Under the pieces are notes generated by a model. That model was not told where the DNA came from and did not search any database. It saw nothing but the letters and a program-made list of their open reading frames with translations. This document shows positions 1-64,000 of a stretch of 64,000 bases of DNA, one piece after another (within the stretch, counting starts at the first letter, position 1; each line of letters opens with the position of its first letter). The position numbers were made by a program, and so were the translations under genes. This DNA is from Fulvivirga marina (lineage in GTDB: Bacteria; Bacteroidota; Bacteroidia; Cytophagales; Cyclobacteriaceae): assembly GCF_016775155.1 (NCBI RefSeq), contig NZ_JAEUGD010000066.1, positions 1,028,833 through 1,092,832 on the forward strand, in the 5' to 3' direction.

Positions 1-303
1 ATAAATATGTGTATAGGAATTATTAATTATCTCAGGAGTATTAAAAGAGTTAAAGGTATAGAACTCTATTCCGTTAAACCGTGTAATCCCTCCGTAGGAA
101 ACAAACCAGATATAGCCGGTTTCTGCCTGAATGATATTTATAATTGAATTAACAGGAAGGCCATCTTCACTTTTCCAGTGATCAAAGTTATATTGATCAA
201 GCTTTTTATATGGTCTTAACTCATTTTGGGCAAACAAACAGCCACTTGAAATCCATACGATCAAGAAAAAACAGCCGATTGACTTAGACAAGTAGCCTAC
301 CAC
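1..303 (-). CDS. Two-component-regulator propeller protein, N-terminal part (runs off the left edge)
   Basis: The reading frame is open from about 303 to the window edge (101 codons), so only the N-terminus is seen. It has a signal-peptide-like stretch (hydrophobic GCFFLIVWISSGCLFAQ, probable cleavage after FAQ) followed by HWKSEDGLPVNSI and TGYIWFVSYGGITRFNG, which match the first blades of the Reg_prop beta-propeller family found in periplasmic sensor domains of Bacteroidota hybrid kinases and regulators. There is no in-frame ATG. GTG at 303 or TTG at 291 are the candidates, and TTG gives the more typical signal peptide. What follows the propeller (histidine kinase, LuxR-type HTH or AraC-type HTH) lies outside the window. 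Confidence 0.6.
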   Translation of the reverse strand, partial: MVGYLSKSIGCFFLIVWISSGCLFAQNELRPYKKLDQYNFDHWKSEDGLPVNSIINIIQAETGYIWFVSYGGITRFNGIEFYTFNSFNTPEIINNSYTHIY

Positions 304-410
304 ATTATTAGCTTCATTATTCAAATTGCCTACTGAATTAATATTCAGCTAAATTGTAATATCAACAATTTACCCCACTAGTTCAAGCAAGATCTGGAGA
401 AAATAATGAC

Positions 411-436
411 GAGAAAGTCCTTTTACAGACTTTCTC
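411..436 (-). terminator. Hairpin at the end of the trp-aroF operon
   Basis: A perfect 9-bp inverted repeat (GAGAAAGTC / GACTTTCTC, 8-base loop) spans the stop codon of the DAHP synthase gene. It is followed on the minus strand by a T-rich but not uninterrupted tract, so termination is plausible rather than certain. Confidence 0.4.
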
Positions 437-1433
437 TCAGTTCGAAGACTTTCCTTATTTTATTGATAAGTTTTTCTGAATCTCTGAAATTAAGCGTCTG
501 CTGTCCATCTGAAAATGCTTCGTTTGGTTTTTCATGAGTTTCATAGATCACGCCGTCTGCTCCAGCCATAACACAAGCCAATGCTACTGGCTCAACATAA
601 TCACGGATACCAATACCATGAGATGGATCCGCAATTACAGGCAAGTGTGTCTTTTCCTTAATAATAGGTATAGCATTAATATCCATGGTATTTCGGCTTG
701 CCCTTTCATAAGTTCTTATACCTCGTTCACAGAGCATCAGATTCTCATTACCAGCAGAAAAAACATATTCTGCAGAATATAGTAATTCGTCAATAGTTCC
801 TGAAATTCCGCGCTTAATTAGAACCGGTTTGTCTACTTTACCAAGTTCATCCAGGAGGTTAAAGTTTTGAGTATTTCTGGCTCCTACCTGATACACATCA
901 ATATAGTCATACATCTCCTCAATTTGAGACACCTGCATCACTTCGGTAATGATTTTAATTCCGGCCTCTCTGGCAGCTGTATACCATTTCTTTAGCCCCT
1001 CTATGCCAAGCCCCCGGAATGAATAAGGAGAACTTCTGGGTTTATACACCCCTCCTCTCATGATTCTTACATCATTAGCTTTGAGATGTTCTATAATCTT
1101 ATTGATTTGTTCCTCACTTTCAATGGAACAGGGTCCCGCCATTATAGCCATATCTCCCTCAGAAATAAACACGCCATCTCCAAGGTCAATGCTTGTCGGG
1201 TTTACCTTCCACTTTCTCGATACCAGCTTATAATCATCAGAAACAATATGGATATCTGAAATACCCTGCATTTGTCCTATTTCCCTAATATCAAATTCAT
1301 TTTTCCCAATACCGATGATATAATCCCCTTTTTGCGTGGTAACCTCGGTGGTTTTGTATTTCAGAGTATTAACCTTTTCTATTATCCTTTGCTTTTTTTC
1401 TTCTGGTAGGCCGGTTTGTAACTGTATAATCAT
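423..1433 (-). CDS. aroF: 3-deoxy-7-phosphoheptulonate (DAHP) synthase, type I-beta
   Basis: Condenses phosphoenolpyruvate with erythrose 4-phosphate, the first step of the shikimate pathway. At 336 aa it has the layout of the Thermotoga-type (KDO8PS-like, I-beta) enzymes: a small ferredoxin-like N-terminal domain (about residues 1-70) that in relatives mediates feedback inhibition, then the TIM barrel. Visible motifs are GPCSIES (100-106, metal-binding Cys), KPRSSPYSF (131-139, substrate binding) and IADPSHGIG near the C-terminus (metal His). It is the last gene of the trp operon, 3 bases after trpA, so precursor supply is probably co-regulated with tryptophan synthesis. No chorismate mutase domain is fused to it. 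The symbol follows common annotation of this class; aroG or aroA are used for the same family. Confidence 0.93.
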   Translation of the reverse strand: MIIQLQTGLPEEKKQRIIEKVNTLKYKTTEVTTQKGDYIIGIGKNEFDIREIGQMQGISDIHIVSDDYKLVSRKWKVNPTSIDLGDGVFISEGDMAIMAGPCSIESEEQINKIIEHLKANDVRIMRGGVYKPRSSPYSFRGLGIEGLKKWYTAAREAGIKIITEVMQVSQIEEMYDYIDVYQVGARNTQNFNLLDELGKVDKPVLIKRGISGTIDELLYSAEYVFSAGNENLMLCERGIRTYERASRNTMDINAIPIIKEKTHLPVIADPSHGIGIRDYVEPVALACVMAGADGVIYETHEKPNEAFSDGQQTLNFRDSEKLINKIRKVFELRESL

Positions 1434-1436
1434 TGT

Positions 1437-2225
1437 TTATGCTTTTATGTCCTTTACGAATGTTTTTATCTGCTCTTTAAGGTTTGTGGCCGTCTGAAGT
1501 AACTTAATGAAAGCACTACCTATAATAGCTCCATTACTATATGATGAGGCCGCCTTGAAAGTCTCATTATTGGATATACCAAAACCTATAAGCAATGGGT
1601 TTTTCAACTGCATATTTTGCACACGCTCAAAGTATTTTCGCTGCTGGTTTCCCAACAAATCTCTGGCACCTGTTACGCTTGCTGACGAAACCATATAGAT
1701 AAAACTATTGGTGTGTTTATCAATAAGTCTAATGCGACTTTCTGAGGTCTGAGGTGTAATCAGAAAAACATTTTTAAGGCCATGTTCTAAAAATATATTT
1801 TCATAAAGTGCCAGATATTCTGCCATGGGCAAATCAGGGATTATGACACCATCAACACCGCACCGCTCACACTCAGCACAAAATTTACTTATACCAAACT
1901 GCAGTACAGGGTTGATATACCCCATTAATATAACAGGAATAGATACTTTTTTACGCAAATCTGCCAACTGATCAAACAGAATGCGTAAGCTCATACCATT
2001 ATCCAATGCCTTCTTGCTGCTTTCCTGGATTGTTGGTCCATCTGCCACCGGATCAGAAAATGGCATTCCTATCTCTATGATATCGGCCCCGGCTTCCTCT
2101 AGATACTGAGCAATTTTCAAGGTATCACCCAACTCTGGAAAACCTGCTGTATAGTATACCGAAAGCACATCTTTACTGTTCGACTCAAACAATTCGTTTA
2201 TTCTATTTGAAGTTTTTGTATTCAT
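1437..2225 (-). CDS. trpA: Tryptophan synthase alpha chain
   Basis: Cleaves indole-3-glycerol phosphate to indole and glyceraldehyde 3-phosphate; indole is channelled to TrpB in the alpha2-beta2 complex. The 262 aa are the normal length. The catalytic acids are visible as E51 in IIEIGMPFSDP and D62 in ADGPTIQ, and GFGISN in the C-terminal part is the phosphate-binding loop. It lies 37 bases downstream of trpB in the operon and 3 bases upstream of the DAHP synthase gene. Confidence 0.96.
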   Translation of the reverse strand: MNTKTSNRINELFESNSKDVLSVYYTAGFPELGDTLKIAQYLEEAGADIIEIGMPFSDPVADGPTIQESSKKALDNGMSLRILFDQLADLRKKVSIPVILMGYINPVLQFGISKFCAECERCGVDGVIIPDLPMAEYLALYENIFLEHGLKNVFLITPQTSESRIRLIDKHTNSFIYMVSSASVTGARDLLGNQQRKYFERVQNMQLKNPLLIGFGISNNETFKAASSYSNGAIIGSAFIKLLQTATNLKEQIKTFVKDIKA

Positions 2226-2262
2226 AATTCAAGGTTGTTAATACGATTAAAACTCTCCCTAT

Positions 2263-3477
2263 TCAGTATTTCCCCCATTTGATATAAGTATCAAGATCCT
2301 TATCTCCCCTGCCGGATAAATTAACCACAACTATATCGTCAGAAGCAAACTCCATTTTCTCCAAAGCAGCAAGAGCATGCGCTGACTCTATGGCTGGAAT
2401 GATACCTTCATACCTGCTCAACTCTACACCAGCATGCATGGCTTCTTCATCACTGGCATTAACAAACTTAACTCGACCTGTTTCAAACAAATGAGCATGC
2501 ATAGGGCCAATACCAGGATAGTCCAGCCCTGCCGAAATAGAATATGGTTCAATAACCTGTCCGTCTTCCGTTTGCATAAGTAGTGTCTTACTTCCGTGAA
2601 GTACTCCCTCTTTCCCCAAGGCAGTAGTAGCCGCTGACTCACCGCTGTTCACACCTTTACCTGCAGCCTCAACGGCAACCAGGTTTACTTCTTCATCGCC
2701 CAGAAAATTATAAAACGCACCTGCTGCATTGCTACCTCCACCCACGCAAGCTATAACATAGTGAGGTAACTGCCGCCCTTCTTCCTGCTCCAACTGGAGC
2801 CTCATCTCTTCACTGATCACACTTTGAAAGCGAGCCACCATATCTGGATATGGGTGAGGCCCCACAACCGACCCGATAATATAATGGGTATCCAAGGGGT
2901 TATTAATCCAGTGGCGCATAGCTTCATTAGTGGCATCTTTAAGGGTCCGACTCCCACAAGTCGCAGGCACTACTTCAGCACCAAGTATCCTCATGCGCTC
3001 TACATTGGGCCTTTGACGAGCCATATCAACTTCACCCATATAAACAATACACTCCAGCCCCATCAAAGCACAAACAGTGGCTGTTGCCACACCATGCTGA
3101 CCTGCACCTGTTTCTGCAATTATTTTGCTTTTACCCAACTTTTTTGCCAGAATGATCTGTCCAATAGTATTGTTTACTTTGTGAGCCCCTGTATGACAGA
3201 GATCCTCTCTCTTCAGGTATATTTTTGTGTTATACTTTTCAGATAGTCTTCGTGCATAATATAACGGTGTAGGCCTACCTACATAGTCCTTAAGCAGCTT
3301 CTGAAATTCATTACGAAAGTCTGTTGATTCTATTATTTGCAGGTAATTTTCTCTTAGTTCATCAACATTAGGATATAACATCTCAGGGATATAGGCTCCT
3401 CCAAACTGACCATAATAGCCCTGTTCATCTACGGTATACCGGCTTTTCTCAATCGTATTTTTTATTATATCAGACAT
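2263..3477 (-). CDS. trpB: Tryptophan synthase beta chain
   Basis: PLP enzyme that joins indole and serine to give tryptophan. 404 aa, full length, of the TrpB1 type that pairs with TrpA. The PLP lysine is K100 in [10 protein letters not shown], the phosphate-cradle GGGSNA is in the middle of the protein and the ligand-binding [17 protein letters not shown] region is intact. Two bases separate its start from the trpF stop, consistent with translational coupling. Confidence 0.97.
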
Positions 3478-3479
3478 AA

Positions 3480-4112
3480 TTATTGCATTTGCTGTTTTAG
3501 TTGTTTGATAAGTTCAGTGTTTTTTAGCCCGGGGCTAACTTCAAACTGGCTATTAATATCGATGGCATAAATATCCAGATCATCAATTTCCTCTAGCTGG
3601 CAGATATTTTCCAAAGTCAAACCTCCACTCAAAATGATCGGTTTAGGCAAGTCTAGCCCCTTTAGGTGTGTCCAGTCAAAAGCTACTCCGTTGCCCCCAT
3701 ATTTCTGAAGTCTCGTATCAAACAGATAGTAATCTACCACTTCCCCATATCCCATCAGCAGGTCCCTGTCTATAGTATCGTTTCCTGAAAAGACCTTGAT
3801 CACCCCCACTCCATTTATCTTAAGGTGCAGACACTCTTCAAAAGGCTCATCTCCATGTAATTGGGCAAAGTCCAGTTCATACATGCGAGCTATCTCCAAT
3901 ACCTTTTCCACTGGGTGATTCACAAACACACCGACCTTCATTGTAGACTCCGAGAATCCAGAAAAATGATCTTTCATCAATACATCCCCAACATAACGTG
4001 GCGACCTGTTATAGAAAATAAACCCGACGAAATCAGGCTTAAGTTCAGCCACCTCGGGTATGTTATCTCTTAGACCACACACCTTCAACTTAATATTGCT
4101 AAGCTTTGGCAT
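3480..4112 (-). CDS. trpF: Phosphoribosylanthranilate isomerase
   Basis: Converts phosphoribosylanthranilate to the CdRP intermediate. The N-terminus [10 protein letters not shown] contains the catalytic Cys, [11 protein letters not shown] supplies the phosphate-binding Gly-rich loop, and [14 protein letters not shown] is the typical C-terminal motif. I chose the ATG at 4112 (210 aa), which overlaps trpC by 14 bases and is preceded by AAAAGG. A GTG at 4133 would add seven residues and is less likely. TrpC and TrpF are separate proteins here, unlike the fusion in enteric bacteria. Confidence 0.93.
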
Positions 4113-4911
4113 AATTGACCTTTTCAATTTCACTTAACTGCTCAATAAATCTGGCGCAAGACTTTTCAGGCCTACTGTTTCGCATAAAGCGTTCACCTAT
4201 AAGAAAACCGTTAAAACCATGCTTCTTGAGTTCAATTACGTCCTCAGGAGAATGAATACCGCTTTCAGATACTTTAACAACCCCTGAAGGTATTATTCCT
4301 GATAACTTTATGGAAGTATTAATGTTCACATCAAAAGTAGTGAGATCTCTATTATTAACACCTACCAGATCTATATGATCATTAATATGCCCCAATTCAT
4401 CTTCATTATGAATTTCCAGCAGTACTTCAAGCTCCAAAGAATGTGCAAATTTCGCCATTTGCAATACCTCTTGTGGAGTGAGTACGGCAGCTATCAATAG
4501 TATAGCATCAGCACCAATGGACTTAGCTTCTATTATTTGGTATTCATCAACCGTGAAGTCTTTACGGAGTATCGGACAAAAATTAAACTTTCTAGCCACA
4601 AGAAGATCCTCATTTTTGCCTCCAAAATAATTTGTATCAGTAAGTACAGAGAGAGCCGATGCTCCTGCCTGCATGTACCCTATCGAGATTCTTTCAACAG
4701 AAACTTCGGGGTTAATTACACCCTTGGAGGGAGACCTTCTCTTAATCTCTGCTATCACACCCGACTTATCTTCTCTTAAAACGTACTTTTTCAAGGAGAC
4801 GGGCTGCGTATTAAAAAACAAACTTTGTTCAAGAAGTTTAACAGGAAAAAGTTCTCTTTTTCTCTGCACTTCTATTCTCTTATGTTCTACTATCTCTTCT
4901 AGAATATTCAT
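4099..4911 (-). CDS. trpC: Indole-3-glycerol phosphate synthase
   Basis: Closes the indole ring from CdRP. 270 aa, complete TIM barrel. Motifs: EIKRRSPSKG (catalytic Lys, residues ~55-64), ILRKDFTVDEYQI (catalytic Lys), LLEIHNEDEL, VGVNNRDLTTF and VSESGIHSPEDV near the phosphate-binding end. It starts 3 bases after trpD and its end overlaps trpF, as expected in this tightly packed operon. Confidence 0.96.
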   Translation of the reverse strand: MNILEEIVEHKRIEVQRKRELFPVKLLEQSLFFNTQPVSLKKYVLREDKSGVIAEIKRRSPSKGVINPEVSVERISIGYMQAGASALSVLTDTNYFGGKNEDLLVARKFNFCPILRKDFTVDEYQIIEAKSIGADAILLIAAVLTPQEVLQMAKFAHSLELEVLLEIHNEDELGHINDHIDLVGVNNRDLTTFDVNINTSIKLSGIIPSGVVKVSESGIHSPEDVIELKKHGFNGFLIGERFMRNSRPEKSCARFIEQLSEIEKVNYAKA

Positions 4912-4914
4912 GGT

Positions 4915-5925
4915 TTATGCTGTTGTAAAAGTTCTCTTTTTATTTACTAATCTGTTGAATGCTCTTAGCGCTTTACCTGATACTAAAGAGGCATGTGCTC
5001 TGGCTATACTATCCTCCATTGATTCTGTCTGGTCAGCACAGTTCAATGCCATCCCTGCATTAGCGATTACTACTGCATTTTGAGCATCAGTACCTTCTCC
5101 ATTCAATATTTTCATAAATATTTTAGCCGATTCTTCAATGGTTTTACCTCCGGATATCTCTTCTTTCATTACTCTGGGCAGTCCCAGGTTATCCGGGCTT
5201 AGAATTTTCTCGCCTTTATTAGAAATCATTTTAAAGTTTCCTGTTAGAGAAATCTCATCATAGCCATCCAATGCATGCAGGATAACAAAATCCTTATTCG
5301 ATTTCTGATATAAATACCCATAAAGCCTAGCCAACTCCAGATTAAAAACGCCAACCAGCTGCTTGCGTGGAAATGAGGGATTAACCATGGGACCTAACAT
5401 ATTAAAGAAGGTTTTCACTCCCAGCTCTCTACGAATAGGTGCAACATTTTTCATTGCAGGATGAAATAATGGTGCATGCAAAAAGCATATCCCCGCTTCA
5501 TCGAGGCTTCTTTTCAATTCACTTTTATTGCCGCTAAATTCATAACCAAAGTGGCTCAGCAAATTGGAAGACCCGCATATAGAAGACACCCCATTATTTC
5601 CATGTTTGGCAACATTTTGTCCGGCCCCTGCTACTACAAAAGACGAAAGCGTAGAAATGTTAAAGGTATCTTTACCGTCTCCTCCTGTTCCGCAAAGATC
5701 AATAGCATCATATTCATCAATTTCAACAGGTGTACATAGTTCCAGCATAGCATCTCTAAAACCTTCCAGTTCATCTACCGTGATGGTCCGCATCATATAA
5801 ACTGTTAAAAATGCGGCCACCTGACTGTGGGTGTACTTCCCTTGGGCAAGCTCAATGAGTATTTGCCTTGAAAAGTCTCTATCAAGCGATTTATGTTCAA
5901 TAAGTTTATTAAGTATATCTTTCAT
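4915..5925 (-). CDS. trpD: Anthranilate phosphoribosyltransferase
   Basis: Transfers phosphoribose from PRPP to anthranilate. 336 aa, the usual length. The PRPP-binding signature CGTGGDGKDTFNIST begins at residue 78 and KHGNNGVSS follows; NMLGPMVNP is the conserved hinge/active-site segment. It is not fused to TrpG. Spacing to trpG is 58 bases, the widest gap in the operon, in which I see no convincing separate promoter. Confidence 0.96.
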   Translation of the reverse strand: MKDILNKLIEHKSLDRDFSRQILIELAQGKYTHSQVAAFLTVYMMRTITVDELEGFRDAMLELCTPVEIDEYDAIDLCGTGGDGKDTFNISTLSSFVVAGAGQNVAKHGNNGVSSICGSSNLLSHFGYEFSGNKSELKRSLDEAGICFLHAPLFHPAMKNVAPIRRELGVKTFFNMLGPMVNPSFPRKQLVGVFNLELARLYGYLYQKSNKDFVILHALDGYDEISLTGNFKMISNKGEKILSPDNLGLPRVMKEEISGGKTIEESAKIFMKILNGEGTDAQNAVVIANAGMALNCADQTESMEDSIARAHASLVSGKALRAFNRLVNKKRTFTTA

Positions 5926-5983
5926 CTGTAAATATTTTTAGTAATGAAGTATAGGTTCTAAGGCTGTTATCAGTCTAATTCAA

Positions 5984-6559
5984 TTAGTTCTTCAGCCAAT
6001 TACCAATAAGTTGTTTTCCATATTCCGTCAGTATTGATTCCGGGTGAAATTGCAAACCTCTCACATCATACTCCACATGCTTCAATCCCATAATATTGTT
6101 CTGTTCATCAATGGCGGTTACTTTCAGCTTACCGTTAATAGACTCAGGTAAAACAGCCCAGCTGTGATAATGGCAACCTTTAAATTTTTCAGGCACGCCT
6201 TTAAACAAGTAATCCTCAGGCTCTAGTACTGAAATATCGCTTGCCACGCCATGAAGCACTGTAAACATATTATATAGCTTGCTACCGAATACTTCGGCAA
6301 TACCTTGAAGCCCAAGACAAATTCCAAGAATACTTTTTTCAGCTCCATACCGCTTGATCAACGGCTTAAGTATACCTGCCTCATCAGGTATCCCTGGCCC
6401 AGGGGAGATGAGTATTTTATCATAAGCACCAGCTTCTTCAACCGTAATTTTATCATTACGAATTACGCTAAGAGCTTCTCCATAGCCCAATTCCTTAATG
6501 ATATGAACTATGTTGTAGGTAAATGAATCGTAATTATCGAGTAAAAGTATATCTTTCAT
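5984..6559 (-). CDS. trpG: Anthranilate synthase component II (glutamine amidotransferase)
   Basis: Provides ammonia from glutamine to TrpE. 191 aa class I amidotransferase: ISPGPGIPDEAG forms the oxyanion region, the nucleophile is C81 in GICLGLQG, and QFHPESILTEYG holds the catalytic His and Glu. The same subunit could also serve a PabB (folate), but no pab gene is in the window. It begins 9 bases after trpE. Confidence 0.95.
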   Translation of the reverse strand: MKDILLLDNYDSFTYNIVHIIKELGYGEALSVIRNDKITVEEAGAYDKILISPGPGIPDEAGILKPLIKRYGAEKSILGICLGLQGIAEVFGSKLYNMFTVLHGVASDISVLEPEDYLFKGVPEKFKGCHYHSWAVLPESINGKLKVTAIDEQNNIMGLKHVEYDVRGLQFHPESILTEYGKQLIGNWLKN

Positions 6560-6568
6560 TGCTGTAAT

Positions 6569-7972
6569 TCAGTTAAGTTTTTGAGCCATATCAATTGCTT
6601 TTCTTAGAGCAGCGAGTTTATTATTTACTTCCTGAAGTTCGCTTGAAGGCAGTGATTTTGCCACCACTCCAGCTCCCGCCTGATAATGTAATGTATTATC
6701 CTTACTCAAAAATGACCTTATCATGATGGCATGATTAAAATCTCCATTGAACCCCATAAAGCCGATAGCTCCTCCATAATAGTTCCTGCTCGTATTTTCA
6801 TACTTGTCAATTAATTGCATAGCCATGTGCTTGGGAGCTCCTGAAAGTGTACCTGCCGGAAAAGTACTGGCTACCAATCTCAGTGGAGAAGACTCTCCGT
6901 TAAGCTGCCCTGTAACTTTGCTTACCAGGTGTATTACATGCGAATAATATTGTATCTCTTTAAAGACATCTACAGCAACATTTTCCGAACTACGACTCAA
7001 GTCATTTCTAGCAAGATCCACCAACATCACATGCTCTGCATTCTCCTTTTCATCCGCAGCGAGTTGTTGTGCCAGTTCTGCATCAGCCATATCATTACCA
7101 GTGCGTTTAAATGTACCTGCTATTGGATAAATGCTAGCTTGTGAACCTTTGATGACAATTTGCGACTCAGGAGATGATCCAAAAATTTTAAAGCTTCCAT
7201 AATCGAAATAAAAGAGGTAAGGAGATGGATTAATGGAGCGAAGGGCACGGTAAACATTAAATTCATCACCTTGAAACTCATTCTCAAATCTTCGTGACAA
7301 CACAATCTGAAAAACATCACCACGCAAACAGTGAGAGCGCCCTTTAGTAAGTATCTGGAGAAATTCATCATCAGTGTAGTTTGACTTCTCCTCCCCGTTT
7401 AAAGTAAAATCAAATTGTGGATCATTATTGATCTTTATGAGTGACTCAACATAACTGAGGTTTCCTTTCTTTTCAAACTCATCTATTTTGTGTTCAAAAA
7501 GATATAACTCATTTTTGAAGTGATCGATGACTATTACATAGCGGTACATTTTGTAAATCATATCCGGTATGGCATCATTCACCTGCTCTATAGCTATATC
7601 TTCAAAATACTTTATATTGTCGTAGCCCATATAACCAAACAGCCCATTGGAGATAAACTTATATTCAGACTCTTCAGTAATGAAAGACTCTCTAAAAGCG
7701 TTTAACTCATCCAGCAAATTCCCTCTATCTACTTCCAATATTTCGCTTTTACCCCCTGGATATTCTCTCCTTAGTTTTCCATTGCTCACCTCAAAAGAGG
7801 CAATAGGAGAACAACATATATAGGAGTAACTGTTGTCTGCTCCATGGTAATCAGAACTTTCCAGCAGGATACTTTGAGCAAACTTGTCCCGTAACCTAAG
7901 GTAAATACTTACCGGGGTCAGGGTGTCTGCCAGTAGTTTTCTGGTGTTGGTCTTAACGGTGAATTTGTTCAT
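6569..7972 (-). CDS. trpE: Anthranilate synthase component I
   Basis: Makes anthranilate from chorismate with TrpG. 467 aa chorismate-binding enzyme: SSPESQIV, YPIAGTFKRTG, AEHVMLVDLARND and TFPAGTLSGAPK are the conserved active-site blocks, and GGAIGFMGFNGD and QAGAGVVAKS close the C-terminal domain. The N-terminal segment carries the LLESSD motif typical of the tryptophan feedback site. It is the first structural gene of the operon; its ATG lies 39 bases downstream of the second of two attenuator terminators, so its expression should respond to tryptophanyl-tRNA charging. Confidence 0.96.
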   Translation of the reverse strand: MNKFTVKTNTRKLLADTLTPVSIYLRLRDKFAQSILLESSDYHGADNSYSYICCSPIASFEVSNGKLRREYPGGKSEILEVDRGNLLDELNAFRESFITEESEYKFISNGLFGYMGYDNIKYFEDIAIEQVNDAIPDMIYKMYRYVIVIDHFKNELYLFEHKIDEFEKKGNLSYVESLIKINNDPQFDFTLNGEEKSNYTDDEFLQILTKGRSHCLRGDVFQIVLSRRFENEFQGDEFNVYRALRSINPSPYLFYFDYGSFKIFGSSPESQIVIKGSQASIYPIAGTFKRTGNDMADAELAQQLAADEKENAEHVMLVDLARNDLSRSSENVAVDVFKEIQYYSHVIHLVSKVTGQLNGESSPLRLVASTFPAGTLSGAPKHMAMQLIDKYENTSRNYYGGAIGFMGFNGDFNHAIMIRSFLSKDNTLHYQAGAGVVAKSLPSSELQEVNNKLAALRKAIDMAQKLN

Positions 7973-8010
7973 TAAATTGGCTTTTTTGGTGTTTTGGTTA
8001 ATGTTTTAAA

Positions 8011-8046
8011 ATAAAAAAGGCTTGCCGTATGAACGGCAAGCCTTTT
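8011..8046 (-). terminator. trp attenuator 2: intrinsic terminator
   Basis: A perfect 10-bp stem (GGCTTGCCGT / ACGGCAAGCC, 4-base loop) is extended by flanking A and T pairs and followed on the minus strand by TTTTTT. It sits between the second leader peptide and trpE. The competing pairing is less obvious than in attenuator 1: the leader segment TGAACG can pair with CGTTCA at the top of the first arm and loop. Confidence 0.85.
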
Positions 8047-8068
8047 AATATATGCATAGCATGGTCGT

Positions 8069-8131
8069 TCACTCTCCGATATGCGAAAAATGCCACCACC
8101 ATACTTTATTGATATATATTAATGTTCTCAT
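8069..8131 (-). CDS. trp operon leader peptide 2 (20 aa, three consecutive Trp)
   Basis: ATG at 8131, TGA at 8069-8071. The peptide contains KVWWWHFSHIG, i.e. three Trp codons in a row (8093-8101) followed by His. It lies just upstream of the terminator at 8011-8046 and downstream of the first attenuator. In known trp attenuators, ribosome stalling at tandem Trp codons when tRNA-Trp is uncharged prevents terminator folding. The peptide itself probably has no other role. Confidence 0.85.
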   Translation of the reverse strand: MRTLIYINKVWWWHFSHIGE

Positions 8132-8151
8132 CTTATATTTTTAATTAATAT

Positions 8152-8184
8152 AAAAAAAGCTCGCTGTTGAACAGCGAGCCTTTT
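8152..8184 (-). terminator. trp attenuator 1: intrinsic terminator
   Basis: A perfect 10-bp stem (GCTCGCTGTT / AACAGCGAGC, single C loop as drawn) is followed on the minus strand by seven T. The leader segment GAACGGCG (8216-8223) can pair with CGCTGTTC of the first arm (8 bp with one G-U pair) as antiterminator. AATAACGC (8254-8261), immediately before the Trp codons, can pair with GCGTTGTT (8211-8218), which shares its GCG with the antiterminator. This is the classical 1:2, 2:3, 3:4 arrangement. Confidence 0.88.
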
Positions 8185-8222
8185 GAATGTTTTGATCTAT
8201 TTTATCTCATAACAACGCCGTT

Positions 8223-8279
8223 CTACCAAGTTTTGGTATAGTGCCACCACCATGCGTTATTTAATGAGTTGTTTTTCAT
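8223..8279 (-). CDS. trpL: trp operon leader peptide 1 (18 aa, four Trp)
   Basis: ATG at 8279, TAG at 8223-8225; the product is MKNNSLNNAWWWHYTKTW. Three Trp codons are consecutive (8244-8252) and a fourth is the last codon before the stop. It is followed by the terminator at 8152-8184 and preceded by a promoter whose -7 element ends only 8 bases before the ATG, so the transcript would have almost no 5' untranslated region. Shared WWWH plus aromatic and Ser/Thr residues with leader peptide 2 suggest that the two attenuators arose by duplication. Confidence 0.88.
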   Translation of the reverse strand: MKNNSLNNAWWWHYTKTW

Positions 8280-8287
8280 ATCCAGAT

Positions 8288-8318
8288 CAAAAGTATAAAA
8301 GGGAAATTTTATGTGCAA
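8288..8318 (-). promoter_or_regulatory. Promoter of the trp operon (Bacteroidota type)
   Basis: On the minus strand TTG (8316-8318) and TACTTTTG (8288-8295) are separated by 20 bases and match the Bacteroidota housekeeping consensus of a TTG-type -33 element and TAnnTTTG at -7. The identical octamer precedes the SRP RNA gene in this window, where the RNA should begin 5 bases after the final G. Applying that spacing puts the trp start near 8283, about 4 bases before the leader-1 ATG. Confidence 0.7.
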
Positions 8319-8333
8319 GTAAAACTTTCAATT

Positions 8334-8455
8334 TTACTTACTATCGGCCTTAGCACCTTTTTTAGAGGCCGTCTTTTTGCCTCTCGTCCCTTCCCCATTA
8401 TAAATTTGATTAAAGTCAAACTTTATTAAACTATAAAACAAGTTTAATAAAGTTC
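8334..8455 (-). other. Inverted repeat and lysine-rich short frame (possible remnant of a THX-like gene)
   Basis: Between the metallopeptidase stop and the trp promoter lies a perfect 14-bp inverted repeat (AACTTTATTAAACT at 8419-8432 with its complement at 8441-8454). It could end the peptidase transcript but lacks a T-run. A short minus-strand frame then ends at 8334 with IYNGEGTRGKKTASKKGAKA, resembling the Lys/Ala-rich tail of the small ribosomal protein THX of Bacteroidota. An ATG reading MGKG, the usual THX beginning, lies in a different frame. I cannot support an intact gene; a decayed or coincidental sequence is likely. Confidence 0.25.
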
Positions 8456-8462
8456 AAAAATT

Positions 8463-10547
8463 TTACCAAATCTTTACTCTGACACTATCTGCCCTGTACA
8501 TACCATCACCCGGCTTCACATCAAAAGCCTGATAGAAGGTTTCCAGATTAGCCAAAGGCCCGTTGGCCCTGTACATACCTGGTGAGTGAGGGTCAGTATT
8601 TACTTGTGTTCTCAAGGTTTCGTCCTTATACTTAATTCTCCAAATGGTTGCCCAAGATACAAAGAATCTCTGCTCAGGGGTCATTTCGTCGATGAGTCCC
8701 GGATTACCGTGCTCTGCAAGGTGACGCTGAAGCCCATCATATGCAGCACTAACACCTCCCAAATCACCAATATTTTCGCCCAAAGTAAAGGCTCCGTTAA
8801 CTTTAACACTATCTAAGGGCTCATACGCATCATATTGTGCAATAAGTTGTCCAGTTCTGGCTTTAAAGCTGACGGCATCTTCATCGGTCCACCAGTTTTT
8901 CATATTTCCTTCTGCATCAAATCTACTTCCCTGATCATCAAAGCAGTGAGATATCTCATGTCCTATTACGGCGCCTATACCACCATAATTCACCGCCATA
9001 TCAGCTTTATAGTTGTAGAAAGGAGGCTGAAGAATAGCTGCAGGAAATACAATTTCGTTAAATAATGGGTTAAAATATGCATTTACTGTCTGCGGACTCA
9101 TCCCCCACTCTTTCTTATCAACAGGTTTACCTATTTTATTAATCTGATAATTAAAGGCAAACTTATTCGCATTGAGTATATTTCCAACATAAGAAGATTT
9201 CTCCGGGTCGCCTTCAACAACGAGACCTGAGTAATCTCTCCACTCATCAGGATATCCTATTTTGACAGTCATTGTCCTCAATTTTTCCAAAGCTTTTTCC
9301 TTTGTAGAATCTGACATCCAATCCAGGTTTTTAATTCTATCGGCAAATGCCAGTTTGATATTTTCCACCATCTCCTGAGCCTTTTGCTTGGCTTCAGGTG
9401 GGAATACGTCATCTACATACAATTTACCAATAGCTTCTCCCAATGAAGCATTGGTAGATGCCAGTACTCTCTTCCAGCGAGGCTGCATTTCTTCAACACC
9501 TCTTAATTCTTTGCTGAAGAACTCAAAATTAGCCTGTACGAATTCATTGCTTAAATAACTTGCATTGGAATCAAGCACTCTCCACCTCAAGTACTCTTTC
9601 CACGTAGCTACCGGCACCTCTTGTGTGATCTTTTGAAATTCCTCAACGAATTTGGGTTGCATAACAATCAGGGTATCTATACCCTTAACTCCCATATCGG
9701 CAAGATATTCTGTCCAATCTATTGAAGGTGCAAGTTTGGAAAGATCTTCCAATGACATCTTGTTATAAAGTGCAGGTATGTTTCTTCTCTCTACATTAGT
9801 CATAGAAGCCTCCGCCATTCTTGTTTCAAGTTCCATAATTCTTTGAGCCTGACCTTCGGCACTTTTCTGATCATCTCCCAAAAGTTTCAGCATCCTAACC
9901 AGATGTTGCTCATACTTCTCTCTGATCTCTTTGGATTTAGAATCGGTTTTGGTGTAATAGTCTCTATCAGGAAGTCCCAATCCTCCTTGCCCAACATAAG
10001 CAGCCATTACCTTACTATTTTTGAGATCGGGAAATACTGCAAACCCAAAAAAGGCTCCACCCCCGTAAGTCTCTTGCTCAGAAAGATACTTCTGAAGATC
10101 TTTTACATTTTCAATTTTCGAAATCTTCTCAAAATAGAACTCAAGTGGCTTAGCTCCTGCTTTCTCTGCCAATAGAGAGTCCATGCCTATGGCATAAAAA
10201 TCCGTGGCCTTCTTTTGATCTGTACCTTCCCCATATTTATTGCTTTTACCCGCGTTTTCAAGTACGTTCAGCACAGTCTCATTCGTCATTTCACGAAGCT
10301 CGTTAAAGCTCCCCCACCTACCCTGGTCACCAGGGATTTCCGTTTGGTCTACCCACTTACCATTTACAAAACGAAAGAAATCATCCGCAGGTCTTACTGT
10401 CGAATCAATATAGGTAGTATTGATCCCTATAACTTTATCTGTTTCTTCAACCTTCGACTTATCTTCGGATGTACCACAGGCAACAACCATGGCAGCCATC
10501 CCTAAAGCCAAAAGTGTATTTGATAGGTTTAAACTTTTTAAATACAT
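8463..10547 (-). CDS. M13 family zinc metallopeptidase (neprilysin/PepO type), lipoprotein
   Basis: 694-aa endopeptidase that degrades peptides outside the cytoplasm. The N-terminus has a lipoprotein signal with lipobox VVACG (Cys ~24), so it is probably anchored in the outer or inner membrane facing the periplasm. The zinc site is VIGHEISHCFDDQG (around residue 530), with the third ligand in ENIGDLGG; the substrate motif NAYFNP precedes it. The end ..VRVKIW resembles the CxVW-like C-terminus typical of the family. It appears monocistronic, with its own upstream region at 10548-10709. Confidence 0.92.
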   Translation of the reverse strand: MYLKSLNLSNTLLALGMAAMVVACGTSEDKSKVEETDKVIGINTTYIDSTVRPADDFFRFVNGKWVDQTEIPGDQGRWGSFNELREMTNETVLNVLENAGKSNKYGEGTDQKKATDFYAIGMDSLLAEKAGAKPLEFYFEKISKIENVKDLQKYLSEQETYGGGAFFGFAVFPDLKNSKVMAAYVGQGGLGLPDRDYYTKTDSKSKEIREKYEQHLVRMLKLLGDDQKSAEGQAQRIMELETRMAEASMTNVERRNIPALYNKMSLEDLSKLAPSIDWTEYLADMGVKGIDTLIVMQPKFVEEFQKITQEVPVATWKEYLRWRVLDSNASYLSNEFVQANFEFFSKELRGVEEMQPRWKRVLASTNASLGEAIGKLYVDDVFPPEAKQKAQEMVENIKLAFADRIKNLDWMSDSTKEKALEKLRTMTVKIGYPDEWRDYSGLVVEGDPEKSSYVGNILNANKFAFNYQINKIGKPVDKKEWGMSPQTVNAYFNPLFNEIVFPAAILQPPFYNYKADMAVNYGGIGAVIGHEISHCFDDQGSRFDAEGNMKNWWTDEDAVSFKARTGQLIAQYDAYEPLDSVKVNGAFTLGENIGDLGGVSAAYDGLQRHLAEHGNPGLIDEMTPEQRFFVSWATIWRIKYKDETLRTQVNTDPHSPGMYRANGPLANLETFYQAFDVKPGDGMYRADSVRVKIW

Positions 10548-10709
10548 TATTGATAAGGTTTAATGATCCTTTAAATTTCATTTTTTTTGGTAGAGTTCAG
10601 AATGATCTTATATCAACGGCCAAAAGCTATGATGAAAAACACCCTAGGGCGATAAAATTTACAAGAACTAAAAAAAGTCACTTTTGTTTTTATTAAAAAG
10701 TACAATTCA

Positions 10710-11168
10710 ATGGCAAAGGCAAGTACACATCTTATAGAAGCATTAAGGCAAACTTCTAAAAACCTGGAGAAAAGTCAACAGTACCAATGGGGACATATGG
10801 GTAGCTGTAATTGTGGACGTCTGGCTCAGGAAATTACCCAGCTTAGCAAATCAGAGATTCATTCAAGAGCTATGAATAAACATGGAGACTGGAACGAACA
10901 ACTTAACGATTACTGCCCTACCAGCGGTTTGCTAATGGATGATCTCATCACCCAAATGCTTAACTTCGGCCTGGACACTGATGATCTTAAGCACCTTGAA
11001 AAACTATCCGATATAAAAATTCTAAAAAGACTTCCTCTCCATAACCGCCACCTGAAACATAACAGAAAGCAGGATGTGATCATCTATATCGATGAATGGG
11101 CAGACATGCTGGAAGAAGAGCTTGCTGAGAAAATAGAACTACCTAAAATAGAACAAATTATGGCTTAA
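10710..11168 (+). CDS. Conserved hypothetical protein with CxC motif
   Basis: 152 aa, soluble, no signal peptide or membrane segment; Lys/Glu/His-rich with predicted helices. Notable residues are the SCNCG motif (near residue 52) and a later DYCPTSG, which together could bind a metal, and an acidic helix IDEWADMLEEELAEKIE near the end. I do not assign a function. Its last 11 bases overlap tail-to-tail with the acetyltransferase gene on the other strand. Confidence 0.8.
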   Translation: MAKASTHLIEALRQTSKNLEKSQQYQWGHMGSCNCGRLAQEITQLSKSEIHSRAMNKHGDWNEQLNDYCPTSGLLMDDLITQMLNFGLDTDDLKHLEKLSDIKILKRLPLHNRHLKHNRKQDVIIYIDEWADMLEEELAEKIELPKIEQIMA

Positions 11169-11697
11169 GGTATAGGTAGAAGATGCAATCTTTAATAGCA
11201 TTATTTTGATTAACAAACCGGAACCAACGCTGTAGCACGCCTTCCTTTTTAAAGCCATTTTTTTCTAGCACTCTATGTGAACCAATATTATCTACATCGC
11301 ATAATGCCCATATGCGCCATACATTGGTCATTTCATTAAGCAACTTAACGAGTTTCGCAACTGCTTCAGTAGTATACCCTTCACCCTCAAAGTTCTTATT
11401 TAAAATATAACCTATTGCCACCTTTCCCTGCTCATTGATTGCACCTAAACCACCAATAAGTTTACCAGTGGTCTTCAGCGTTATACCATAGGCATAGTCT
11501 TTACCATGTTTCCAATCATCCTCTTTTATGGATAGAAAACTATAAGTATCCTCAATAGATTGATGTGTGGGCCATGAAACAAACCTGGTACTTTCATGTA
11601 TACTGGCATATCCATCATAAATGGCAGGAGCATCCTCCCACCTAAGCCTTCGTATAACTAATCTTTCAGTCTCAAAATTTTCCGGTAAATTCAGCAT
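11158..11697 (-). CDS. GNAT family N-acetyltransferase (RimJ/RimL-like)
   Basis: 179 aa; the start FETERLVIRRLRWEDAPAIY and the later IGYILNKNFEGEGYTTEAV (acetyl-CoA-binding segment) and NIGSHRVLEKNGFKKEGVL are the standard blocks of the Acetyltransf_3 group that includes ribosomal-protein N-terminal acetyltransferases. The substrate cannot be inferred. It is divergent from the 77-aa gene at 11723 with only 25 bases between the starts. Confidence 0.85.
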   Translation of the reverse strand: MLNLPENFETERLVIRRLRWEDAPAIYDGYASIHESTRFVSWPTHQSIEDTYSFLSIKEDDWKHGKDYAYGITLKTTGKLIGGLGAINEQGKVAIGYILNKNFEGEGYTTEAVAKLVKLLNEMTNVWRIWALCDVDNIGSHRVLEKNGFKKEGVLQRWFRFVNQNNAIKDCIFYLYLKP

Positions 11698-11722
11698 CTT
11701 TGCTAAAAATTTTATTCTTGCT

Positions 11723-11956
11723 ATGCAAAATGTTGTTCATCAGTATTTCAAACGTCAGTTTGATGATTTCACTATCATTGTACAAGTAAACCCTGTAAAC
11801 TTCAATGGTATTGAACTTACAATCCACAAAAATGGAGAAATTGAAAAAAGGAAAATGACGTTTGACCAGGACATTTACGAAGATCTGAATGTAGATGGTT
11901 TTATAGAATCCAGTTCTCTTGAATTCAACCTATATTTGAAGGGGCTGGCCAAATAG
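11723..11956 (+). CDS. Small conserved hypothetical protein (77 aa)
   Basis: Starts at the ATG at 11723. A longer in-frame version from 11621 would overlap the acetyltransferase coding region and adds an implausible N-terminus. The protein is acidic, with alternating beta-like segments (FTIIVQVNP, GIELTIHKNG, EFNLYLKGLA) and no signal or membrane segment. I do not recognise a family. Confidence 0.6.
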   Translation: MQNVVHQYFKRQFDDFTIIVQVNPVNFNGIELTIHKNGEIEKRKMTFDQDIYEDLNVDGFIESSSLEFNLYLKGLAK

Positions 11957-12327
11957 TTAACTCCATTTCCAAATCAAAGACATTCTTGCCCCATTGCAAC
12001 ATAACAAAACCAACCTCTAAAATCCATCCCCCAGTCTGCATTTTAAACAATGCTATGCATATCACTTAACAAGTAACACTCATTATTTTCAACCAAAAAA
12101 TATCTACAGTTCCTCTTTTCACCTCATACTGCAATGCAACTCCTGTCTACCTCATGAGTTCGTGGCAATAGTTTAGAACACTTTTTTCCTCTTGCAAAAT
12201 AGCTATGTAACTAAATAATTTCATGGCGTACTTGAGCTATAGGGCACAGTCTGAAGTATTTTCAATTAAAAAAATAAAAAACTTTAATTTAATACTCGTA
12301 TACGTTTTACAATTCACCTAAACTTCC
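11957..12327. other. Non-coding stretch before the SRP RNA gene
   Basis: About 370 bases with stops in all frames and no recognised RNA, repeat or hairpin with a T-run. The first part presumably holds the 3' end of the 77-aa gene transcript. Confidence 0.5.
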
Positions 12328-12335
12328 TACTTTTG
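12328..12335 (+). promoter_or_regulatory. -7 element of the SRP RNA gene
   Basis: TACTTTTG fits TAnnTTTG exactly and lies 5 bases before the predicted 5' end of the RNA at 12340. No clear TTG-type -33 box is seen at the usual distance; a T-run at 12305-12308 is the nearest candidate. Confidence 0.65.
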
Positions 12336-12339
12336 CAGT

Positions 12340-12431
12340 GGCAAATCAGTACGACCAGCTCCTGCTGAACTCCCCCAGGACCGGAAGGTAGCAAGGGTAG
12401 GCGGTTGTAGCGGTGCGATACTTGATTTGCC
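12340..12431 (+). ncRNA. ffs: Signal recognition particle RNA (4.5S, small bacterial type)
   Basis: The 92-base RNA folds as one long hairpin: GGCAAATCA at the 5' end pairs perfectly with TGATTTGCC at the 3' end. The apical part has the Ffh-binding signature, with CAGGACCGGAAGGTAGCA giving the GGAA tetraloop and the symmetric internal loop. A run of seven T (12432-12438) directly after the stem acts as terminator. It binds Ffh to target membrane proteins co-translationally. Confidence 0.95.
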
Positions 12432-12496
12432 TTTTTTTATATCAATTTCTGGATATATCTTAGTGTTCGAAACTATATTCCAACAACCACATATTT

Positions 12497-13153
12497 ATGA
12501 AATTTTTTATTGATACTGCCAACCTGAGTGAAATACAGGAGGCTTACGACCTTGGGGTACTAGATGGTGTGACTACAAACCCATCACTAATGGCCAAAGA
12601 AGGCATTAAAGGTGATGAGAATGTAACTGCACATTACAAAGCTATCTGCGATATCGTTGATAACAACGTAAGTGCAGAGGTTATCGCCACTGAGTTTGAT
12701 AAAATGATCAAAGAAGGCGAAGAACTGGCCAAGATCGACGACAAAATCGTGGTAAAGATACCTATGATCAAAGATGGCGTTAAGGCTATTAAGTATCTGA
12801 GTGAGCAGGGTATCAGAACCAACTGTACACTTGTGTTTTCTGCAGGACAGGCTTTATTGGCAGCAAAAGCTGGTGCTACTTATGTTTCTCCTTTTATCGG
12901 AAGGTTAGATGATATAGCATATGATGGCCTGGACCTGATAGAACAAATCGTACAGATTTACGATAATTATGGATACCCTACTGAGGTATTGGCAGCAAGT
13001 ATCAGACACACCATGCACTTGATACAATGTGCTGAAATTGGAGCTGATGTTGCAACTTGTCCTTTAAATGTTATCACCAGCTTGCTTAAGCATCCATTAA
13101 CTGATGCAGGTCTTGAGAAATTTCTTGCCGACCACAAAAAAGTAAATAGCTAA
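12497..13153 (+). CDS. fsa: Transaldolase / fructose-6-phosphate aldolase (TalC/FSA family)
   Basis: 218-aa single-domain TIM barrel of the short transaldolase group. Motifs are [27 protein letters not shown] and [10 protein letters not shown], where the Lys forms the Schiff base; [14 protein letters not shown] and SPFIGRLDD are typical of the family. Members act either as transaldolase in the pentose phosphate pathway or as fructose-6-phosphate aldolase, and the sequence alone does not decide between them here. It is followed 13 bases later by ftsE. Confidence 0.92.
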
Positions 13154-13166
13154 AAATATTAAAAAG

Positions 13167-13880
13167 ATGTCTTTCTCCTCTGATCCGGTAGTGCGCGTTA
13201 AGGATGCCTCTATTTTTCAAGATGACCGAACTATTCTCAGCGATGTTAATTTCGAAATCGAGAAAGGTGAATTCGTATTTTTGATCGGAAGAACCGGAGG
13301 CGGAAAGACATCTCTTTTAAAAACACTTTATGCTGATCTTGATCTCAGGCTAGGCGAAATCATTGTAGCAGGCTACAATATCAAAACAATGAAAAAGAAA
13401 GATGTACCAATGCTTCGAAGAAAGCTGGGTATTATTTTTCAGGATTTCCAACTCTTTCCCGATCGCACAGTAGCTGAAAATCTGACATTTGTAATGCAAG
13501 CTACAGGTTGGAGAGAAAAATCCAAAATGAAAGCACGACTCACCGAGGTACTTATGAGAGTAGGACTGGGATCAGTCGGATCAAAAATGCCACACCAGCT
13601 TTCAGGCGGTGAACAGCAGCGCGTAGTTATTGCCAGAGCACTACTCAATGAGCCAGCCATATTGCTGGCTGACGAACCAACGGGTAACCTTGATCCCGAA
13701 GTGTCGCAGGGCATATTTAAACTCTTTCAGGAGATCAATAACAGCGGTACAGCTATACTTATGGCAACTCATGATCATACACTGGTAAAAACTCACCCCG
13801 GACGTGTACTTAAATGTGAGAAAGGAAGAGTTCTTGACTCTAAAATTGAAGAGGTTGACCTATCAACAGATCAATATTAG
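13167..13880 (+). CDS. ftsE: ABC transporter ATPase, FtsE type
   Basis: 237 aa. Walker A GRTGGGKTS (about 41-49), Q-loop IIFQDFQLFPDRTVAEN, signature LSGGEQQR, Walker B ILLADEPTGNLD and switch His ATHDH are intact. The QLFPDRTVAENL segment and short linker sequence are those of FtsE, which with FtsX controls peptidoglycan hydrolases at the division septum. No ftsX is adjacent; in Bacteroidota the two are often apart. It converges with the gene at 13887, leaving 6 bases. Confidence 0.85.
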   Translation: MSFSSDPVVRVKDASIFQDDRTILSDVNFEIEKGEFVFLIGRTGGGKTSLLKTLYADLDLRLGEIIVAGYNIKTMKKKDVPMLRRKLGIIFQDFQLFPDRTVAENLTFVMQATGWREKSKMKARLTEVLMRVGLGSVGSKMPHQLSGGEQQRVVIARALLNEPAILLADEPTGNLDPEVSQGIFKLFQEINNSGTAILMATHDHTLVKTHPGRVLKCEKGRVLDSKIEEVDLSTDQY

Positions 13881-13886
13881 AAAGAC

Positions 13887-14432
13887 CTAAACATTCACCT
13901 CTTTTTCAGGCTCTTCTTTTTTGTTTTTGCTAGCATAATCCTCCAGTTCCTGTAGTTCTTTATTCAATATATCTACACGCACCAGTAGGTTGAGAATCAA
14001 TGCGTCCACCACTTTCTTACTCGGATTACTCTTCAATTCATCCTTCAAAACTTCATACATAGCATCAAGCTTTTGCAGGTCTTGTTCAAAGGCCTCATCA
14101 ACCATGACATTACTTTCTTCAAAATCGTATATAAGTTCCTTCTTTTCAGAAATCTTCTGTACATAGAAGCTCTCTACAGATAAAAACTCATCATTGACAC
14201 TCTCCTTATTGAAGGCTGCCGATTTAGGCTCTCCTCCATAATTTAATTGGTAGAACAACACCGATGATGTAATAAAAAACAATATTGAAGCGGCCTTCCA
14301 AACCCAATTATACTGACGACTTACGCTTGAGTTAAGCCCCTTATAGACTCCGCTCCATACTTTATCTGTTGGCTCCATATCATCAAACTCATGACGATTT
14401 TGACGGATAAACTCATTAAACTGATCACTCAT
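13887..14432 (-). CDS. Probable membrane-bound anti-sigma factor partner
   Basis: 181 aa. An N-terminal cytoplasmic part (MSDQFNEFIRQNRHEFDDMEPTDKVW) is followed by one membrane segment (about 42-63) and an acidic, helical, coiled-coil-like tail. The start overlaps the stop of the ECF sigma gene by 8 bases, the typical arrangement for a sigma/anti-sigma pair; that role is inferred from context and topology, and no canonical zinc anti-sigma motif is visible. Confidence 0.7.
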   Translation of the reverse strand: MSDQFNEFIRQNRHEFDDMEPTDKVWSGVYKGLNSSVSRQYNWVWKAASILFFITSSVLFYQLNYGGEPKSAAFNKESVNDEFLSVESFYVQKISEKKELIYDFEESNVMVDEAFEQDLQKLDAMYEVLKDELKSNPSKKVVDALILNLLVRVDILNKELQELEDYASKNKKEEPEKEVNV

Positions 14433-14979
14433 AGATCACCTCCTTCTGTAATATTTCCTTAAGCTTCTTTTTAGACCGGTTGAACTGCGACTTGGACGTA
14501 GACTCTGTTATCCCTAATATCTGCGCGATTTCACTATGATCATAACCTTCTATTAAATATAATGAAAAAACCAGTCTATACCCATCGGGAAGTAAGGTCA
14601 ATGCACGTTTGACTCGATTAACGTCCATCATTCCATTAGTATACTCAACAGGTGGATACTCTTCATCCGCAATGTTATCTTGCACCTCAGCAAACTCTAC
14701 CTGTTTCTTTTTAATGAAGTTTATGGCTTTGTTTATAACTATACGTTTCAACCAGGCACCAAATGCCGCATCTCCTTTGTACGATTGTAAGTTTCGAAAA
14801 GCACTGATAAAGGCCTCCTGCAATACGTCCTCAGCATCATCAAAGTTATTGGTCATCCGGTAACATACGTTAAACATGGCTTTTGAGTACAGCTTATACA
14901 GCTGGCTCTGAGCATACCGGTCACCTTGCAGGCATCGTGCTATTACTTCAGCATGAATATTTTGAAATTTCTCTCCCAA
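14425..14979 (-). CDS. RNA polymerase ECF-type sigma factor
   Basis: Region 2 (ARCLQGDRYAQSQLYKLYS, NFDDAEDVLQEAF) and region 4 (LLPDGYRLVFSLYLIEGYDHSEIAQILGITESTSKSQ) are complete, giving an RpoE-like factor that should direct its own regulon. No ATG is available: TTG at 14979 gives MGEKFQNIHAEVI, the usual beginning of Bacteroidota members, while TTG at 15012 adds 11 residues. I prefer 14979. Co-expression with the overlapping membrane protein downstream suggests regulated release in response to an envelope signal. Confidence 0.88.
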   Translation of the reverse strand: MGEKFQNIHAEVIARCLQGDRYAQSQLYKLYSKAMFNVCYRMTNNFDDAEDVLQEAFISAFRNLQSYKGDAAFGAWLKRIVINKAINFIKKKQVEFAEVQDNIADEEYPPVEYTNGMMDVNRVKRALTLLPDGYRLVFSLYLIEGYDHSEIAQILGITESTSKSQFNRSKKKLKEILQKEVIYE

Positions 14980-15045
14980 GTAAGTACTTCCTTTCCTTAT
15001 GCATATAGACAAGAAAGGAAGTACGGGGGTTGCATCAACAGAAAA

Positions 15046-15768
15046 TTATTTATCAATATTCTGCAGATTTTCTTTAGCAAACGGGAAGTCGGGAGAAATT
15101 GCCAGAGCTTCATTGAAGTACTTTTTGGCCGAGGATTTGTCACCCTCATCCTGAGCAATAAGTCCTTTCAGATTAAGTAAAGCTACTTTTATAGGATACT
15201 CTTTTTGTTGTTGATTACCAATATCAAAGACTACATCCATATCTTCTGCTTCTTTTTTACCTAATAAGATATCGATGTTGGTTTTACTCTCATTTAATCG
15301 CCCCATTTCATACTGAAGAAAGGCAATCTTATATAGGGTTTGATAATCATCAGTTTGAAGGTACAATGACTCATAGCCATCCAAAGCCTTATCTTTTAAA
15401 CCTAACCGTTCATACGCAACAGCCATGATTTCCATAGCAGCTGTATGCTTAGGACGCATAGAAAGAACATCCTGAGCTGAGATGGCTGCTGAGGCAAATT
15501 GTCCTGATTGCAAGTATAATGCTGATAAAGAATATAGTATTGAGTCATTTTGAGGATTCTCGACATAGAGGTTATATAACGCATTCTTTGCCACACCATA
15601 ATCATTATAACGAATGGCCATTTGATAAACTCCTGCATAATGTGCTGACAACACCTGCTGTGCTGACATTGGCTTTTGCCCCTCTGTCTTTTGAGTTTCC
15701 TGAGCATTCAGGCCAGATACCATTCCTACCAATATCAGTATGAGAGATACACTTCTTAGATTTATCAT
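15046..15768 (-). CDS. Secreted tetratricopeptide-repeat protein
   Basis: 240 aa starting at the ATG at 15768, which gives a signal peptide (SVSLILILVGMVSGLNAQ). The frame extends upstream to 15963, but that part overlaps the nucleotidyltransferase gene in another frame and is not protein-like. The mature part consists of successive TPR helices (YGVAKNALYNLYVENP, AAISAQDVLSMRP, ALDGYESLYLQ, AKKYFNEALAISPDFPFAK). Probably a periplasmic scaffold; no specific partner can be named. It precedes the ECF sigma gene by about 65 bases. Confidence 0.8.
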   Translation of the reverse strand: MINLRSVSLILILVGMVSGLNAQETQKTEGQKPMSAQQVLSAHYAGVYQMAIRYNDYGVAKNALYNLYVENPQNDSILYSLSALYLQSGQFASAAISAQDVLSMRPKHTAAMEIMAVAYERLGLKDKALDGYESLYLQTDDYQTLYKIAFLQYEMGRLNESKTNIDILLGKKEAEDMDVVFDIGNQQQKEYPIKVALLNLKGLIAQDEGDKSSAKKYFNEALAISPDFPFAKENLQNIDK

Positions 15769-15808
15769 TTTTATTTTGTTAAATTCCAAATGCCCAAATG
15801 TAATTAAT

Positions 15809-17221
15809 TTAGTTGAGTTCAACACCTTTCTTTTGGGCCACCTCAAGCATATAGTTCCAGGCTTCCTGCTTATCATTCCTGATTTTGCCCTCAAGTATAG
15901 CTTCTTTAATTTCCTCTTTGATCTCACCAATGACCCTTCCAGGCCGAAGATTAAAGGCTTCAATTATCTCATCCCCGGTAATTGGTGGTTGAAAGTTCCT
16001 GACTCGATCTTTCTCCTCAACTTCTCGCATCTTCTTTTCCACTTTTTTAAAATTACTGAGGTATTTTTTTACCTTAACATCATTTTTGGAAGTAACATCT
16101 GCTTTACAAAGTTTCATTAAATCCTCAATATCATCACCTGCCTCAAACAATAATCTTCTTATAGCTGTATCAGTAATATTCTCCTTCACAAGGGCAATTG
16201 GTCTTAAATGTAAGCGAACAAGCTTTTGAACATAGTCCATCTTGTCATTTAATGGCAACTTAAGTTTCCTGAATATTTTTGGCACCATCCTAGCTCCTTT
16301 ATCTTCATGCCCATGAAAAGTCCAACCAGCTTTTTTATCAAACCTTTTAGTTGCTGGCTTGGCAATATCGTGCAATATTGCTGCCCACCTCAACCAAAGA
16401 TATTTAGATCTGTCGGCCGTATTATCAAGTACTTGTAATGTATGGTAAAAATTATCTTTATGACCTTTTCCATCAATAATATCCACACCATGAAGGTCAA
16501 CCATTTCAGGAAAGATCAGTTTCAACAAGCCCGAATGAAAAAGAAGTTTAAAGCCATAAGAGGGTTTATCTGCCAGAATAATCTTGTTTAGCTCATCAGC
16601 TATCCGTTCTTTTGAAACAATTTTAATCCGGTCAGCATTTTTCACAATCCCGTCAAATGTATCCGGTTCAATATCAAAATGGAGCTGAGTAGCAAAGCGA
16701 ATTGCTCTCATCATCCTCAATGGGTCGTCTGAAAATGTTACGTCCGGATCCAGTGGAGTTCTCAATGTTTTTCTCTTGAGATCTTTGAGTCCATCAAATG
16801 AATCTATCAGCTTACCAAAATTATGCTTTGAAAGCCCTATAGCCAGTGCATTAATGGTAAAGTCTCTTCTATTCTGATCATCTTCAAGAGTACCATCTTC
16901 TACAATAGGCTTCCTGCTTTCTTTTCTATAAGATTCCCTTCTTGCTCCTACAAATTCCAGCTCCCAGTCTTTGTAACTGATCATGGCCGTACCAAAATTC
17001 TTAAATACGTTTACCCGGGCATTACCCAAACGGGAAGCTACTGTTTTTGCTAATGCAATACCGCTTCCCACACAAACAAAGTCAATATCCTTGGAAGGTC
17101 GTTTCAACAAAATATCCCGTACAAAACCACCAATAACATAAGTTTCAACTTGCATCTCATCAGCAGCTTCTCCAACAATTTTGAATATAGGATTTTTAAG
17201 AATTTGGGCAGTATAGTCCAT
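15809..17221 (-). CDS. CCA tRNA nucleotidyltransferase / poly(A) polymerase family protein with HD domain
   Basis: 470 aa. The head domain has YVIGGFVRDILLKRPSKDID with the catalytic DxD; RRDFTINALAIG and FSDDPLRMMRAIRFATQL are the ATP/CTP-selecting blocks of class II enzymes. A C-terminal HD phosphohydrolase-like domain follows (LRWAAILHDIAKPATK, FHGHEDKGARM). The usual role is adding or repairing the 3' CCA of tRNA. The extra GDEIIEAFNLRPGRVIGEI tail is typical of Bacteroidota members. Confidence 0.9.
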   Translation of the reverse strand: MDYTAQILKNPIFKIVGEAADEMQVETYVIGGFVRDILLKRPSKDIDFVCVGSGIALAKTVASRLGNARVNVFKNFGTAMISYKDWELEFVGARRESYRKESRKPIVEDGTLEDDQNRRDFTINALAIGLSKHNFGKLIDSFDGLKDLKRKTLRTPLDPDVTFSDDPLRMMRAIRFATQLHFDIEPDTFDGIVKNADRIKIVSKERIADELNKIILADKPSYGFKLLFHSGLLKLIFPEMVDLHGVDIIDGKGHKDNFYHTLQVLDNTADRSKYLWLRWAAILHDIAKPATKRFDKKAGWTFHGHEDKGARMVPKIFRKLKLPLNDKMDYVQKLVRLHLRPIALVKENITDTAIRRLLFEAGDDIEDLMKLCKADVTSKNDVKVKKYLSNFKKVEKKMREVEEKDRVRNFQPPITGDEIIEAFNLRPGRVIGEIKEEIKEAILEGKIRNDKQEAWNYMLEVAQKKGVELN

Positions 17222-17305
17222 AGAGCTCCGACTTAAAGTTAAGTCTGCGTAAAGTTTCGATTATAAAAGCACAAATTTAGCATTTATAACCTACCCTGAA
17301 AAGGA

Positions 17306-18322
17306 CTATTTAACAAACGTAGGACACGGAATAAACTTATCCTTACGTTTCGTCTTCGACCGTATGGAAAGGCTCATGCTGTACTTCAAGGAAACCTCAT
17401 GTGCGCCACCTGATATTGCACCTAACTCAGAAATGGTAAAATCATAGCTATATGCAATTTCAAATTGATCAAACTGTAGGCCGAGTATCAGTACTGCAGC
17501 ATCCTGACTTACATTATCTTTAGTATTTTGCTGTATAGGGATACCTCGGTACCATAGACCTATCATAACAGGCTCATAGAGAAAATGTAACCCTACATCT
17601 AGCTGATCAAAACTACCCTGATTTTGATATACAAATGATGGTGCTATACTTGAAATCTTGTCACGTTTAAACACACCATTATAGAGAGGTATCTTCACCC
17701 CAGCATGAATAGAGGTCTTGATAGGAATTTCGCTCTCCTCCCCCAGCAAAGACCTGTTTGGTTTATTTAAATGCTGCGCAGAGACCCCGGCCCAAAAGGT
17801 CTTGTTATAAACTAGAAAACCTGTACCAAAGTCAAAGTAACCGGTACTGCCTAAGTTACCAAAGGTCGGATCAGTTGTCGGTACCTGACCGTCGTTGCTA
17901 AACTCTAATTGATCACCAAACACAAGCTTATTAAAATCGATATTACGCCTCCCATAGCCAAAGTAAAGGCCTGGGGTCATAATCCACTTATTTGAAAGCT
18001 GTACCTTGTATGAATATATAAATCCAATAGATGTTGACCTAAGGTTTGCCGAACCTGCCTTATCTACAGTAGCAAGCATACCAACCCCACTGCGTAAGTC
18101 ATTCAGGTTATAATCGTATGAAAAAGAATAGGTAACAAAACCGTTGGACAGGTTGGGCCACTGGTTTCTGTAATTAGCTATAAACCTATGGTCCGAACCG
18201 GTGCCCGCAAAGGCTGGATTCAGGTACATAGGTGCAGCATAATATTGCGAAAAATGCGGGTCCTGACCTACAACCTTAATAGCCAAAAACATCAAAAGGA
18301 TTACAAGTATTCTTTTCTTCAT
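17306..18322 (-). CDS. PorP/SprF family type IX secretion membrane protein
   Basis: 338 aa with a signal peptide (cleavage near VVGQ-DPHFSQ) and the family hallmark QDPHFSQYYAAPMYLNPAFAG, then amphipathic beta strands of an outer-membrane protein and the typical end FTISELGAISGGAHEVSLKY. In Flavobacterium johnsoniae SprF is required for the secretion and surface attachment of SprB, encoded just upstream. Here the gene starts 2 bases after the 1240-aa surface protein, so the two are almost certainly co-translated and matched partners. Confidence 0.92.
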   Translation of the reverse strand: MKKRILVILLMFLAIKVVGQDPHFSQYYAAPMYLNPAFAGTGSDHRFIANYRNQWPNLSNGFVTYSFSYDYNLNDLRSGVGMLATVDKAGSANLRSTSIGFIYSYKVQLSNKWIMTPGLYFGYGRRNIDFNKLVFGDQLEFSNDGQVPTTDPTFGNLGSTGYFDFGTGFLVYNKTFWAGVSAQHLNKPNRSLLGEESEIPIKTSIHAGVKIPLYNGVFKRDKISSIAPSFVYQNQGSFDQLDVGLHFLYEPVMIGLWYRGIPIQQNTKDNVSQDAAVLILGLQFDQFEIAYSYDFTISELGAISGGAHEVSLKYSMSLSIRSKTKRKDKFIPCPTFVK

Positions 18323-18324
18323 AA

Positions 18325-21300
18325 TTACCTTATCAAATTCACATCGCCTACTTTGGTTGTTCGCGTACCGTCCTCAAAAGTGAGTTTCAACTTATATACA
18401 TATACATCCTGCGGGCAGAGCTTTCCTTTGTAATACCCATCCCATCCAATATTCTTATCCTTACTTTGAAACAGTAATTCACCCCATCGGTTAAAAATCA
18501 ACATCTCAAATTCCACAATTCCCTCAGTAAGAGGTAAAAAGACATCATTAGTCCCTGCTATCCCACCGGTTTCACCCCCAATAGGACCCGTCAAATTAGG
18601 TGAGAATGCATTAGGTAAGAGGATTCTACCTCCTATAATTGCCTTCACTATACTTTCCCTCCGAGTAGTATCGATACAGCCGAATTCATTGCTGGCTGTC
18701 AAAACAATATCATATGTACCTTCCTCCTCATAGTAATGTACCGGCTCATCTTCTTCTGATGTAGCTCCATCACCAAAGTCCCAATAGAAGCTTGATGCTC
18801 CATAGCTATTATTTTTTGTATAAAGAGGACTATCCGGAATGTATACGATATTTGGCCTCACTTCAAACTGTGCATTTGGAGACTCATATACCTCAATAAT
18901 CAGAGGCTTGGTTTCTGTAATAGTATCCCCAAGTACATTTGTAGCAGACAAGCTCACGGTATAAATCCCCGGCTCATAGTATGTGTATGATGGATTTACA
19001 GCACGGGAAGAGCCCTGATTCTCACCAAACTGCCAGTAGTAACTACCAGGCTCGGCATATTGTGTCAGGTTTGTAAAATTGACTGTCAATGGAGCACACC
19101 CCGATGCAGGGTCGTACTCAAAATCCACAACAGGAGGAATTGGATCTATAGTTACTGTCACTACCTGCGACTCAGAGCAATCACCATATGAAGCTGTCAA
19201 AGTAATGGTATAAGTTCCATAAGTATCGTATTGATATTGACCGATGGTAGGATCCGTAGAAGTATCTCCATTACCAAAGTCCCACAAATAGGTCCAGGGC
19301 CCTACGTTAGTTGTATTATTTAAGAACACAGTGGAAGAGGGTAATGTCTGATTTAATGGGGTAGCAGAAAAAGCCACGAATATATCTTCTCGTTTGGGGA
19401 CAACAAAGTTTTGTACAATTACCTGACTCTCGCAATTTGCAAAGTTAGTGGTTTGCAATCTCACTTCTACATTCAGATCAACTGCTGTTTTATTAAAAAC
19501 ATGTTCGAACCTATCCCCTAATGTATTGGAGGAAAGAATAACCGTTCCATTTTCCAGTATCTCCCAGTCGTAATTAGTCAACCCCTTCTGAGTAGCTTCA
19601 AATTCCATACGCATCAGGTCACAATTGACCTCAATTGTATCTATATCAAAATCTGCGACAGGAACCGGATTTACCCTTATGATCCTGGTAGAATCTCCGC
19701 TACAGCCACTAGGAAGGGTGGCATTCAATGTAACATAGAAATTTTTAACAGATTCTGTATCGTTAACAAATTCATAATTAAATGCAGGTGTGCCGCCAGT
19801 ATTTTCCTGATACACCAAGCCATTGTTATCACTTATTTGCCACTGATAGCCTGAAGGATTAAGTGACTGAGTCTCACTATCCACCTCAAAATTGACATCC
19901 ACAGGAGAACAGTTATCATCAAATGGAGAGTAATTAAGGGATGTAAAACCTGATCTGGGTCCTGGAAGTACTGTTATGACTACTGGGGCGCTCACTGTTT
20001 CACACCCATTTACACTGATACTTCTTAACCTAATGTTAAATACTTTGTTTGCGGTAGTAACATTAATAAAACTCTTTGTATAGACATTTGAGAACGACGG
20101 ATTGACCGGATTCTGAATAGAATCTACCACATACCCAGAACCTGTATCAATTTCCCATATATATTCACTTATTACATCTGGCTGGGAGCCAACTGCGTTA
20201 TTAGTAAAATTAACTACCAACTCGCTACACCCAGAAACCTGGTCTGGAGTGATATCTGCCAATGGCAATGGATCAACGGTTACACTCTGGACAAAGATAT
20301 CTGAACAGCTGTTTTGGTCAGTAGTAATCCTAAGTGCTACCTGATACACCCCTGATGTAGCATATGCTCTGGTAAAACTGATCTGATTATCATATGTAGC
20401 ATCTTTACTAAAAGTGACACCATCATAATCAAAGTCCCACTCCCAGCTCACTATACTTTCCCCATTTATTGGGCTTAATGTTGAAAGATCTTCAAATGAA
20501 GTTGCGTTTCCCTGACAAACTCTATCTGCGGAAAAATTGGCCTCAGGACTCTCATATACAATCACCTCAACTTCATCTTCACTGATACATGAAGTCCCTA
20601 CATCTCTGATAAGTAATTTTACACGATAGGTACCTACATTACTAAATACTTCGTCAAATGGACCTAGTACCGTTGATGAGAAGGCTCCTCCACTCGGCTC
20701 TTCTCTCACCAACACATCATTTTCATCATAAAACTCCCACCTCCATTGGGTTGTTGGATTCGGTACACCGATAGAGTTGTCTGTAAAATGAACATCAAAG
20801 TTGACAGGTGATACAACTGATTGACAAAACATAGGAGCTATGGGATTCCCTGATAAGTCGGTAACACCAATATTGGCTACTAATGTAGGTGAAATAAATA
20901 CCAGATCATCATATACCGCCTCGCAATTCCCAGCAGCATTTCCATCCTGTATTATCAGACGAATTAACTTCTGTCCTCCGGTAGTATATGCGTAAATAGG
21001 ATTTACAGCATTACTTATAAATACCGGTGTACCAGTGCCCGTACTGTTATCATAAAACTCCCAGGTATAATTAAACCCTGCGCCTGCTATGGGTGGTGTA
21101 AGATCCTCGAAATATATGTCTTCCTCCACGCAAAAGGTACTTTGCACTGGTCCGGCTGCATTACCCAGATGTGTTTGATAATCAGGTTGTGGAGCATCCA
21201 CAACAACAATTCTTGCATTGAGCGTTTGCGGAGCATTATCTCCATTTACCAAATCTCCACTTACGGGGTTAAATGCATTGCCATCAGTAATGTCATTATC

Positions 21301-22047
21301 ATATGGGTTACACTGATTCCAGTTTTTCAGGGTTATCTGAAACTCTTTACCAATGTCTGCCGAGGTTGTCACCGGTACATTCACTGGCAAACTCAGATCT
21401 CCAGGTGCGTATATAGGATATTTAGGGTTTGTTAATGGTGCGGGATCAAGGTATGGATAGGCAGCAGGAGTTACGCTATTAACATTTATACCGGGAATTC
21501 TGTTAGCAGCAGTTCCTGTGCCGTATATCCATTGTATCCATCTGGGTTCCCCATTTTCTCTGGTTAGACGGGGAAAACAATTCCAATCGCTATTATCTAT
21601 AAACTGAACATCAGCTGCATATCCCTGACAAACTCTAAAAACACCGGGATCTATGGAGAGCACATCATTTGTCCAGACAACTACCTGTGTTTCAATAGGT
21701 ACAACACTTCCTCTGGGGTTACATCCATTCTCTGCATCTATGATAACATCATAACCACACACTACAGGTGAATTAGGGTAAACATGAGTCAATGAAACTC
21801 CTGTAGTATTAGTCTGTACATAGGTTTCTTCCGGTGTACCATCGCCCCAGTCTACATAATACACCGTACCCGGTGTAGCAGATAAATAAAGTGTTTGGAT
21901 CCCAACATTGAAAGGAGCACACCCTCTACTGCTTGTTAAAAAAGCAAAGCCCGGCTCCATAATCTGCCCACCACATTGGGCAATAGACTTCTGAAATACC
22001 AGAATCAATAAAAAAGTAGTAAGAAGAATTAATTTCTTAAAGTTCAT
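18325..22047 (-). CDS. PKD-repeat surface protein with gliding-motility/T9SS type B C-terminal domain
   Basis: 1240 aa. Start is the ATG at 22047 (a TTG 9 bases upstream is less likely), giving a signal peptide ending KSIAQ. Several Ig/PKD-like domains follow, the clearest being YYVDWGDGTPEE near the N-terminus, TYLWDFGNGDTST, SYYWQFGENQGS and FYWDFGDGATSEEDEP near the C-terminus. The last ~100 residues (from about 1139: LPNAFSPN...MLIFNRWGELLFQSKD...GWDGYYKG) are the type B sorting domain exported by the T9SS. The final PKD plus sorting module closely resembles that of the giant protein at 23284. Role: probable cell-surface adhesin or motility-related filament; specificity unknown. Confidence 0.92.
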   Translation of the reverse strand: MNFKKLILLTTFLLILVFQKSIAQCGGQIMEPGFAFLTSSRGCAPFNVGIQTLYLSATPGTVYYVDWGDGTPEETYVQTNTTGVSLTHVYPNSPVVCGYDVIIDAENGCNPRGSVVPIETQVVVWTNDVLSIDPGVFRVCQGYAADVQFIDNSDWNCFPRLTRENGEPRWIQWIYGTGTAANRIPGINVNSVTPAAYPYLDPAPLTNPKYPIYAPGDLSLPVNVPVTTSADIGKEFQITLKNWNQCNPYDNDITDGNAFNPVSGDLVNGDNAPQTLNARIVVVDAPQPDYQTHLGNAAGPVQSTFCVEEDIYFEDLTPPIAGAGFNYTWEFYDNSTGTGTPVFISNAVNPIYAYTTGGQKLIRLIIQDGNAAGNCEAVYDDLVFISPTLVANIGVTDLSGNPIAPMFCQSVVSPVNFDVHFTDNSIGVPNPTTQWRWEFYDENDVLVREEPSGGAFSSTVLGPFDEVFSNVGTYRVKLLIRDVGTSCISEDEVEVIVYESPEANFSADRVCQGNATSFEDLSTLSPINGESIVSWEWDFDYDGVTFSKDATYDNQISFTRAYATSGVYQVALRITTDQNSCSDIFVQSVTVDPLPLADITPDQVSGCSELVVNFTNNAVGSQPDVISEYIWEIDTGSGYVVDSIQNPVNPSFSNVYTKSFINVTTANKVFNIRLRSISVNGCETVSAPVVITVLPGPRSGFTSLNYSPFDDNCSPVDVNFEVDSETQSLNPSGYQWQISDNNGLVYQENTGGTPAFNYEFVNDTESVKNFYVTLNATLPSGCSGDSTRIIRVNPVPVADFDIDTIEVNCDLMRMEFEATQKGLTNYDWEILENGTVILSSNTLGDRFEHVFNKTAVDLNVEVRLQTTNFANCESQVIVQNFVVPKREDIFVAFSATPLNQTLPSSTVFLNNTTNVGPWTYLWDFGNGDTSTDPTIGQYQYDTYGTYTITLTASYGDCSESQVVTVTIDPIPPVVDFEYDPASGCAPLTVNFTNLTQYAEPGSYYWQFGENQGSSRAVNPSYTYYEPGIYTVSLSATNVLGDTITETKPLIIEVYESPNAQFEVRPNIVYIPDSPLYTKNNSYGASSFYWDFGDGATSEEDEPVHYYEEEGTYDIVLTASNEFGCIDTTRRESIVKAIIGGRILLPNAFSPNLTGPIGGETGGIAGTNDVFLPLTEGIVEFEMLIFNRWGELLFQSKDKNIGWDGYYKGKLCPQDVYVYKLKLTFEDGTRTTKVGDVNLIR

Positions 22048-22109
22048 CAGCTTCAAACATTTCCCGGTTATTGTTCAAAACCAAGTACAGACATTAGTGT
22101 ATACGAGCC

Positions 22110-22193
22110 TGTCGACCAAGGGAACCGGCCAAAACAGAGTAATGTCGACCAATTGCTGAATCGGCCTATAAGATGTAAATACCTAAGATGTAA
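22110..22193. repeat. Two pairs of short direct repeats upstream of the 1240-aa surface protein
   Basis: TGTCGACCAA occurs at 22110-22119 and 22143-22152 (33 bases apart, about three helical turns); each copy is followed 6-9 bases later by CGGCC. A second perfect repeat, TAAGATGTAA, occurs at 22169-22178 and 22184-22193. They lie in the only sizeable gap between the two surface-protein cassettes, so they may bind a regulator of the second cassette; this is inference from position and spacing. Confidence 0.5.
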
Positions 22194-22210
22194 TTATAGT
22201 TCCCAAAGCA

Positions 22211-23263
22211 TTAATTCCAGAAACCTTCTTTACTATTAAATGAAGGGCAAGGAATTAATTTACTCTTCTTCTTCACTCCTGGTCTAATTGGCTTAGACAC
22301 AAATTCATAAATTAAAGACACCTCATGAGACCCTCCAGTAGAAGTACTAAGTTTTGAGATGGTGAAATCATAACTATACCCCACTTGAAAGTTACCAAAC
22401 ATCAGACTCATAATAAACACCAACGCATCCTGCTGTACTACCTGAATGGTTTCGTTTCCTGACCTAAATGATCCCTTGATAGGTATACCTCTATACCAAA
22501 CGCCCACAGCAATCGGATCTATGTGGTACTGCAACCCTATATCAAATTGCTGAAATGAAGCGCCCTGAATCCGATACACAAAAGACGGAGTAATATACGA
22601 TACCTTTGAAATTGTCCTAGGGCCATTATACAGTGGGACTTTCATTCCCCCATGTATATTAACTCTGACTGGCAACCGACTCTCCTCATTAAGTATAGAT
22701 AAATTTGGTCTATTTAAGTGATACGCTGATACACCAAACCAAAGGCTCCTGTTATATAAAACAGCTCCGGAAGAAAAATCAAAATAGTTCTGATTTCCTA
22801 ATTTGTTAACATCGGGATCTATGGATTGTCCGTCAAACTCCAGCCCATCTCTTAATTGCAACTTGGCCCTGTCAATACCATTATTGCCATAAGAAAAATA
22901 TAACCCCGGTGAAAACACCCAATTTTTATTGATACGTACCTTATAGGAATATAAAAGACCTGCATATGTAGTTCTCCACCCGGCAGACCCCATTTTATCT
23001 GTTGTTGCAAGCAGACCAAAACCACTTTTTAATTCATCTACAAATATTTCATATGAAAATGAATAAGTGGAAAAGGCCTGTGGAAGGTTGGGCCATTGCA
23101 CCCTATGATTGGCTACAAGTCTTTGCTGGGGTGTAATACCTGTAAACCCTGGATTAAGATATAATGGCGCAGCGTAATATTGCGAAAACTGTGGATCCTG
23201 ACCATAACTTTGAGTTAGAGCTATAATGGCAAGAAACAGAACAAGTAGTATATTTTTAAACAT
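22211..23263 (-). CDS. PorP/SprF family type IX secretion membrane protein
   Basis: 350 aa, paralogue of the protein at 17306. Signal peptide ends near SYGQ; then QDPQFSQYYAAPLYLNPGFTG, beta-barrel-type strands and the C-terminal FTISKLSTSTGGSHEVSLIY. It differs from its paralogue most in the middle loops, as expected if each recognises its own partner. It begins 20 bases after the giant surface-protein gene, which it probably helps to export or anchor, by analogy with SprB/SprF. Confidence 0.92.
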   Translation of the reverse strand: MFKNILLVLFLAIIALTQSYGQDPQFSQYYAAPLYLNPGFTGITPQQRLVANHRVQWPNLPQAFSTYSFSYEIFVDELKSGFGLLATTDKMGSAGWRTTYAGLLYSYKVRINKNWVFSPGLYFSYGNNGIDRAKLQLRDGLEFDGQSIDPDVNKLGNQNYFDFSSGAVLYNRSLWFGVSAYHLNRPNLSILNEESRLPVRVNIHGGMKVPLYNGPRTISKVSYITPSFVYRIQGASFQQFDIGLQYHIDPIAVGVWYRGIPIKGSFRSGNETIQVVQQDALVFIMSLMFGNFQVGYSYDFTISKLSTSTGGSHEVSLIYEFVSKPIRPGVKKKSKLIPCPSFNSKEGFWN

Positions 23264-23283
23264 AATTACCTCAATAATTCAAA

Positions 23284-26200
23284 TTACCTAATCAACGTTA
23301 AATCTCCAATTCTCGTAGTTCTATCTCCATTAGATAGCCTCAGTGTTATCTTATAAACATACACTCCTGCTGGTAGTAGATTATCATTTTTATCATAACC
23401 ATCCCAACCGACGGTCTGATCATTACTTTCAAAGATCAGGTTACCCCAACGGTCGAATATCAGCATCTGAAATTCTTCCACTCCTTGCGTTATCGGAAGG
23501 AAAATATCATTATCTACTTCATTGACAATTCTTCCATCTCCTGATGGTCCATCCGGATTAGGTGTAAATGCATTAGGAATACGCGTTGCCCCTCCTTCCT
23601 GCACAACAATCTCCTTGGTACCAGTAGTGGCACAAACTACTCCATTACCATGATCCATAGATGCCTCCAAGGTGACCGTAAACACTCCTTCATAAGTATA
23701 CAAGTGTTCAGGTTCAAAACCATCAGCCGTTGTTCCATCTCCAAAATCCCATAAATACCGATTCGCACCATCGCTATAGTTAAATGTTCTCAAAGGCTGA
23801 TCTGGCAAATATACTAGGTCAGGCCTTAGATCAAATGAAGCTACAGGCATCTGGTAAACCTCTATACCCGATTGAGTGGCTATTGCCGTCTGTCCCGTTA
23901 TAGAGTTAGACGTCGTAAGAACAATGTCATAAAGACCTGGTGTAACCAAAACAAAAGTAGGATTAGCCTCCTGAGAAGTTAGGATAGTGTTACCTAACTG
24001 ATTGATAACCTCCCAGGAATAAGCATCTCCTGTTGAGTTATTTTCTATTACCGCCACCTCTAATGGCATACAACCCGAAACAGGCTCGACTTCAAAGTCT
24101 GCTATGATAGGTGGTAATATGATATTAATAATCTCAGTATAACTTAAGTCACAATTCAGGCCTGCCGCTGTAGCATCTGGGTTAGTAATCGTTAAAGTTA
24201 CTGTTTTAGGACCTGGTGAAGTATATGTCACTGTTGGCGGTGTTAGGCCTGTAAATGTGGCAGGAGATGCATCTGTACCAAATGACCAGTTATAACTGAA
24301 ATCAGCATCATCCAGCGGGTTAGATGCATTGCTTAGGTCTAGTGTTGCACTACCCCCAACAAATTCCGTTACATTGTTTACGGTAAATAAAGGAGTTACC
24401 TCTCTGTAAACTGTCACCGGAATGACTTCTTCAATACTGCAGTTGCCATTCCCTCCCTGATAAACCACCTCATAAACTAAAGGATTTTGTGAAGAAGTGT
24501 TAAACAGATCATAGTTAACACCAGCTGAAGTAGCTCTCACATCAATCTCTTCATTGACGCCTTGTCTTCTATAGAACCATTTATGTGTGCTTGCTCCTAA
24601 GGTAAAATTACTAAAGGAAACATTCCCTCCACTACAAATTGTAGTAGGTCCATTGGCTATGACATTAGGTCGTATAGTTGAGAAAACAGTTATTGATTCA
24701 CTATGTATATCAATACAGCTGCCTTGGGCTGGTGGAAGTTGCGCCGTTAGCCTAACGTCCACATTAAAATTAGTTCCTGTAGATTGATTTTCAAATACAT
24801 GTTCCACTGTTTGTCCTGTAACAGTACCTGTTGCAGTATAGGTACTGTCGGGACTTCCGTCGAACCATGACCAAGTATAGGTTACATCAAGAACCTGATC
24901 GTAGGAGAAAGTAACTTTTAACGGAGAGCACCCCGTATCATCCCCTACCACCTGGAATGTTGCATCTACTTCTGAAACCGTTACGGTCACCGACTGAGTA
25001 CCTGTTTGATTGGCAGGAAGCGCTGAACAACCATTTGCATCTGTAACTGATACAATGGAATAAGTTGTAGTTACCGTCGGGTTAACCTGAAGTACATGAA
25101 AATTAGGAATACCTGTCAGCAAAGTATTAGAAGTCCCATCGCTATACTCAACTTCAAAAGGTGGTATACCTGTAAACTGCATAGTAAGGAAAGTCGGATT
25201 AGTGTCATTGCACTTTACAATATCCGATGACAGGAATTGCCCTGTAATTCTCGGCCCCACACTTGCAATCACGGTTTGGGGAGTTCCTTCACAACCTGTA
25301 GAACCTACAGGTCTTATGGTGTATGTAACTGTACCAGGTGCTATACCATTGTTGTAAATTACTTGATCAATGAAATCTCCATTGGTACCTGAACCTGCAG
25401 AATACCCTGAAAGGTCTGCATTAGACGATGTTGCTGTCCAGAAGAAGGTCGTTCCCGCTACATCTCCATCAAGTTCAATAGATAAAGGATTTCCCGGATC
25501 TCCTTCGCATACGAATATAAAATTGGAAGCCAGGTTGATATTTGGTGTTGGCGCAATATTGACAGTAACAGTGGAAGATGGTCCTTCACAACCATTAGAC
25601 TCCGGAGTTACCGTATAAATGAGTGTTTGCGTAGTATTACTGTTATTGAAAAGTACCTGGAATAATAAGTTTCCAAAACCATCACTCTCTCCAGTCACCT
25701 GAGGGTTATCAGCTACAGTCCATTTAAACAACGTATTGGATACGCCCTGTGGCTCTGAGAATGATACATTTAATATATCCCCACTACAAAGGTCTACCGT
25801 AGCCTGACTTGCCACTACATTAGGCTCCGGATTTACCGTAATAGTTACATCAACTGAAGCTCCCTCGCATGCACCACCGTTACCCAAACTAGCGGATGTT
25901 ACAGGGGTAAAGGTATATATTACTTGCTGTGGTGAATTACTCGGATTACTTAGGACATCAGTCAAGAAGTCTCCCGAATTAAATGTGTCACCTATAACTG
26001 AGGTGCCGGTAACACCTCCATTTGCCACCACGTTATCTAGCCTGAAAAACACACTCCCTGAAGAAGGTGTTGTTGGTGTAGTCAGCTCAATAGAAGTAGC
26101 ATCTCCTTCACATACAGTTTGAACCGTTGATGAAACATTCATAACTGGACGAGGTTCAACCGTAACTACTACCGTTTCCGAAGCTCCTTTACACCCGGCC

Positions 26201-29200
26201 CCTTCGTTGGCAGCGGAAGCTACTGGTGTAATTGTATAAGTAACCGTCTGCGGAGTGTTGTCATTGTTTACAAGCGTATGAGCAATGACAAAATTCTCAG
26301 GGAGATTATTTAATGCAGGAATAAATCCTGTCACTGCGCCTGACGCTACTGCAGAGTAGTTGAAAGTTACATCTCCTGATGAAGGATTTGTCGGAGAAGT
26401 AAGTGTGATAGCTGTTGTTTCTCCACTACAAAGATTTTCATCAGCAGGATCATCTGCTATAATATTGGGTTCCACAGTGAGCACAATGGTTGCTGGTGGA
26501 GTTTCTGCTCCTCTACAAGTTGCAGCTGATATCGGCACAACATCATACTCAACAGTCAATGGACCATTTGTATTGTTAGTGAAAATATCGCCAGCAATTT
26601 CATTTACGTCTGCTGTCACACCTACAGAGGCATTTGCTGCATTTGCTGTTAAACCTGCCGCAACTCTGACATCCATGATATCATATGTTGCTGCACCAAC
26701 ACTAACTGCCGTTGTCGCCAATACTATTCCAGATGCTTCATCGCTACATACCATAGCATCAAGGTCAACCATTTCAGGTGCCGGATTAACGGTAAAGGTT
26801 ATATCTTCAGGATCTCCCTCACAATTATCACCAGAAACAGGAATAACACGGTAAACCACCGTTAATGGCGAGCTGGTAACATTTGTGAACATATCCCCAG
26901 CCAGTGCATTTGCAGACAGACCATTACCCGTGGTAACCACTACTGGTGTAAGGTTAGGGTTGGCAGTTACACTAATAATATGGTAACTGGTTGCTGATAC
27001 TGAGCTTACTACTGTGTTCAATGTATAGCCAAAAGCAACATCACTACAAACTGGCGCAGGAGATAAAGAAAGATCCAATACAGGTTCAGGAAGCACTTCG
27101 TAATCAATTGTCTCAATTGCGCCTTCACAAGCCAAAGAACCAACACTTATAGGTCTGATCTGGTATGTTACAGTTACTGCAGTTGAAGAGGTATTTGTAT
27201 ATGTATCGTTTCTAATCAAATTCAGATTTCCGCTGGAACCTACAACAGCATTTCCCACACCTGCAGAGAAGCCTGCAACCACCGGAATATTTACTCCCTC
27301 CAAACGATAGGTATTAGCTGCAACAGAAAGCCCATTAGTACTCAATGTAATATTAGTAATATCATCACTACACCCCGAGTTATCCAGCCCTGCATTAAGC
27401 ACTGGTTCTGGGTCAACAGTTACAGCTATATCAAATGGGTCACCTATGCAATCTCCATCAGCAGCCCCGCTTCGAGGTGTAATTCTATAGACTACAGTTA
27501 GGGGTGTACTGGTTACGTTGGTAAATACATCATTTTCAATTGCATTGGCTGCAAGCCCTGAACCTACCGTAGGGGTTCCACTCAAAGCTGCATTCTGAGT
27601 AATTATTGATACATCGTACGATGCCGCTCCTACCGAAACTCCGTTAGTGTTAAAAACAACACCTGTAATTTCTGAGCTACACACATTTGCCGTTGCCAAT
27701 GTAGGGTCCATTACCGGTTCAGGATGAACAGTAACAGTGATATCAAAAGGATCACCGATACAATCACCATCAACCGCCGCACTTTTAGGAGTAATTCTGT
27801 AAACTACTAAGCCGTCCGACCCACTAACATTTTCATAGGTATCATTAGCAAGGGCATTAGCTGCCAAGTCACTTCCAGTTGTAGGCCCTCCTGTCAAGTT
27901 GCCACTTTGACTAACAAGAGCAACATCATACCTATCTGCCGAAATTGATGTACCATTTGTAATCAATGTCATGTTCAAAGGTTCGTCACTGCAGACATCT
28001 AAAGTGGCTAATGCCGGATCTACAACAGGTTCAGGACTAATTGTCACTGCTATTGTAAATGGATTACCGATACAATCACCATTTGCCACCGCACTTTTGG
28101 GAGTTACGCTATATACTACATCACCGGATGTATTACTTAAATTCTCAAAACTATCATTAAATAGTGCAGCTGCGTTCAAATCCAGCCCAACAGTTGGAGT
28201 ACCTGTTACATTAACATCCTGGCTAACAAGAACAACGTCATACCTATTTGCCGCTATGCTTGTTGCACTTGTACCCAGATTAAAGCTAAGTAACTCATCA
28301 CTACATACTGTAATGTTGGCCAGAGCTGGGTCCATAACCGGTTCAGGGTTTACAGTGATTGTTATCGTAAAAGGATCTCCAATACAGTCTCCGTCCGCAA
28401 CAGAACTTTTTGGAGTTATTTGATAAACAATTGTTCCTGAACTATTTGTAAGATTTTCAAAACTGTCACCTACCAAGGCATTGGCTGCCAGATCAACCCC
28501 TACAGTAGCAGTACCGGTAATGTACGCATCCTGACTGATTAAACTTATATCATAGCGATCAGCCGCAATGCTTGTTCCGTTGGTAGCTAAAATAATATTG
28601 AGAGTTTCATCACTACAAACTGTGGTAGTTGCCAAAGCGGGATCAATAACAGGCTCAGGATGTACAGTTACCGTAACCACAAAAGGGTCACCTATACAAT
28701 CTCCGTCGGCTGCTGCACTTATTGGAGTTACCTCATACACAACATCTCCAGTGGTTGAACTTACATTTTCAAAGTTGTCATTGATCAATGCTGAAGATGC
28801 CAAGTCCGTTCCTGTTGTTGCGATTCCTGATATATTAGCACCCTGACTAACAAGTACAACGTTATAACGATCGGCTCCAATTGAAGCGCCATTGGTAGTC
28901 AATATCATGTTCAAAGGTTCATCACTGCAAACATCTAAAGTGGCTAATGCAGGGTCTACAACAGGCTCTGGGTTCACGGTAACCGTTATATTAAAAGGAT
29001 CACCCGTACAATCACCATTTACAGCAGAACCCTTTGGTATAATTTCATATACTACGGCTCCAGGTACTGCACTAATGTTTTCGAAACTGTCATTGATTAA
29101 GGCATTAGCCGCCAAGTCGACACCTGTAGTCGGTGTACCAGAAACATTAGGGTCCTGACTGATCAAAGCAATGTCGTAACGGTCAGCTCCTAAACCAGTG

Positions 29201-32200
29201 GCAGTAGTAAATAATGTTAAGCTTAGTATTTCATCACTACAAACCGTCAATGTTGATAGTGAAGGATCTATTACTGGCTCTGGTTGAACAGTCACAGTAA
29301 TATTGAATGGGTCTCCTGTACAATCTCCATCAGCCGCTGCACTTTTAGGTGTAACCTCATAAACCACATCAAGAGGTGTATTCGTAAGGTTCTCAAAGCT
29401 ATCAGCAACCAATGCACTAGCTGCCAAATCAACACCAACCGTTGCCGTTCCGGTGAGGTCAGCATCCTGACTTACTAATGTTATATTAAAGCGATCAGCC
29501 CCTACTGATGTACCATTAGTAGTTAAGGTAAGGTTCAATGATTCATCACTACATAAAGTCAGCGATGCCAGTGCAGGATCCATTACCGGCTCAGGGTCAA
29601 CTGTTACAGTAATGATAAAATCATCGCCTGTACAATCACCATTTGCTATAGAACTTTTTGGGGTAACACTGTAAACCACATTACCTGAAGTACTACTCAC
29701 ATTTTCAAAACTGTCATTTATTAATGCATTAGCAAGCAGATCAGAACCAGTAGTTGGCGTACCCGTGAGGTTAGCATCCTGGCTTATCAGCACAACATCA
29801 TAACGGTCAGCTCCTATGCTTATACCATTAGTGTTCAACGTTAAATTCAATGATTCATCACTACAAACTGTAGTTGTGGACAAAGCAGGATTCATAACCG
29901 GTTCGGGGTTAACCGTAACTGTTATATTGAAAGAGTTTCCAACACAATCACCATCAGCAACTGCACTTTTAGGTGTTACACGATAGATAATGTTGCCGGG
30001 AAGGTTGCTAACATTTTGATAACTATCATTGATTATTGCATTATCAGAAAGATCAACCCCTGATGTAGGAGTCCCAGTGAGGTTGGCATCTTGACTAATA
30101 ACAGCTATATCATAACGATCGGCTCCAATACTTGTTCCATTAGTGACCAGTGTTAAGTTAAGGACTTCATCGCTACAGACAGTTAAAGAAGCTAAGGCAG
30201 GATCAACAACCGGCTCAGGATTAATAGTTATTGTAATGTCAAATGGATCGCCCGTACAATTGCCATCTGCCGCCGAACTTTTAGGTGTTACCCTGTAAAC
30301 CACATCCCCACTAATATTGCTGATATTCTCATAACTATCACCAGCCAGGGTATTGGCAGGAAGGTCTGAACCTGTAGTAGCAGTACCTGTTAGGTTTGCA
30401 TCCTGGCTTACCAAAGATACATCATAACGATCCGCTCCTATTGAAGCTGCCGCTGTTGTCAGCACAACTCCCAGTGGTTCATCACTACAAATTATGGTAT
30501 TTGCTAAGGCTGGATCCAGCGATGGTTCAGGCTGGATGGTCACCGTTATATCAAATGAATTTCCTATGCAATCACCGTCTACTGCTGAACTCTTAGGTGT
30601 TATTCTATAAATAACGGTACCTGCTGCATTGGTTAGATTTTCAAAACTATCATTTACCAAAGCATTAGCAAGCCGATCAGAACCCGTTGACGGCGTTCCG
30701 GTAATAAAGGCATCCTGGCTTACAAGGCCAATATCAAAACGATCAGCAGCAACTGAGGTTCCGTTTGAGGCCAATGTCAGGTTCAAAATCTCATCACTAC
30801 AAACTGTCAAAGAGGCCAATGAAGGATCCATTACTGGTTCAGGGTCAACTGTTACAGTAATTACAAATGGATCGCCGATACAATCTCCATCTGCCACCGA
30901 ACTTTTTGGAGTAATTCGGTAGGCAACTTCACCACTGGTATTGCTGACATTTTCGAATAGGTCATTCGAAATAGCATTAGCAGCAAGGTCTACCCCTGTA
31001 GTGGGTACACCAGTAAGGTTAGCATCCTGACTGATTAAATCAATATCAAAGCGATCTGCTCCTATCGAGGTTCCATTGGTAGTCAGATTAATTCCTAGTA
31101 AATCTTCACTGCAAATTGTTAATGTCGCTAGTGAGGGATCCATAACAGGCTCAGGGTTAACGATAACAGTAACATCGAAAGGATCTCCCGCACAATTTCC
31201 ATCAGCGACAGTACTTTTCGGTGTTATTCGATAGACTACATTACCGCTACTTCCGCTTATATTTTCAAAAGTATCATTTATGAGGGCACTAGCATTTTGA
31301 TTGACTCCTGATGTAGGTGTACCTGAAACATTGGCATCCTGACTGATCAAGACAATATCATAACGATCAGCTCCAATAGAGGTACCATTGGTGGCTAGTG
31401 TAACTCCCAATACATCTCCACTACAGATGGTTTGTATTGCTAAAGCAGGGTCTATTACCGGTTCAGGGTCGACCGTTACTGCTATAGTAAAGGCATCACC
31501 AAAACAATCTCCATCTGCTGCCGCACTTTTTGGTATTACCTGGTAAATAACATTCCCACTGCTACCGCTAACATTTTCATAACGATCATTAACCAAAGCA
31601 TTATCAGCCAGATCTACCCCTACCGTTGGGGTGCCTGTCAGATTAGGGTCCTGGCTGATCAAAGAGATATCATAACGATCAGCTGATACTGAACTCCCAT
31701 TAGTAGTCAATGTGATATTCAGTAAGTCGTCACTACATACTGTAAAATTAGACAAAGCCGGATCAATAACAGGTTCAGGATGGATCGTTACAGTAATATC
31801 AAAGGTTTCTCCTATACAATTGCCATCTGCGACTGCACTCTTCGGTGTAACTCTATAGACAACATCTCCACCGGTAGCACTTACATTTATGAAGTTATCA
31901 TTTACCAATGCCGTTGGGGTGAGGTCAACACCCGTCGTTGGAGTTCCTGTAACATTAGGCGATTGACTGACTAATATAATATCATAGCGGTCTGCCGCCA
32001 CGGAACTTCCATTAGTTGCCAAAGTCAAGTTCAGTATCTCATCACTACATACTTCCCAGTTAGCCAACGCCGGGTCAATAACCGGTTCAGGGTCAACTGT
32101 AACAGTAATATCAAAAGCATCGCCAGAACAATCTCCACTAGCTACAGCACTCTTAGGTACTATCCTATAAATTACATCTCCACTGGTGTTGCTGGTATTT

Positions 32201-35200
32201 TCAAAGCTATCATTAACAAGTGAGTTCGCCGCCAAGTCAGTTCCTGACGTAGGTGTACCTATCAGGTTAGCATCCTGGCTTATCAATGTTATATCAAACC
32301 TGTCTGCTGCAACTGATGAACCGTTGGTTGCCAGGGTCAAATTCAATGACTCACCACTACATATAACGCTAGAGGCTAAAGCAGGGTCCATAACAGACTC
32401 AGGGTCAACCGTTACAGTAATATCAAAAGCATCGCCAGAACAGTCACCATTAACCACCGCACTTTTAGGAACCACACGATAAACAATATTGCCACTGGTA
32501 TTACTTACATTTTCATAACTATCTCCTGACAATGCATTTGCCGTCAAATCTGTACCAACCGTAGGTGTACCAGTCAGGTTTGCACTTTGGCTTATCAATG
32601 TAATGTCGTACCGATCGGCGGTTATAGATGTACCGTTTGTTGCTAACGTAATATTCAAAGTTTCATCACTACACAACCTCAAGGTTGACAGGGTCGGGTC
32701 CATTACTGGTTCAGGAGCTACAGTAACAGTGATGTCAAAAGCATCTCCTGAACAGTCACCATTAGCAACAGGGCTTTTAGGTACTACTCTATATATTATA
32801 GTTCCATTTGTATTACTTGTATTTTCAAAATTATCATTCAACAGTGCTGTTGCAGATAAATTTGTTCCTGTAGTGGGTAAACCTATTAAGTTGACATCCT
32901 GGCTTACTAAGGAAATGTCATACCGGTCAGCCACAATTGAAGTACCATTTGTAGCCAGAGTAAGGTTCAAAATTTCATCACTGCATACAGTAAGCGTAGA
33001 TAATGCAGGGTCAATTACAGGTTCAGGACGTATTCTGAATACTACATCAAAACCAGATCCGGTACAATTACTTCCTGACATTATTTCAAATGGAGTAATG
33101 GAATAAGTAATATCCACATTTGCTGCTCCTGTATTGGTATATGTATCATTTATGGGGTTCCCAGAAGCCACTGTACGGTTTGGACCGGTAGGAACATTAC
33201 CTGGATCACTGCTTGCTACGGTATAGGTAAATGTACTAGTCAGGGAATTCCCCAGAGCATTAATGTTATCAACCTGAATATCATAATTGAGAGGCACATC
33301 ACTACAGTACAGTTCAAGATCATTCTGTCCAACAGGCTCAGGGTTAACAGTAATCACAACCACTTGTGTATTACCATCACAATTATCCGGGCTGGTTGGA
33401 GTGACCTCATATGTAACAGAGCCTACTGCTCCAGAAGTATTTGTTAATACTTGAGCGATATTACCTGTTCCTGTTTGTCCTACCGAAGCTCCTCCTATGG
33501 GGCCAGTTTTAGAAATCACTTCCCATGCAAATGTACTTCCAGGGATATCTGATGTGAAGGTTAAAACACTATTCACACTTCCTCCACTGCATATTTCCTC
33601 TGCATTTGAGGAAGTCATTACAGGTCTCGGATTTACAGTGACACCAAATGGATCTGCTGCAGGACTCGTACACCCGGCAGAGCTGGTCTCGGTGACTGTT
33701 ATATTACCTGAAGCCGTTCCTATATTAACCACAATCTCATCTGTTCCCTGTCCGCTTACAATAGAACCTAAAGTACCAGGCACATTCCATGTATAAGTTG
33801 AACCACCTGTTGGCAATGTAATGGAATAGGTAACATTCTGCTGTCCCGTGCACACTTCTGAATCACCCGCTATTATTGGTTTAGCAGGAGCATCATCAAC
33901 GATTACCATAATAGTATTTGTGTTACCGACACAGCCATCTGCGGTAGTTTCCGTAACTGTAACGGGAAGCCCCGGTGCCAATACTTCGTTAGGGAACCTG
34001 AGAAGCACGAAAAAGTCATTGCTACCCCCAACCTGCACAAATTCACCGGCTCCTGTTGGAACACTCCAACTATAGGTTGAACCTGCATTTAAAGCATCAT
34101 CTACCTGAAATATTTGAATGTTCGAACTTTTACAAATTGTATAAGAAGCAGGTGTTGTATTATCTGGAGTAATTATTGAATTATCAACAGGCCTAGGGTT
34201 AATAGTAAATTCAACTGTTGCAATGTCTTGACACAATGTATTATTATCAGTTACTACTGCATAGAAAATATCTCCATTCTGTACATTATCTACATCTTCA
34301 TCTGCTGGTGAAATAATTTCGAATCCAGTCAGGTCAGATGGAATAGCCACTGCTACTCCCGGATCGGCAAACCACTCAACAGTTCTGTCAGACGCACCAT
34401 TTGTCACATTGTCATTTAATGTGGTAAGATCTATATCATCTTTGTCACCACTACCTACAGTTTCCTCACAGAAAACCGTCTCAAGGTTTGCTGCACCCTG
34501 ATCAACTGCATCTGGCAAACTATGCACCGTAAATGTAATGGTACCATCCTGAGTACAGGATGTATTTGCAGAGGTGTTATCATCAGTAACTCTGGTGTAA
34601 ATTATTGTACCTTGACTTACGTCAACATCAGTAGGGTCTATAATCAAATTAACCGGAGGCGGGTCAGTAAAAAACTGCACGGTCCTACCTGTGGAACCTA
34701 CAATCCCGGTAATTTGATCGTTATATACTGTTAAATCTACCCCGGTAACTATATTGCTACTCTGCGGTAATTCTTCACATAGTTCCGGTAGTGGGTCATT
34801 TGCAACTGGTAAAGGATTACGAATAACGTCTACAATTTGTGATGTGGGGTTACAAATTCCCAAGTCACTGGAAACATTCCATGTAAGTGTTGTTGTACCT
34901 ACCGACAACCCTGAAACTACAGCATTCTCATCACTAATATCTGAGAAACTTAGGGCATCTGCAGATTGATCTCTGACAACAATGTTGTCAAACCTCAAAA
35001 ACTCATCATTTGCACTGTTTTGTACCCGAACTATAATTTTCAACATACTACCTCCACCTGAAACAAAACTTCCTGACAAATTAACAAAGGTCCCATCAGG
35101 CGCTGAAAAGTTATTGTTAACGCTGGCTATTAGCTGAACTGGATTCGCATCTATTTGGTAATAAACTTCAATATGATCTGTGCCTTCATGAACCCCTGAT

Positions 35201-38200
35201 TCGGCTACATCTATAGAAATATCAATATTGGTTACGGCAGAAATATCAATGTCGTTTGAAACCCAATCTACATCAATTCCATCAAGGTCTCTAGCCTCAA
35301 AATAATTATTACGAACCTCAAAATGTGTATCGGCATCAAGAGAAAGTAAATTCGTGTTTCTTGACCAGCCAAACAGATCATTATCCTCTGTTGTTCCGTT
35401 GGCAGCAGACTCAAAATCTTCATAAAACAACAAACCGGAATAAGTCCATATGCCACTACCTCCATTATCAGCAGCCACTGCCCCCAGAGTAATCTGATCT
35501 GTACAGGTTTCCAATAAAGTTAGATCATCATCTGCATCCGCATCGGCTGATGAAGGAGCCAGATCCTGAGTATGAATGACGGCTACGGAATTTACACTTT
35601 GGCAATTGGTAGGAGTTGTATTACTCTCAACAACTGCATAAAATGTCGCCGTTGCAGTAGATGATGGAGTAAACAGCTCACCTTGCCCTCCTGAAACCAC
35701 CCCAAAAGCCGGATCAGCATCAACTGTTAACGAAGCGTCTTGATACCAGTGAATGACATTTCCTGCTGGTGGGGCATCAACTGAAAGTGTAGCTCCTGTT
35801 AAATCGGTAGAACAAGCAATGGCACCAAGCGGATTAGTAGGGGCAGCAGGACGTGGGTTGATGATAACATCATGAGGCCCTGAAGGCAAACCAGTAGCTG
35901 TACAAGAAGATGTAACATTGACTATTGAAGTAATCTCGTAAGAATAAGTACCAGGCGTACCTCCCAAATCAACAGTATAATCAGGCTGAATTCTAAATAC
36001 ACCTGAAGCATCAACCGGTTGGTTGGTTAAAACAATTGACGTTCCCCCGTTAATAGTATAAGTGATATCATATTGTTGTGTATTATCATCAGGAGACAAG
36101 TCTATAATAATATCAGGTGCATCGGTACCTGCTCCATCATCACAAACTGCGGTTTCTACTGTTACTGATTCAATTGCCGGTGGGGCAATAGCACTAACGG
36201 CTATCACTGCAGAACCTGTTATATTAGCTGAAGGTGTGTTAACTGTACAATTAATTGACGTGCCAAGGTCCGTAACTGATGTAACTTCATAGGTATCATC
36301 TACTCCATCCACAACTGATGTAGAACCGGGAATAGTATAAGGTGAAGTAATTCCATTAGCAGTAGTAGGCACGCCATCCCTGGTATAAGTTATGTTGTAT
36401 GGCCCGGTTCCAGTAAGGGTTACAACCGCTGGAGGAGCGGGATTACCGGCACAAACAGACCCCCCTCCTGTCACTGTAGCTGTTGGAAGTGGGTTTATAA
36501 CCACAGAAATAGGGTCTGACAGTTGACTTTCACAATTGGATGGATCTATTCCAATGGTTTGCACATAATAATCTCCAGATTCATTAACAGCATCCAAAAC
36601 CAATTGATTGCTACTTCCCTGCTGAACGGGATTAACAAGATCAGGATCTCTAAACCATGCATACTCATCAGCATCACCATCCACATTATCAGATTGTAGA
36701 ATAACTTGGCTACCGTCAGCACAAATATCGGTACCCGCTCCTACCTCTGTAATTGTTGGTTTTGCTGGAACAGGGTTTACAATGATTGTCGCATCTGCAC
36801 TGGCTTCGGTAGAACAAACGCCATTTTCGACTATCGCTCTGTAGTCATATGTTCCCTCTGCACCTAAAGTTTCTTGGAAAGTTGTACTTCCAGGGTTTCC
36901 AATATCTACAAAACCACCACCGTTTACTTGCCTTTCCCATCTAATAATATCACCCCTATGCCCCGTCAATGTCAATATTCCAGTTGATTCTCCTTCGCAG
37001 ATTATATCGTCAGAGTTAACCATACCTCCTAATGTGTTATTATAGATTGTTACTGTGAAATTTCGGTAACTGGAATAGCAATCCGGCGCAGCAGAATATT
37101 TTCTTCTAACTCTTACCGTTCGAGTTGTAGACGGGGTAAAAGAACCTCCTATATTAAAATCAGCAGTTATGGTTTGTCCAGTTGTAGCATCAAGGTTTAC
37201 TCCCCCTCCTCCGGTAGTAGACCATTCATATTCAGCAGCCCCACCAAAAGTTGTTGATCCAGCTGGTGAAGGTAAAGAAAAGGTAACATCATTTGTACCA
37301 TTACATACCACCGAGCTACCGGTAATTGCATCGGGTTGGTTTAAATCTTCTCGAACTGTGATAACTGATTCAACGGGATCGCTCTCACATGAATTTGTAG
37401 CTCCAATGACATACGTTGCCCACATGGAATACTCCCCGGGAACATTTGTATTCAGTCCGCCCGGAAAACTTGAAGCCGGGAAAAATGTTGAATTGGTACC
37501 ATTTGGGTTGGTTACCGGGTTCCCTCCTGTATTAGGGTCATCATCAAACCAATTAACCGCCGTAACAGTGCCAACGGCTCCATTAATACCAAAATTAACA
37601 CCTCCAAGTCCATCACCTTGACAAATTTCACCATCAACTGGGTTTGGGAGCGGAGGTATATCAATGATCTCAATAAAATCGAATGTAGAAACGGAATTGT
37701 TATTTACCTGATCACCAAACAAATCATATTCATTGCATATATTCCAATATTCAATTATGACATGAAACTGTTGGCCAACATTCCTATTCAATTGCCCTGC
37801 CACGGTTGTGATTGATGTAATTTGTTCTAACACTCCAGCTGGAAGTTGAACAACTGGTGTAGGAAATGCAACCACTCCATATGAATCTGATGTACCTAGT
37901 GCATTAGTTCCAACAGGAATATACCCCTCAACATTGACATTTCCCAAGTTTCCGCCATTCACACCTACTAAAGTTCCATTATCATCAGTAACCTGAACTC
38001 CTCCAACATAAATATTGGGAATACGATCCGCATCGGGACGTGAAGGGTCTCCATACCTGACACGAACATGTCTCTGAACAACATTGGGTTGATCAGGATC
38101 AGCAATACAATTCAATGTCGAAACATCAGAAAAAGACATATTTACTTCATCATTTAGACAAACCAAATCAGAGTTTGCAACAGTAGGTTCAAGGTCTAAA

Positions 38201-38931
38201 TTTCCACCACCTTCAGAATCTTCGTTATGAGAAGAATAAGTCACAAGCTGCCCCGGATTTGTTACAGGACATACAGATAATCCTATTTGAACTCTCCATA
38301 CAGATTCATACGAACATACAGGATCATTATCCGGATAAGTAAATGTATTTGTAGAGGCATCTCCAGTAATAAAGAAGTCGGTAGCCGCGCTACCACTTGA
38401 GTTCGATTCAAATGGTACTATAAAAGTGTCAGCACCTGCCGCCCCAGCTCCCCAGAAAGCTCTTATACGTAAATTTGAAACATTCCAATTACTAGAGTTT
38501 CTTGCTCCTGGAGATACACTAAAAACCATTTTCGTTATAGGGTCTACCGGTGCACACGCAGGCGTTGGTGTAAATACACCGTCCCAAACAAAATCATCAC
38601 ATGAAATAACTTTATTATTCTGCGAAACAATAGTTACCCCATTATACTCAACAGTAATAGTACTTGTTCCCGCTGGAATTACGGAAGCTAACAATAAAGT
38701 AGCAACATTTCCAGACACTACAACATTACTCACTGCGATCGCACCCCCATCTACAATATAATCTGCTGGATCATTTGAAAAACCTACGCCACTAAATGTC
38801 ACTGCTATTTGTGTTTGAGCTGGAGTTTCATGAAGAGCCGAAACTGGAGTTTGCCCAACCCCCTCAAATACCACAAAAAAAAGAAAAATAAATAGGAATA
38901 AATTACTGGTAAGTTTATAGGCAACTTTCAT
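23284..38931 (-). CDS. Giant repetitive surface protein (SprB-like) with type IX type B C-terminal domain
   Basis: 5215 aa from the ATG at 38931; a GTG at 38979 would put 16 polar residues before the signal peptide and is rejected. Layout: signal peptide (ends EGVGQ); about 1900 aa of diverse PKD/Ig-like domains, interrupted at ~1160-1320 by a jelly-roll-like insert (FYEDFESAANG...RFDNIVVRD); 18 tandem 104-aa repeats (1968-3839); seven diverged repeats of 92-108 aa to ~4557; PKD domains (YLWDFGDGTTADG near 5060); and the sorting domain from ~5115 (IPNAFTPNPDG, MLIFDRWGNLIFES, GWDGYDKND). No frameshift is seen. SprB of F. johnsoniae, a mobile gliding adhesin, is of similar size and layout; direct homology of the repeats is not claimed. 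Confidence 0.93.
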   Translation of the reverse strand: MKVAYKLTSNLFLFIFLFFVVFEGVGQTPVSALHETPAQTQIAVTFSGVGFSNDPADYIVDGGAIAVSNVVVSGNVATLLLASVIPAGTSTITVEYNGVTIVSQNNKVISCDDFVWDGVFTPTPACAPVDPITKMVFSVSPGARNSSNWNVSNLRIRAFWGAGAAGADTFIVPFESNSSGSAATDFFITGDASTNTFTYPDNDPVCSYESVWRVQIGLSVCPVTNPGQLVTYSSHNEDSEGGGNLDLEPTVANSDLVCLNDEVNMSFSDVSTLNCIADPDQPNVVQRHVRVRYGDPSRPDADRIPNIYVGGVQVTDDNGTLVGVNGGNLGNVNVEGYIPVGTNALGTSDSYGVVAFPTPVVQLPAGVLEQITSITTVAGQLNRNVGQQFHVIIEYWNICNEYDLFGDQVNNNSVSTFDFIEIIDIPPLPNPVDGEICQGDGLGGVNFGINGAVGTVTAVNWFDDDPNTGGNPVTNPNGTNSTFFPASSFPGGLNTNVPGEYSMWATYVIGATNSCESDPVESVITVREDLNQPDAITGSSVVCNGTNDVTFSLPSPAGSTTFGGAAEYEWSTTGGGGVNLDATTGQTITADFNIGGSFTPSTTRTVRVRRKYSAAPDCYSSYRNFTVTIYNNTLGGMVNSDDIICEGESTGILTLTGHRGDIIRWERQVNGGGFVDIGNPGSTTFQETLGAEGTYDYRAIVENGVCSTEASADATIIVNPVPAKPTITEVGAGTDICADGSQVILQSDNVDGDADEYAWFRDPDLVNPVQQGSSNQLVLDAVNESGDYYVQTIGIDPSNCESQLSDPISVVINPLPTATVTGGGSVCAGNPAPPAVVTLTGTGPYNITYTRDGVPTTANGITSPYTIPGSTSVVDGVDDTYEVTSVTDLGTSINCTVNTPSANITGSAVIAVSAIAPPAIESVTVETAVCDDGAGTDAPDIIIDLSPDDNTQQYDITYTINGGTSIVLTNQPVDASGVFRIQPDYTVDLGGTPGTYSYEITSIVNVTSSCTATGLPSGPHDVIINPRPAAPTNPLGAIACSTDLTGATLSVDAPPAGNVIHWYQDASLTVDADPAFGVVSGGQGELFTPSSTATATFYAVVESNTTPTNCQSVNSVAVIHTQDLAPSSADADADDDLTLLETCTDQITLGAVAADNGGSGIWTYSGLLFYEDFESAANGTTEDNDLFGWSRNTNLLSLDADTHFEVRNNYFEARDLDGIDVDWVSNDIDISAVTNIDISIDVAESGVHEGTDHIEVYYQIDANPVQLIASVNNNFSAPDGTFVNLSGSFVSGGGSMLKIIVRVQNSANDEFLRFDNIVVRDQSADALSFSDISDENAVVSGLSVGTTTLTWNVSSDLGICNPTSQIVDVIRNPLPVANDPLPELCEELPQSSNIVTGVDLTVYNDQITGIVGSTGRTVQFFTDPPPVNLIIDPTDVDVSQGTIIYTRVTDDNTSANTSCTQDGTITFTVHSLPDAVDQGAANLETVFCEETVGSGDKDDIDLTTLNDNVTNGASDRTVEWFADPGVAVAIPSDLTGFEIISPADEDVDNVQNGDIFYAVVTDNNTLCQDIATVEFTINPRPVDNSIITPDNTTPASYTICKSSNIQIFQVDDALNAGSTYSWSVPTGAGEFVQVGGSNDFFVLLRFPNEVLAPGLPVTVTETTADGCVGNTNTIMVIVDDAPAKPIIAGDSEVCTGQQNVTYSITLPTGGSTYTWNVPGTLGSIVSGQGTDEIVVNIGTASGNITVTETSSAGCTSPAADPFGVTVNPRPVMTSSNAEEICSGGSVNSVLTFTSDIPGSTFAWEVISKTGPIGGASVGQTGTGNIAQVLTNTSGAVGSVTYEVTPTSPDNCDGNTQVVVITVNPEPVGQNDLELYCSDVPLNYDIQVDNINALGNSLTSTFTYTVASSDPGNVPTGPNRTVASGNPINDTYTNTGAANVDITYSITPFEIMSGSNCTGSGFDVVFRIRPEPVIDPALSTLTVCSDEILNLTLATNGTSIVADRYDISLVSQDVNLIGLPTTGTNLSATALLNDNFENTSNTNGTIIYRVVPKSPVANGDCSGDAFDITVTVAPEPVMDPTLSTLRLCSDETLNITLATNGTSITADRYDITLISQSANLTGTPTVGTDLTANALSGDSYENVSNTSGNIVYRVVPKSAVVNGDCSGDAFDITVTVDPESVMDPALASSVICSGESLNLTLATNGSSVAADRFDITLISQDANLIGTPTSGTDLAANSLVNDSFENTSNTSGDVIYRIVPKSAVASGDCSGDAFDITVTVDPEPVIDPALANWEVCSDEILNLTLATNGSSVAADRYDIILVSQSPNVTGTPTTGVDLTPTALVNDNFINVSATGGDVVYRVTPKSAVADGNCIGETFDITVTIHPEPVIDPALSNFTVCSDDLLNITLTTNGSSVSADRYDISLISQDPNLTGTPTVGVDLADNALVNDRYENVSGSSGNVIYQVIPKSAAADGDCFGDAFTIAVTVDPEPVIDPALAIQTICSGDVLGVTLATNGTSIGADRYDIVLISQDANVSGTPTSGVNQNASALINDTFENISGSSGNVVYRITPKSTVADGNCAGDPFDVTVIVNPEPVMDPSLATLTICSEDLLGINLTTNGTSIGADRFDIDLISQDANLTGVPTTGVDLAANAISNDLFENVSNTSGEVAYRITPKSSVADGDCIGDPFVITVTVDPEPVMDPSLASLTVCSDEILNLTLASNGTSVAADRFDIGLVSQDAFITGTPSTGSDRLANALVNDSFENLTNAAGTVIYRITPKSSAVDGDCIGNSFDITVTIQPEPSLDPALANTIICSDEPLGVVLTTAAASIGADRYDVSLVSQDANLTGTATTGSDLPANTLAGDSYENISNISGDVVYRVTPKSSAADGNCTGDPFDITITINPEPVVDPALASLTVCSDEVLNLTLVTNGTSIGADRYDIAVISQDANLTGTPTSGVDLSDNAIINDSYQNVSNLPGNIIYRVTPKSAVADGDCVGNSFNITVTVNPEPVMNPALSTTTVCSDESLNLTLNTNGISIGADRYDVVLISQDANLTGTPTTGSDLLANALINDSFENVSSTSGNVVYSVTPKSSIANGDCTGDDFIITVTVDPEPVMDPALASLTLCSDESLNLTLTTNGTSVGADRFNITLVSQDADLTGTATVGVDLAASALVADSFENLTNTPLDVVYEVTPKSAAADGDCTGDPFNITVTVQPEPVIDPSLSTLTVCSDEILSLTLFTTATGLGADRYDIALISQDPNVSGTPTTGVDLAANALINDSFENISAVPGAVVYEIIPKGSAVNGDCTGDPFNITVTVNPEPVVDPALATLDVCSDEPLNMILTTNGASIGADRYNVVLVSQGANISGIATTGTDLASSALINDNFENVSSTTGDVVYEVTPISAAADGDCIGDPFVVTVTVHPEPVIDPALATTTVCSDETLNIILATNGTSIAADRYDISLISQDAYITGTATVGVDLAANALVGDSFENLTNSSGTIVYQITPKSSVADGDCIGDPFTITITVNPEPVMDPALANITVCSDELLSFNLGTSATSIAANRYDVVLVSQDVNVTGTPTVGLDLNAAALFNDSFENLSNTSGDVVYSVTPKSAVANGDCIGNPFTIAVTISPEPVVDPALATLDVCSDEPLNMTLITNGTSISADRYDVALVSQSGNLTGGPTTGSDLAANALANDTYENVSGSDGLVVYRITPKSAAVDGDCIGDPFDITVTVHPEPVMDPTLATANVCSSEITGVVFNTNGVSVGAASYDVSIITQNAALSGTPTVGSGLAANAIENDVFTNVTSTPLTVVYRITPRSGAADGDCIGDPFDIAVTVDPEPVLNAGLDNSGCSDDITNITLSTNGLSVAANTYRLEGVNIPVVAGFSAGVGNAVVGSSGNLNLIRNDTYTNTSSTAVTVTYQIRPISVGSLACEGAIETIDYEVLPEPVLDLSLSPAPVCSDVAFGYTLNTVVSSVSATSYHIISVTANPNLTPVVVTTGNGLSANALAGDMFTNVTSSPLTVVYRVIPVSGDNCEGDPEDITFTVNPAPEMVDLDAMVCSDEASGIVLATTAVSVGAATYDIMDVRVAAGLTANAANASVGVTADVNEIAGDIFTNNTNGPLTVEYDVVPISAATCRGAETPPATIVLTVEPNIIADDPADENLCSGETTAITLTSPTNPSSGDVTFNYSAVASGAVTGFIPALNNLPENFVIAHTLVNNDNTPQTVTYTITPVASAANEGAGCKGASETVVVTVEPRPVMNVSSTVQTVCEGDATSIELTTPTTPSSGSVFFRLDNVVANGGVTGTSVIGDTFNSGDFLTDVLSNPSNSPQQVIYTFTPVTSASLGNGGACEGASVDVTITVNPEPNVVASQATVDLCSGDILNVSFSEPQGVSNTLFKWTVADNPQVTGESDGFGNLLFQVLFNNSNTTQTLIYTVTPESNGCEGPSSTVTVNIAPTPNINLASNFIFVCEGDPGNPLSIELDGDVAGTTFFWTATSSNADLSGYSAGSGTNGDFIDQVIYNNGIAPGTVTYTIRPVGSTGCEGTPQTVIASVGPRITGQFLSSDIVKCNDTNPTFLTMQFTGIPPFEVEYSDGTSNTLLTGIPNFHVLQVNPTVTTTYSIVSVTDANGCSALPANQTGTQSVTVTVSEVDATFQVVGDDTGCSPLKVTFSYDQVLDVTYTWSWFDGSPDSTYTATGTVTGQTVEHVFENQSTGTNFNVDVRLTAQLPPAQGSCIDIHSESITVFSTIRPNVIANGPTTICSGGNVSFSNFTLGASTHKWFYRRQGVNEEIDVRATSAGVNYDLFNTSSQNPLVYEVVYQGGNGNCSIEEVIPVTVYREVTPLFTVNNVTEFVGGSATLDLSNASNPLDDADFSYNWSFGTDASPATFTGLTPPTVTYTSPGPKTVTLTITNPDATAAGLNCDLSYTEIINIILPPIIADFEVEPVSGCMPLEVAVIENNSTGDAYSWEVINQLGNTILTSQEANPTFVLVTPGLYDIVLTTSNSITGQTAIATQSGIEVYQMPVASFDLRPDLVYLPDQPLRTFNYSDGANRYLWDFGDGTTADGFEPEHLYTYEGVFTVTLEASMDHGNGVVCATTGTKEIVVQEGGATRIPNAFTPNPDGPSGDGRIVNEVDNDIFLPITQGVEEFQMLIFDRWGNLIFESNDQTVGWDGYDKNDNLLPAGVYVYKITLRLSNGDRTTRIGDLTLIR
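27415..33030 (-). repeat. 18 tandem 312-bp (104-aa) repeats inside the giant surface protein gene
   Basis: Each unit begins xPEPVxDPALA and contains CSDExLNLTL, TNGTSxxADRYD, a QDANLTGTPTTGVDLAANAL-like stretch, NDSFEN, VVYRxTPKSA, ADGDCxGDPFDITVTV. All 18 units have exactly 104 residues: unit 1 starts at 33030 and unit 18 ends at 27415, which is 18 x 312 bases. Every unit has two Cys (in CSDE and GDC/GNC), suggesting one disulfide per domain. Diverged copies continue on both sides. They resemble PKD-like domains of Bacteroidota surface proteins. Confidence 0.95.
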
Positions 38932-39182
38932 TAAATGTGGTTGGTTAGATTCTCCGTAATTACAGCTTAAAATAAGCACATATCCACTAATATTTATATA
39001 TCGAGGGGGGATATTATGAATACAGCTTATTTAAATAATGAATACAATATTAGTTTTTCTTGTAACCACCTCAAATTAGATTTTTCTAATTTTTGCGAAA
39101 AACAAAATCCAGGCATATACTCTCCTTATTTTATTACAATATAAAATTTTATATTTCTGCTACCGGTTTCAGGTTATTCGTG
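38932..39182. other. Divergent intergenic region between the giant surface protein and pyrG
   Basis: Holds the upstream region of the giant gene (no clear TAnnTTTG found for it). A plus-strand frame at 39016-39144 (42 codons, MNTAYLNNEYNISF...) is preceded by the purine run GAGGGGGG, which could act as a ribosome binding site. No family is recognised and I would not call it a gene without expression data. Confidence 0.3.
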
Positions 39183-39190
39183 TACCTTTG
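39183..39190 (+). promoter_or_regulatory. -7 promoter element of pyrG
   Basis: TACCTTTG matches TAnnTTTG, 43 bases before the pyrG ATG. With the spacing seen at the SRP RNA gene, transcription would start near 39195. Confidence 0.55.
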
Positions 39191-39233
39191 CACCCCATAA
39201 GTTCTAAAGCAAATTATTCTACTAAATCAACTT

Positions 39234-40862
39234 ATGGCTACGGCAAAGTATATTTTTGTTACCGGCGGGGTAACCTCTTCTCTTGGTAAAGGAATCATCT
39301 CAGCTTCTTTGGGCAAACTGCTTCAGGCTAGAGGGTTCAAAGTTACCATACAAAAATTTGATCCTTATATAAACATTGATCCGGGTACACTTAACCCATA
39401 TGAGCATGGCGAATGTTATGTAACTGACGATGGGGCTGAAACGGATCTGGATCTAGGTCACTATGAAAGGTTTCTTAACACTCCAACTTCACAGGCTAAT
39501 AATGTTACGACAGGGCGGATATATAATAATGTAATCACTAAGGAACGAAAGGGTGAATACCTGGGAAAAACTGTCCAGGTTGTGCCTCACATAACTGACG
39601 AAATAAAAAGGAATATTTTCCAGCTTGGTGAAAGTGGGGAATACGATTTTGTAATTACAGAAATTGGTGGTTGTGTTGGTGATATTGAATCCCTTCCTTT
39701 TATTGAAGCAGTCAGACAGGTAAAGTGGGATGTAGGTGTAAATAATTTTCTTGTTATTCACCTTACACTTATCCCTTACTTAAGTGCTGCAAAAGAATTA
39801 AAAACAAAACCTACACAGCACTCTGTTAAACAACTTTTGGAAGCAGGTATCCAGCCAGATATTCTGGTCTGCAGGTCAGAAAGACACCTTCCCCCGGAAA
39901 TAAGAAAGAAACTGGCCTTGTTTTGCAACGTGCACATCAACTCCGTTATTGAAGCCCTGGATGCTGATACTATTTATGATGTTCCTATCCTTATGCGTAA
40001 GGAAAAACTGGCTGAACGCGTACTGGCCAAACTAAAAATACCAAACAAAAATGAGCCGAACCTTGATCAGTGGAAAGTCTTTTTGGGTAAGTTAAAAAAC
40101 CCAACTGATGAAGTAAGTATAGGACTGGTAGGTAAATATGTCGAGTTGCCAGATGCATATAAATCAATTGTGGAAGCTTTTACTCATGCCGGTGCAGTTA
40201 ATGAGTGTAAAGTAAATATAGAGTGGATTTCTTCTGAGACCATTACCAACGAGAATAGTGCATCTGTCTTGGGCAAGTATGATGGTGTACTTGTTGCGCC
40301 TGGCTTTGGCGAGCGAGGTGTTGAAGGAAAAATCGAAGCCGTCAAGTTTCTAAGGGAGAGCAAAATTCCTTTTTTTGGTATTTGTCTGGGTATGCAGTGC
40401 GCGGTTATTGAATTCGCAAGAAACGTATTGAAGCTCAAAGACGCATCATCTACCGAACTTAACGAAAAAGCCAAACATCCCGTTATAGACCTAATGGAGG
40501 AGCAAAAGAAAGTTACTAACAAAGGTGGAACGATGAGACTAGGTGCTTACCCTTGTGATTTAAAAAAAGGAAGTAAAACCAACTCTATCTACGGAAAAAC
40601 AAAAATAAGCGAACGCCATAGACACAGGTATGAGTTTAACAACAAGTATCTTGAACAAATGGAAAAAGCGGGACTAATGGCCACAGGTATCAACCCTGAC
40701 ACAGGACTGGTTGAAGTAGTTGAACTCAAGGACCACCCATGGTTCATTGGTACGCAATACCACCCTGAGCTTAAAAGTACAGTTTTAAATCCTCATCCTC
40801 TATTTGTTAAATTTGTAGAGGCTGCTCAGAATCACAAAAAAGAGAATAACTCAAAGCGTTAA
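39234..40862 (+). CDS. pyrG: CTP synthase
   Basis: 542 aa; makes CTP from UTP, ATP and glutamine. The synthetase domain begins [17 protein letters not shown] (P-loop) and includes [17 protein letters not shown]; the C-terminal glutamine amidotransferase domain has the nucleophile in [10 protein letters not shown] and the catalytic His/Glu in QYHPELKS. Full length and normal. It is followed after 18 bases by yidC. Confidence 0.98.
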
Positions 40863-40880
40863 TTATTAGTAATCAAGACA

Positions 40881-42698
40881 ATGGATAGAAACCAAGCAAC
40901 AGGTTTAATTTTAATAGCGGTTATGATATTGCTATATTTTTATTTCTTCTCACCAGAACCTATGCCGGTAGAAGAAAAAACTCCGACAACAGAGTTTGTC
41001 GAAGAAGGTAAAAATATAGAATCATCCGACAGTTTAGTAGTAGAAACAGAAACAGCTACAGTAAATGATTCCATCCAGAATTTGCTTAACCAGCAGAAGT
41101 ATGGTGTTTTTGCCAATGGTGCAACAGGAACTGCAGCGGAAAATGTTCTTGAAAACGATCTGCTCAAAGTCACCCTAACCAATCAGGGTGGTAAGATCAA
41201 TAATGTTGAGCTTAAAAAATTCACAACCTATACCAATGAGCCGGTTGTATTAATCAATGAAGAAAGGAATAAATTTGCCCTCCTTCTCAATTCATTAGGT
41301 AAACAAATAGATCTTAATAAGCTTTATTATTCTGCTACCTCTCAATCTGTTGGAGATACTTCAGTACTCACTTACACGCTGAATATTGGACCGGGACAAA
41401 ATGTAAAACACATTTATAAATTATCTCAGGGAAGCTACCAGCTGAACTATAAGCTTGAGCTTAATGGACTTGAGCAGTATATATCTCAGGAGAGCGTAAG
41501 CTACCAATGGTATGACCATATCAAAACCCAGGAAAAGGATGTGGAAATGAGTCGCAGAAACTCCACCATTAATTACTACACTCTTGGAGAGGATTTTGAT
41601 GGATTAACAGAAGGTAGTAATAGTACAGAAGAAGAAGTAGTTGAGGAGAGTCTGAAATGGATAGCAATTAAACAACGTTTTTTTGTAGCAGGTATAATTG
41701 CTAAACAAAGTTTCGAAAAAGGCAAATTTATAACTTCTATTGATGCGGAAGATCCTTCTACTGTAAAATATGCAAAAGTTAACCTAAGCCTACCTGCTGA
41801 GGATATCAAGTCAGGAAAAGCGGCTTATACTTACTACTTCGGACCAAATGACTATCATATCCTGGGAGATGTAGCTGAAGAATTTGAAAGCAACCTACAC
41901 CTTGGCTGGCCGCCAATGAAATGGATCAACAGGTTTGTAATTATTCCACTGTTTGACCTCCTTGGAGGCTTTATCAGCAATTACGGTTTAATTATCATTA
42001 TCATGGTACTGATGATCAAGTTGGTGCTTTCCCCTCTTTCGTATAAGTCATACCTGTCTATGGCTAAAATGAAAGTATTGAAGCCAGAGCTTGATGAAAT
42101 AAAAGAAAAACATGGCGATGATATGACAAAAGCTCAGCAGGAGCAGATGAAACTTTATCAAAAAGTGGGCGTAAGCCCCGTAAGCGGCTGTATACCTATG
42201 GTCCTCCAAATGCCAATCCTTTTTGCCATGTTCTACTTCTTCCCTCAGTCTATTGAGTTAAGAGGCAAGAGTTTTTTATGGGCAGAAGATCTATCCACAT
42301 ATGATTCGATTTTGCATTTACCATTCAACATTCCGTTTTATGGAGACCATGTCAGTCTGTTTGTATTGCTAATGACAATGTCAACCATTCTTTATACATG
42401 GTCTAACCAACAGGTGAGCACGGTACAGGGTCCCATGAAAACATTCTCTTATCTTATGCCGGTAATATTTATGTTTGTTCTAAATTCTTACCCGGCTGCA
42501 CTTAGTTTCTACTACTTTGTTTCTAACATTGTAACCTTTGGGCAACAAGCTTTGATTAGAAAATTTGTTGATGAAGAAAAAATCAAAGTTATTCTTGAAG
42601 AGAATAGAAAAAAGAATGTGAATAAGAAAAAATCAAAATTTCAGCAAAGACTTGAAGAGGCTATGAAAGCCAGTAATCAGGGAAAAACAAAAAAATAA
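40881..42698 (+). CDS. yidC: Membrane protein insertase YidC
   Basis: 605 aa. N-terminal membrane segment (LILIAVMILLYFYFF), a large periplasmic beta domain (about 60-345), then the conserved insertase core with five further membrane segments, including LVLSPLSYKSYLSMAKMK, a cytoplasmic coiled hairpin (LDEIKEKHGDDMTKAQQEQ) and GVSPVSGCIPMVLQMPILFA. It inserts inner-membrane proteins with or without SecYEG. The Lys-rich tail is usual. The long N-terminal form is typical of Gram-negative bacteria. Confidence 0.97.
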   Translation: MDRNQATGLILIAVMILLYFYFFSPEPMPVEEKTPTTEFVEEGKNIESSDSLVVETETATVNDSIQNLLNQQKYGVFANGATGTAAENVLENDLLKVTLTNQGGKINNVELKKFTTYTNEPVVLINEERNKFALLLNSLGKQIDLNKLYYSATSQSVGDTSVLTYTLNIGPGQNVKHIYKLSQGSYQLNYKLELNGLEQYISQESVSYQWYDHIKTQEKDVEMSRRNSTINYYTLGEDFDGLTEGSNSTEEEVVEESLKWIAIKQRFFVAGIIAKQSFEKGKFITSIDAEDPSTVKYAKVNLSLPAEDIKSGKAAYTYYFGPNDYHILGDVAEEFESNLHLGWPPMKWINRFVIIPLFDLLGGFISNYGLIIIIMVLMIKLVLSPLSYKSYLSMAKMKVLKPELDEIKEKHGDDMTKAQQEQMKLYQKVGVSPVSGCIPMVLQMPILFAMFYFFPQSIELRGKSFLWAEDLSTYDSILHLPFNIPFYGDHVSLFVLLMTMSTILYTWSNQQVSTVQGPMKTFSYLMPVIFMFVLNSYPAALSFYYFVSNIVTFGQQALIRKFVDEEKIKVILEENRKKNVNKKKSKFQQRLEEAMKASNQGKTKK

Positions 42699-42719
42699 TT
42701 TAGCTTAAAAAATAATTCT

Positions 42720-42807
42720 GAGGCTGTCCTCGAAGTCCAATTGACCTTTAAAACCGCTATGATTAGGGTGTTAAAGGTTATTATAAGACTCAGGAGACAG
42801 CCTCTTT
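42720..42807 (+). terminator. Long nested hairpin after yidC
   Basis: Outer arms GAGGCTGTC / GACAGCCTC (9 bp) enclose an inner stem ACCTTTAA / TTAAAGGT (8 bp plus AACC/GGTG extension), so about 88 bases fold into one imperfect stem, followed by CTTT. It probably terminates yidC transcription. The inner part is larger than a usual terminator loop and may be a small inserted palindrome. Confidence 0.5.
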
Positions 42808-42861
42808 CCATTTTCATCAAATAGTGTCTTCACATTAACTTACATAATTCAATTAAACTTA

Positions 42862-42869
42862 TATCTTTG
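42862..42869 (+). promoter_or_regulatory. -7 promoter element of the UPF0173 hydrolase gene
   Basis: TATCTTTG matches TAnnTTTG, 37 bases before the ATG at 42907. No clear -33 box. Confidence 0.45.
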
Positions 42870-42906
42870 TATCCCTGATTTCTTAATCCAAACCTCACAA
42901 TTAAAT

Positions 42907-43587
42907 ATGGAAGTTACTTACTTTGGACATTCATGTTTTCTAGTTACAACAGCAGGAAAGCAGCTTCTTTTCGATCCTTTTATAACACCCAATGAATTGG
43001 CCAAGGATATAAACATCGGTGAGATTAAAGCAGATTACATTATCCTTTCTCACGGACATCAGGATCACATTGCTGACGTAGAAAATATTTATAAAAACAA
43101 CCAACCGCAGATCATTTCAACTTTTGAAGTTGTATCATGGTTTGCCAATAAAGGCCTGAAAAATGGACACTCAATGAATCATGGAGGTAGCTGGGATTTT
43201 GATTTTGGCACCTTGAAAATGGTTAATGCCGTTCATTCCAGCAGTATGCCAGATGGCAGCTACGGAGGAAACCCAGCTGGTTTCGTCATTAAAAGCCAGA
43301 ATAAAGCATTTTATTATGCCGGTGATACTGCACTTCATTATGATATGAAACTTATTGAGGATGAGTTCAATATAGACTTTGCTTTTTTGCCAATTGGAAG
43401 TAATTTTACAATGGGTATAGAAGACGCAAATAAAGCTGCCGACTTTGTAGGAACAAAAAAAGTAATCGGTATGCACTATGATACTTTTCCCCTCATAAAA
43501 ATAAACCACGGAGAAGCGGTGTCGGCTTTTCAAGATCATGGTAAGGAGTTGGTATTGATGGGTATAGGAGAAACTATTAATTTATAA
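42907..43587 (+). CDS. Metal-dependent hydrolase, UPF0173 / UlaG-like metallo-beta-lactamase fold
   Basis: 226 aa. [23 protein letters not shown] (the HxHxDH zinc motif), YYAGDTALH and a C-terminal GMHYDTFP are the family blocks, and all expected metal ligands are present. Family members are mostly uncharacterised, so no substrate is named. It starts the run that continues with parA 7 bases downstream. Confidence 0.9.
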
Positions 43588-43594
43588 TCAATCG

Positions 43595-44365
43595 ATGAGT
43601 AAAGTAATTGCCATTGCAAACCAAAAAGGTGGTGTAGGAAAAACTACATCTGCTATTAATCTTGCCGCCAGTATGGCTGCCTTAGAATATAAAACCCTGG
43701 TTATTGATGCTGACCCTCAGGCGAATTCAACATCAGGCTTGGGTTTAAACCCAAAAGAAGTAGAAGTAAGTATATATGAGTGTATGGTAGATGGCATTGA
43801 TGTTACAGAAGCCATAACAGAAACTGAAATAGAGTACCTCGATATTTTACCCTCACATATCGACCTTGTTGGCGCTGAAGTAGAGATGGTAAATATCGAG
43901 CGTAGGGAAGAAAGGATGAATGACGCCCTAAAACAGGTGAAGAAAGTTTATGATTTTATTATCATTGACTGTTCTCCTTCATTGGGTTTAATCACCATTA
44001 ATGCCCTCACAGCTGCTGATTCTGTTATAATACCTGTTCAATGCGAGTACTTTGCACTTGAGGGACTTGGGAAATTGCTGAATACGATCAAGATTATTCA
44101 GACAAGGTTGAACCCCGAATTGGAGATAGAGGGTATTCTTCTAACTATGTATGATGTAAGGCTAAGGTTATCAAATCAGGTTGTGGAAGAAGTAAAAACC
44201 CACTTCCAAAAGATAGTTTTTGATACAATAATACCTCGAAATATTAAGTTAAGTGAGTCACCAAGCTTTGGTGTACCCGCTATAGCACACGATGCAGAGA
44301 GTAAAGGAGCCCTGAGTTACCTGAACCTTGCAAAAGAAATAATGGAAAAAAACGGAATTTCATGA
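43595..44365 (+). CDS. parA: Chromosome partitioning ATPase ParA (Soj)
   Basis: 256 aa. Deviant Walker [13 protein letters not shown] with the signature Lys, [15 protein letters not shown] (A'), and [22 protein letters not shown] (Walker B) are intact. With ParB and parS sites it segregates the replication origin, and the pair is commonly close to oriC, though no origin, dnaA or gyrase gene is seen in this window. Confidence 0.97.
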
Positions 44366-44384
44366 TCAATAATTAGGAGGAAGC

Positions 44385-45284
44385 ATGGCGAAAAAAGATT
44401 TGAAGAGAAGAAACGCATTGGGCAGAGGACTTGGCGCTTTATTAGAAGATTCCCCTGCAAAAGGTCAATCTGAGGAGCAAAAAGAATACCCTTCAGCGGG
44501 TTCAATGAACTCAATTCCTCTTGATGAAATTGAGGTAAACCCGTTTCAGCCAAGAACACACTTTGACCAAGAGGCCCTGCAAGAGCTATCAGAATCCATT
44601 AAGATTCAAGGAATTATCCAGCCCATTACTGTAAGGAAACTATCCAAAAACAAGTATCAGCTTATATCAGGAGAACGAAGGTTTCAGGCCTCAAAGCTAG
44701 CAGGACTGGAAATGATACCCGCCTATGTAAGAACTGCTGATGACCAGCAAATGCTGGAAATGGCGTTGATAGAAAATATTCAGAGGGAAAACTTAAACTC
44801 CATTGAAATCGCTTTGAGTTACCAAAGGTTACTCACCGAATGTGATCTAAAACAAGAAGAATTAGGCGACAGGGTTGGAAAGAACAGGACTACAGTTAAT
44901 AACTACCTTCGATTACTAAAACTTCCACCAGACATTCAGGCTGCTCTTAGAGACAAAAAACTGTCTATGGGACATGCTCGGGCTCTAGTCAACATTGAAA
45001 ATATAGATACTCAACTAGATATTTTCAAAAAAGTAATAGAACATGATCTTTCTGTTCGAAAGGTAGAGGAATTGGTACGCCTGGCCATGGCTCCTCGTAA
45101 AGAAGGAAAAGAAGAAAAAGCTGCCCCTGAAGGTGGCAAGGAAATTGCTAACCTACAGACAAAATTGGCTTCCCATTTTGGCACGAGGGTACAGGTAAAG
45201 TCAAATGGCAAAAAAGGAGAAATTAAAATACCTTTTATTTCTGTTGAAGATCTCAACAGGATTCTTGAGATCCTGAATGTTTAA
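44385..45284 (+). CDS. parB: Chromosome partitioning protein ParB (Spo0J)
   Basis: 299 aa. RRNALGRGLGALLED is the ParA-interacting N-terminus, IQPITVRKLSKNKYQLISGERRFQASKLAG is the CTPase/ParB box, TTVNNYLRLLKLPPDIQ is the HTH, and the C-terminal 60 residues form the dimerisation domain. The ATG is preceded by AGGAGG (44375-44380), an unusually strong Shine-Dalgarno sequence for this phylum, with only 4 bases spacing. Confidence 0.97.
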   Translation: MAKKDLKRRNALGRGLGALLEDSPAKGQSEEQKEYPSAGSMNSIPLDEIEVNPFQPRTHFDQEALQELSESIKIQGIIQPITVRKLSKNKYQLISGERRFQASKLAGLEMIPAYVRTADDQQMLEMALIENIQRENLNSIEIALSYQRLLTECDLKQEELGDRVGKNRTTVNNYLRLLKLPPDIQAALRDKKLSMGHARALVNIENIDTQLDIFKKVIEHDLSVRKVEELVRLAMAPRKEGKEEKAAPEGGKEIANLQTKLASHFGTRVQVKSNGKKGEIKIPFISVEDLNRILEILNV

Positions 45285-45893
45285 ATGAAGAGTATTTACC
45301 TCATATTTGTAGCTGTTGCATTCAGCTACTCTCTGGCTATAGGGCAGATCACACCTCCGTCGGTAAATCCAGACACGGTAAAAAATACAGAGACAGAGGA
45401 AATCATTATAGAAAATAGTGCAAGTGTTGATGTAAAGGAGATTGAAACATATGCAGACCGATTTGTGCCCCGTAAGGCATCACTTTATGCAGCTATCCTT
45501 CCTGGTGCAGGTCAGGTCTATAACAAAAAGTACTGGAAGCTGCCTATCGTATATGGAGGGTTTGTAGCACTCGGTTTTACTGTAGACTTCTATAACGATC
45601 GATATAAACTACTAAGAAAAGAACTCTTTAAAACACTTAACGAATCTGGTTACTCATCTCCCTATGGAAATGAAAGCCAGTTACGCAACAACCTTGACAG
45701 TGAACGGAGAGACCGTGATTTCTACGTGATCATGATAGGTGTATTATATCTGCTTCAAATTGCTGATGCACATATTGATGCTCACTTGAAAGAATTTGAC
45801 TTGAACCCTAATTTACAAGTATCCCTTGAACCTGCGTTTAGCAACGAATCGTTTGGCTATAATGCTGGTCTTTCCTTAAAACTAAAATTCTAG
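45285..45893 (+). CDS. DUF5683 domain membrane/periplasmic protein
   Basis: 202 aa; its ATG directly follows the parB stop with no gap. Signal peptide MKSIYLIFVAVAFSYSLAIG, then ASLYAAILPGAGQVYNKKYWKLPIVYGGF, the glycine/aromatic block that defines DUF5683, with a second hydrophobic stretch FYVIMIGVLYLLQIADAH. Function unknown; the parAB-DUF5683-dapB-lepB order is common in this phylum, to my knowledge. Confidence 0.85.
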   Translation: MKSIYLIFVAVAFSYSLAIGQITPPSVNPDTVKNTETEEIIIENSASVDVKEIETYADRFVPRKASLYAAILPGAGQVYNKKYWKLPIVYGGFVALGFTVDFYNDRYKLLRKELFKTLNESGYSSPYGNESQLRNNLDSERRDRDFYVIMIGVLYLLQIADAHIDAHLKEFDLNPNLQVSLEPAFSNESFGYNAGLSLKLKF

Positions 45894-45894
45894 T

Positions 45895-46611
45895 ATGAAT
45901 ATACTACTACTCGGTTATGGCAAAATGGGCAGAGCCATAGAAGCTATTGCCACAGAACGCGGGCACAACATTGCTGGAAAAATCAATGAGAATAATCTAG
46001 ATGATATTAAAAAATTCAGTAGTACAAATGCAGATGTTGCCATTGAATTTAGTCAGCCCGATGCCGCCTTTGATAATATCAAATATTGCCTTGAAAACGG
46101 AATACCTGTTTTAAGTGGTACCACCGGATGGTTGGATAAACTCCAGGATATTGAAAGCCTTTGTCAACAAGCTAATGGTACATTCTTTTATGCTTCCAAT
46201 TACAGCATAGGTGTAAACCTATTTTTTAAGCTCAATGAACAGCTTGCCGAGCTAATGAAAAATTTTGGTGAGTATAATGTGGACATTGAAGAAATACACC
46301 ATACTGAGAAAAAAGATTCTCCAAGTGGTACTGCCATCACTCTGGCCGAAGGCATTCTTAAACATGCCTCTTCTAAAAAACAGTGGATTAACAAGCCTTA
46401 TGGTAGTAAAGAGGACCTTGTTATCAACTCAATAAGAGAAGATAAAGTCCCTGGTACGCATACTATCAAATATGGTTCGGCCGTAGACGACATAGAAATA
46501 AAACATACTGCTCACTCCAGAGAAGGTTTTGCTAAAGGTGCTGTAATGGTAGCAGAGTGGCTAAAAGACAAAAAAGGAGTTCTAAGTATGAACGACTTTC
46601 TTAAACTTTAA
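45895..46611 (+). CDS. dapB: 4-hydroxy-tetrahydrodipicolinate reductase
   Basis: 238 aa; reduces the dipicolinate precursor in the diaminopimelate/lysine pathway. The N-terminal NAD(P)-binding motif is NILLLGYGKMGRAIE; SGTTGWLDK and EEIHHTEKKDSPSGTA hold the catalytic His pair and substrate Lys. Shorter than the enteric enzyme but normal for Bacteroidota. One base separates it from the preceding gene. Confidence 0.96.
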   Translation: MNILLLGYGKMGRAIEAIATERGHNIAGKINENNLDDIKKFSSTNADVAIEFSQPDAAFDNIKYCLENGIPVLSGTTGWLDKLQDIESLCQQANGTFFYASNYSIGVNLFFKLNEQLAELMKNFGEYNVDIEEIHHTEKKDSPSGTAITLAEGILKHASSKKQWINKPYGSKEDLVINSIREDKVPGTHTIKYGSAVDDIEIKHTAHSREGFAKGAVMVAEWLKDKKGVLSMNDFLKL

Positions 46612-46685
46612 ATAAAAAATACTTTTCGTTGTAAGCTTTGACTTCGAAGTAATACTAATCAACTAGTGTTTCAAACATAAAAAAA

Positions 46686-47834
46686 ATGAACTGGAAATTC
46701 TGGAAAAAGAAAAAAGACGAAAAACCTAAGTCGAAAACCAGAGAATGGGTAGATGCCATTGTTTTCGCAGTCATTGCGGCCACCATCATCAGGTGGTTAT
46801 TAATGGAAGCATTTACTATTCCTACCCCTTCAATGGAAAAATCACTTTTAGTTGGTGATTTCCTATTTGTAAGTAAATTCCATTATGGTACCCGGACACC
46901 GGCCACACCTTTACAGGTACCATTGACTCACCAGAAAATATGGGGTACAAATATTCCATCATATGTGGATTGGGTTCAGTTACCACAATACAGGCTTCCA
47001 GGCATTTCTGAAGTTAAAAGAAATGACGTAGTGGTATTTAATGTGCCAGGTATAGAAGAAAACAACTTTGAAGAGCCCAACAGGAATAAGTGGATTGATT
47101 ACCCGGTTGACTTAAAGACCAATTACATTAAAAGGTGTGTAGGTATGCCAGGTGATATCCTGAAAATAGTTGATCGGCAGATTGAAATCAACGGGAAACC
47201 TCTGGATAACCCTGAAAAAATGCAATTTTCATATGTTGTTCTGTCTGAAACAAAATTAAGTGAAAGAGTGCTTGAAAATCTAAGCATATCAAAACCGGAG
47301 GCTATTGATATTAGAGAAAGTGGGGTTTATCAACTCTTTTATTTAACGGATGAAGAAGTTGCTCGCCTTAAAGAACAATCATTTATTAAGGAGATCAAAC
47401 CATACAAAACCTATGAAGAAGGAGAATGGGAACCTAGAATTTTCCCTAACGACAAAGAACTCTTCCCTTGGAATGCCGACTGGTATGGACCTCTGGAAAT
47501 ACCCAAAGAAGGACAAACGATAACTATCGATAAAAAGTCTTTGCTCACTTATGGTAAAATCATTACCCTTTACGACCATAATGATGACGCAAAAATTGTA
47601 GACAATAAGCTTCTGATAAATGGTAAAGAAGTGAATGAATACACTTTCAATCAGAACTATTACTTCATGATGGGTGACAATCGCCACAACTCTTTGGATT
47701 CAAGGTACTGGGGCTTTGTCCCAGAAGATCACATTGTCGGTAAGGGATTCTTTATCTGGCTATCTCTTGACCCTCAAGAAGGTCTGTTTGGTGGAAAAAT
47801 ACGCTGGAGAAGATTTTTCAACCTTATAGAGTAA
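46686..47834 (+). CDS. lepB: Signal peptidase I
   Basis: 382 aa, long for the family because of inserts in the periplasmic domain. A membrane anchor (AIVFAVIAATIIRWLLM) is followed by the nucleophile S49 in PTPSMEKSL; the general base is K149 in YIKRCVGMPGD, and MMGDNRHNSLDSRYWG is the C-terminal box. Residues ~170-270, between boxes, are typical of Bacteroidota signal peptidases. It removes signal peptides such as those of the secreted proteins in this window. Confidence 0.96.
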   Translation: MNWKFWKKKKDEKPKSKTREWVDAIVFAVIAATIIRWLLMEAFTIPTPSMEKSLLVGDFLFVSKFHYGTRTPATPLQVPLTHQKIWGTNIPSYVDWVQLPQYRLPGISEVKRNDVVVFNVPGIEENNFEEPNRNKWIDYPVDLKTNYIKRCVGMPGDILKIVDRQIEINGKPLDNPEKMQFSYVVLSETKLSERVLENLSISKPEAIDIRESGVYQLFYLTDEEVARLKEQSFIKEIKPYKTYEEGEWEPRIFPNDKELFPWNADWYGPLEIPKEGQTITIDKKSLLTYGKIITLYDHNDDAKIVDNKLLINGKEVNEYTFNQNYYFMMGDNRHNSLDSRYWGFVPEDHIVGKGFFIWLSLDPQEGLFGGKIRWRRFFNLIE

Positions 47835-47844
47835 GAACATTATT

Positions 47845-47882
47845 AAATATGATTTGGGACAGTGTTGTTCCAAATCATATTT
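47845..47882. terminator. Bidirectional terminator between lepB and ung
   Basis: A perfect 13-bp inverted repeat (AAATATGATTTGG / CCAAATCATATTT, 12-base loop) lies between the convergent lepB and ung genes. A/T at both ends makes it usable in either direction. Confidence 0.7.
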
Positions 47883-47894
47883 AACTCCCCCCTA

Positions 47895-48557
47895 TCACCA
47901 ATTTATTTCCGATTTACCAATCTTCTTCAAGTACTCGTTGGTCTTACTAAAGTGCTTATTGCCAAAGAATCCCCGATCCGCAGCAAAGGGGGACGGGTGT
48001 GCGGACTTGAGTACATAATGTTTCTTTTCATCGATAACAGCTCCTTTCTTTTGTGCATATGCACCCCACAAAAGAAAAACCAGACCTTCCTTTTCGTTAG
48101 AAAGTTTTTGAATAACTGCATCAGTAAATGCCTCCCACCCTTTATTCTGGTGAGAACCAGCCGTATTCGCCCTAACAGTCAATGTAGCATTAAGAAGTAA
48201 AACCCCCTGATCAGCCCACTTTTCTAAGTTTCCTGATTCAGGTATTTCTTTGCCAAGGTCACTCTTAATTTCTTTAAAAATATTGAGTAATGACGGAGGC
48301 TTTCTAACACCATCTCTCACCGAAAAACAAAGGCCATTGGCCTGCCCAGGCCCATGATATGGGTCTTGCCCTATTATAACCACCTTTACATCGTCAAAAT
48401 CACAATGCTCAAATGCATTAAATATTTCCTTCCCAGGAGGATAAACCGTATGGCTTTTATATTCACTTTTTACAAAATCTACCAAATTGTGGAAATAAGG
48501 CTTAGTAAACTCATTTTCAAGGTATTGTTTCCAGGAAGAAGCTATTTTTACATCCAT
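47895..48557 (-). CDS. ung: Uracil-DNA glycosylase
   Basis: 220 aa family 1 enzyme that removes uracil from DNA. GQDPYHGPGQANGLCFSV contains the catalytic Asp; LLLNATLTVRANTAGSH, VFLLWGAYAQKKG and SAHPSPFAADRGFFG (DNA-intercalation loop) complete the signature. Single gene, converging on lepB. Confidence 0.97.
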   Translation of the reverse strand: MDVKIASSWKQYLENEFTKPYFHNLVDFVKSEYKSHTVYPPGKEIFNAFEHCDFDDVKVVIIGQDPYHGPGQANGLCFSVRDGVRKPPSLLNIFKEIKSDLGKEIPESGNLEKWADQGVLLLNATLTVRANTAGSHQNKGWEAFTDAVIQKLSNEKEGLVFLLWGAYAQKKGAVIDEKKHYVLKSAHPSPFAADRGFFGNKHFSKTNEYLKKIGKSEINW

Positions 48558-48739
48558 ATTTTTTCAGTAACTTTTATTTGAGATTTAAATTTAAAACTTC
48601 TTATATTTCATATCCGTTTTTATAAAGGGAAATGAGGATAAACTTTTAAATAAGTTATAGATATGCACAGTACGGAAGAAAATTCACTTAAAATTTCATA
48701 CAGCAATAGGCAATCTATTTTTCTCACTACAATAATTAA

Positions 48740-49132
48740 ATGACTATGGTAACTGAAATAACTAAAGGCATCAAGGTAACTGTGGAAACAGAATATCAGC
48801 CGGCCTATTCAAGCCCGAGTCAGTATCATTATGTATTTACCTATAAGGTTACCATTGAAAATCAAAGTGAAAACACCATACAATTACTAAGACGACATTG
48901 GCACATACATGATGCAGGCTTTATTTCAAGAGAAGTGGAAGGTGAAGGTGTTGTAGGTCAACAGCCAATATTAGAACCGAGCCAATACCATCAATATGTC
49001 TCCGGATGCAACCTAAAATCAGGACTCGGCAAAATGCATGGCACCTATCTTATGGAAAGAATCGTTGATGGTCATAGGTTTGAAGTGACTATCCCTGAAT
49101 TTAACATGGTAGCCCCATTCAAATTAAACTAA
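48740..49132 (+). CDS. apaG: ApaG family protein
   Basis: 130 aa, a single fibronectin/Ig-like beta domain: VTVETEYQPAYSSPSQYHYVFTY, LLRRHWHIHDA, VVGQQPILEPSQYHQYVSGC and MHGTYLME match ApaG. The physiological role is unclear (linked to Co/Mg phenotypes and Ap4A in enterics). It precedes the methyltransferase by 1 base. Confidence 0.93.
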   Translation: MTMVTEITKGIKVTVETEYQPAYSSPSQYHYVFTYKVTIENQSENTIQLLRRHWHIHDAGFISREVEGEGVVGQQPILEPSQYHQYVSGCNLKSGLGKMHGTYLMERIVDGHRFEVTIPEFNMVAPFKLN

Positions 49133-49133
49133 A

Positions 49134-49919
49134 TTGTCAAAACTACACCAGCTTGCCAGCTACTTTAGGTATTGGTTAAATGCAGTAGATAAACACTCTT
49201 TGCAAGCTCCTTTCATTTATGAGTTGTATACCTCAGTTATCAAACCTAATATTCATAATGATCATTTCAAGGAGATTGAAAGCATACGAGATCAGTATAA
49301 AACAAGTGATCAGCGTATTCCTATAATTGACTTTGGTGCAGGCTCCAAAGTCTCCAATAATCATATAAGACAGGTCAAAGATATTGCATCTACAGGCCTT
49401 ACAAAAAAAAAATACTCTGAAGTATTATACCGGTTATGCAACTTTTCAGAGGCTAAAAATATCCTGGAACTTGGCACTTCATTGGGCGTAAATACTTTGT
49501 ATTTAGCCATGAGTTCGACTGAAAGCAGGGTTACAACTTTTGAAGGCTCTCCTGCCCTATGCGATGTAGCCAGGGATACATTCAGACAGTTTGGAGCAAA
49601 CAATATAAATATTATAGAGGGTAATATAGATGACAACCTACAACCGTTTGTAGATAGCTCCTCGCCCATAGATATCGCCTTCATAGATGCCAATCACCGC
49701 TACAAGCCAACATTATCCTACTTCAACACCATTCGTCAAAAAGCCCATGACCAGTCATGTTTCATCTTTGATGATATTCACTGGTCTAAAGAAATGGAAA
49801 AAGCTTGGCGTGAGATCCGTACACACTACAGTGTAAGTCTAAGCATAGACCTTTATCAAATGGGATTGGTTTTTTTTACTCCTGATTTAAGAAAACAACA
49901 TTACATGCTGCAGTTTTAA
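49134..49919 (+). CDS. Class I SAM-dependent methyltransferase
   Basis: 261 aa. Motif I ILELGTSLGVNTLYLA, motif II VTTFEGSP, IDIAFIDANHRYKPTLSYF and FIFDDIHWSKEMEKAW place it among O-methyltransferase-like enzymes (Methyltransf_24). The start is a TTG one base after the apaG stop; no in-frame ATG exists before the conserved part. The substrate is unknown. Confidence 0.85.
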   Translation: MSKLHQLASYFRYWLNAVDKHSLQAPFIYELYTSVIKPNIHNDHFKEIESIRDQYKTSDQRIPIIDFGAGSKVSNNHIRQVKDIASTGLTKKKYSEVLYRLCNFSEAKNILELGTSLGVNTLYLAMSSTESRVTTFEGSPALCDVARDTFRQFGANNINIIEGNIDDNLQPFVDSSSPIDIAFIDANHRYKPTLSYFNTIRQKAHDQSCFIFDDIHWSKEMEKAWREIRTHYSVSLSIDLYQMGLVFFTPDLRKQHYMLQF

Positions 49920-50772
49920 GTTCTTCTCTGGCAGATCAGCCATGGACGAGGATATAGTATTTTTTAAGTTTGATAATGGTTTGCTCAACCAGATTACTAA
50001 TAATAATTTTCAGTCTTTCACCCCAATATGATGACATTCAATGGTTAATGAAAAACTCCACCGATCTCAGCAAACACACACTCAAAGACTTATCATTAGA
50101 TCATTTCATTAGCAAAATAAGGCATGTATAAAACACACTGACTGATTCTATCATTAATTAATAAAGCCTTTAAGAAATATCCTACTTCTGTATATCTGTT
50201 TGAAGAGAAAGGTATAAGTATATAAAAAGTGGAATAGTAGAGACATGGATAGTGCAATTGTGCCGCTATTATATTTCACAAACTAATCAACCAGTGATAT
50301 TGTCAAATGTTTTGTGAAATAAGTATTCTTATAAGGGGTTCCCATATCACTCTTCAGAATTATGAGTAGAAAAAATAACTACTTTTAAGTTTTTACTCAG
50401 CATTATCTCCATAGGGTCTGAAGACTATCTGTTTTTTAGGCGTATTTAATCCAAAAGTACTATTGATAACAGGTCAGCATTATCTCTTAGCCTGGTAATC
50501 AGCTCCTCCCAGTCAGATACGAATCGAAGGATATGTTATCCTAACTTAAAGTGCCCCTCTCAAAAGTCTATCACAAGAATAATCCTCCGCAATAATTATT
50601 GAAGTTATTTTTAGCATATGTTTTTATTCAATTAGTATTTGTCTAACTTTTGAAAGCTTAGCGATGATTTACCCACTTTTTAGGCTAAGATACAAGTCCA
50701 CGTGAATGTATCCAGTACGCTACAATATCACAAGACTAATATCAGGATGTTTTATAAGTTTAATTATAAATA
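49920..50772. other. Long AT-rich intergenic region
   Basis: About 850 bases without a supportable gene. There are only very short frames (for example a 29-codon frame beginning at the ATG at 49942), no tRNA, no hairpin with a T-run and no recognisable transposase. It lies upstream of the CI/LexA-like repressor and may be a decayed insertion site; no direct evidence shows this. Confidence 0.4.
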
Positions 50773-51564
50773 ATGAAGAAAGGAACAAAATTTGAACCCA
50801 AAAGGATAACTATGTTAAGAGAATTACTACAGTTGTCTCAGGTAAAATTTGCAGAAAAAATAAGAATTTCTCAAGGAGCCCTTTCTCAGATAGAAAGTGG
50901 TAAATCTCAAATATCATTGGATACTTTGCGTAATTTAAGTAATGAACTTAATGTAAACTGTAACTGGGTAGTTAATGGTGTTGGTGAAATCTTTTATGAC
51001 GACACAAAACAACCCGACACGACTGATAAACAAAAAGTTTTCATTGATGTAAAAAAGGCCAATGACCTTTCACTCATCCCTTTGGTGCAAGAGGAAGCCC
51101 ACGCTGGATATATTGATGGGTTTGAAAGCCCCGAATACATCAAAACGCTAAAAGTTTACCAAATACCAGGGTTTGAAAATGGAAGTTACCGACTATTCGA
51201 AATTGATGGGGAGAGTATGATACCCACAATTTACCCGCGAGAGATAGTTATTTGTGAATTTATTGAGGATAAGGAATTGGTAGAAAATGGCACTTTATGT
51301 GTAGTAATTACAAAGGATGGGATAGTCGCGAAAAGAATTCACTACTATGAAAACGACAAAAAACTTCTAATCCTTAAAAGTGACAATAGCCATTTTAAAA
51401 CATATAGTCTAGAGAGTAATAAAATACTAGAGCTATGGAAAATCAAAGGAAAAATTACGTCAGTTTTTATTGAATCGGGATTGGTTGATGCCAAAAGAAT
51501 GGAAAAGCTTGAAAATGATCTTGAAATGCTAAAAAAAGAAGTAAGAATGCTTTCTGACAGGTAA
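50773..51564 (+). CDS. XRE-family repressor with S24 (LexA/CI-like) peptidase domain
   Basis: 263 aa. N-terminal helix-turn-helix (LLQLSQVKFAEKIRISQGAL, SQIESGKSQIS), a linker, then a self-cleaving-type C-terminal domain. A111-G112 in EEAHAGYIDG fits the Ala-Gly scissile bond, S148 in GESMIPTI the nucleophile and K187 in VAKRIH the general base. Ends with a short coiled coil (KLENDLEMLKKEV). Such proteins control prophages, mobile elements or stress genes; no phage genes adjoin it here, so its target is unknown. The ATG at 50773 follows an A/T-rich leader with no Shine-Dalgarno. Confidence 0.85.
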   Translation: MKKGTKFEPKRITMLRELLQLSQVKFAEKIRISQGALSQIESGKSQISLDTLRNLSNELNVNCNWVVNGVGEIFYDDTKQPDTTDKQKVFIDVKKANDLSLIPLVQEEAHAGYIDGFESPEYIKTLKVYQIPGFENGSYRLFEIDGESMIPTIYPREIVICEFIEDKELVENGTLCVVITKDGIVAKRIHYYENDKKLLILKSDNSHFKTYSLESNKILELWKIKGKITSVFIESGLVDAKRMEKLENDLEMLKKEVRMLSDR

Positions 51565-51616
51565 GCACAAATACAGTGTTTGGCTAAAATGCCTCCAATG
51601 AGACCGAATAAAAAAA

Positions 51617-52075
51617 CTACTTATTCGAAAAATACTGAGCAACTTGCCTCACTACGTAATTAATTATAATAACCAAAAAGGTAACCCCTACAGCAAGTAC
51701 ATACTGCTTTAACGCTGTACCAGCACCAATCCCACAACTGAATAATAGAGTAGCCGCAGTTGTAAGTCCTATAACACGCTCTTTATGCTCTGCTTTGATA
51801 ATAGTGCCTGCACCAATGAAACTCACTCCTACTACTATAGCTTGCAATACCCTAATAGGATCGGCTCTGATAATTTCGGATGGAATATGCTCATTAATAA
51901 ATTTGATTAATGGCACTACAATAGATACGATCAAGCAAGTGGCCCCTCCAACAATCATGTTAGTTCGCATGCCAGCCGGTTTATGAGCACTCTCCCTTTC
52001 AAATCCGACAACAGCGGTTAATACAGTAGCGATTAAAACATCTAATAAAATATACAGATCGTCCCTGAACTCCAT
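51617..52075 (-). CDS. MgtC/SapB family membrane protein
   Basis: 152 aa with four or five membrane segments. LIATVLTAVVGFERE, HKPAGMRTNMIVGGATCLI and VVGVSFIGAGTIIKA, GLTTAATLLFSCGIGAG are the conserved MgtC blocks. It lacks the C-terminal ACT-like domain of Salmonella MgtC, as do most environmental members. Role in Mg or membrane-potential homeostasis is possible but not proven for this group. Confidence 0.9.
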   Translation of the reverse strand: MEFRDDLYILLDVLIATVLTAVVGFERESAHKPAGMRTNMIVGGATCLIVSIVVPLIKFINEHIPSEIIRADPIRVLQAIVVGVSFIGAGTIIKAEHKERVIGLTTAATLLFSCGIGAGTALKQYVLAVGVTFLVIIINYVVRQVAQYFSNK

Positions 52076-52162
52076 AAATTATACATTATAAGTATGAATG
52101 GGCCATACATTAACCCTCAATAGCACTCAGTCTTAATAAGAACAAGTTAAGCACCTTATTTA

Positions 52163-53530
52163 TCATTTAATATAGACTGTTTTAATATTGACAAATTCTC
52201 TGATACCAAAAATGCCAAGTTCACGACCATAGCCACTCTCCTTAATGCCTCCAAAGGGCAAACGTGGATCAGACTTAACGAAGGAATTAACAAAACAACT
52301 ACCCGCTTCCAGCTCTTTTGCTGCAATTTGCTCTCCTTTATGCTTATCACGGGTGAAAATTGCAGCTCCTAATCCAAAACTTGTGTCATTAGCTATCCTT
52401 ATAGCATCTTGCTCGTCTTGTGCTTCAATGATGGCTGCAACCGGGCCAAACAATTCTTCATCGTATGCAGGAGTACCTGACCTTACATCCGTTAATACTG
52501 TAGCAGAGTAATAAGCTCCCTGCATATCAGGTACCTCTCCGCCCAAAAGGCACTTTGCACCTAAGTTAATACTTTGCTGAACCTGTTTGTGTAACTCATC
52601 TCTAAGGTCCTCTCTTGCCATCGGCCCCAAATCTGTCATATCGTTTGCTGGATCTCCTAACACTTTAGATCTCATCTGCTCAACCATCATTCTTTCGAAC
52701 TGTGCCTTCAGCTCTTTTACTACAATAAATCGCTTGGCAGCAATACAGCTTTGGCCTGCATTTATTAATCTGCTGGTAACACAAGTTTCTACAGTTGCCT
52801 CCAGATCAGCATCTTTTAAAATCACATAAGGATCACTGCCTCCAAGCTCCAGTACAGTCTTCTTTAGCATTTCTCCTGCCCTGGAGGCTACTGCCTTGCC
52901 TGCCGGAGTACTTCCCGTTAGCGTAACTGCCCTTATTTTTTCATGTCCGATAATATCATTGACCTTATCTGATCCTATCAACAGGGTAGTAAACAGGTTT
53001 TCAGGGAAACCAGCCCTTCTAAATATTTCTTCGATTGCATTGGCACACCCTGGTACATTAGAGGCATGCTTGAGCACTCCGGCATTACCAGCCATCAATG
53101 TTGGAGCAGCGAAACGTAGTACCTGCCAGAACGGAAAATTCCAAGGCATTACTGCAAGTACAACTCCAATAGGCTGATATGAAACATAACTTTTAGAAGC
53201 ATCCGTTTCAACGACCTTAGCTTCAAGAAACTTCTCAGCGTTATTGGCATAATATTCACATACCCAAGCGCACTTTTCTGCTTCTGCTATGCCCGACTTA
53301 GTCACCTTACCCATTTCCTCAGTCATAAGCTTTGCCCACTTGTTCTTTTCATCCTTTAATATTCGAGCCGCATTGTGCATGCATTCCGCACGTTCTTTAA
53401 AGGTGGTGCTTCTCCATCGCTTCCATGCCTCATTCGTTTTATCTACGGCTTTTAACGCTTCATCGGTTGACATTTCGTTGTAGTTTCTGATCTTCTTGCC
53501 TGTTGCCGGATTAATTACTTCACTACTCAT
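52163..53530 (-). CDS. NAD(P)-dependent succinate-semialdehyde dehydrogenase (aldehyde dehydrogenase family)
   Basis: 455 aa. VMPWNFPFWQVLRFAAPTL, VTLTGSTPAGKAV (cofactor), LELGGSDPYVIL (general-base Glu), NAGQSCIAAKRFIV (catalytic Cys) and PFGGIKESGYGRELG (C-terminal) are those of the short GabD/SSADH group that oxidises succinic semialdehyde to succinate. Other aldehydes are possible. No GABA aminotransferase is nearby. Confidence 0.9.
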   Translation of the reverse strand: MSSEVINPATGKKIRNYNEMSTDEALKAVDKTNEAWKRWRSTTFKERAECMHNAARILKDEKNKWAKLMTEEMGKVTKSGIAEAEKCAWVCEYYANNAEKFLEAKVVETDASKSYVSYQPIGVVLAVMPWNFPFWQVLRFAAPTLMAGNAGVLKHASNVPGCANAIEEIFRRAGFPENLFTTLLIGSDKVNDIIGHEKIRAVTLTGSTPAGKAVASRAGEMLKKTVLELGGSDPYVILKDADLEATVETCVTSRLINAGQSCIAAKRFIVVKELKAQFERMMVEQMRSKVLGDPANDMTDLGPMAREDLRDELHKQVQQSINLGAKCLLGGEVPDMQGAYYSATVLTDVRSGTPAYDEELFGPVAAIIEAQDEQDAIRIANDTSFGLGAAIFTRDKHKGEQIAAKELEAGSCFVNSFVKSDPRLPFGGIKESGYGRELGIFGIREFVNIKTVYIK

Positions 53531-53568
53531 TTTTCTTTTATTATTTCTTTAACAAATAGTCTTAAAAT

Positions 53569-55023
53569 CTAAGAAAAGTGCTTTAGAAAACTAATTTTGA
53601 AAGCGGTGCCTTCGCCCACCTTACTTTCAACATTAATTCGTGCATGGTGACTGTTAATTATATTTTGAGTTGATGTAAGCCCTAGTCCCATTCCTCCCTT
53701 TTTGCCTGTAAAAAATGGATCAAACAGCTTCTTTATTTCCTCTTTCGGAATGCCCTTGCCATTATCTGCGATGCAAACCAGTACAGATTCACTATTAGAG
53801 GTTGTCTCCACTCGCAACACCCCCTCCTGCTCTTTCATGGCTTCTATTGCATTAATTATAACATTAAGAAAAGCTGTTTTTAACTGCTCTTTATCTAAAG
53901 ATACCAAAGGAATATTCTCCTCAAAGTTCTTCATAAGCTTTATACCTCTGAGTTTTCTCCTGTCTTCAGTCATTTCCAGAGCCTCATCCAGCACTTCATT
54001 AATGCTTCTTACCTCAGGGTTAAGCTGCTTTGGTTTAGATGATTTAAGCATTTCCGTGATCAACTGCTCAATACGATCAGCATTTCTTCTAATAATATCA
54101 AAATACAAGGCTGTATCATCTCCGTCTACCACCTCTTCCCGCAGTTGCTCCAAAGCCAGATTAAGGTTAGTAAGAGGGTTACGAACCTCATGAGCCATAC
54201 TTCTGGCTATCTGGCCGGTCATAGTTAGTTTCTCCGCCATCAACAGCTCCTCCTCAGCTCGTTTTCTCATAGTCAGATCATGGATTATACCCTGATACCC
54301 ATAAGTATTCCCCAGGTTATCATTAAGGGCAATACCATTAATCAGACAAATAATATCAGTCCCATCCTTTTTTACCATGTGCACCTCCAAATCTTTGAGA
54401 TGCCCCTCTTTTGTAAGCCTGTCATGATAATACCTGTACTGCTCGTCACTCTGAAATATATCTTTCATATTCATTTCGAGGAATTCACTTTTGGAGTATC
54501 CTAGCAGCCTCATCATGCTATCGTTAACATCAAGAAACAAGCATTTTTTATTGATCATATAGATAGCATCAACAGACCTCTCAAAGAGTGATCTGTACTT
54601 TTCTTCTTTTGTATTTAATTCCTTTATAGAATTGCTATGATTAATTGCATACCTAATACTTCGCCCCAGCATCCCGGCATCAATTTCGGTCTTTATCAGG
54701 TAATCTGAGGCTCCTAACCTCATCGCCTGATAGTCAATTTCTTTGTCTCCCTTACCTGTTAGCAGTATCAAAGGGGTGTCGCAGCCTCTAAACCGAACAC
54801 TTCTGATAAAATCAAGGCCATTCTTTTCTCCCAGTCGGTAATCGACAAGACATATGTTATATTGTTGTGTGCAAACAGTATCAAGAGCCCTATTAAAATC
54901 AGGCTCCCAGTCCAGGCTAAAGGTGGCACTACCATTTAACTCAGAAAGATAGTCTTTGACAATAACGAAATCATCTTCATCATCATCAATCAAAAACACC
55001 TTGATACTTTTTTGCATTACCAT
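53569..55023 (-). CDS. Response-regulator/PAS/histidine kinase hybrid
   Basis: 484 aa, cytoplasmic. Receiver at the N-terminus (IDDDEDDF, phospho-Asp in CLVDYRLGEKNG, LLTGKG, Lys in YLIKTE), PAS domain (about 135-260: RSLFERSVDAIYMINKK, LGYSKSEFLEM), then HisKA with H-box SMAHEVRNPLTNL and HATPase (NVIINAIEAMKE, IADNGKGIPKEEIKKLFDPFFT, GGMGLGLTS). All catalytic residues are intact. It lies 2 bases after the response regulator gene, suggesting one phosphorelay. Confidence 0.92.
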   Translation of the reverse strand: MVMQKSIKVFLIDDDEDDFVIVKDYLSELNGSATFSLDWEPDFNRALDTVCTQQYNICLVDYRLGEKNGLDFIRSVRFRGCDTPLILLTGKGDKEIDYQAMRLGASDYLIKTEIDAGMLGRSIRYAINHSNSIKELNTKEEKYRSLFERSVDAIYMINKKCLFLDVNDSMMRLLGYSKSEFLEMNMKDIFQSDEQYRYYHDRLTKEGHLKDLEVHMVKKDGTDIICLINGIALNDNLGNTYGYQGIIHDLTMRKRAEEELLMAEKLTMTGQIARSMAHEVRNPLTNLNLALEQLREEVVDGDDTALYFDIIRRNADRIEQLITEMLKSSKPKQLNPEVRSINEVLDEALEMTEDRRKLRGIKLMKNFEENIPLVSLDKEQLKTAFLNVIINAIEAMKEQEGVLRVETTSNSESVLVCIADNGKGIPKEEIKKLFDPFFTGKKGGMGLGLTSTQNIINSHHARINVESKVGEGTAFKISFLKHFS

Positions 55024-55025
55024 AA

Positions 55026-55505
55026 CTAGTTGTTTTTATCTCCTTTAGGCAACTCTACTATTCCAAACCAGTAATCGCCAATGCGTCGGGTTACATCCAC
55101 AAGCTCCTCAAAGGTTACCGGCTTCGAAATAAAAGAGTTGACCCCCAGATCATAACTCTTGACAATATCTTGTTGGGCTTTAGAGGTGGTAAGTACAACA
55201 ACCGGTATTCGCTTTAGTTCTGCATCACTTTTAATACGCCTAAGAGCCTCCCTTCCATCCATTTTAGGCATATTCAGATCAAGAAGTATTAATCCAGGTT
55301 TTGGTGCATTATCAACATTATATTTGCCTCTTTTATATAAATAGTCTAGAAGCTCTTCCCCATCTTCAACGAAATGTAAATCATTGGCCAACCGGTTTTC
55401 AGAAAGAGCCTCCTGCGCCAGCATCCTATCATCAGGGTCATCATCAGCCATAAGAATCGTGATTGTTTTTGCCATATTTTGATTACCTATGATTTGATTA
55501 TTCAT
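55026..55505 (-). CDS. Response regulator (single receiver, Rcp1-like)
   Basis: 159 aa receiver with a C-terminal extension and no output domain. MADDDPDDR, LILLDLNMPKMDG (phospho-Asp), VVVLTTSKAQ and FISKPVTFEELV are intact. The extended loop DYLYKRGKYNVDNAPKP is typical of Rcp1-type regulators that pair with phytochrome-like kinases, matching the ASHDLQEPLR-type kinase encoded upstream. Its ATG overlaps the kinase stop by 8 bases; an internal ATG at 55475 (MAKTITILM) is an alternative start. Confidence 0.93.
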   Translation of the reverse strand: MNNQIIGNQNMAKTITILMADDDPDDRMLAQEALSENRLANDLHFVEDGEELLDYLYKRGKYNVDNAPKPGLILLDLNMPKMDGREALRRIKSDAELKRIPVVVLTTSKAQQDIVKSYDLGVNSFISKPVTFEELVDVTRRIGDYWFGIVELPKGDKNN

Positions 55506-58500
55506 GATTATTGTTATTTATTGGTAATATAATTGTAAAGGTGGCTCCGTCCCCTTTCTTACTACTAGCTTTTATTATGCCTCCATGGTTTTGCACCACT
55601 TTCTGGCTTATGGCAAGACCAATACCCGTACCTTTAAATTGATTCCTACCATGTAACCGTTCAAATATATTGAATATACGTTCTGCATATTTAGAGTCAA
55701 ACCCAATCCCATTATCTTTTATTTTTATTTCAACAAAATACTCCATCGGGTTTGAATTAACATCAAACTGCTCTTTAATTTCAGCTCCTTTTATGCACTT
55801 GCCCTTTATTATGATGAGCGGACTCCTGTCATCGGGCGTGAATTTTATAGCGTTGCTAATCAGATTTTGAAACAACTGCCTCAACTGCATATTATCCCCA
55901 TCAATTACCGGTAGTTGATCAACCATAATTTCGGCATGGTGCTCACGGATTCTAACCTCCAAGTCCCCCAATACTTCGTCTACGACCTCATTGAGTTCAA
56001 CTTTGGCAAATGACTTGATATTTCGAGCCACCCGTGAATATTTCAGCAAGTCATCAATCAAAGACTGCATCCTTTCAGCTGCTCCCTGCATTCTGGAAAC
56101 ATAGTCCAGACCTCGCTCATCAAGAGTTTCAGCGTATTTTGTCACCAACCGATCACCAAAAGCTCTTATCTTTCTTAAGGGCTCCTGAAGATCATGCGAA
56201 GCTACATAGGCAAACTGTTCAAGATTTTCATTAGACTTCTTTAACTCTTGATTCTTGAGCAACAATTCATGCTCAAACTTCTTTTGTCGAGTTATATCCT
56301 GAACGGTACCATAAAAACTTTCCACCTTACCTCCTGAATCAATTTTTGGCGTAGCTAAAGCACTATGGGTTCTTACTTCATTATTATTGAGCTGTACCCT
56401 GAATTCAACTTGATATCCTGTTCCATGCTTCACAGCTTCACTCAACTCTTTTTCAAAATGCTCCCTGTCCTCATCGTAGAGATATTTAAAAAAGGTATCA
56501 TAGGTCGGCGTTAAATCCTCAGGGCTTGTGTTATACAGTTCATACATGCCTTTAGACCATTTCATTTTATTCTGGTGAAGGCTCCACTCCCAACTTCCCA
56601 TCTTGGCCATAGATTCGGCCGCAGCAAGAATGATGTTATTCTTTTCGATTTCATCTTGTGTTCTTTTTCGTATCAATAAGGCCCCCAGCGAGGAAGAAAT
56701 CTGAGTGATAGCATTTATAATATCCTCAATCTCCTTCATTGGCTTTTTCGAAAAAAAAACTGAAACCAATACTAACTCACTATTAAATATTATTGGAATA
56801 CCAAAAGCAGAAACGAAACTTAGCTCTGTAGCCTGTCGTTTTCTAATCAGATGCTTATCAGAAACCTGACTGATATCAGCGATATATTCCAATTTGTGGG
56901 TTTTCATGACATTAGCAGGAAAGCCTTGCTCTCCAGTTATCACCATTGAACTAGAGTATTCATGGAACTTCTCAAGCTCTGGGTCCCGGGCATAAAAAAT
57001 GTCTGACATATACAATTTATTTTCTTCCGGTAGCCACACTTCATTGTAGTCGAGGTCGAAGCGTTCTGCAATCTGCTGAAAAACCCGGTTTACAGCCTCT
57101 TCAAAAGAGTTAGAATTAGCAATGATCAGACTCAACTTCAGGGTAAAAGATCGCTCAGCTTCAGCCTTTTTTAACTCCGACAAATCTCTCCCTTCCAGTA
57201 TGATCATTTCTACTTCCCCCATATCATTTTTTATCGGCTTTAATGAAAAGTCTATAGTGAGTAATTCACGCATCCCCCCTGATATTTCCATCTCATACCT
57301 TACAAAATCGCCATCAGATGCTCTTTTTACAGCATTTTTCAATAATTGCGTTGAACCTTGAGACTGCTTCCATAGAGGGGCGTTCCAAAGGTATTCATCA
57401 ATAATAGACTCCTTAGGAGTATCTCCCAGAGCCAATGATGTGTGGTTGGCATCGAGCCAGCGACCAGCATGGTCCAACAAGCCTATAAACTGGAAAGTCT
57501 GGTTAAAAATAGCTTCAAATTTTCGCTGGTTTTCTTTAATAAGCTCCGCATCTCTTTTCCTTTCCGTAATATCCGTACTGGTTGTAACACATCCATCTTC
57601 CAGTTTAACGGCTGACATATCAAACCAGGTATTATAACCAGCCTTATCATAAAACACCTCCTTTTTTTGAGTCCTTCCGGTATTGACAACCTCTTTATAC
57701 ATCTCAAAAAGTCCGGTATCTTTTACGCCAGGATAAGATTCTAATAAGCTATGGTTATTTCCATTTTGTTTTTTTGCTTCCCCCTTTCTGTTTGAGAGCA
57801 CAATCTCAAAGTCAAAAATCTCATTTCGTTCATCCCTTAGGGCTTTAAGGAAGGTTATCTCACTGCCGGAGTTATCAAGCACCTTTTGCAGCGATTCCTG
57901 AACTAACTCCTTTGTATTGACTTCCTCACTGAGCTGCATCAAATTTCTTTCGAGTTCAATTTCAGTGACCATCCTTTTTTTTAGCGACTTATAGACTTGA
58001 GAAAACAGATAAGCCACGGCAATAATTGCAAACACAAGACTCAAAAAAATGAGCAATGGAACAATACCACTGGAATAGTCTTGTTGAGAGGTTCTCTCTC
58101 TTAACAGTTTCCACTCATGGTCTTCCATCCTATTGACCAGACTACGCAAAGCAGCCATATTATCACGCCCAGCGTAGAGCAAGCTATCACCAAATTCACT
58201 GAAGTCCTCTTGCTTGTCTCTTTTAATAATCTCCTCTATGATAGCATACTGCTTCTCCACCAGCCTACTTAACGAATCAACTTTCGGCCTCTGAACGTCT
58301 TCAATAATCAAACTATCTATCATTGCTACTTTAGATAGCGCCATCCACTTACTATTGTAGTACGGTGTCAGGTAAGTAGAATCTTGTGTAAGAAGGTAGC
58401 CACGCTGAGCATTCTCACCGTCTTTCACATATGAAATCACCTTCTCTAGTTCCCTTAAACTTATATTAGTATTATTAACCCATCTTGCATTTTCCATAAA

Positions 58501-58620
58501 TACATTCAGGCTTCTGTATGCTACAGAAGACAAAATCAGAAGGATACCGATAATTACCCCAAAAATTATTCTTAAAGACTTTATTGATGCCATTTGTAGT
58601 GTCGCGTAAACTTTACCCAT
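55498..58620 (-). CDS. Membrane histidine kinase with CHASE3, PAS and GAF domains
   Basis: 1040 aa from the ATG at 58620; a second ATG at 58593 is also possible. The GTG at 58638 is unlikely because it coincides with a TATTTTTG promoter element. A membrane segment (FGVIIGILLILSSVA) is followed by a periplasmic CHASE3 domain (VNNTNISLRELEKVISY, NAQRGYLLTQDSTYL), a second membrane segment (VPLLIFLSLVFAIIAVAYLF), several PAS regions, a GAF-like region (SFEEAVNRVFQQIAERF), HisKA (FAYVASHDLQEPLRKIRAF) and HATPase (NLISNAIKF, DNGIGFD, GTGIGLAIS). The ligand is unknown. Co-translated with the Rcp1-like regulator. Confidence 0.9.
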   Translation of the reverse strand: MGKVYATLQMASIKSLRIIFGVIIGILLILSSVAYRSLNVFMENARWVNNTNISLRELEKVISYVKDGENAQRGYLLTQDSTYLTPYYNSKWMALSKVAMIDSLIIEDVQRPKVDSLSRLVEKQYAIIEEIIKRDKQEDFSEFGDSLLYAGRDNMAALRSLVNRMEDHEWKLLRERTSQQDYSSGIVPLLIFLSLVFAIIAVAYLFSQVYKSLKKRMVTEIELERNLMQLSEEVNTKELVQESLQKVLDNSGSEITFLKALRDERNEIFDFEIVLSNRKGEAKKQNGNNHSLLESYPGVKDTGLFEMYKEVVNTGRTQKKEVFYDKAGYNTWFDMSAVKLEDGCVTTSTDITERKRDAELIKENQRKFEAIFNQTFQFIGLLDHAGRWLDANHTSLALGDTPKESIIDEYLWNAPLWKQSQGSTQLLKNAVKRASDGDFVRYEMEISGGMRELLTIDFSLKPIKNDMGEVEMIILEGRDLSELKKAEAERSFTLKLSLIIANSNSFEEAVNRVFQQIAERFDLDYNEVWLPEENKLYMSDIFYARDPELEKFHEYSSSMVITGEQGFPANVMKTHKLEYIADISQVSDKHLIRKRQATELSFVSAFGIPIIFNSELVLVSVFFSKKPMKEIEDIINAITQISSSLGALLIRKRTQDEIEKNNIILAAAESMAKMGSWEWSLHQNKMKWSKGMYELYNTSPEDLTPTYDTFFKYLYDEDREHFEKELSEAVKHGTGYQVEFRVQLNNNEVRTHSALATPKIDSGGKVESFYGTVQDITRQKKFEHELLLKNQELKKSNENLEQFAYVASHDLQEPLRKIRAFGDRLVTKYAETLDERGLDYVSRMQGAAERMQSLIDDLLKYSRVARNIKSFAKVELNEVVDEVLGDLEVRIREHHAEIMVDQLPVIDGDNMQLRQLFQNLISNAIKFTPDDRSPLIIIKGKCIKGAEIKEQFDVNSNPMEYFVEIKIKDNGIGFDSKYAERIFNIFERLHGRNQFKGTGIGLAISQKVVQNHGGIIKASSKKGDGATFTIILPINNNNHE

Positions 58621-58637
58621 GTGTAGAAAAAACTCCA

Positions 58638-58645
58638 CAAAAATA
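58638..58645 (-). promoter_or_regulatory. -7 element upstream of the CHASE3 kinase gene
   Basis: TATTTTTG matches TAnnTTTG on the minus strand. With a 5-base offset, transcription would begin near 58633, 13 bases before the ATG at 58620. No clear TTG-type -33 box. Confidence 0.4.
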
Positions 58646-58795
58646 ACTATATGTTAAAGTTGTAAAGTTCAGGTTGGCTGTTAAGCATAAACTTAAGTGG
58701 AATAAATATGAAGGCGTTATAAAGAAGTTTAATACTGTCATTCTAACTTTATCTATAGCAGTAACACTTAAAACAGCTATTCATACTGATAAATA

Positions 58796-60184
58796 TTACA
58801 CATTAATATCATAGGCCTTCAATTTATTGTAAAGCGTTTTGCGATCAATATTCAATACTTCTGCAGCTTTAGTTTTATTATACCCAGTCTTTTCGAGCAC
58901 ACTGATGATCGCACTCCGTTCGGCATTTTCAGAAACTGATTTCAAGTTGGTGACATCCGCAACCTGCCCGTCATAGGATGTAAGGGCCGATGACAGGTAA
59001 TCTGGAGAGATAATCTCGGAAGGAAGGCACTCTAAGCTTACACTTTCTCCCTGACATAACAAGACTGAACGTTTCACAACATTTTGAAGTTCTCGCAGAT
59101 TGCCATGCCAATAATAGTTTCGCAGCTTTTCTTCCACTTCACTGTCAAACTTCTCCACATTTTTATCAAGCTGACTGTTAGCTAGCTGTAAGAAATGCTC
59201 AGCAAATATGAGGATATCCGTTTTCCTCTCTCTTAAGGGTGAAAGCTCAATTTTAAACTCATTCAAGCGATGGTATAGATCCTCCCTGAACTTACCATTT
59301 CTAACAACTTCCTTTAGGTCTTCATTGGTAGCTGCTATCACCCTTACATCTATTTCTATATCTCTTACTCCTCCAAGTCGCTTTATTTTCCTTTCTTGCA
59401 GTACTCGGAGTAGCTTAATTTGATTTTCATAGGTTAGGTTACCAATCTCATCCAGAAACAGCGTGCCACCATTAGCTAACTCGAAACTACCCTGCTTATC
59501 CGCCAATGCTCCTGTAAATGCACCCTTCATGTGACCAAAAAGTTCGCTTCCAGCTAATTCTTTAGGCAAGGCACCACAATCTATGGCTATAAAGGGTTCA
59601 TTCTTACGTTGACTTTTATTATGAATAGCATTGGCAACAAACTCCTTTCCTGTACCTGTTTCCCCTGTAATGATCACTGACATGTCGGTAGGAGCAATAA
59701 GTTCAATATGCTTTTGCACTATCTCTGCCTGACTACTTCTACCTGTCACATATTGCTTTGTCAATGTTTTGGACTTCCCTCTGCTCTTATTGGTGCTTGT
59801 CCTTACCACATGTTGTTGCTCCTTTTGTTGCTTTATGGCATCCTTAACCGTGACCAATATTTCATCTGGGTACAAAGGCTTGGTTACATAATCATAGGCT
59901 CCATGTTTCAAAGTTTGAACAGCTATTCTCACATCAGAATAACCTGTTATTATAATTACCGCAGTATCTGGGTTAATAATCTTGATTTTTCTCAACAGAC
60001 TTACTCCGTCTTCATCTGGTAACCTGTAATCACTAATTACCAGATCAAAGGCCTTCTTTCTGAGCAATCTTATCGCCTCTTCTCCGGTGTTTACATACTC
60101 TACTTCATAGTTGTTCTTCGTCAGGAATTTATTCAATAGTAGACAAATATCATTGTCATCGTCAATTATTAATATTTTCTCCAT
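58796..60184 (-). CDS. Sigma-54-dependent response regulator (NtrC family)
   Basis: 462 aa. Receiver (IIDDDNDI, phospho-Asp in LVISDYRLPDEDG, IITGYSD, YVTKPL), AAA+ domain with Walker A GETGTGKEF, the sigma-54 contact loop GAFTGA, Walker B GGTLFLDEIG and an Arg-finger segment, then a Fis-type HTH (NKTKAAEVLNIDRKTLYNKL). Residues expected for ATP hydrolysis and sigma-54 contact are all present. It is followed by no output gene, so its regulon is elsewhere. Its spacing to the kinase gene (175 bases) suggests separate transcription. Confidence 0.95.
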   Translation of the reverse strand: MEKILIIDDDNDICLLLNKFLTKNNYEVEYVNTGEEAIRLLRKKAFDLVISDYRLPDEDGVSLLRKIKIINPDTAVIIITGYSDVRIAVQTLKHGAYDYVTKPLYPDEILVTVKDAIKQQKEQQHVVRTSTNKSRGKSKTLTKQYVTGRSSQAEIVQKHIELIAPTDMSVIITGETGTGKEFVANAIHNKSQRKNEPFIAIDCGALPKELAGSELFGHMKGAFTGALADKQGSFELANGGTLFLDEIGNLTYENQIKLLRVLQERKIKRLGGVRDIEIDVRVIAATNEDLKEVVRNGKFREDLYHRLNEFKIELSPLRERKTDILIFAEHFLQLANSQLDKNVEKFDSEVEEKLRNYYWHGNLRELQNVVKRSVLLCQGESVSLECLPSEIISPDYLSSALTSYDGQVADVTNLKSVSENAERSAIISVLEKTGYNKTKAAEVLNIDRKTLYNKLKAYDINV

Positions 60185-60220
60185 CGGTATATATTGTATC
60201 TGAATCTATGTTTTTAATAT

Positions 60221-60592
60221 TCAGGAAGAATATGGTATTTCCAGTTCTTCCAGAGCATTTACAATCATTTGTTTGTTAAATGGTTTGGGAATAAAAAAAT
60301 GTGCACCCTCTGATATGGCTCTTTGCCTTTCAATGCTACCATCATAAGCGCTGATAATTATTACCTTGGAGTTAGGGTTAGCCTTTTTCACTTTAGGTAT
60401 TAAATGGAAACCCAGACCATCAGGAAGGTTCAGGTCCAGGAATACGATGTCATATTTCCTTTTGCCTATCTTATCAATTCCTTCAGAAACACTGTGGGCA
60501 TACTCAGCTCCAAATCCCATTTTCCTCAACATACCAGATAGTAATAAACATATCTCCACCTCATCATCTACCACCAGTATCTGTTCCTTCAT
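60221..60592 (-). CDS. Response regulator, receiver domain only
   Basis: 123 aa. VVDDEVEIC, phospho-Asp in IVFLDLNLPDGLG, VIIISAYDG and FFIPKPFN are intact and there is no output domain. It sits 36 bases before the sigma-54 activator gene and probably relays or buffers phosphate within the cluster. Confidence 0.92.
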   Translation of the reverse strand: MKEQILVVDDEVEICLLLSGMLRKMGFGAEYAHSVSEGIDKIGKRKYDIVFLDLNLPDGLGFHLIPKVKKANPNSKVIIISAYDGSIERQRAISEGAHFFIPKPFNKQMIVNALEELEIPYSS

Positions 60593-61154
60593 CTAGTCGC
60601 TAATTATTAATTTTAGATGTCCTTATTTTGCCCTCGGGTACGTGGTCACTCATGTTTACTTTTTCAAAAAATAGCTTCAAAAACAAGTAAACTGCACTCT
60701 AAAAACCACAAATATTATCAATACAGCCAGCACAACCTTAACTACTATCATGGTTGCCAGCATGATTTACCTTTCTCCTTAAAGAGAAAAATCTATACCA
60801 ATATCACAAAATGCACCCTTATACCATTTGGGACGCATATATATATTTAATAATACAAAAAAATAATTCAAAAACGGGGAATTATCTCCACACTTAAGAG
60901 GATCATTATTCTCAAACATGCCTTTATCAAATCACTCCATATCTCATAAAGTCATTATCCGACTATGGCACAACCTTTTCTATATAACTCTTACAACTTC
61001 AAAAATCTGACACGTTATGAGTAACATATCATAAATTATAGCGGCTACCCTGATTTATCAGATAGCTGCTCTTGGTATTTGTTTTCAGTTTTGGAGCTCT
61101 CATTCATGTGCTTCTGATTTTTGTGATAACAGTGATACTTTTCAGGGTAATTCG
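60593..61154. other. Intergenic region with a possible small membrane peptide
   Basis: About 560 bases between the receiver gene and the GIY-YIG gene. The only notable item is the small hydrophobic frame listed separately at 60677-60763. The remainder is AT-rich with no recognised RNA or repeat. Confidence 0.4.
60677..60763 (-). CDS. Possible 28-aa hydrophobic (single membrane segment) peptide
   Basis: ATG at 60763, TGA at 60677-60679. The product begins MLATMIVVKVVLAVLIIFVV and ends with a short basic/Cys tail, i.e. one predicted membrane helix. AAGGAGAAAGG lies just upstream of the ATG, an unusually good ribosome binding site for this phylum. It could be a small membrane regulator or a chance frame; size and topology recall KdpF-like peptides but no kdp genes are nearby. 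Confidence 0.4.
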   Translation of the reverse strand: MLATMIVVKVVLAVLIIFVVFRVQFTCF

Positions 61155-61181
61155 GTGGCCACAGATTATAAACAACTTACT

Positions 61182-61685
61182 ATGATAACTTCAACTACCA
61201 TGAACAACTTTGAGCATACTTTTGAAGAGTATACCCAAGAGTATCTTCCTAAGAGGTTGGAGGTTTTTAAATCATTGATAGGAAAAGCATTCAAGGTAAA
61301 GGACCTCTTTGGCAAAGGGCAAGGAGAAAAGAGTATAATAAAAAAGCTAGGCAGACTTTCGGACTTCAAAGGTGTCTATGCTTTTATTGACGATGGTGAG
61401 GTGATCTATGTTGGCACTTCAGAAAAAGTTATTAACCGATTAAGCTATCATGTAAAAGGTTATACAAAATACCAAGCTCATCTGGCATGGGAACTGGCAA
61501 AAGAAAACAATCTCTACACCGACAAAAAGAATAAAGTTCCCAACCTCGACAAAACAAAAAGAATGATCATGAATATGAAAGTGCTGTTCATGGAAGTGAC
61601 CTCTCCTGTCGAACGGCACCTTCTGGAAATATACAGTTGTATGTACTTTGACTGTAAGTTCAATTTCTTTGAAACCCACAGGTAA
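61182..61685 (+). CDS. GIY-YIG domain protein
   Basis: 167 aa from the ATG at 61182 (a GTG at 61155 or ATG at 61200 are alternatives). The helical N-terminal ~55 residues are followed by a GIY-YIG nuclease-type fold: KGVYAFIDDGEVIYVGTS (both Tyr present), Arg in KVINRLSYH, and Glu in SPVERHLLEIY in the metal-binding position. Catalytic residues look complete. Solitary, not next to a mobile element; function (repair, restriction or other) unknown. Confidence 0.75.
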   Translation: MITSTTMNNFEHTFEEYTQEYLPKRLEVFKSLIGKAFKVKDLFGKGQGEKSIIKKLGRLSDFKGVYAFIDDGEVIYVGTSEKVINRLSYHVKGYTKYQAHLAWELAKENNLYTDKKNKVPNLDKTKRMIMNMKVLFMEVTSPVERHLLEIYSCMYFDCKFNFFETHR

Positions 61686-62003
61686 AGGGTTAGATAGCTT
61701 TCTACAACTTGACCAATGTTGACTCCATCCAAAAGAAAACCCAATATACCGCTTATATGGATGCTCACAGGTTTCCTATCTAGTACTGGGGTCAAGACTC
61801 CTAAGGTGACCATTGACATAAATTAGATGAATTTACCCAGGTATCCCGGGTTGCAAAACTTATATGGTTAAAATACTAGTCTCCTTCCCCAACTCTTGTT
61901 ATTCTGACAGCTGGTAGCATCATCCTGCTACAATAGATAAGGCAAATACTATTTTGTCAAAAAACTCATCCTGATGTCAACACCTGAAGTATTTACTCTG
62001 ATT
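61686..62003. other. Intergenic region
   Basis: About 320 bases between the convergent GIY-YIG and universal stress genes. A 36-codon frame beginning ATGTTGACTCC has no support. No terminator with a clear T-run is seen. Confidence 0.35.
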
Positions 62004-62867
62004 TTATATATTATGCAGATTTATAGTTACGACGGGTGTTTCTGAGTGCATACTTAAGTGCTCGGACAAACTACTCCTTAATATTCTGAAGAAGCCATCC
62101 TCAGCGTGTGTAAATACGGCTAATAAACCGGCGTTTCGCTCGCTTGCAAAATTGATAAGGCCTTTTTCTTTATCATGATACGGCACCACACTAATAGTAT
62201 AATTTCTTAGATCAAATTTGCTTGCAAATTCGCTGAGTTCTTTTTCCCTTTCAATTTTACTATCCTTACCAGGATCAACAACATTCACAATCTCAATCTC
62301 TGCATTTAAGCTCTCAGCTAGATCATTTAGATAGTTGGTGGCCTTAAGAAAGTTGTCCTTCCTATCCCTTTCAGTGCTTAAGCCCAAAACTATTTTTGAA
62401 AGATCTCCTTTCTTATAGTTCTCTTTAATTGATATTACCGGACATGTGGCTACCTCAATTACTTGTTCCGTATGGTTGCCCGAAAAAAATTCTTCTGCAG
62501 ATTCTTCACCACTTGTACCCATTATGATCAGGTCAATATCATTTTCTTTTACAAATTTAGTAACACCTTTTTTCAACACTGAGTCATAAATTTTGTAATG
62601 GATTGGGCGTGTTTCTGTACTATACCTGGTGGCAAGTTCAGCCAATTGTTTATAATATCTTTTCACCAAACTGATAGCATAGACATTGTCTTCATTTACA
62701 TATTTTTTATCTACATCACCAGTAACTGCAAAAGACTCACCCAGTGGATGCTTGGTAAAGTTTACCAGATATATTTCAGCGTTAAAAGTTTCTGGCATAT
62801 CCATGGCCAGGCGCAGTGCATTTTCAGAAATGTCAGTAAGATCAGAAGGGATAAGTATTTTTCTCAT
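62004..62867 (-). CDS. Universal stress protein, two UspA domains
   Basis: 287 aa. The first domain starts KILIPSDLTDISENALRLA and has the nucleotide-binding loop IIMGTSGEESAEEFFSGNHTEQVI (G-2x-G-type); the second is weaker (KIVLGLSTERDRKDNFLKA) and seems to have lost that loop. Tandem UspA proteins of this kind are common in Bacteroidota; they bind ATP or related ligands and respond to stress, with no fixed partner. Confidence 0.88.
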   Translation of the reverse strand: MRKILIPSDLTDISENALRLAMDMPETFNAEIYLVNFTKHPLGESFAVTGDVDKKYVNEDNVYAISLVKRYYKQLAELATRYSTETRPIHYKIYDSVLKKGVTKFVKENDIDLIIMGTSGEESAEEFFSGNHTEQVIEVATCPVISIKENYKKGDLSKIVLGLSTERDRKDNFLKATNYLNDLAESLNAEIEIVNVVDPGKDSKIEREKELSEFASKFDLRNYTISVVPYHDKEKGLINFASERNAGLLAVFTHAEDGFFRILRSSLSEHLSMHSETPVVTINLHNI

Positions 62868-63060
62868 AACTACATGTATGTTTATTGCTCCCTTTTAGAA
62901 GAGAAAAAATCGATCCAACAGATCATATAAGAGCAATAACAAGCATTAGACACAAATAAATACTGCTTATCATTTCATAGTTATACCTGAAAAATACATT
63001 ACGTAGACAATTTTCTACACGGATGAAGAAGAATAGCCTTTTAATACTGTAACAAACCTG

Positions 63061-63453
63061 TCAGGCGACGAATGCCATCTCCAGAATTTCCTTAGAAATA
63101 TCGGGTGTAAGAGGCTTAACAAAGTATTTAGCCACTCCAAGTTCAACACATTCCAAACGATCGTAGGAGCTACTCGAAGAGCTCAACACCACCACGGGTA
63201 ACTGCTTTAACTCATCATCTTTTCCCATTTCTGCCAAAAACTCCTTACCACCCATAAATGGCATAATAAGATCTAGCAAAACAACAGAAGGGCGTTCGTT
63301 TTCAGTGTTTTTAAAATATTCAGTAGCTTCCGCCCCGTTTCTAACACGCTTAATATCACATTGCTCGCAAAACTTCGGAAGCATTGTGTTTACTATAAAT
63401 GCATCAATATCATCATCCTCAACCAACAAGATCAGTGGTTTTTTACTGTCCAT
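63061..63453 (-). CDS. Response regulator, receiver domain only
   Basis: 130 aa. LVEDDDIDA, phospho-Asp in VVLLDLIMPFMGG, VVVLSSSSSS and YFVKPLTPDI are intact. No output domain and no kinase beside it; it may draw on the kinases at 53.6-58.6 kb. Typical of single-domain regulators of Bacteroidota. Confidence 0.9.
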   Translation of the reverse strand: MDSKKPLILLVEDDDIDAFIVNTMLPKFCEQCDIKRVRNGAEATEYFKNTENERPSVVLLDLIMPFMGGKEFLAEMGKDDELKQLPVVVLSSSSSSYDRLECVELGVAKYFVKPLTPDISKEILEMAFVA

Positions 63454-64000
63454 ATAAAAAGTTTAAAGGCCTCTTTTCATTTGCCTCGTAGACGAACCCA
63501 CGAGACTATCAATGCCAATGATACCATATCATTCATAAATGACAATGACGTTTATAATATAAAATTATCTCCGTGTATTTTCAAATATTTTTGAGTTTTA
63601 ACCTGCATTTTCTTGTAGTATTTTTTATATCCTATTCCAGCTGAGAATGCCATCATATTCTAAACTACAGGTAATCAAAGAAGTAACGATAAAGAGGTTA
63701 ATTTAACAGCATGATGAGATTTTACCAAATTTCAGACGAGCAACCATATATATTCGCGACTTCTGTCAGAAACTATCAAGAAATGATGGCAGTTATAAAC
63801 TATGATTCCCTCCTGTACGCTATCAGTAAACCTCCTCTTGTTTTTCGCTGATCTCCCAGACAAGCTTTATAGGTTTATAACAACCTAACGACACTTTTAG
63901 GCGTAAGCCTTGAAATGGAAATACTTGGCCTTGCTATAAAGAGTACAAATAACATGAATTCAGGAATAATCCAGAATTAATTTCTTTTCATCGTTTAAAC
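63454..64000. other. Right-edge region without a convincing gene
   Basis: About 550 bases, AT-rich. A 46-residue plus-strand frame at 63711-63851 (start MMRFYQISDEQPYIF) has only a weak upstream GAGG and no recognised family; it may be real but I would not call it. No RNA or repeat recognised. Confidence 0.3.

Follow-up and report, generated by a model that had tools for sequence, protein, structure and literature searches.

According to the available passages of a 2010 survey, leader-peptide systems had previously been described only in Proteobacteria and Actinobacteria, to which that survey added the Firmicutes (PMC2965389). Tandem T-boxes are, in the part of the study at hand, reported to be strongly enriched in the trp operons of Bacillota (PMC12452182), and the accessible section of a review describes how tandem T-boxes act as unknown (PMC7583486). 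The word 'tandem' does not occur in the available passages of a modelling study on the sensitivity of attenuators (PMC1183508). The locus bears on the question of why several RNA switches that read the same signal are stacked in front of an operon. The original prediction for the locus described here, which was made from the DNA letters alone, had known of no described tandem example in Bacteroidota; likewise, no description of a tandem leader-peptide trp attenuator was found among the matches listed for the open-access literature, and an earlier description is possible. What is new here is the stacking of attenuators and its recurrence, whereas the single unit and its textbook mechanism are known.

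The window, i.e. the whole stretch of DNA analysed, comprises 64,000 nucleotides of the genome of Fulvivirga marina. The original prediction had placed a promoter, two leaders, two terminators and trpE on its minus strand, and all coordinates and leader peptides proved correct (Table 1). Its central claim, two complete Trp-codon attenuators in series behind one promoter-like site, was borne out as well: one promoter box, two leaders with Trp runs, a terminator behind each, the competing 2:3 pairings and the conservation of these parts can be read from the sequence and its comparison with relatives, in which the pairings are kept. Both leaders carry a run of the operon's own amino-acid codon (WWW) ahead of the trp genes, an intrinsic terminator lies between leader ORF and first gene in both units, and both can form an antiterminator (2:3) that excludes the terminator, the case for this antiterminator being weaker in unit 2. 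The competing pairings 1:2, 2:3 and 3:4 could be drawn for unit 1 as claimed, and likewise for unit 2, which the claim had not covered. In both units the antiterminator arm starts at the leader stop codon, where a ribosome completing the leader peptide would cover it. The promoter box matches TAnnTTTG, the Bacteroidota promoter consensus; this motif was tested on trpE-upstream regions. Transcription would start a few bases 5′ of the leader-1 ATG.

Table 1. Features of the trpE leader region and its surroundings (window positions)
Feature	Position	Strand	Basis or pairing
Promoter -7 box TACTTTTG (TAnnTTTG)	8295-8288	-	sequence; consensus match
Candidate -33 element TTG	8318-8316	-	sequence
Leader 1 MKNNSLNNAWWWHYTKTW, 18 aa, WWW	8279-8223; Trp run 8252-8244; stop 8225-8223	-	ORF and alignment
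Leader 1, fourth Trp codon	8228-8226	-	
Unit 1 region 1 AATAACGC	8261-8254	-	pairs with GCGTTGTT (1:2)
Unit 1 region 2, whole	8211..8223	-	overlapping arms for 2:3 and 1:2
Unit 1 region 2 arm GAACGGCG	8223-8216	-	forms the antiterminator (2:3) with region 3
Unit 1 region 2 arm GCGTTGTT	8218-8211	-	pairs with region 1 (1:2)
Terminator 1 (3:4), 14 pairs	8184-8154	-	fold and comparison
Unit 1 region 3 CGCTGTTC	8176-8169	-	pairs with GAACGGCG (2:3)
Leader 2 MRTLIYINKVWWWHFSHIGE, 20 aa, WWW	8131-8069; Trp run 8101-8093; stop 8071-8069	-	ORF
Unit 2 region 1 AGTATGG	8105-8099	-	pairs with CCATGCT (1:2)
Unit 2 region 2, whole	8058..8072	-	arms for 2:3 and 1:2
Unit 2 region 2 arm GTGAACG	8072-8066	-	pairs with region 3 (2:3)
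Unit 2 region 2 arm CCATGCT	8064-8058	-	pairs with AGTATGG (1:2)
Terminator 2 (3:4), 14 pairs	8046-8015	-	fold and comparison
Unit 2 region 3 CGTTCAT	8035-8029	-	pairs with GTGAACG (2:3)
trpE, presumed first gene of the operon	6569..7972, ATG at 7972	-	NCBIfam TIGR00564
Stretch downstream of trpE, presumed operon	423..6559	-	profile search
PepO-like endopeptidase gene	8463-10547	-	NCBIfam NF052391, below cut-off
Bacteroidales small SRP RNA	12332-12436	+	RF04183, 79.6 bits

TIGR00564 matched trpE best among 26 families, with 421.5 bits against a curated cut-off of 517.7, and trpG, D, C, F, B and A and a DAHP synthase gene follow downstream on the same strand. The fourth Trp codon of leader 1 directly adjoins the stop codon, as it does in loci L004 and L005 (KTW, RNW, KNW); such a codon was absent from the eleven other genus loci read. 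A ribosome held there would mask region 2, favouring termination. On its upstream side the leader region is adjoined by a gene for a PepO-like endopeptidase, and the tail of the same gene was recognised by eye upstream of trpE in L007 and L012. The small SRP RNA further upstream is ordinary.

We consider it very likely that one promoter gives rise to one transcript carrying two leader-peptide transcription attenuators in series, both of which read the charging of tRNA-Trp. When Trp is plentiful, the ribosome would cross the Trp codons of either unit, reach the stop codon and cover region 2, so that the 3:4 terminator forms. When Trp is scarce, a ribosome stalled at the Trp codons would mask region 1, upon which 2:3 would form and polymerase would read through. 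Since polymerase must clear both terminators before it reaches trpE, the read-through probabilities would multiply, and the basal level would be lower and the response steeper than with one unit. Leader translation, ribosome stalling, the efficiency of termination and a multiplying effect are our inferences; the tandem arrangement probably provides a tighter shut-off of the trp genes. A search for the Trp repressor family (PF01371) gave no match in the F. marina genome, and attenuation may thus carry more of the control. Upstream of hisG of F. marina (L237, G000:C63 near 1007000) we observed one His attenuator, MTLFTSTYHHHHHHFNIDLMHGRYMF, with six His codons followed by a strong terminator, and nothing attenuator-like was seen in the 420 nt upstream of the ilvD match. 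The single attenuator of the his operon indicates that stacking is not general for the amino acid operons of F. marina.

Both units folded more stably than every one of 200 dinucleotide shuffles (z -5.8 for unit 1 and -7.4 for unit 2). A detector that calls a short ORF with a Trp run followed by a terminator found a unit in 164 of 170 real trpE-upstream regions, compared with none of 170 reverse strands and none of 850 shuffles.

Comparison of the trpE-upstream regions of related Cytophagales, a check proposed with the original prediction, revealed that the tandem recurs in several lineages. The sample consisted of 39 loci from the genus and its nearest family members, 80 named loci, 60 additional loci of the family (for most genera a single one, chosen on the trpE list blind to the upstream DNA) and 20 longer stretches. 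From 172 loci, 170 unique regions were obtained, which the script scored as 149 with one unit, 15 with two and 6 with none. L216, whose second terminator the detector had overlooked, was then moved to the tandems by eye, giving 148 regions with one unit, 16 with two and 6 with none found; in the pairing, box, similarity and detector tests it is still counted among the 149 scored-single regions. A single Trp attenuator is thus the rule in the family and the tandem the exception. The window's genus contributed 15 loci, from which L014, with a contig that begins within trpE, was dropped, and the tandem is present in 7 of the 14 readable loci (window included). Identical trpE sequences place Fulvivirga sp. 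PL25a_bin.63 and the tandem-bearing Flammeovirgaceae UBA1842 in this genus. Outside the genus the layout occurs in five groups, namely Marivirga sp. ANT-B6 (L053) and the genera of G088; of G093 and G168; of G025; and of G068, G128, G159 and G181.

The 80 named loci, 11 of which repeat earlier loci, showed one WW leader in 74 cases, no such leader in 3 and two in 3 (L045, L053, L057); L045 is the same as L013, and the far ORF of L057 has no terminator and was not counted. Among the 60 family loci, 52 had one leader, 3 none and 5 two, including L195, in which the far ORF again had no terminator and was not counted as tandem; the 4 tandems of this blind-picked set belong to three genera. Mapped onto a quick 77-row trpE tree, the single/tandem state required six changes, likewise six without group g55 and five without the long-branched L216, in a count that leaves L014, L224, L225, L226 and L231 unlabelled, in which the long branches of the gene tree meet and gain and loss are indistinguishable. 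A loose pattern of two TGGTGGTGG runs spaced 106-166 nt apart was rejected, as it matched 127 of 390 order genomes and its control column was about as large; it exposed one further tandem genus, g55, which as a find by pattern is unfit for estimating prevalence. The strict pattern, with an additional T-run in between, matched 8 of the 390 order genomes (F. marina, four of g55, and G225, G275 and G539, the last three taken for chance matches from the letters printed) and F. marina alone among 395 phylum genomes. It captured 9 of the 16 known tandems, so its absence elsewhere is a weak statement.

Several loci deviated from the common layout. In L028, L040 and L036 the terminator of the sole unit ends 133-190 nt 5′ of trpE and the gap looks non-coding, which suggests either loss of a proximal unit or an insertion. 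The single leaders of L018 and L190 have broken Trp runs (WHW, WYWW) instead of WWW. Upstream of trpE in L178/L224, L187/L225, L204/L226 (G016, G062, G046) and L079 no WW leader was found, and these family members may use another type of control.

Conservation of the pairings was analysed in two alignments, one of 14 sequences for unit 1 (the first units of the seven genus tandems and the single attenuators of seven other genus loci, with all of which leader 1 aligns) and one of seven sequences for unit 2 (the genus tandems). Terminator 1 was paired in 100% of cells, with two-sided changes in 3 of 8 pairs, and terminator 2 in 96.8% of cells, with two-sided changes in 4 of 9 pairs. The antiterminator 2:3 was paired in 98.2% of cells in unit 1 and in 93.9% in unit 2, where six core pairs are kept in all seven sequences. 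Pairing 1:2 occupied 92.9% of cells in unit 1, with covariation not above that of shuffles of the 14 sequences, and was kept in three of seven species in unit 2. The covariation score of the antiterminator, which has few two-sided changes, was matched by 28 of 500 shuffles for unit 1 and by 49 of 500 for unit 2. Dinucleotide-shuffle tests of the window itself yielded p 0.03 (2:3) and 0.01 (1:2) for unit 1, and p 0.11 (2:3) and 0.02 (1:2) for unit 2; of the other second units in the genus, five of six reached p ≤ 0.05 for 2:3, L013 giving p 0.12. Over the whole sample, 2:3 was significant at this level in 83 of 149 scored-single units; in the tandems, 9 first units and 8 second units out of 15 each reached it. 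Outside the genus p exceeded 0.1 in 10 of the 16 units tested (unit 1 of L213, L214, L215, L217 and L218; unit 2 of L214, L217, L218, L219 and L220). In a cross-species test, 60 foreign region-3 arms were sampled, and every one paired less well than the own arm of unit 2 of the window; the same test placed 7 of 149 scored-single units in the top 5%, no better than chance. The arms of regions 2 and 3 are alike across the family, which makes this test a poor control, and dinucleotide shuffles were therefore used. The distance from Trp run to terminator was similar throughout, with 47-80 nt in scored-single, 42-63 nt in first and 44-60 nt in second units.

One could assume that a single unit serves as the Trp switch and that its partner is a relic or acts simply as a fail-safe terminator, given that most relatives (148/170) manage with one and that L028, L040 and L036 look as if they had lost a proximal unit or received an insertion. 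However, two-sided changes preserve the pairing of both terminators, the Trp run is present in 7 of 7 second leaders of the genus, and the six core antiterminator pairs of unit 2, kept in all seven, would be superfluous in a fail-safe terminator; we thus regard a single working switch as improbable. Apart from their Trp run, the second leader peptides differ freely, close species included: the closest ones keep frame and stop, show changes at other codons and begin with ATG or GTG. The switch pairings, in contrast, are kept. This argues against the idea that the second unit is retained for a short terminated RNA or a leader peptide acting in trans, for which the trp leader peptide of Sinorhizobium meliloti offers a precedent in the accessible text of one report (PMC7298713), and we give such a product very little credence as an explanation. 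Two working switches on one transcript remain our preferred reading.

Whether the two switches act one after the other depends on the promoters. A scan for TAnnTTTG 18-95 nt upstream of the Trp run found the box in 92 of 149 scored-single regions, before 14 of 15 tandem first units and before none of the 15 second units, compared with 5.3% of shuffled regions. This distribution points to units in series, in which polymerase would have to get past terminator 1 before it could reach unit 2. If unit 2 had a promoter of its own, the units would control separate transcripts in parallel, and a promoter of another type could serve there, a simple sigma-70 scan being ill-suited to this phylum. Yet the one-sided occurrence of the box, together with merely 22 nt from terminator 1 to the leader-2 ATG, renders separate transcripts highly unlikely in our view and favours the serial arrangement.

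The first units of the genus tandems could be aligned with the single attenuator found in other loci of the genus. Judged by this alignment, unit 1 is the ortholog of that attenuator, and unit 2, located between unit 1 and trpE, is the addition. The WWWH core shared by both leaders had been taken as a sign that one unit was duplicated; this was not supported, as the core is common among the single attenuators of the family. When the similarity between the two units of a tandem was ranked against that of unit 2 to the single attenuators of other genera, ranks from 0.26 to 0.94 were obtained for the seven genus tandems and from 0.04 to 0.87 for the eight other tandems. Unit 2 therefore does not resemble the unit 1 beside it more closely than it resembles foreign single units, and duplication is not supported. 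Direct repeats were restricted to short matches near the Trp run and T-run in L004 and one weak pair in L028, with none in L036 and L213. A recent duplication of unit 1 was rejected on these two grounds, the shortness of the direct repeats and the lack of closeness to the own unit 1. Second units from the two tandem clades of the genus scored 18-36 against each other, compared with mean scores of 8-13 and maxima of 24-36 against single units of other genera. It is possible that unit 2 stems from an old duplication, an independent origin or an acquisition.

We lean, by a small margin of confidence, towards the broader assumption that gains (and losses) of a second complete attenuator have recurred in the trp operons of this Cytophagales family, resulting in a two-stage tRNA-Trp sensor with multiplicative and steeper response, where no Trp repressor is found, that is convergent with the tandem T-boxes of Bacillota. 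The enrichment of the latter, as stated in the passages at hand (PMC12452182), makes convergence on stacked tRNA-Trp sensors plausible. Here classical leader-peptide attenuators are stacked too, in several lineages and beside close relatives with one unit. Species of the same genus with one or two units represent matched natural pairs for comparing basal level, steepness of response and the presence of two thresholds.

Among known systems, the Bacteroid-trp RNA RF01692 (Weinberg et al. 2010, in the available part of PMC2864571) is, like the units described here, a leader with a Trp run that precedes trp genes in Bacteroidota. It matched each unit over its full length, with scores (37.2 and 36.3 bits) under the gathering cut-off of 49 bits, and apart from these adjacent units the 6.78 Mb genome of F. 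marina gave no match at E ≤ 1. Matches were present in 38 of 247 phylum genomes, and two adjacent ones in F. marina alone; in six other phylum genomes the two matches were far apart or on separate contigs. Weak copies could be missed in this count, as the filters are strict and six genomes of the same family stand in the table without a match. Ten inspected matches from other families each showed one Trp leader of the same kind. With scores below the cut-off, the units were not filed as members of RF01692, and we regard them as close kin working alike.

The trp attenuator of E. coli shares Trp codons, a terminator and competing pairings with the units of F. marina, and the mechanism is likely the same, as far as the accessible description goes (PMC3641672). 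E. coli combines one unit with the TrpR repressor, whereas F. marina has two units and no PF01371 match. The rimP leader of some Gammaproteobacteria also contains two serial terminators, the upstream one with a possible antiterminator, but in the passages available it is not described as two amino-acid leader peptides (PMC2965389). In Salmonella, the tandem attenuators of mgtCBR likewise place two leader ORFs within one leader RNA; according to the excerpt at hand they sense different signals (ATP and proline), and their stem-loops are unlike intrinsic terminators (PMC3641672). Both F. marina units, in contrast, have intrinsic terminators, and the Trp runs in both leaders set the locus apart from a type with two ORFs for different signals. 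T-box covariance models gave no match in the window. T-boxes bind tRNA directly, whereas the F. marina units imply leader ORFs with Trp runs and ribosome stalling; in the accessible part of the study, the tandem T-boxes of Bacillota nevertheless share with this locus the arrangement of two serial sensors of tRNA-Trp charging upstream of the trp genes (PMC12452182).
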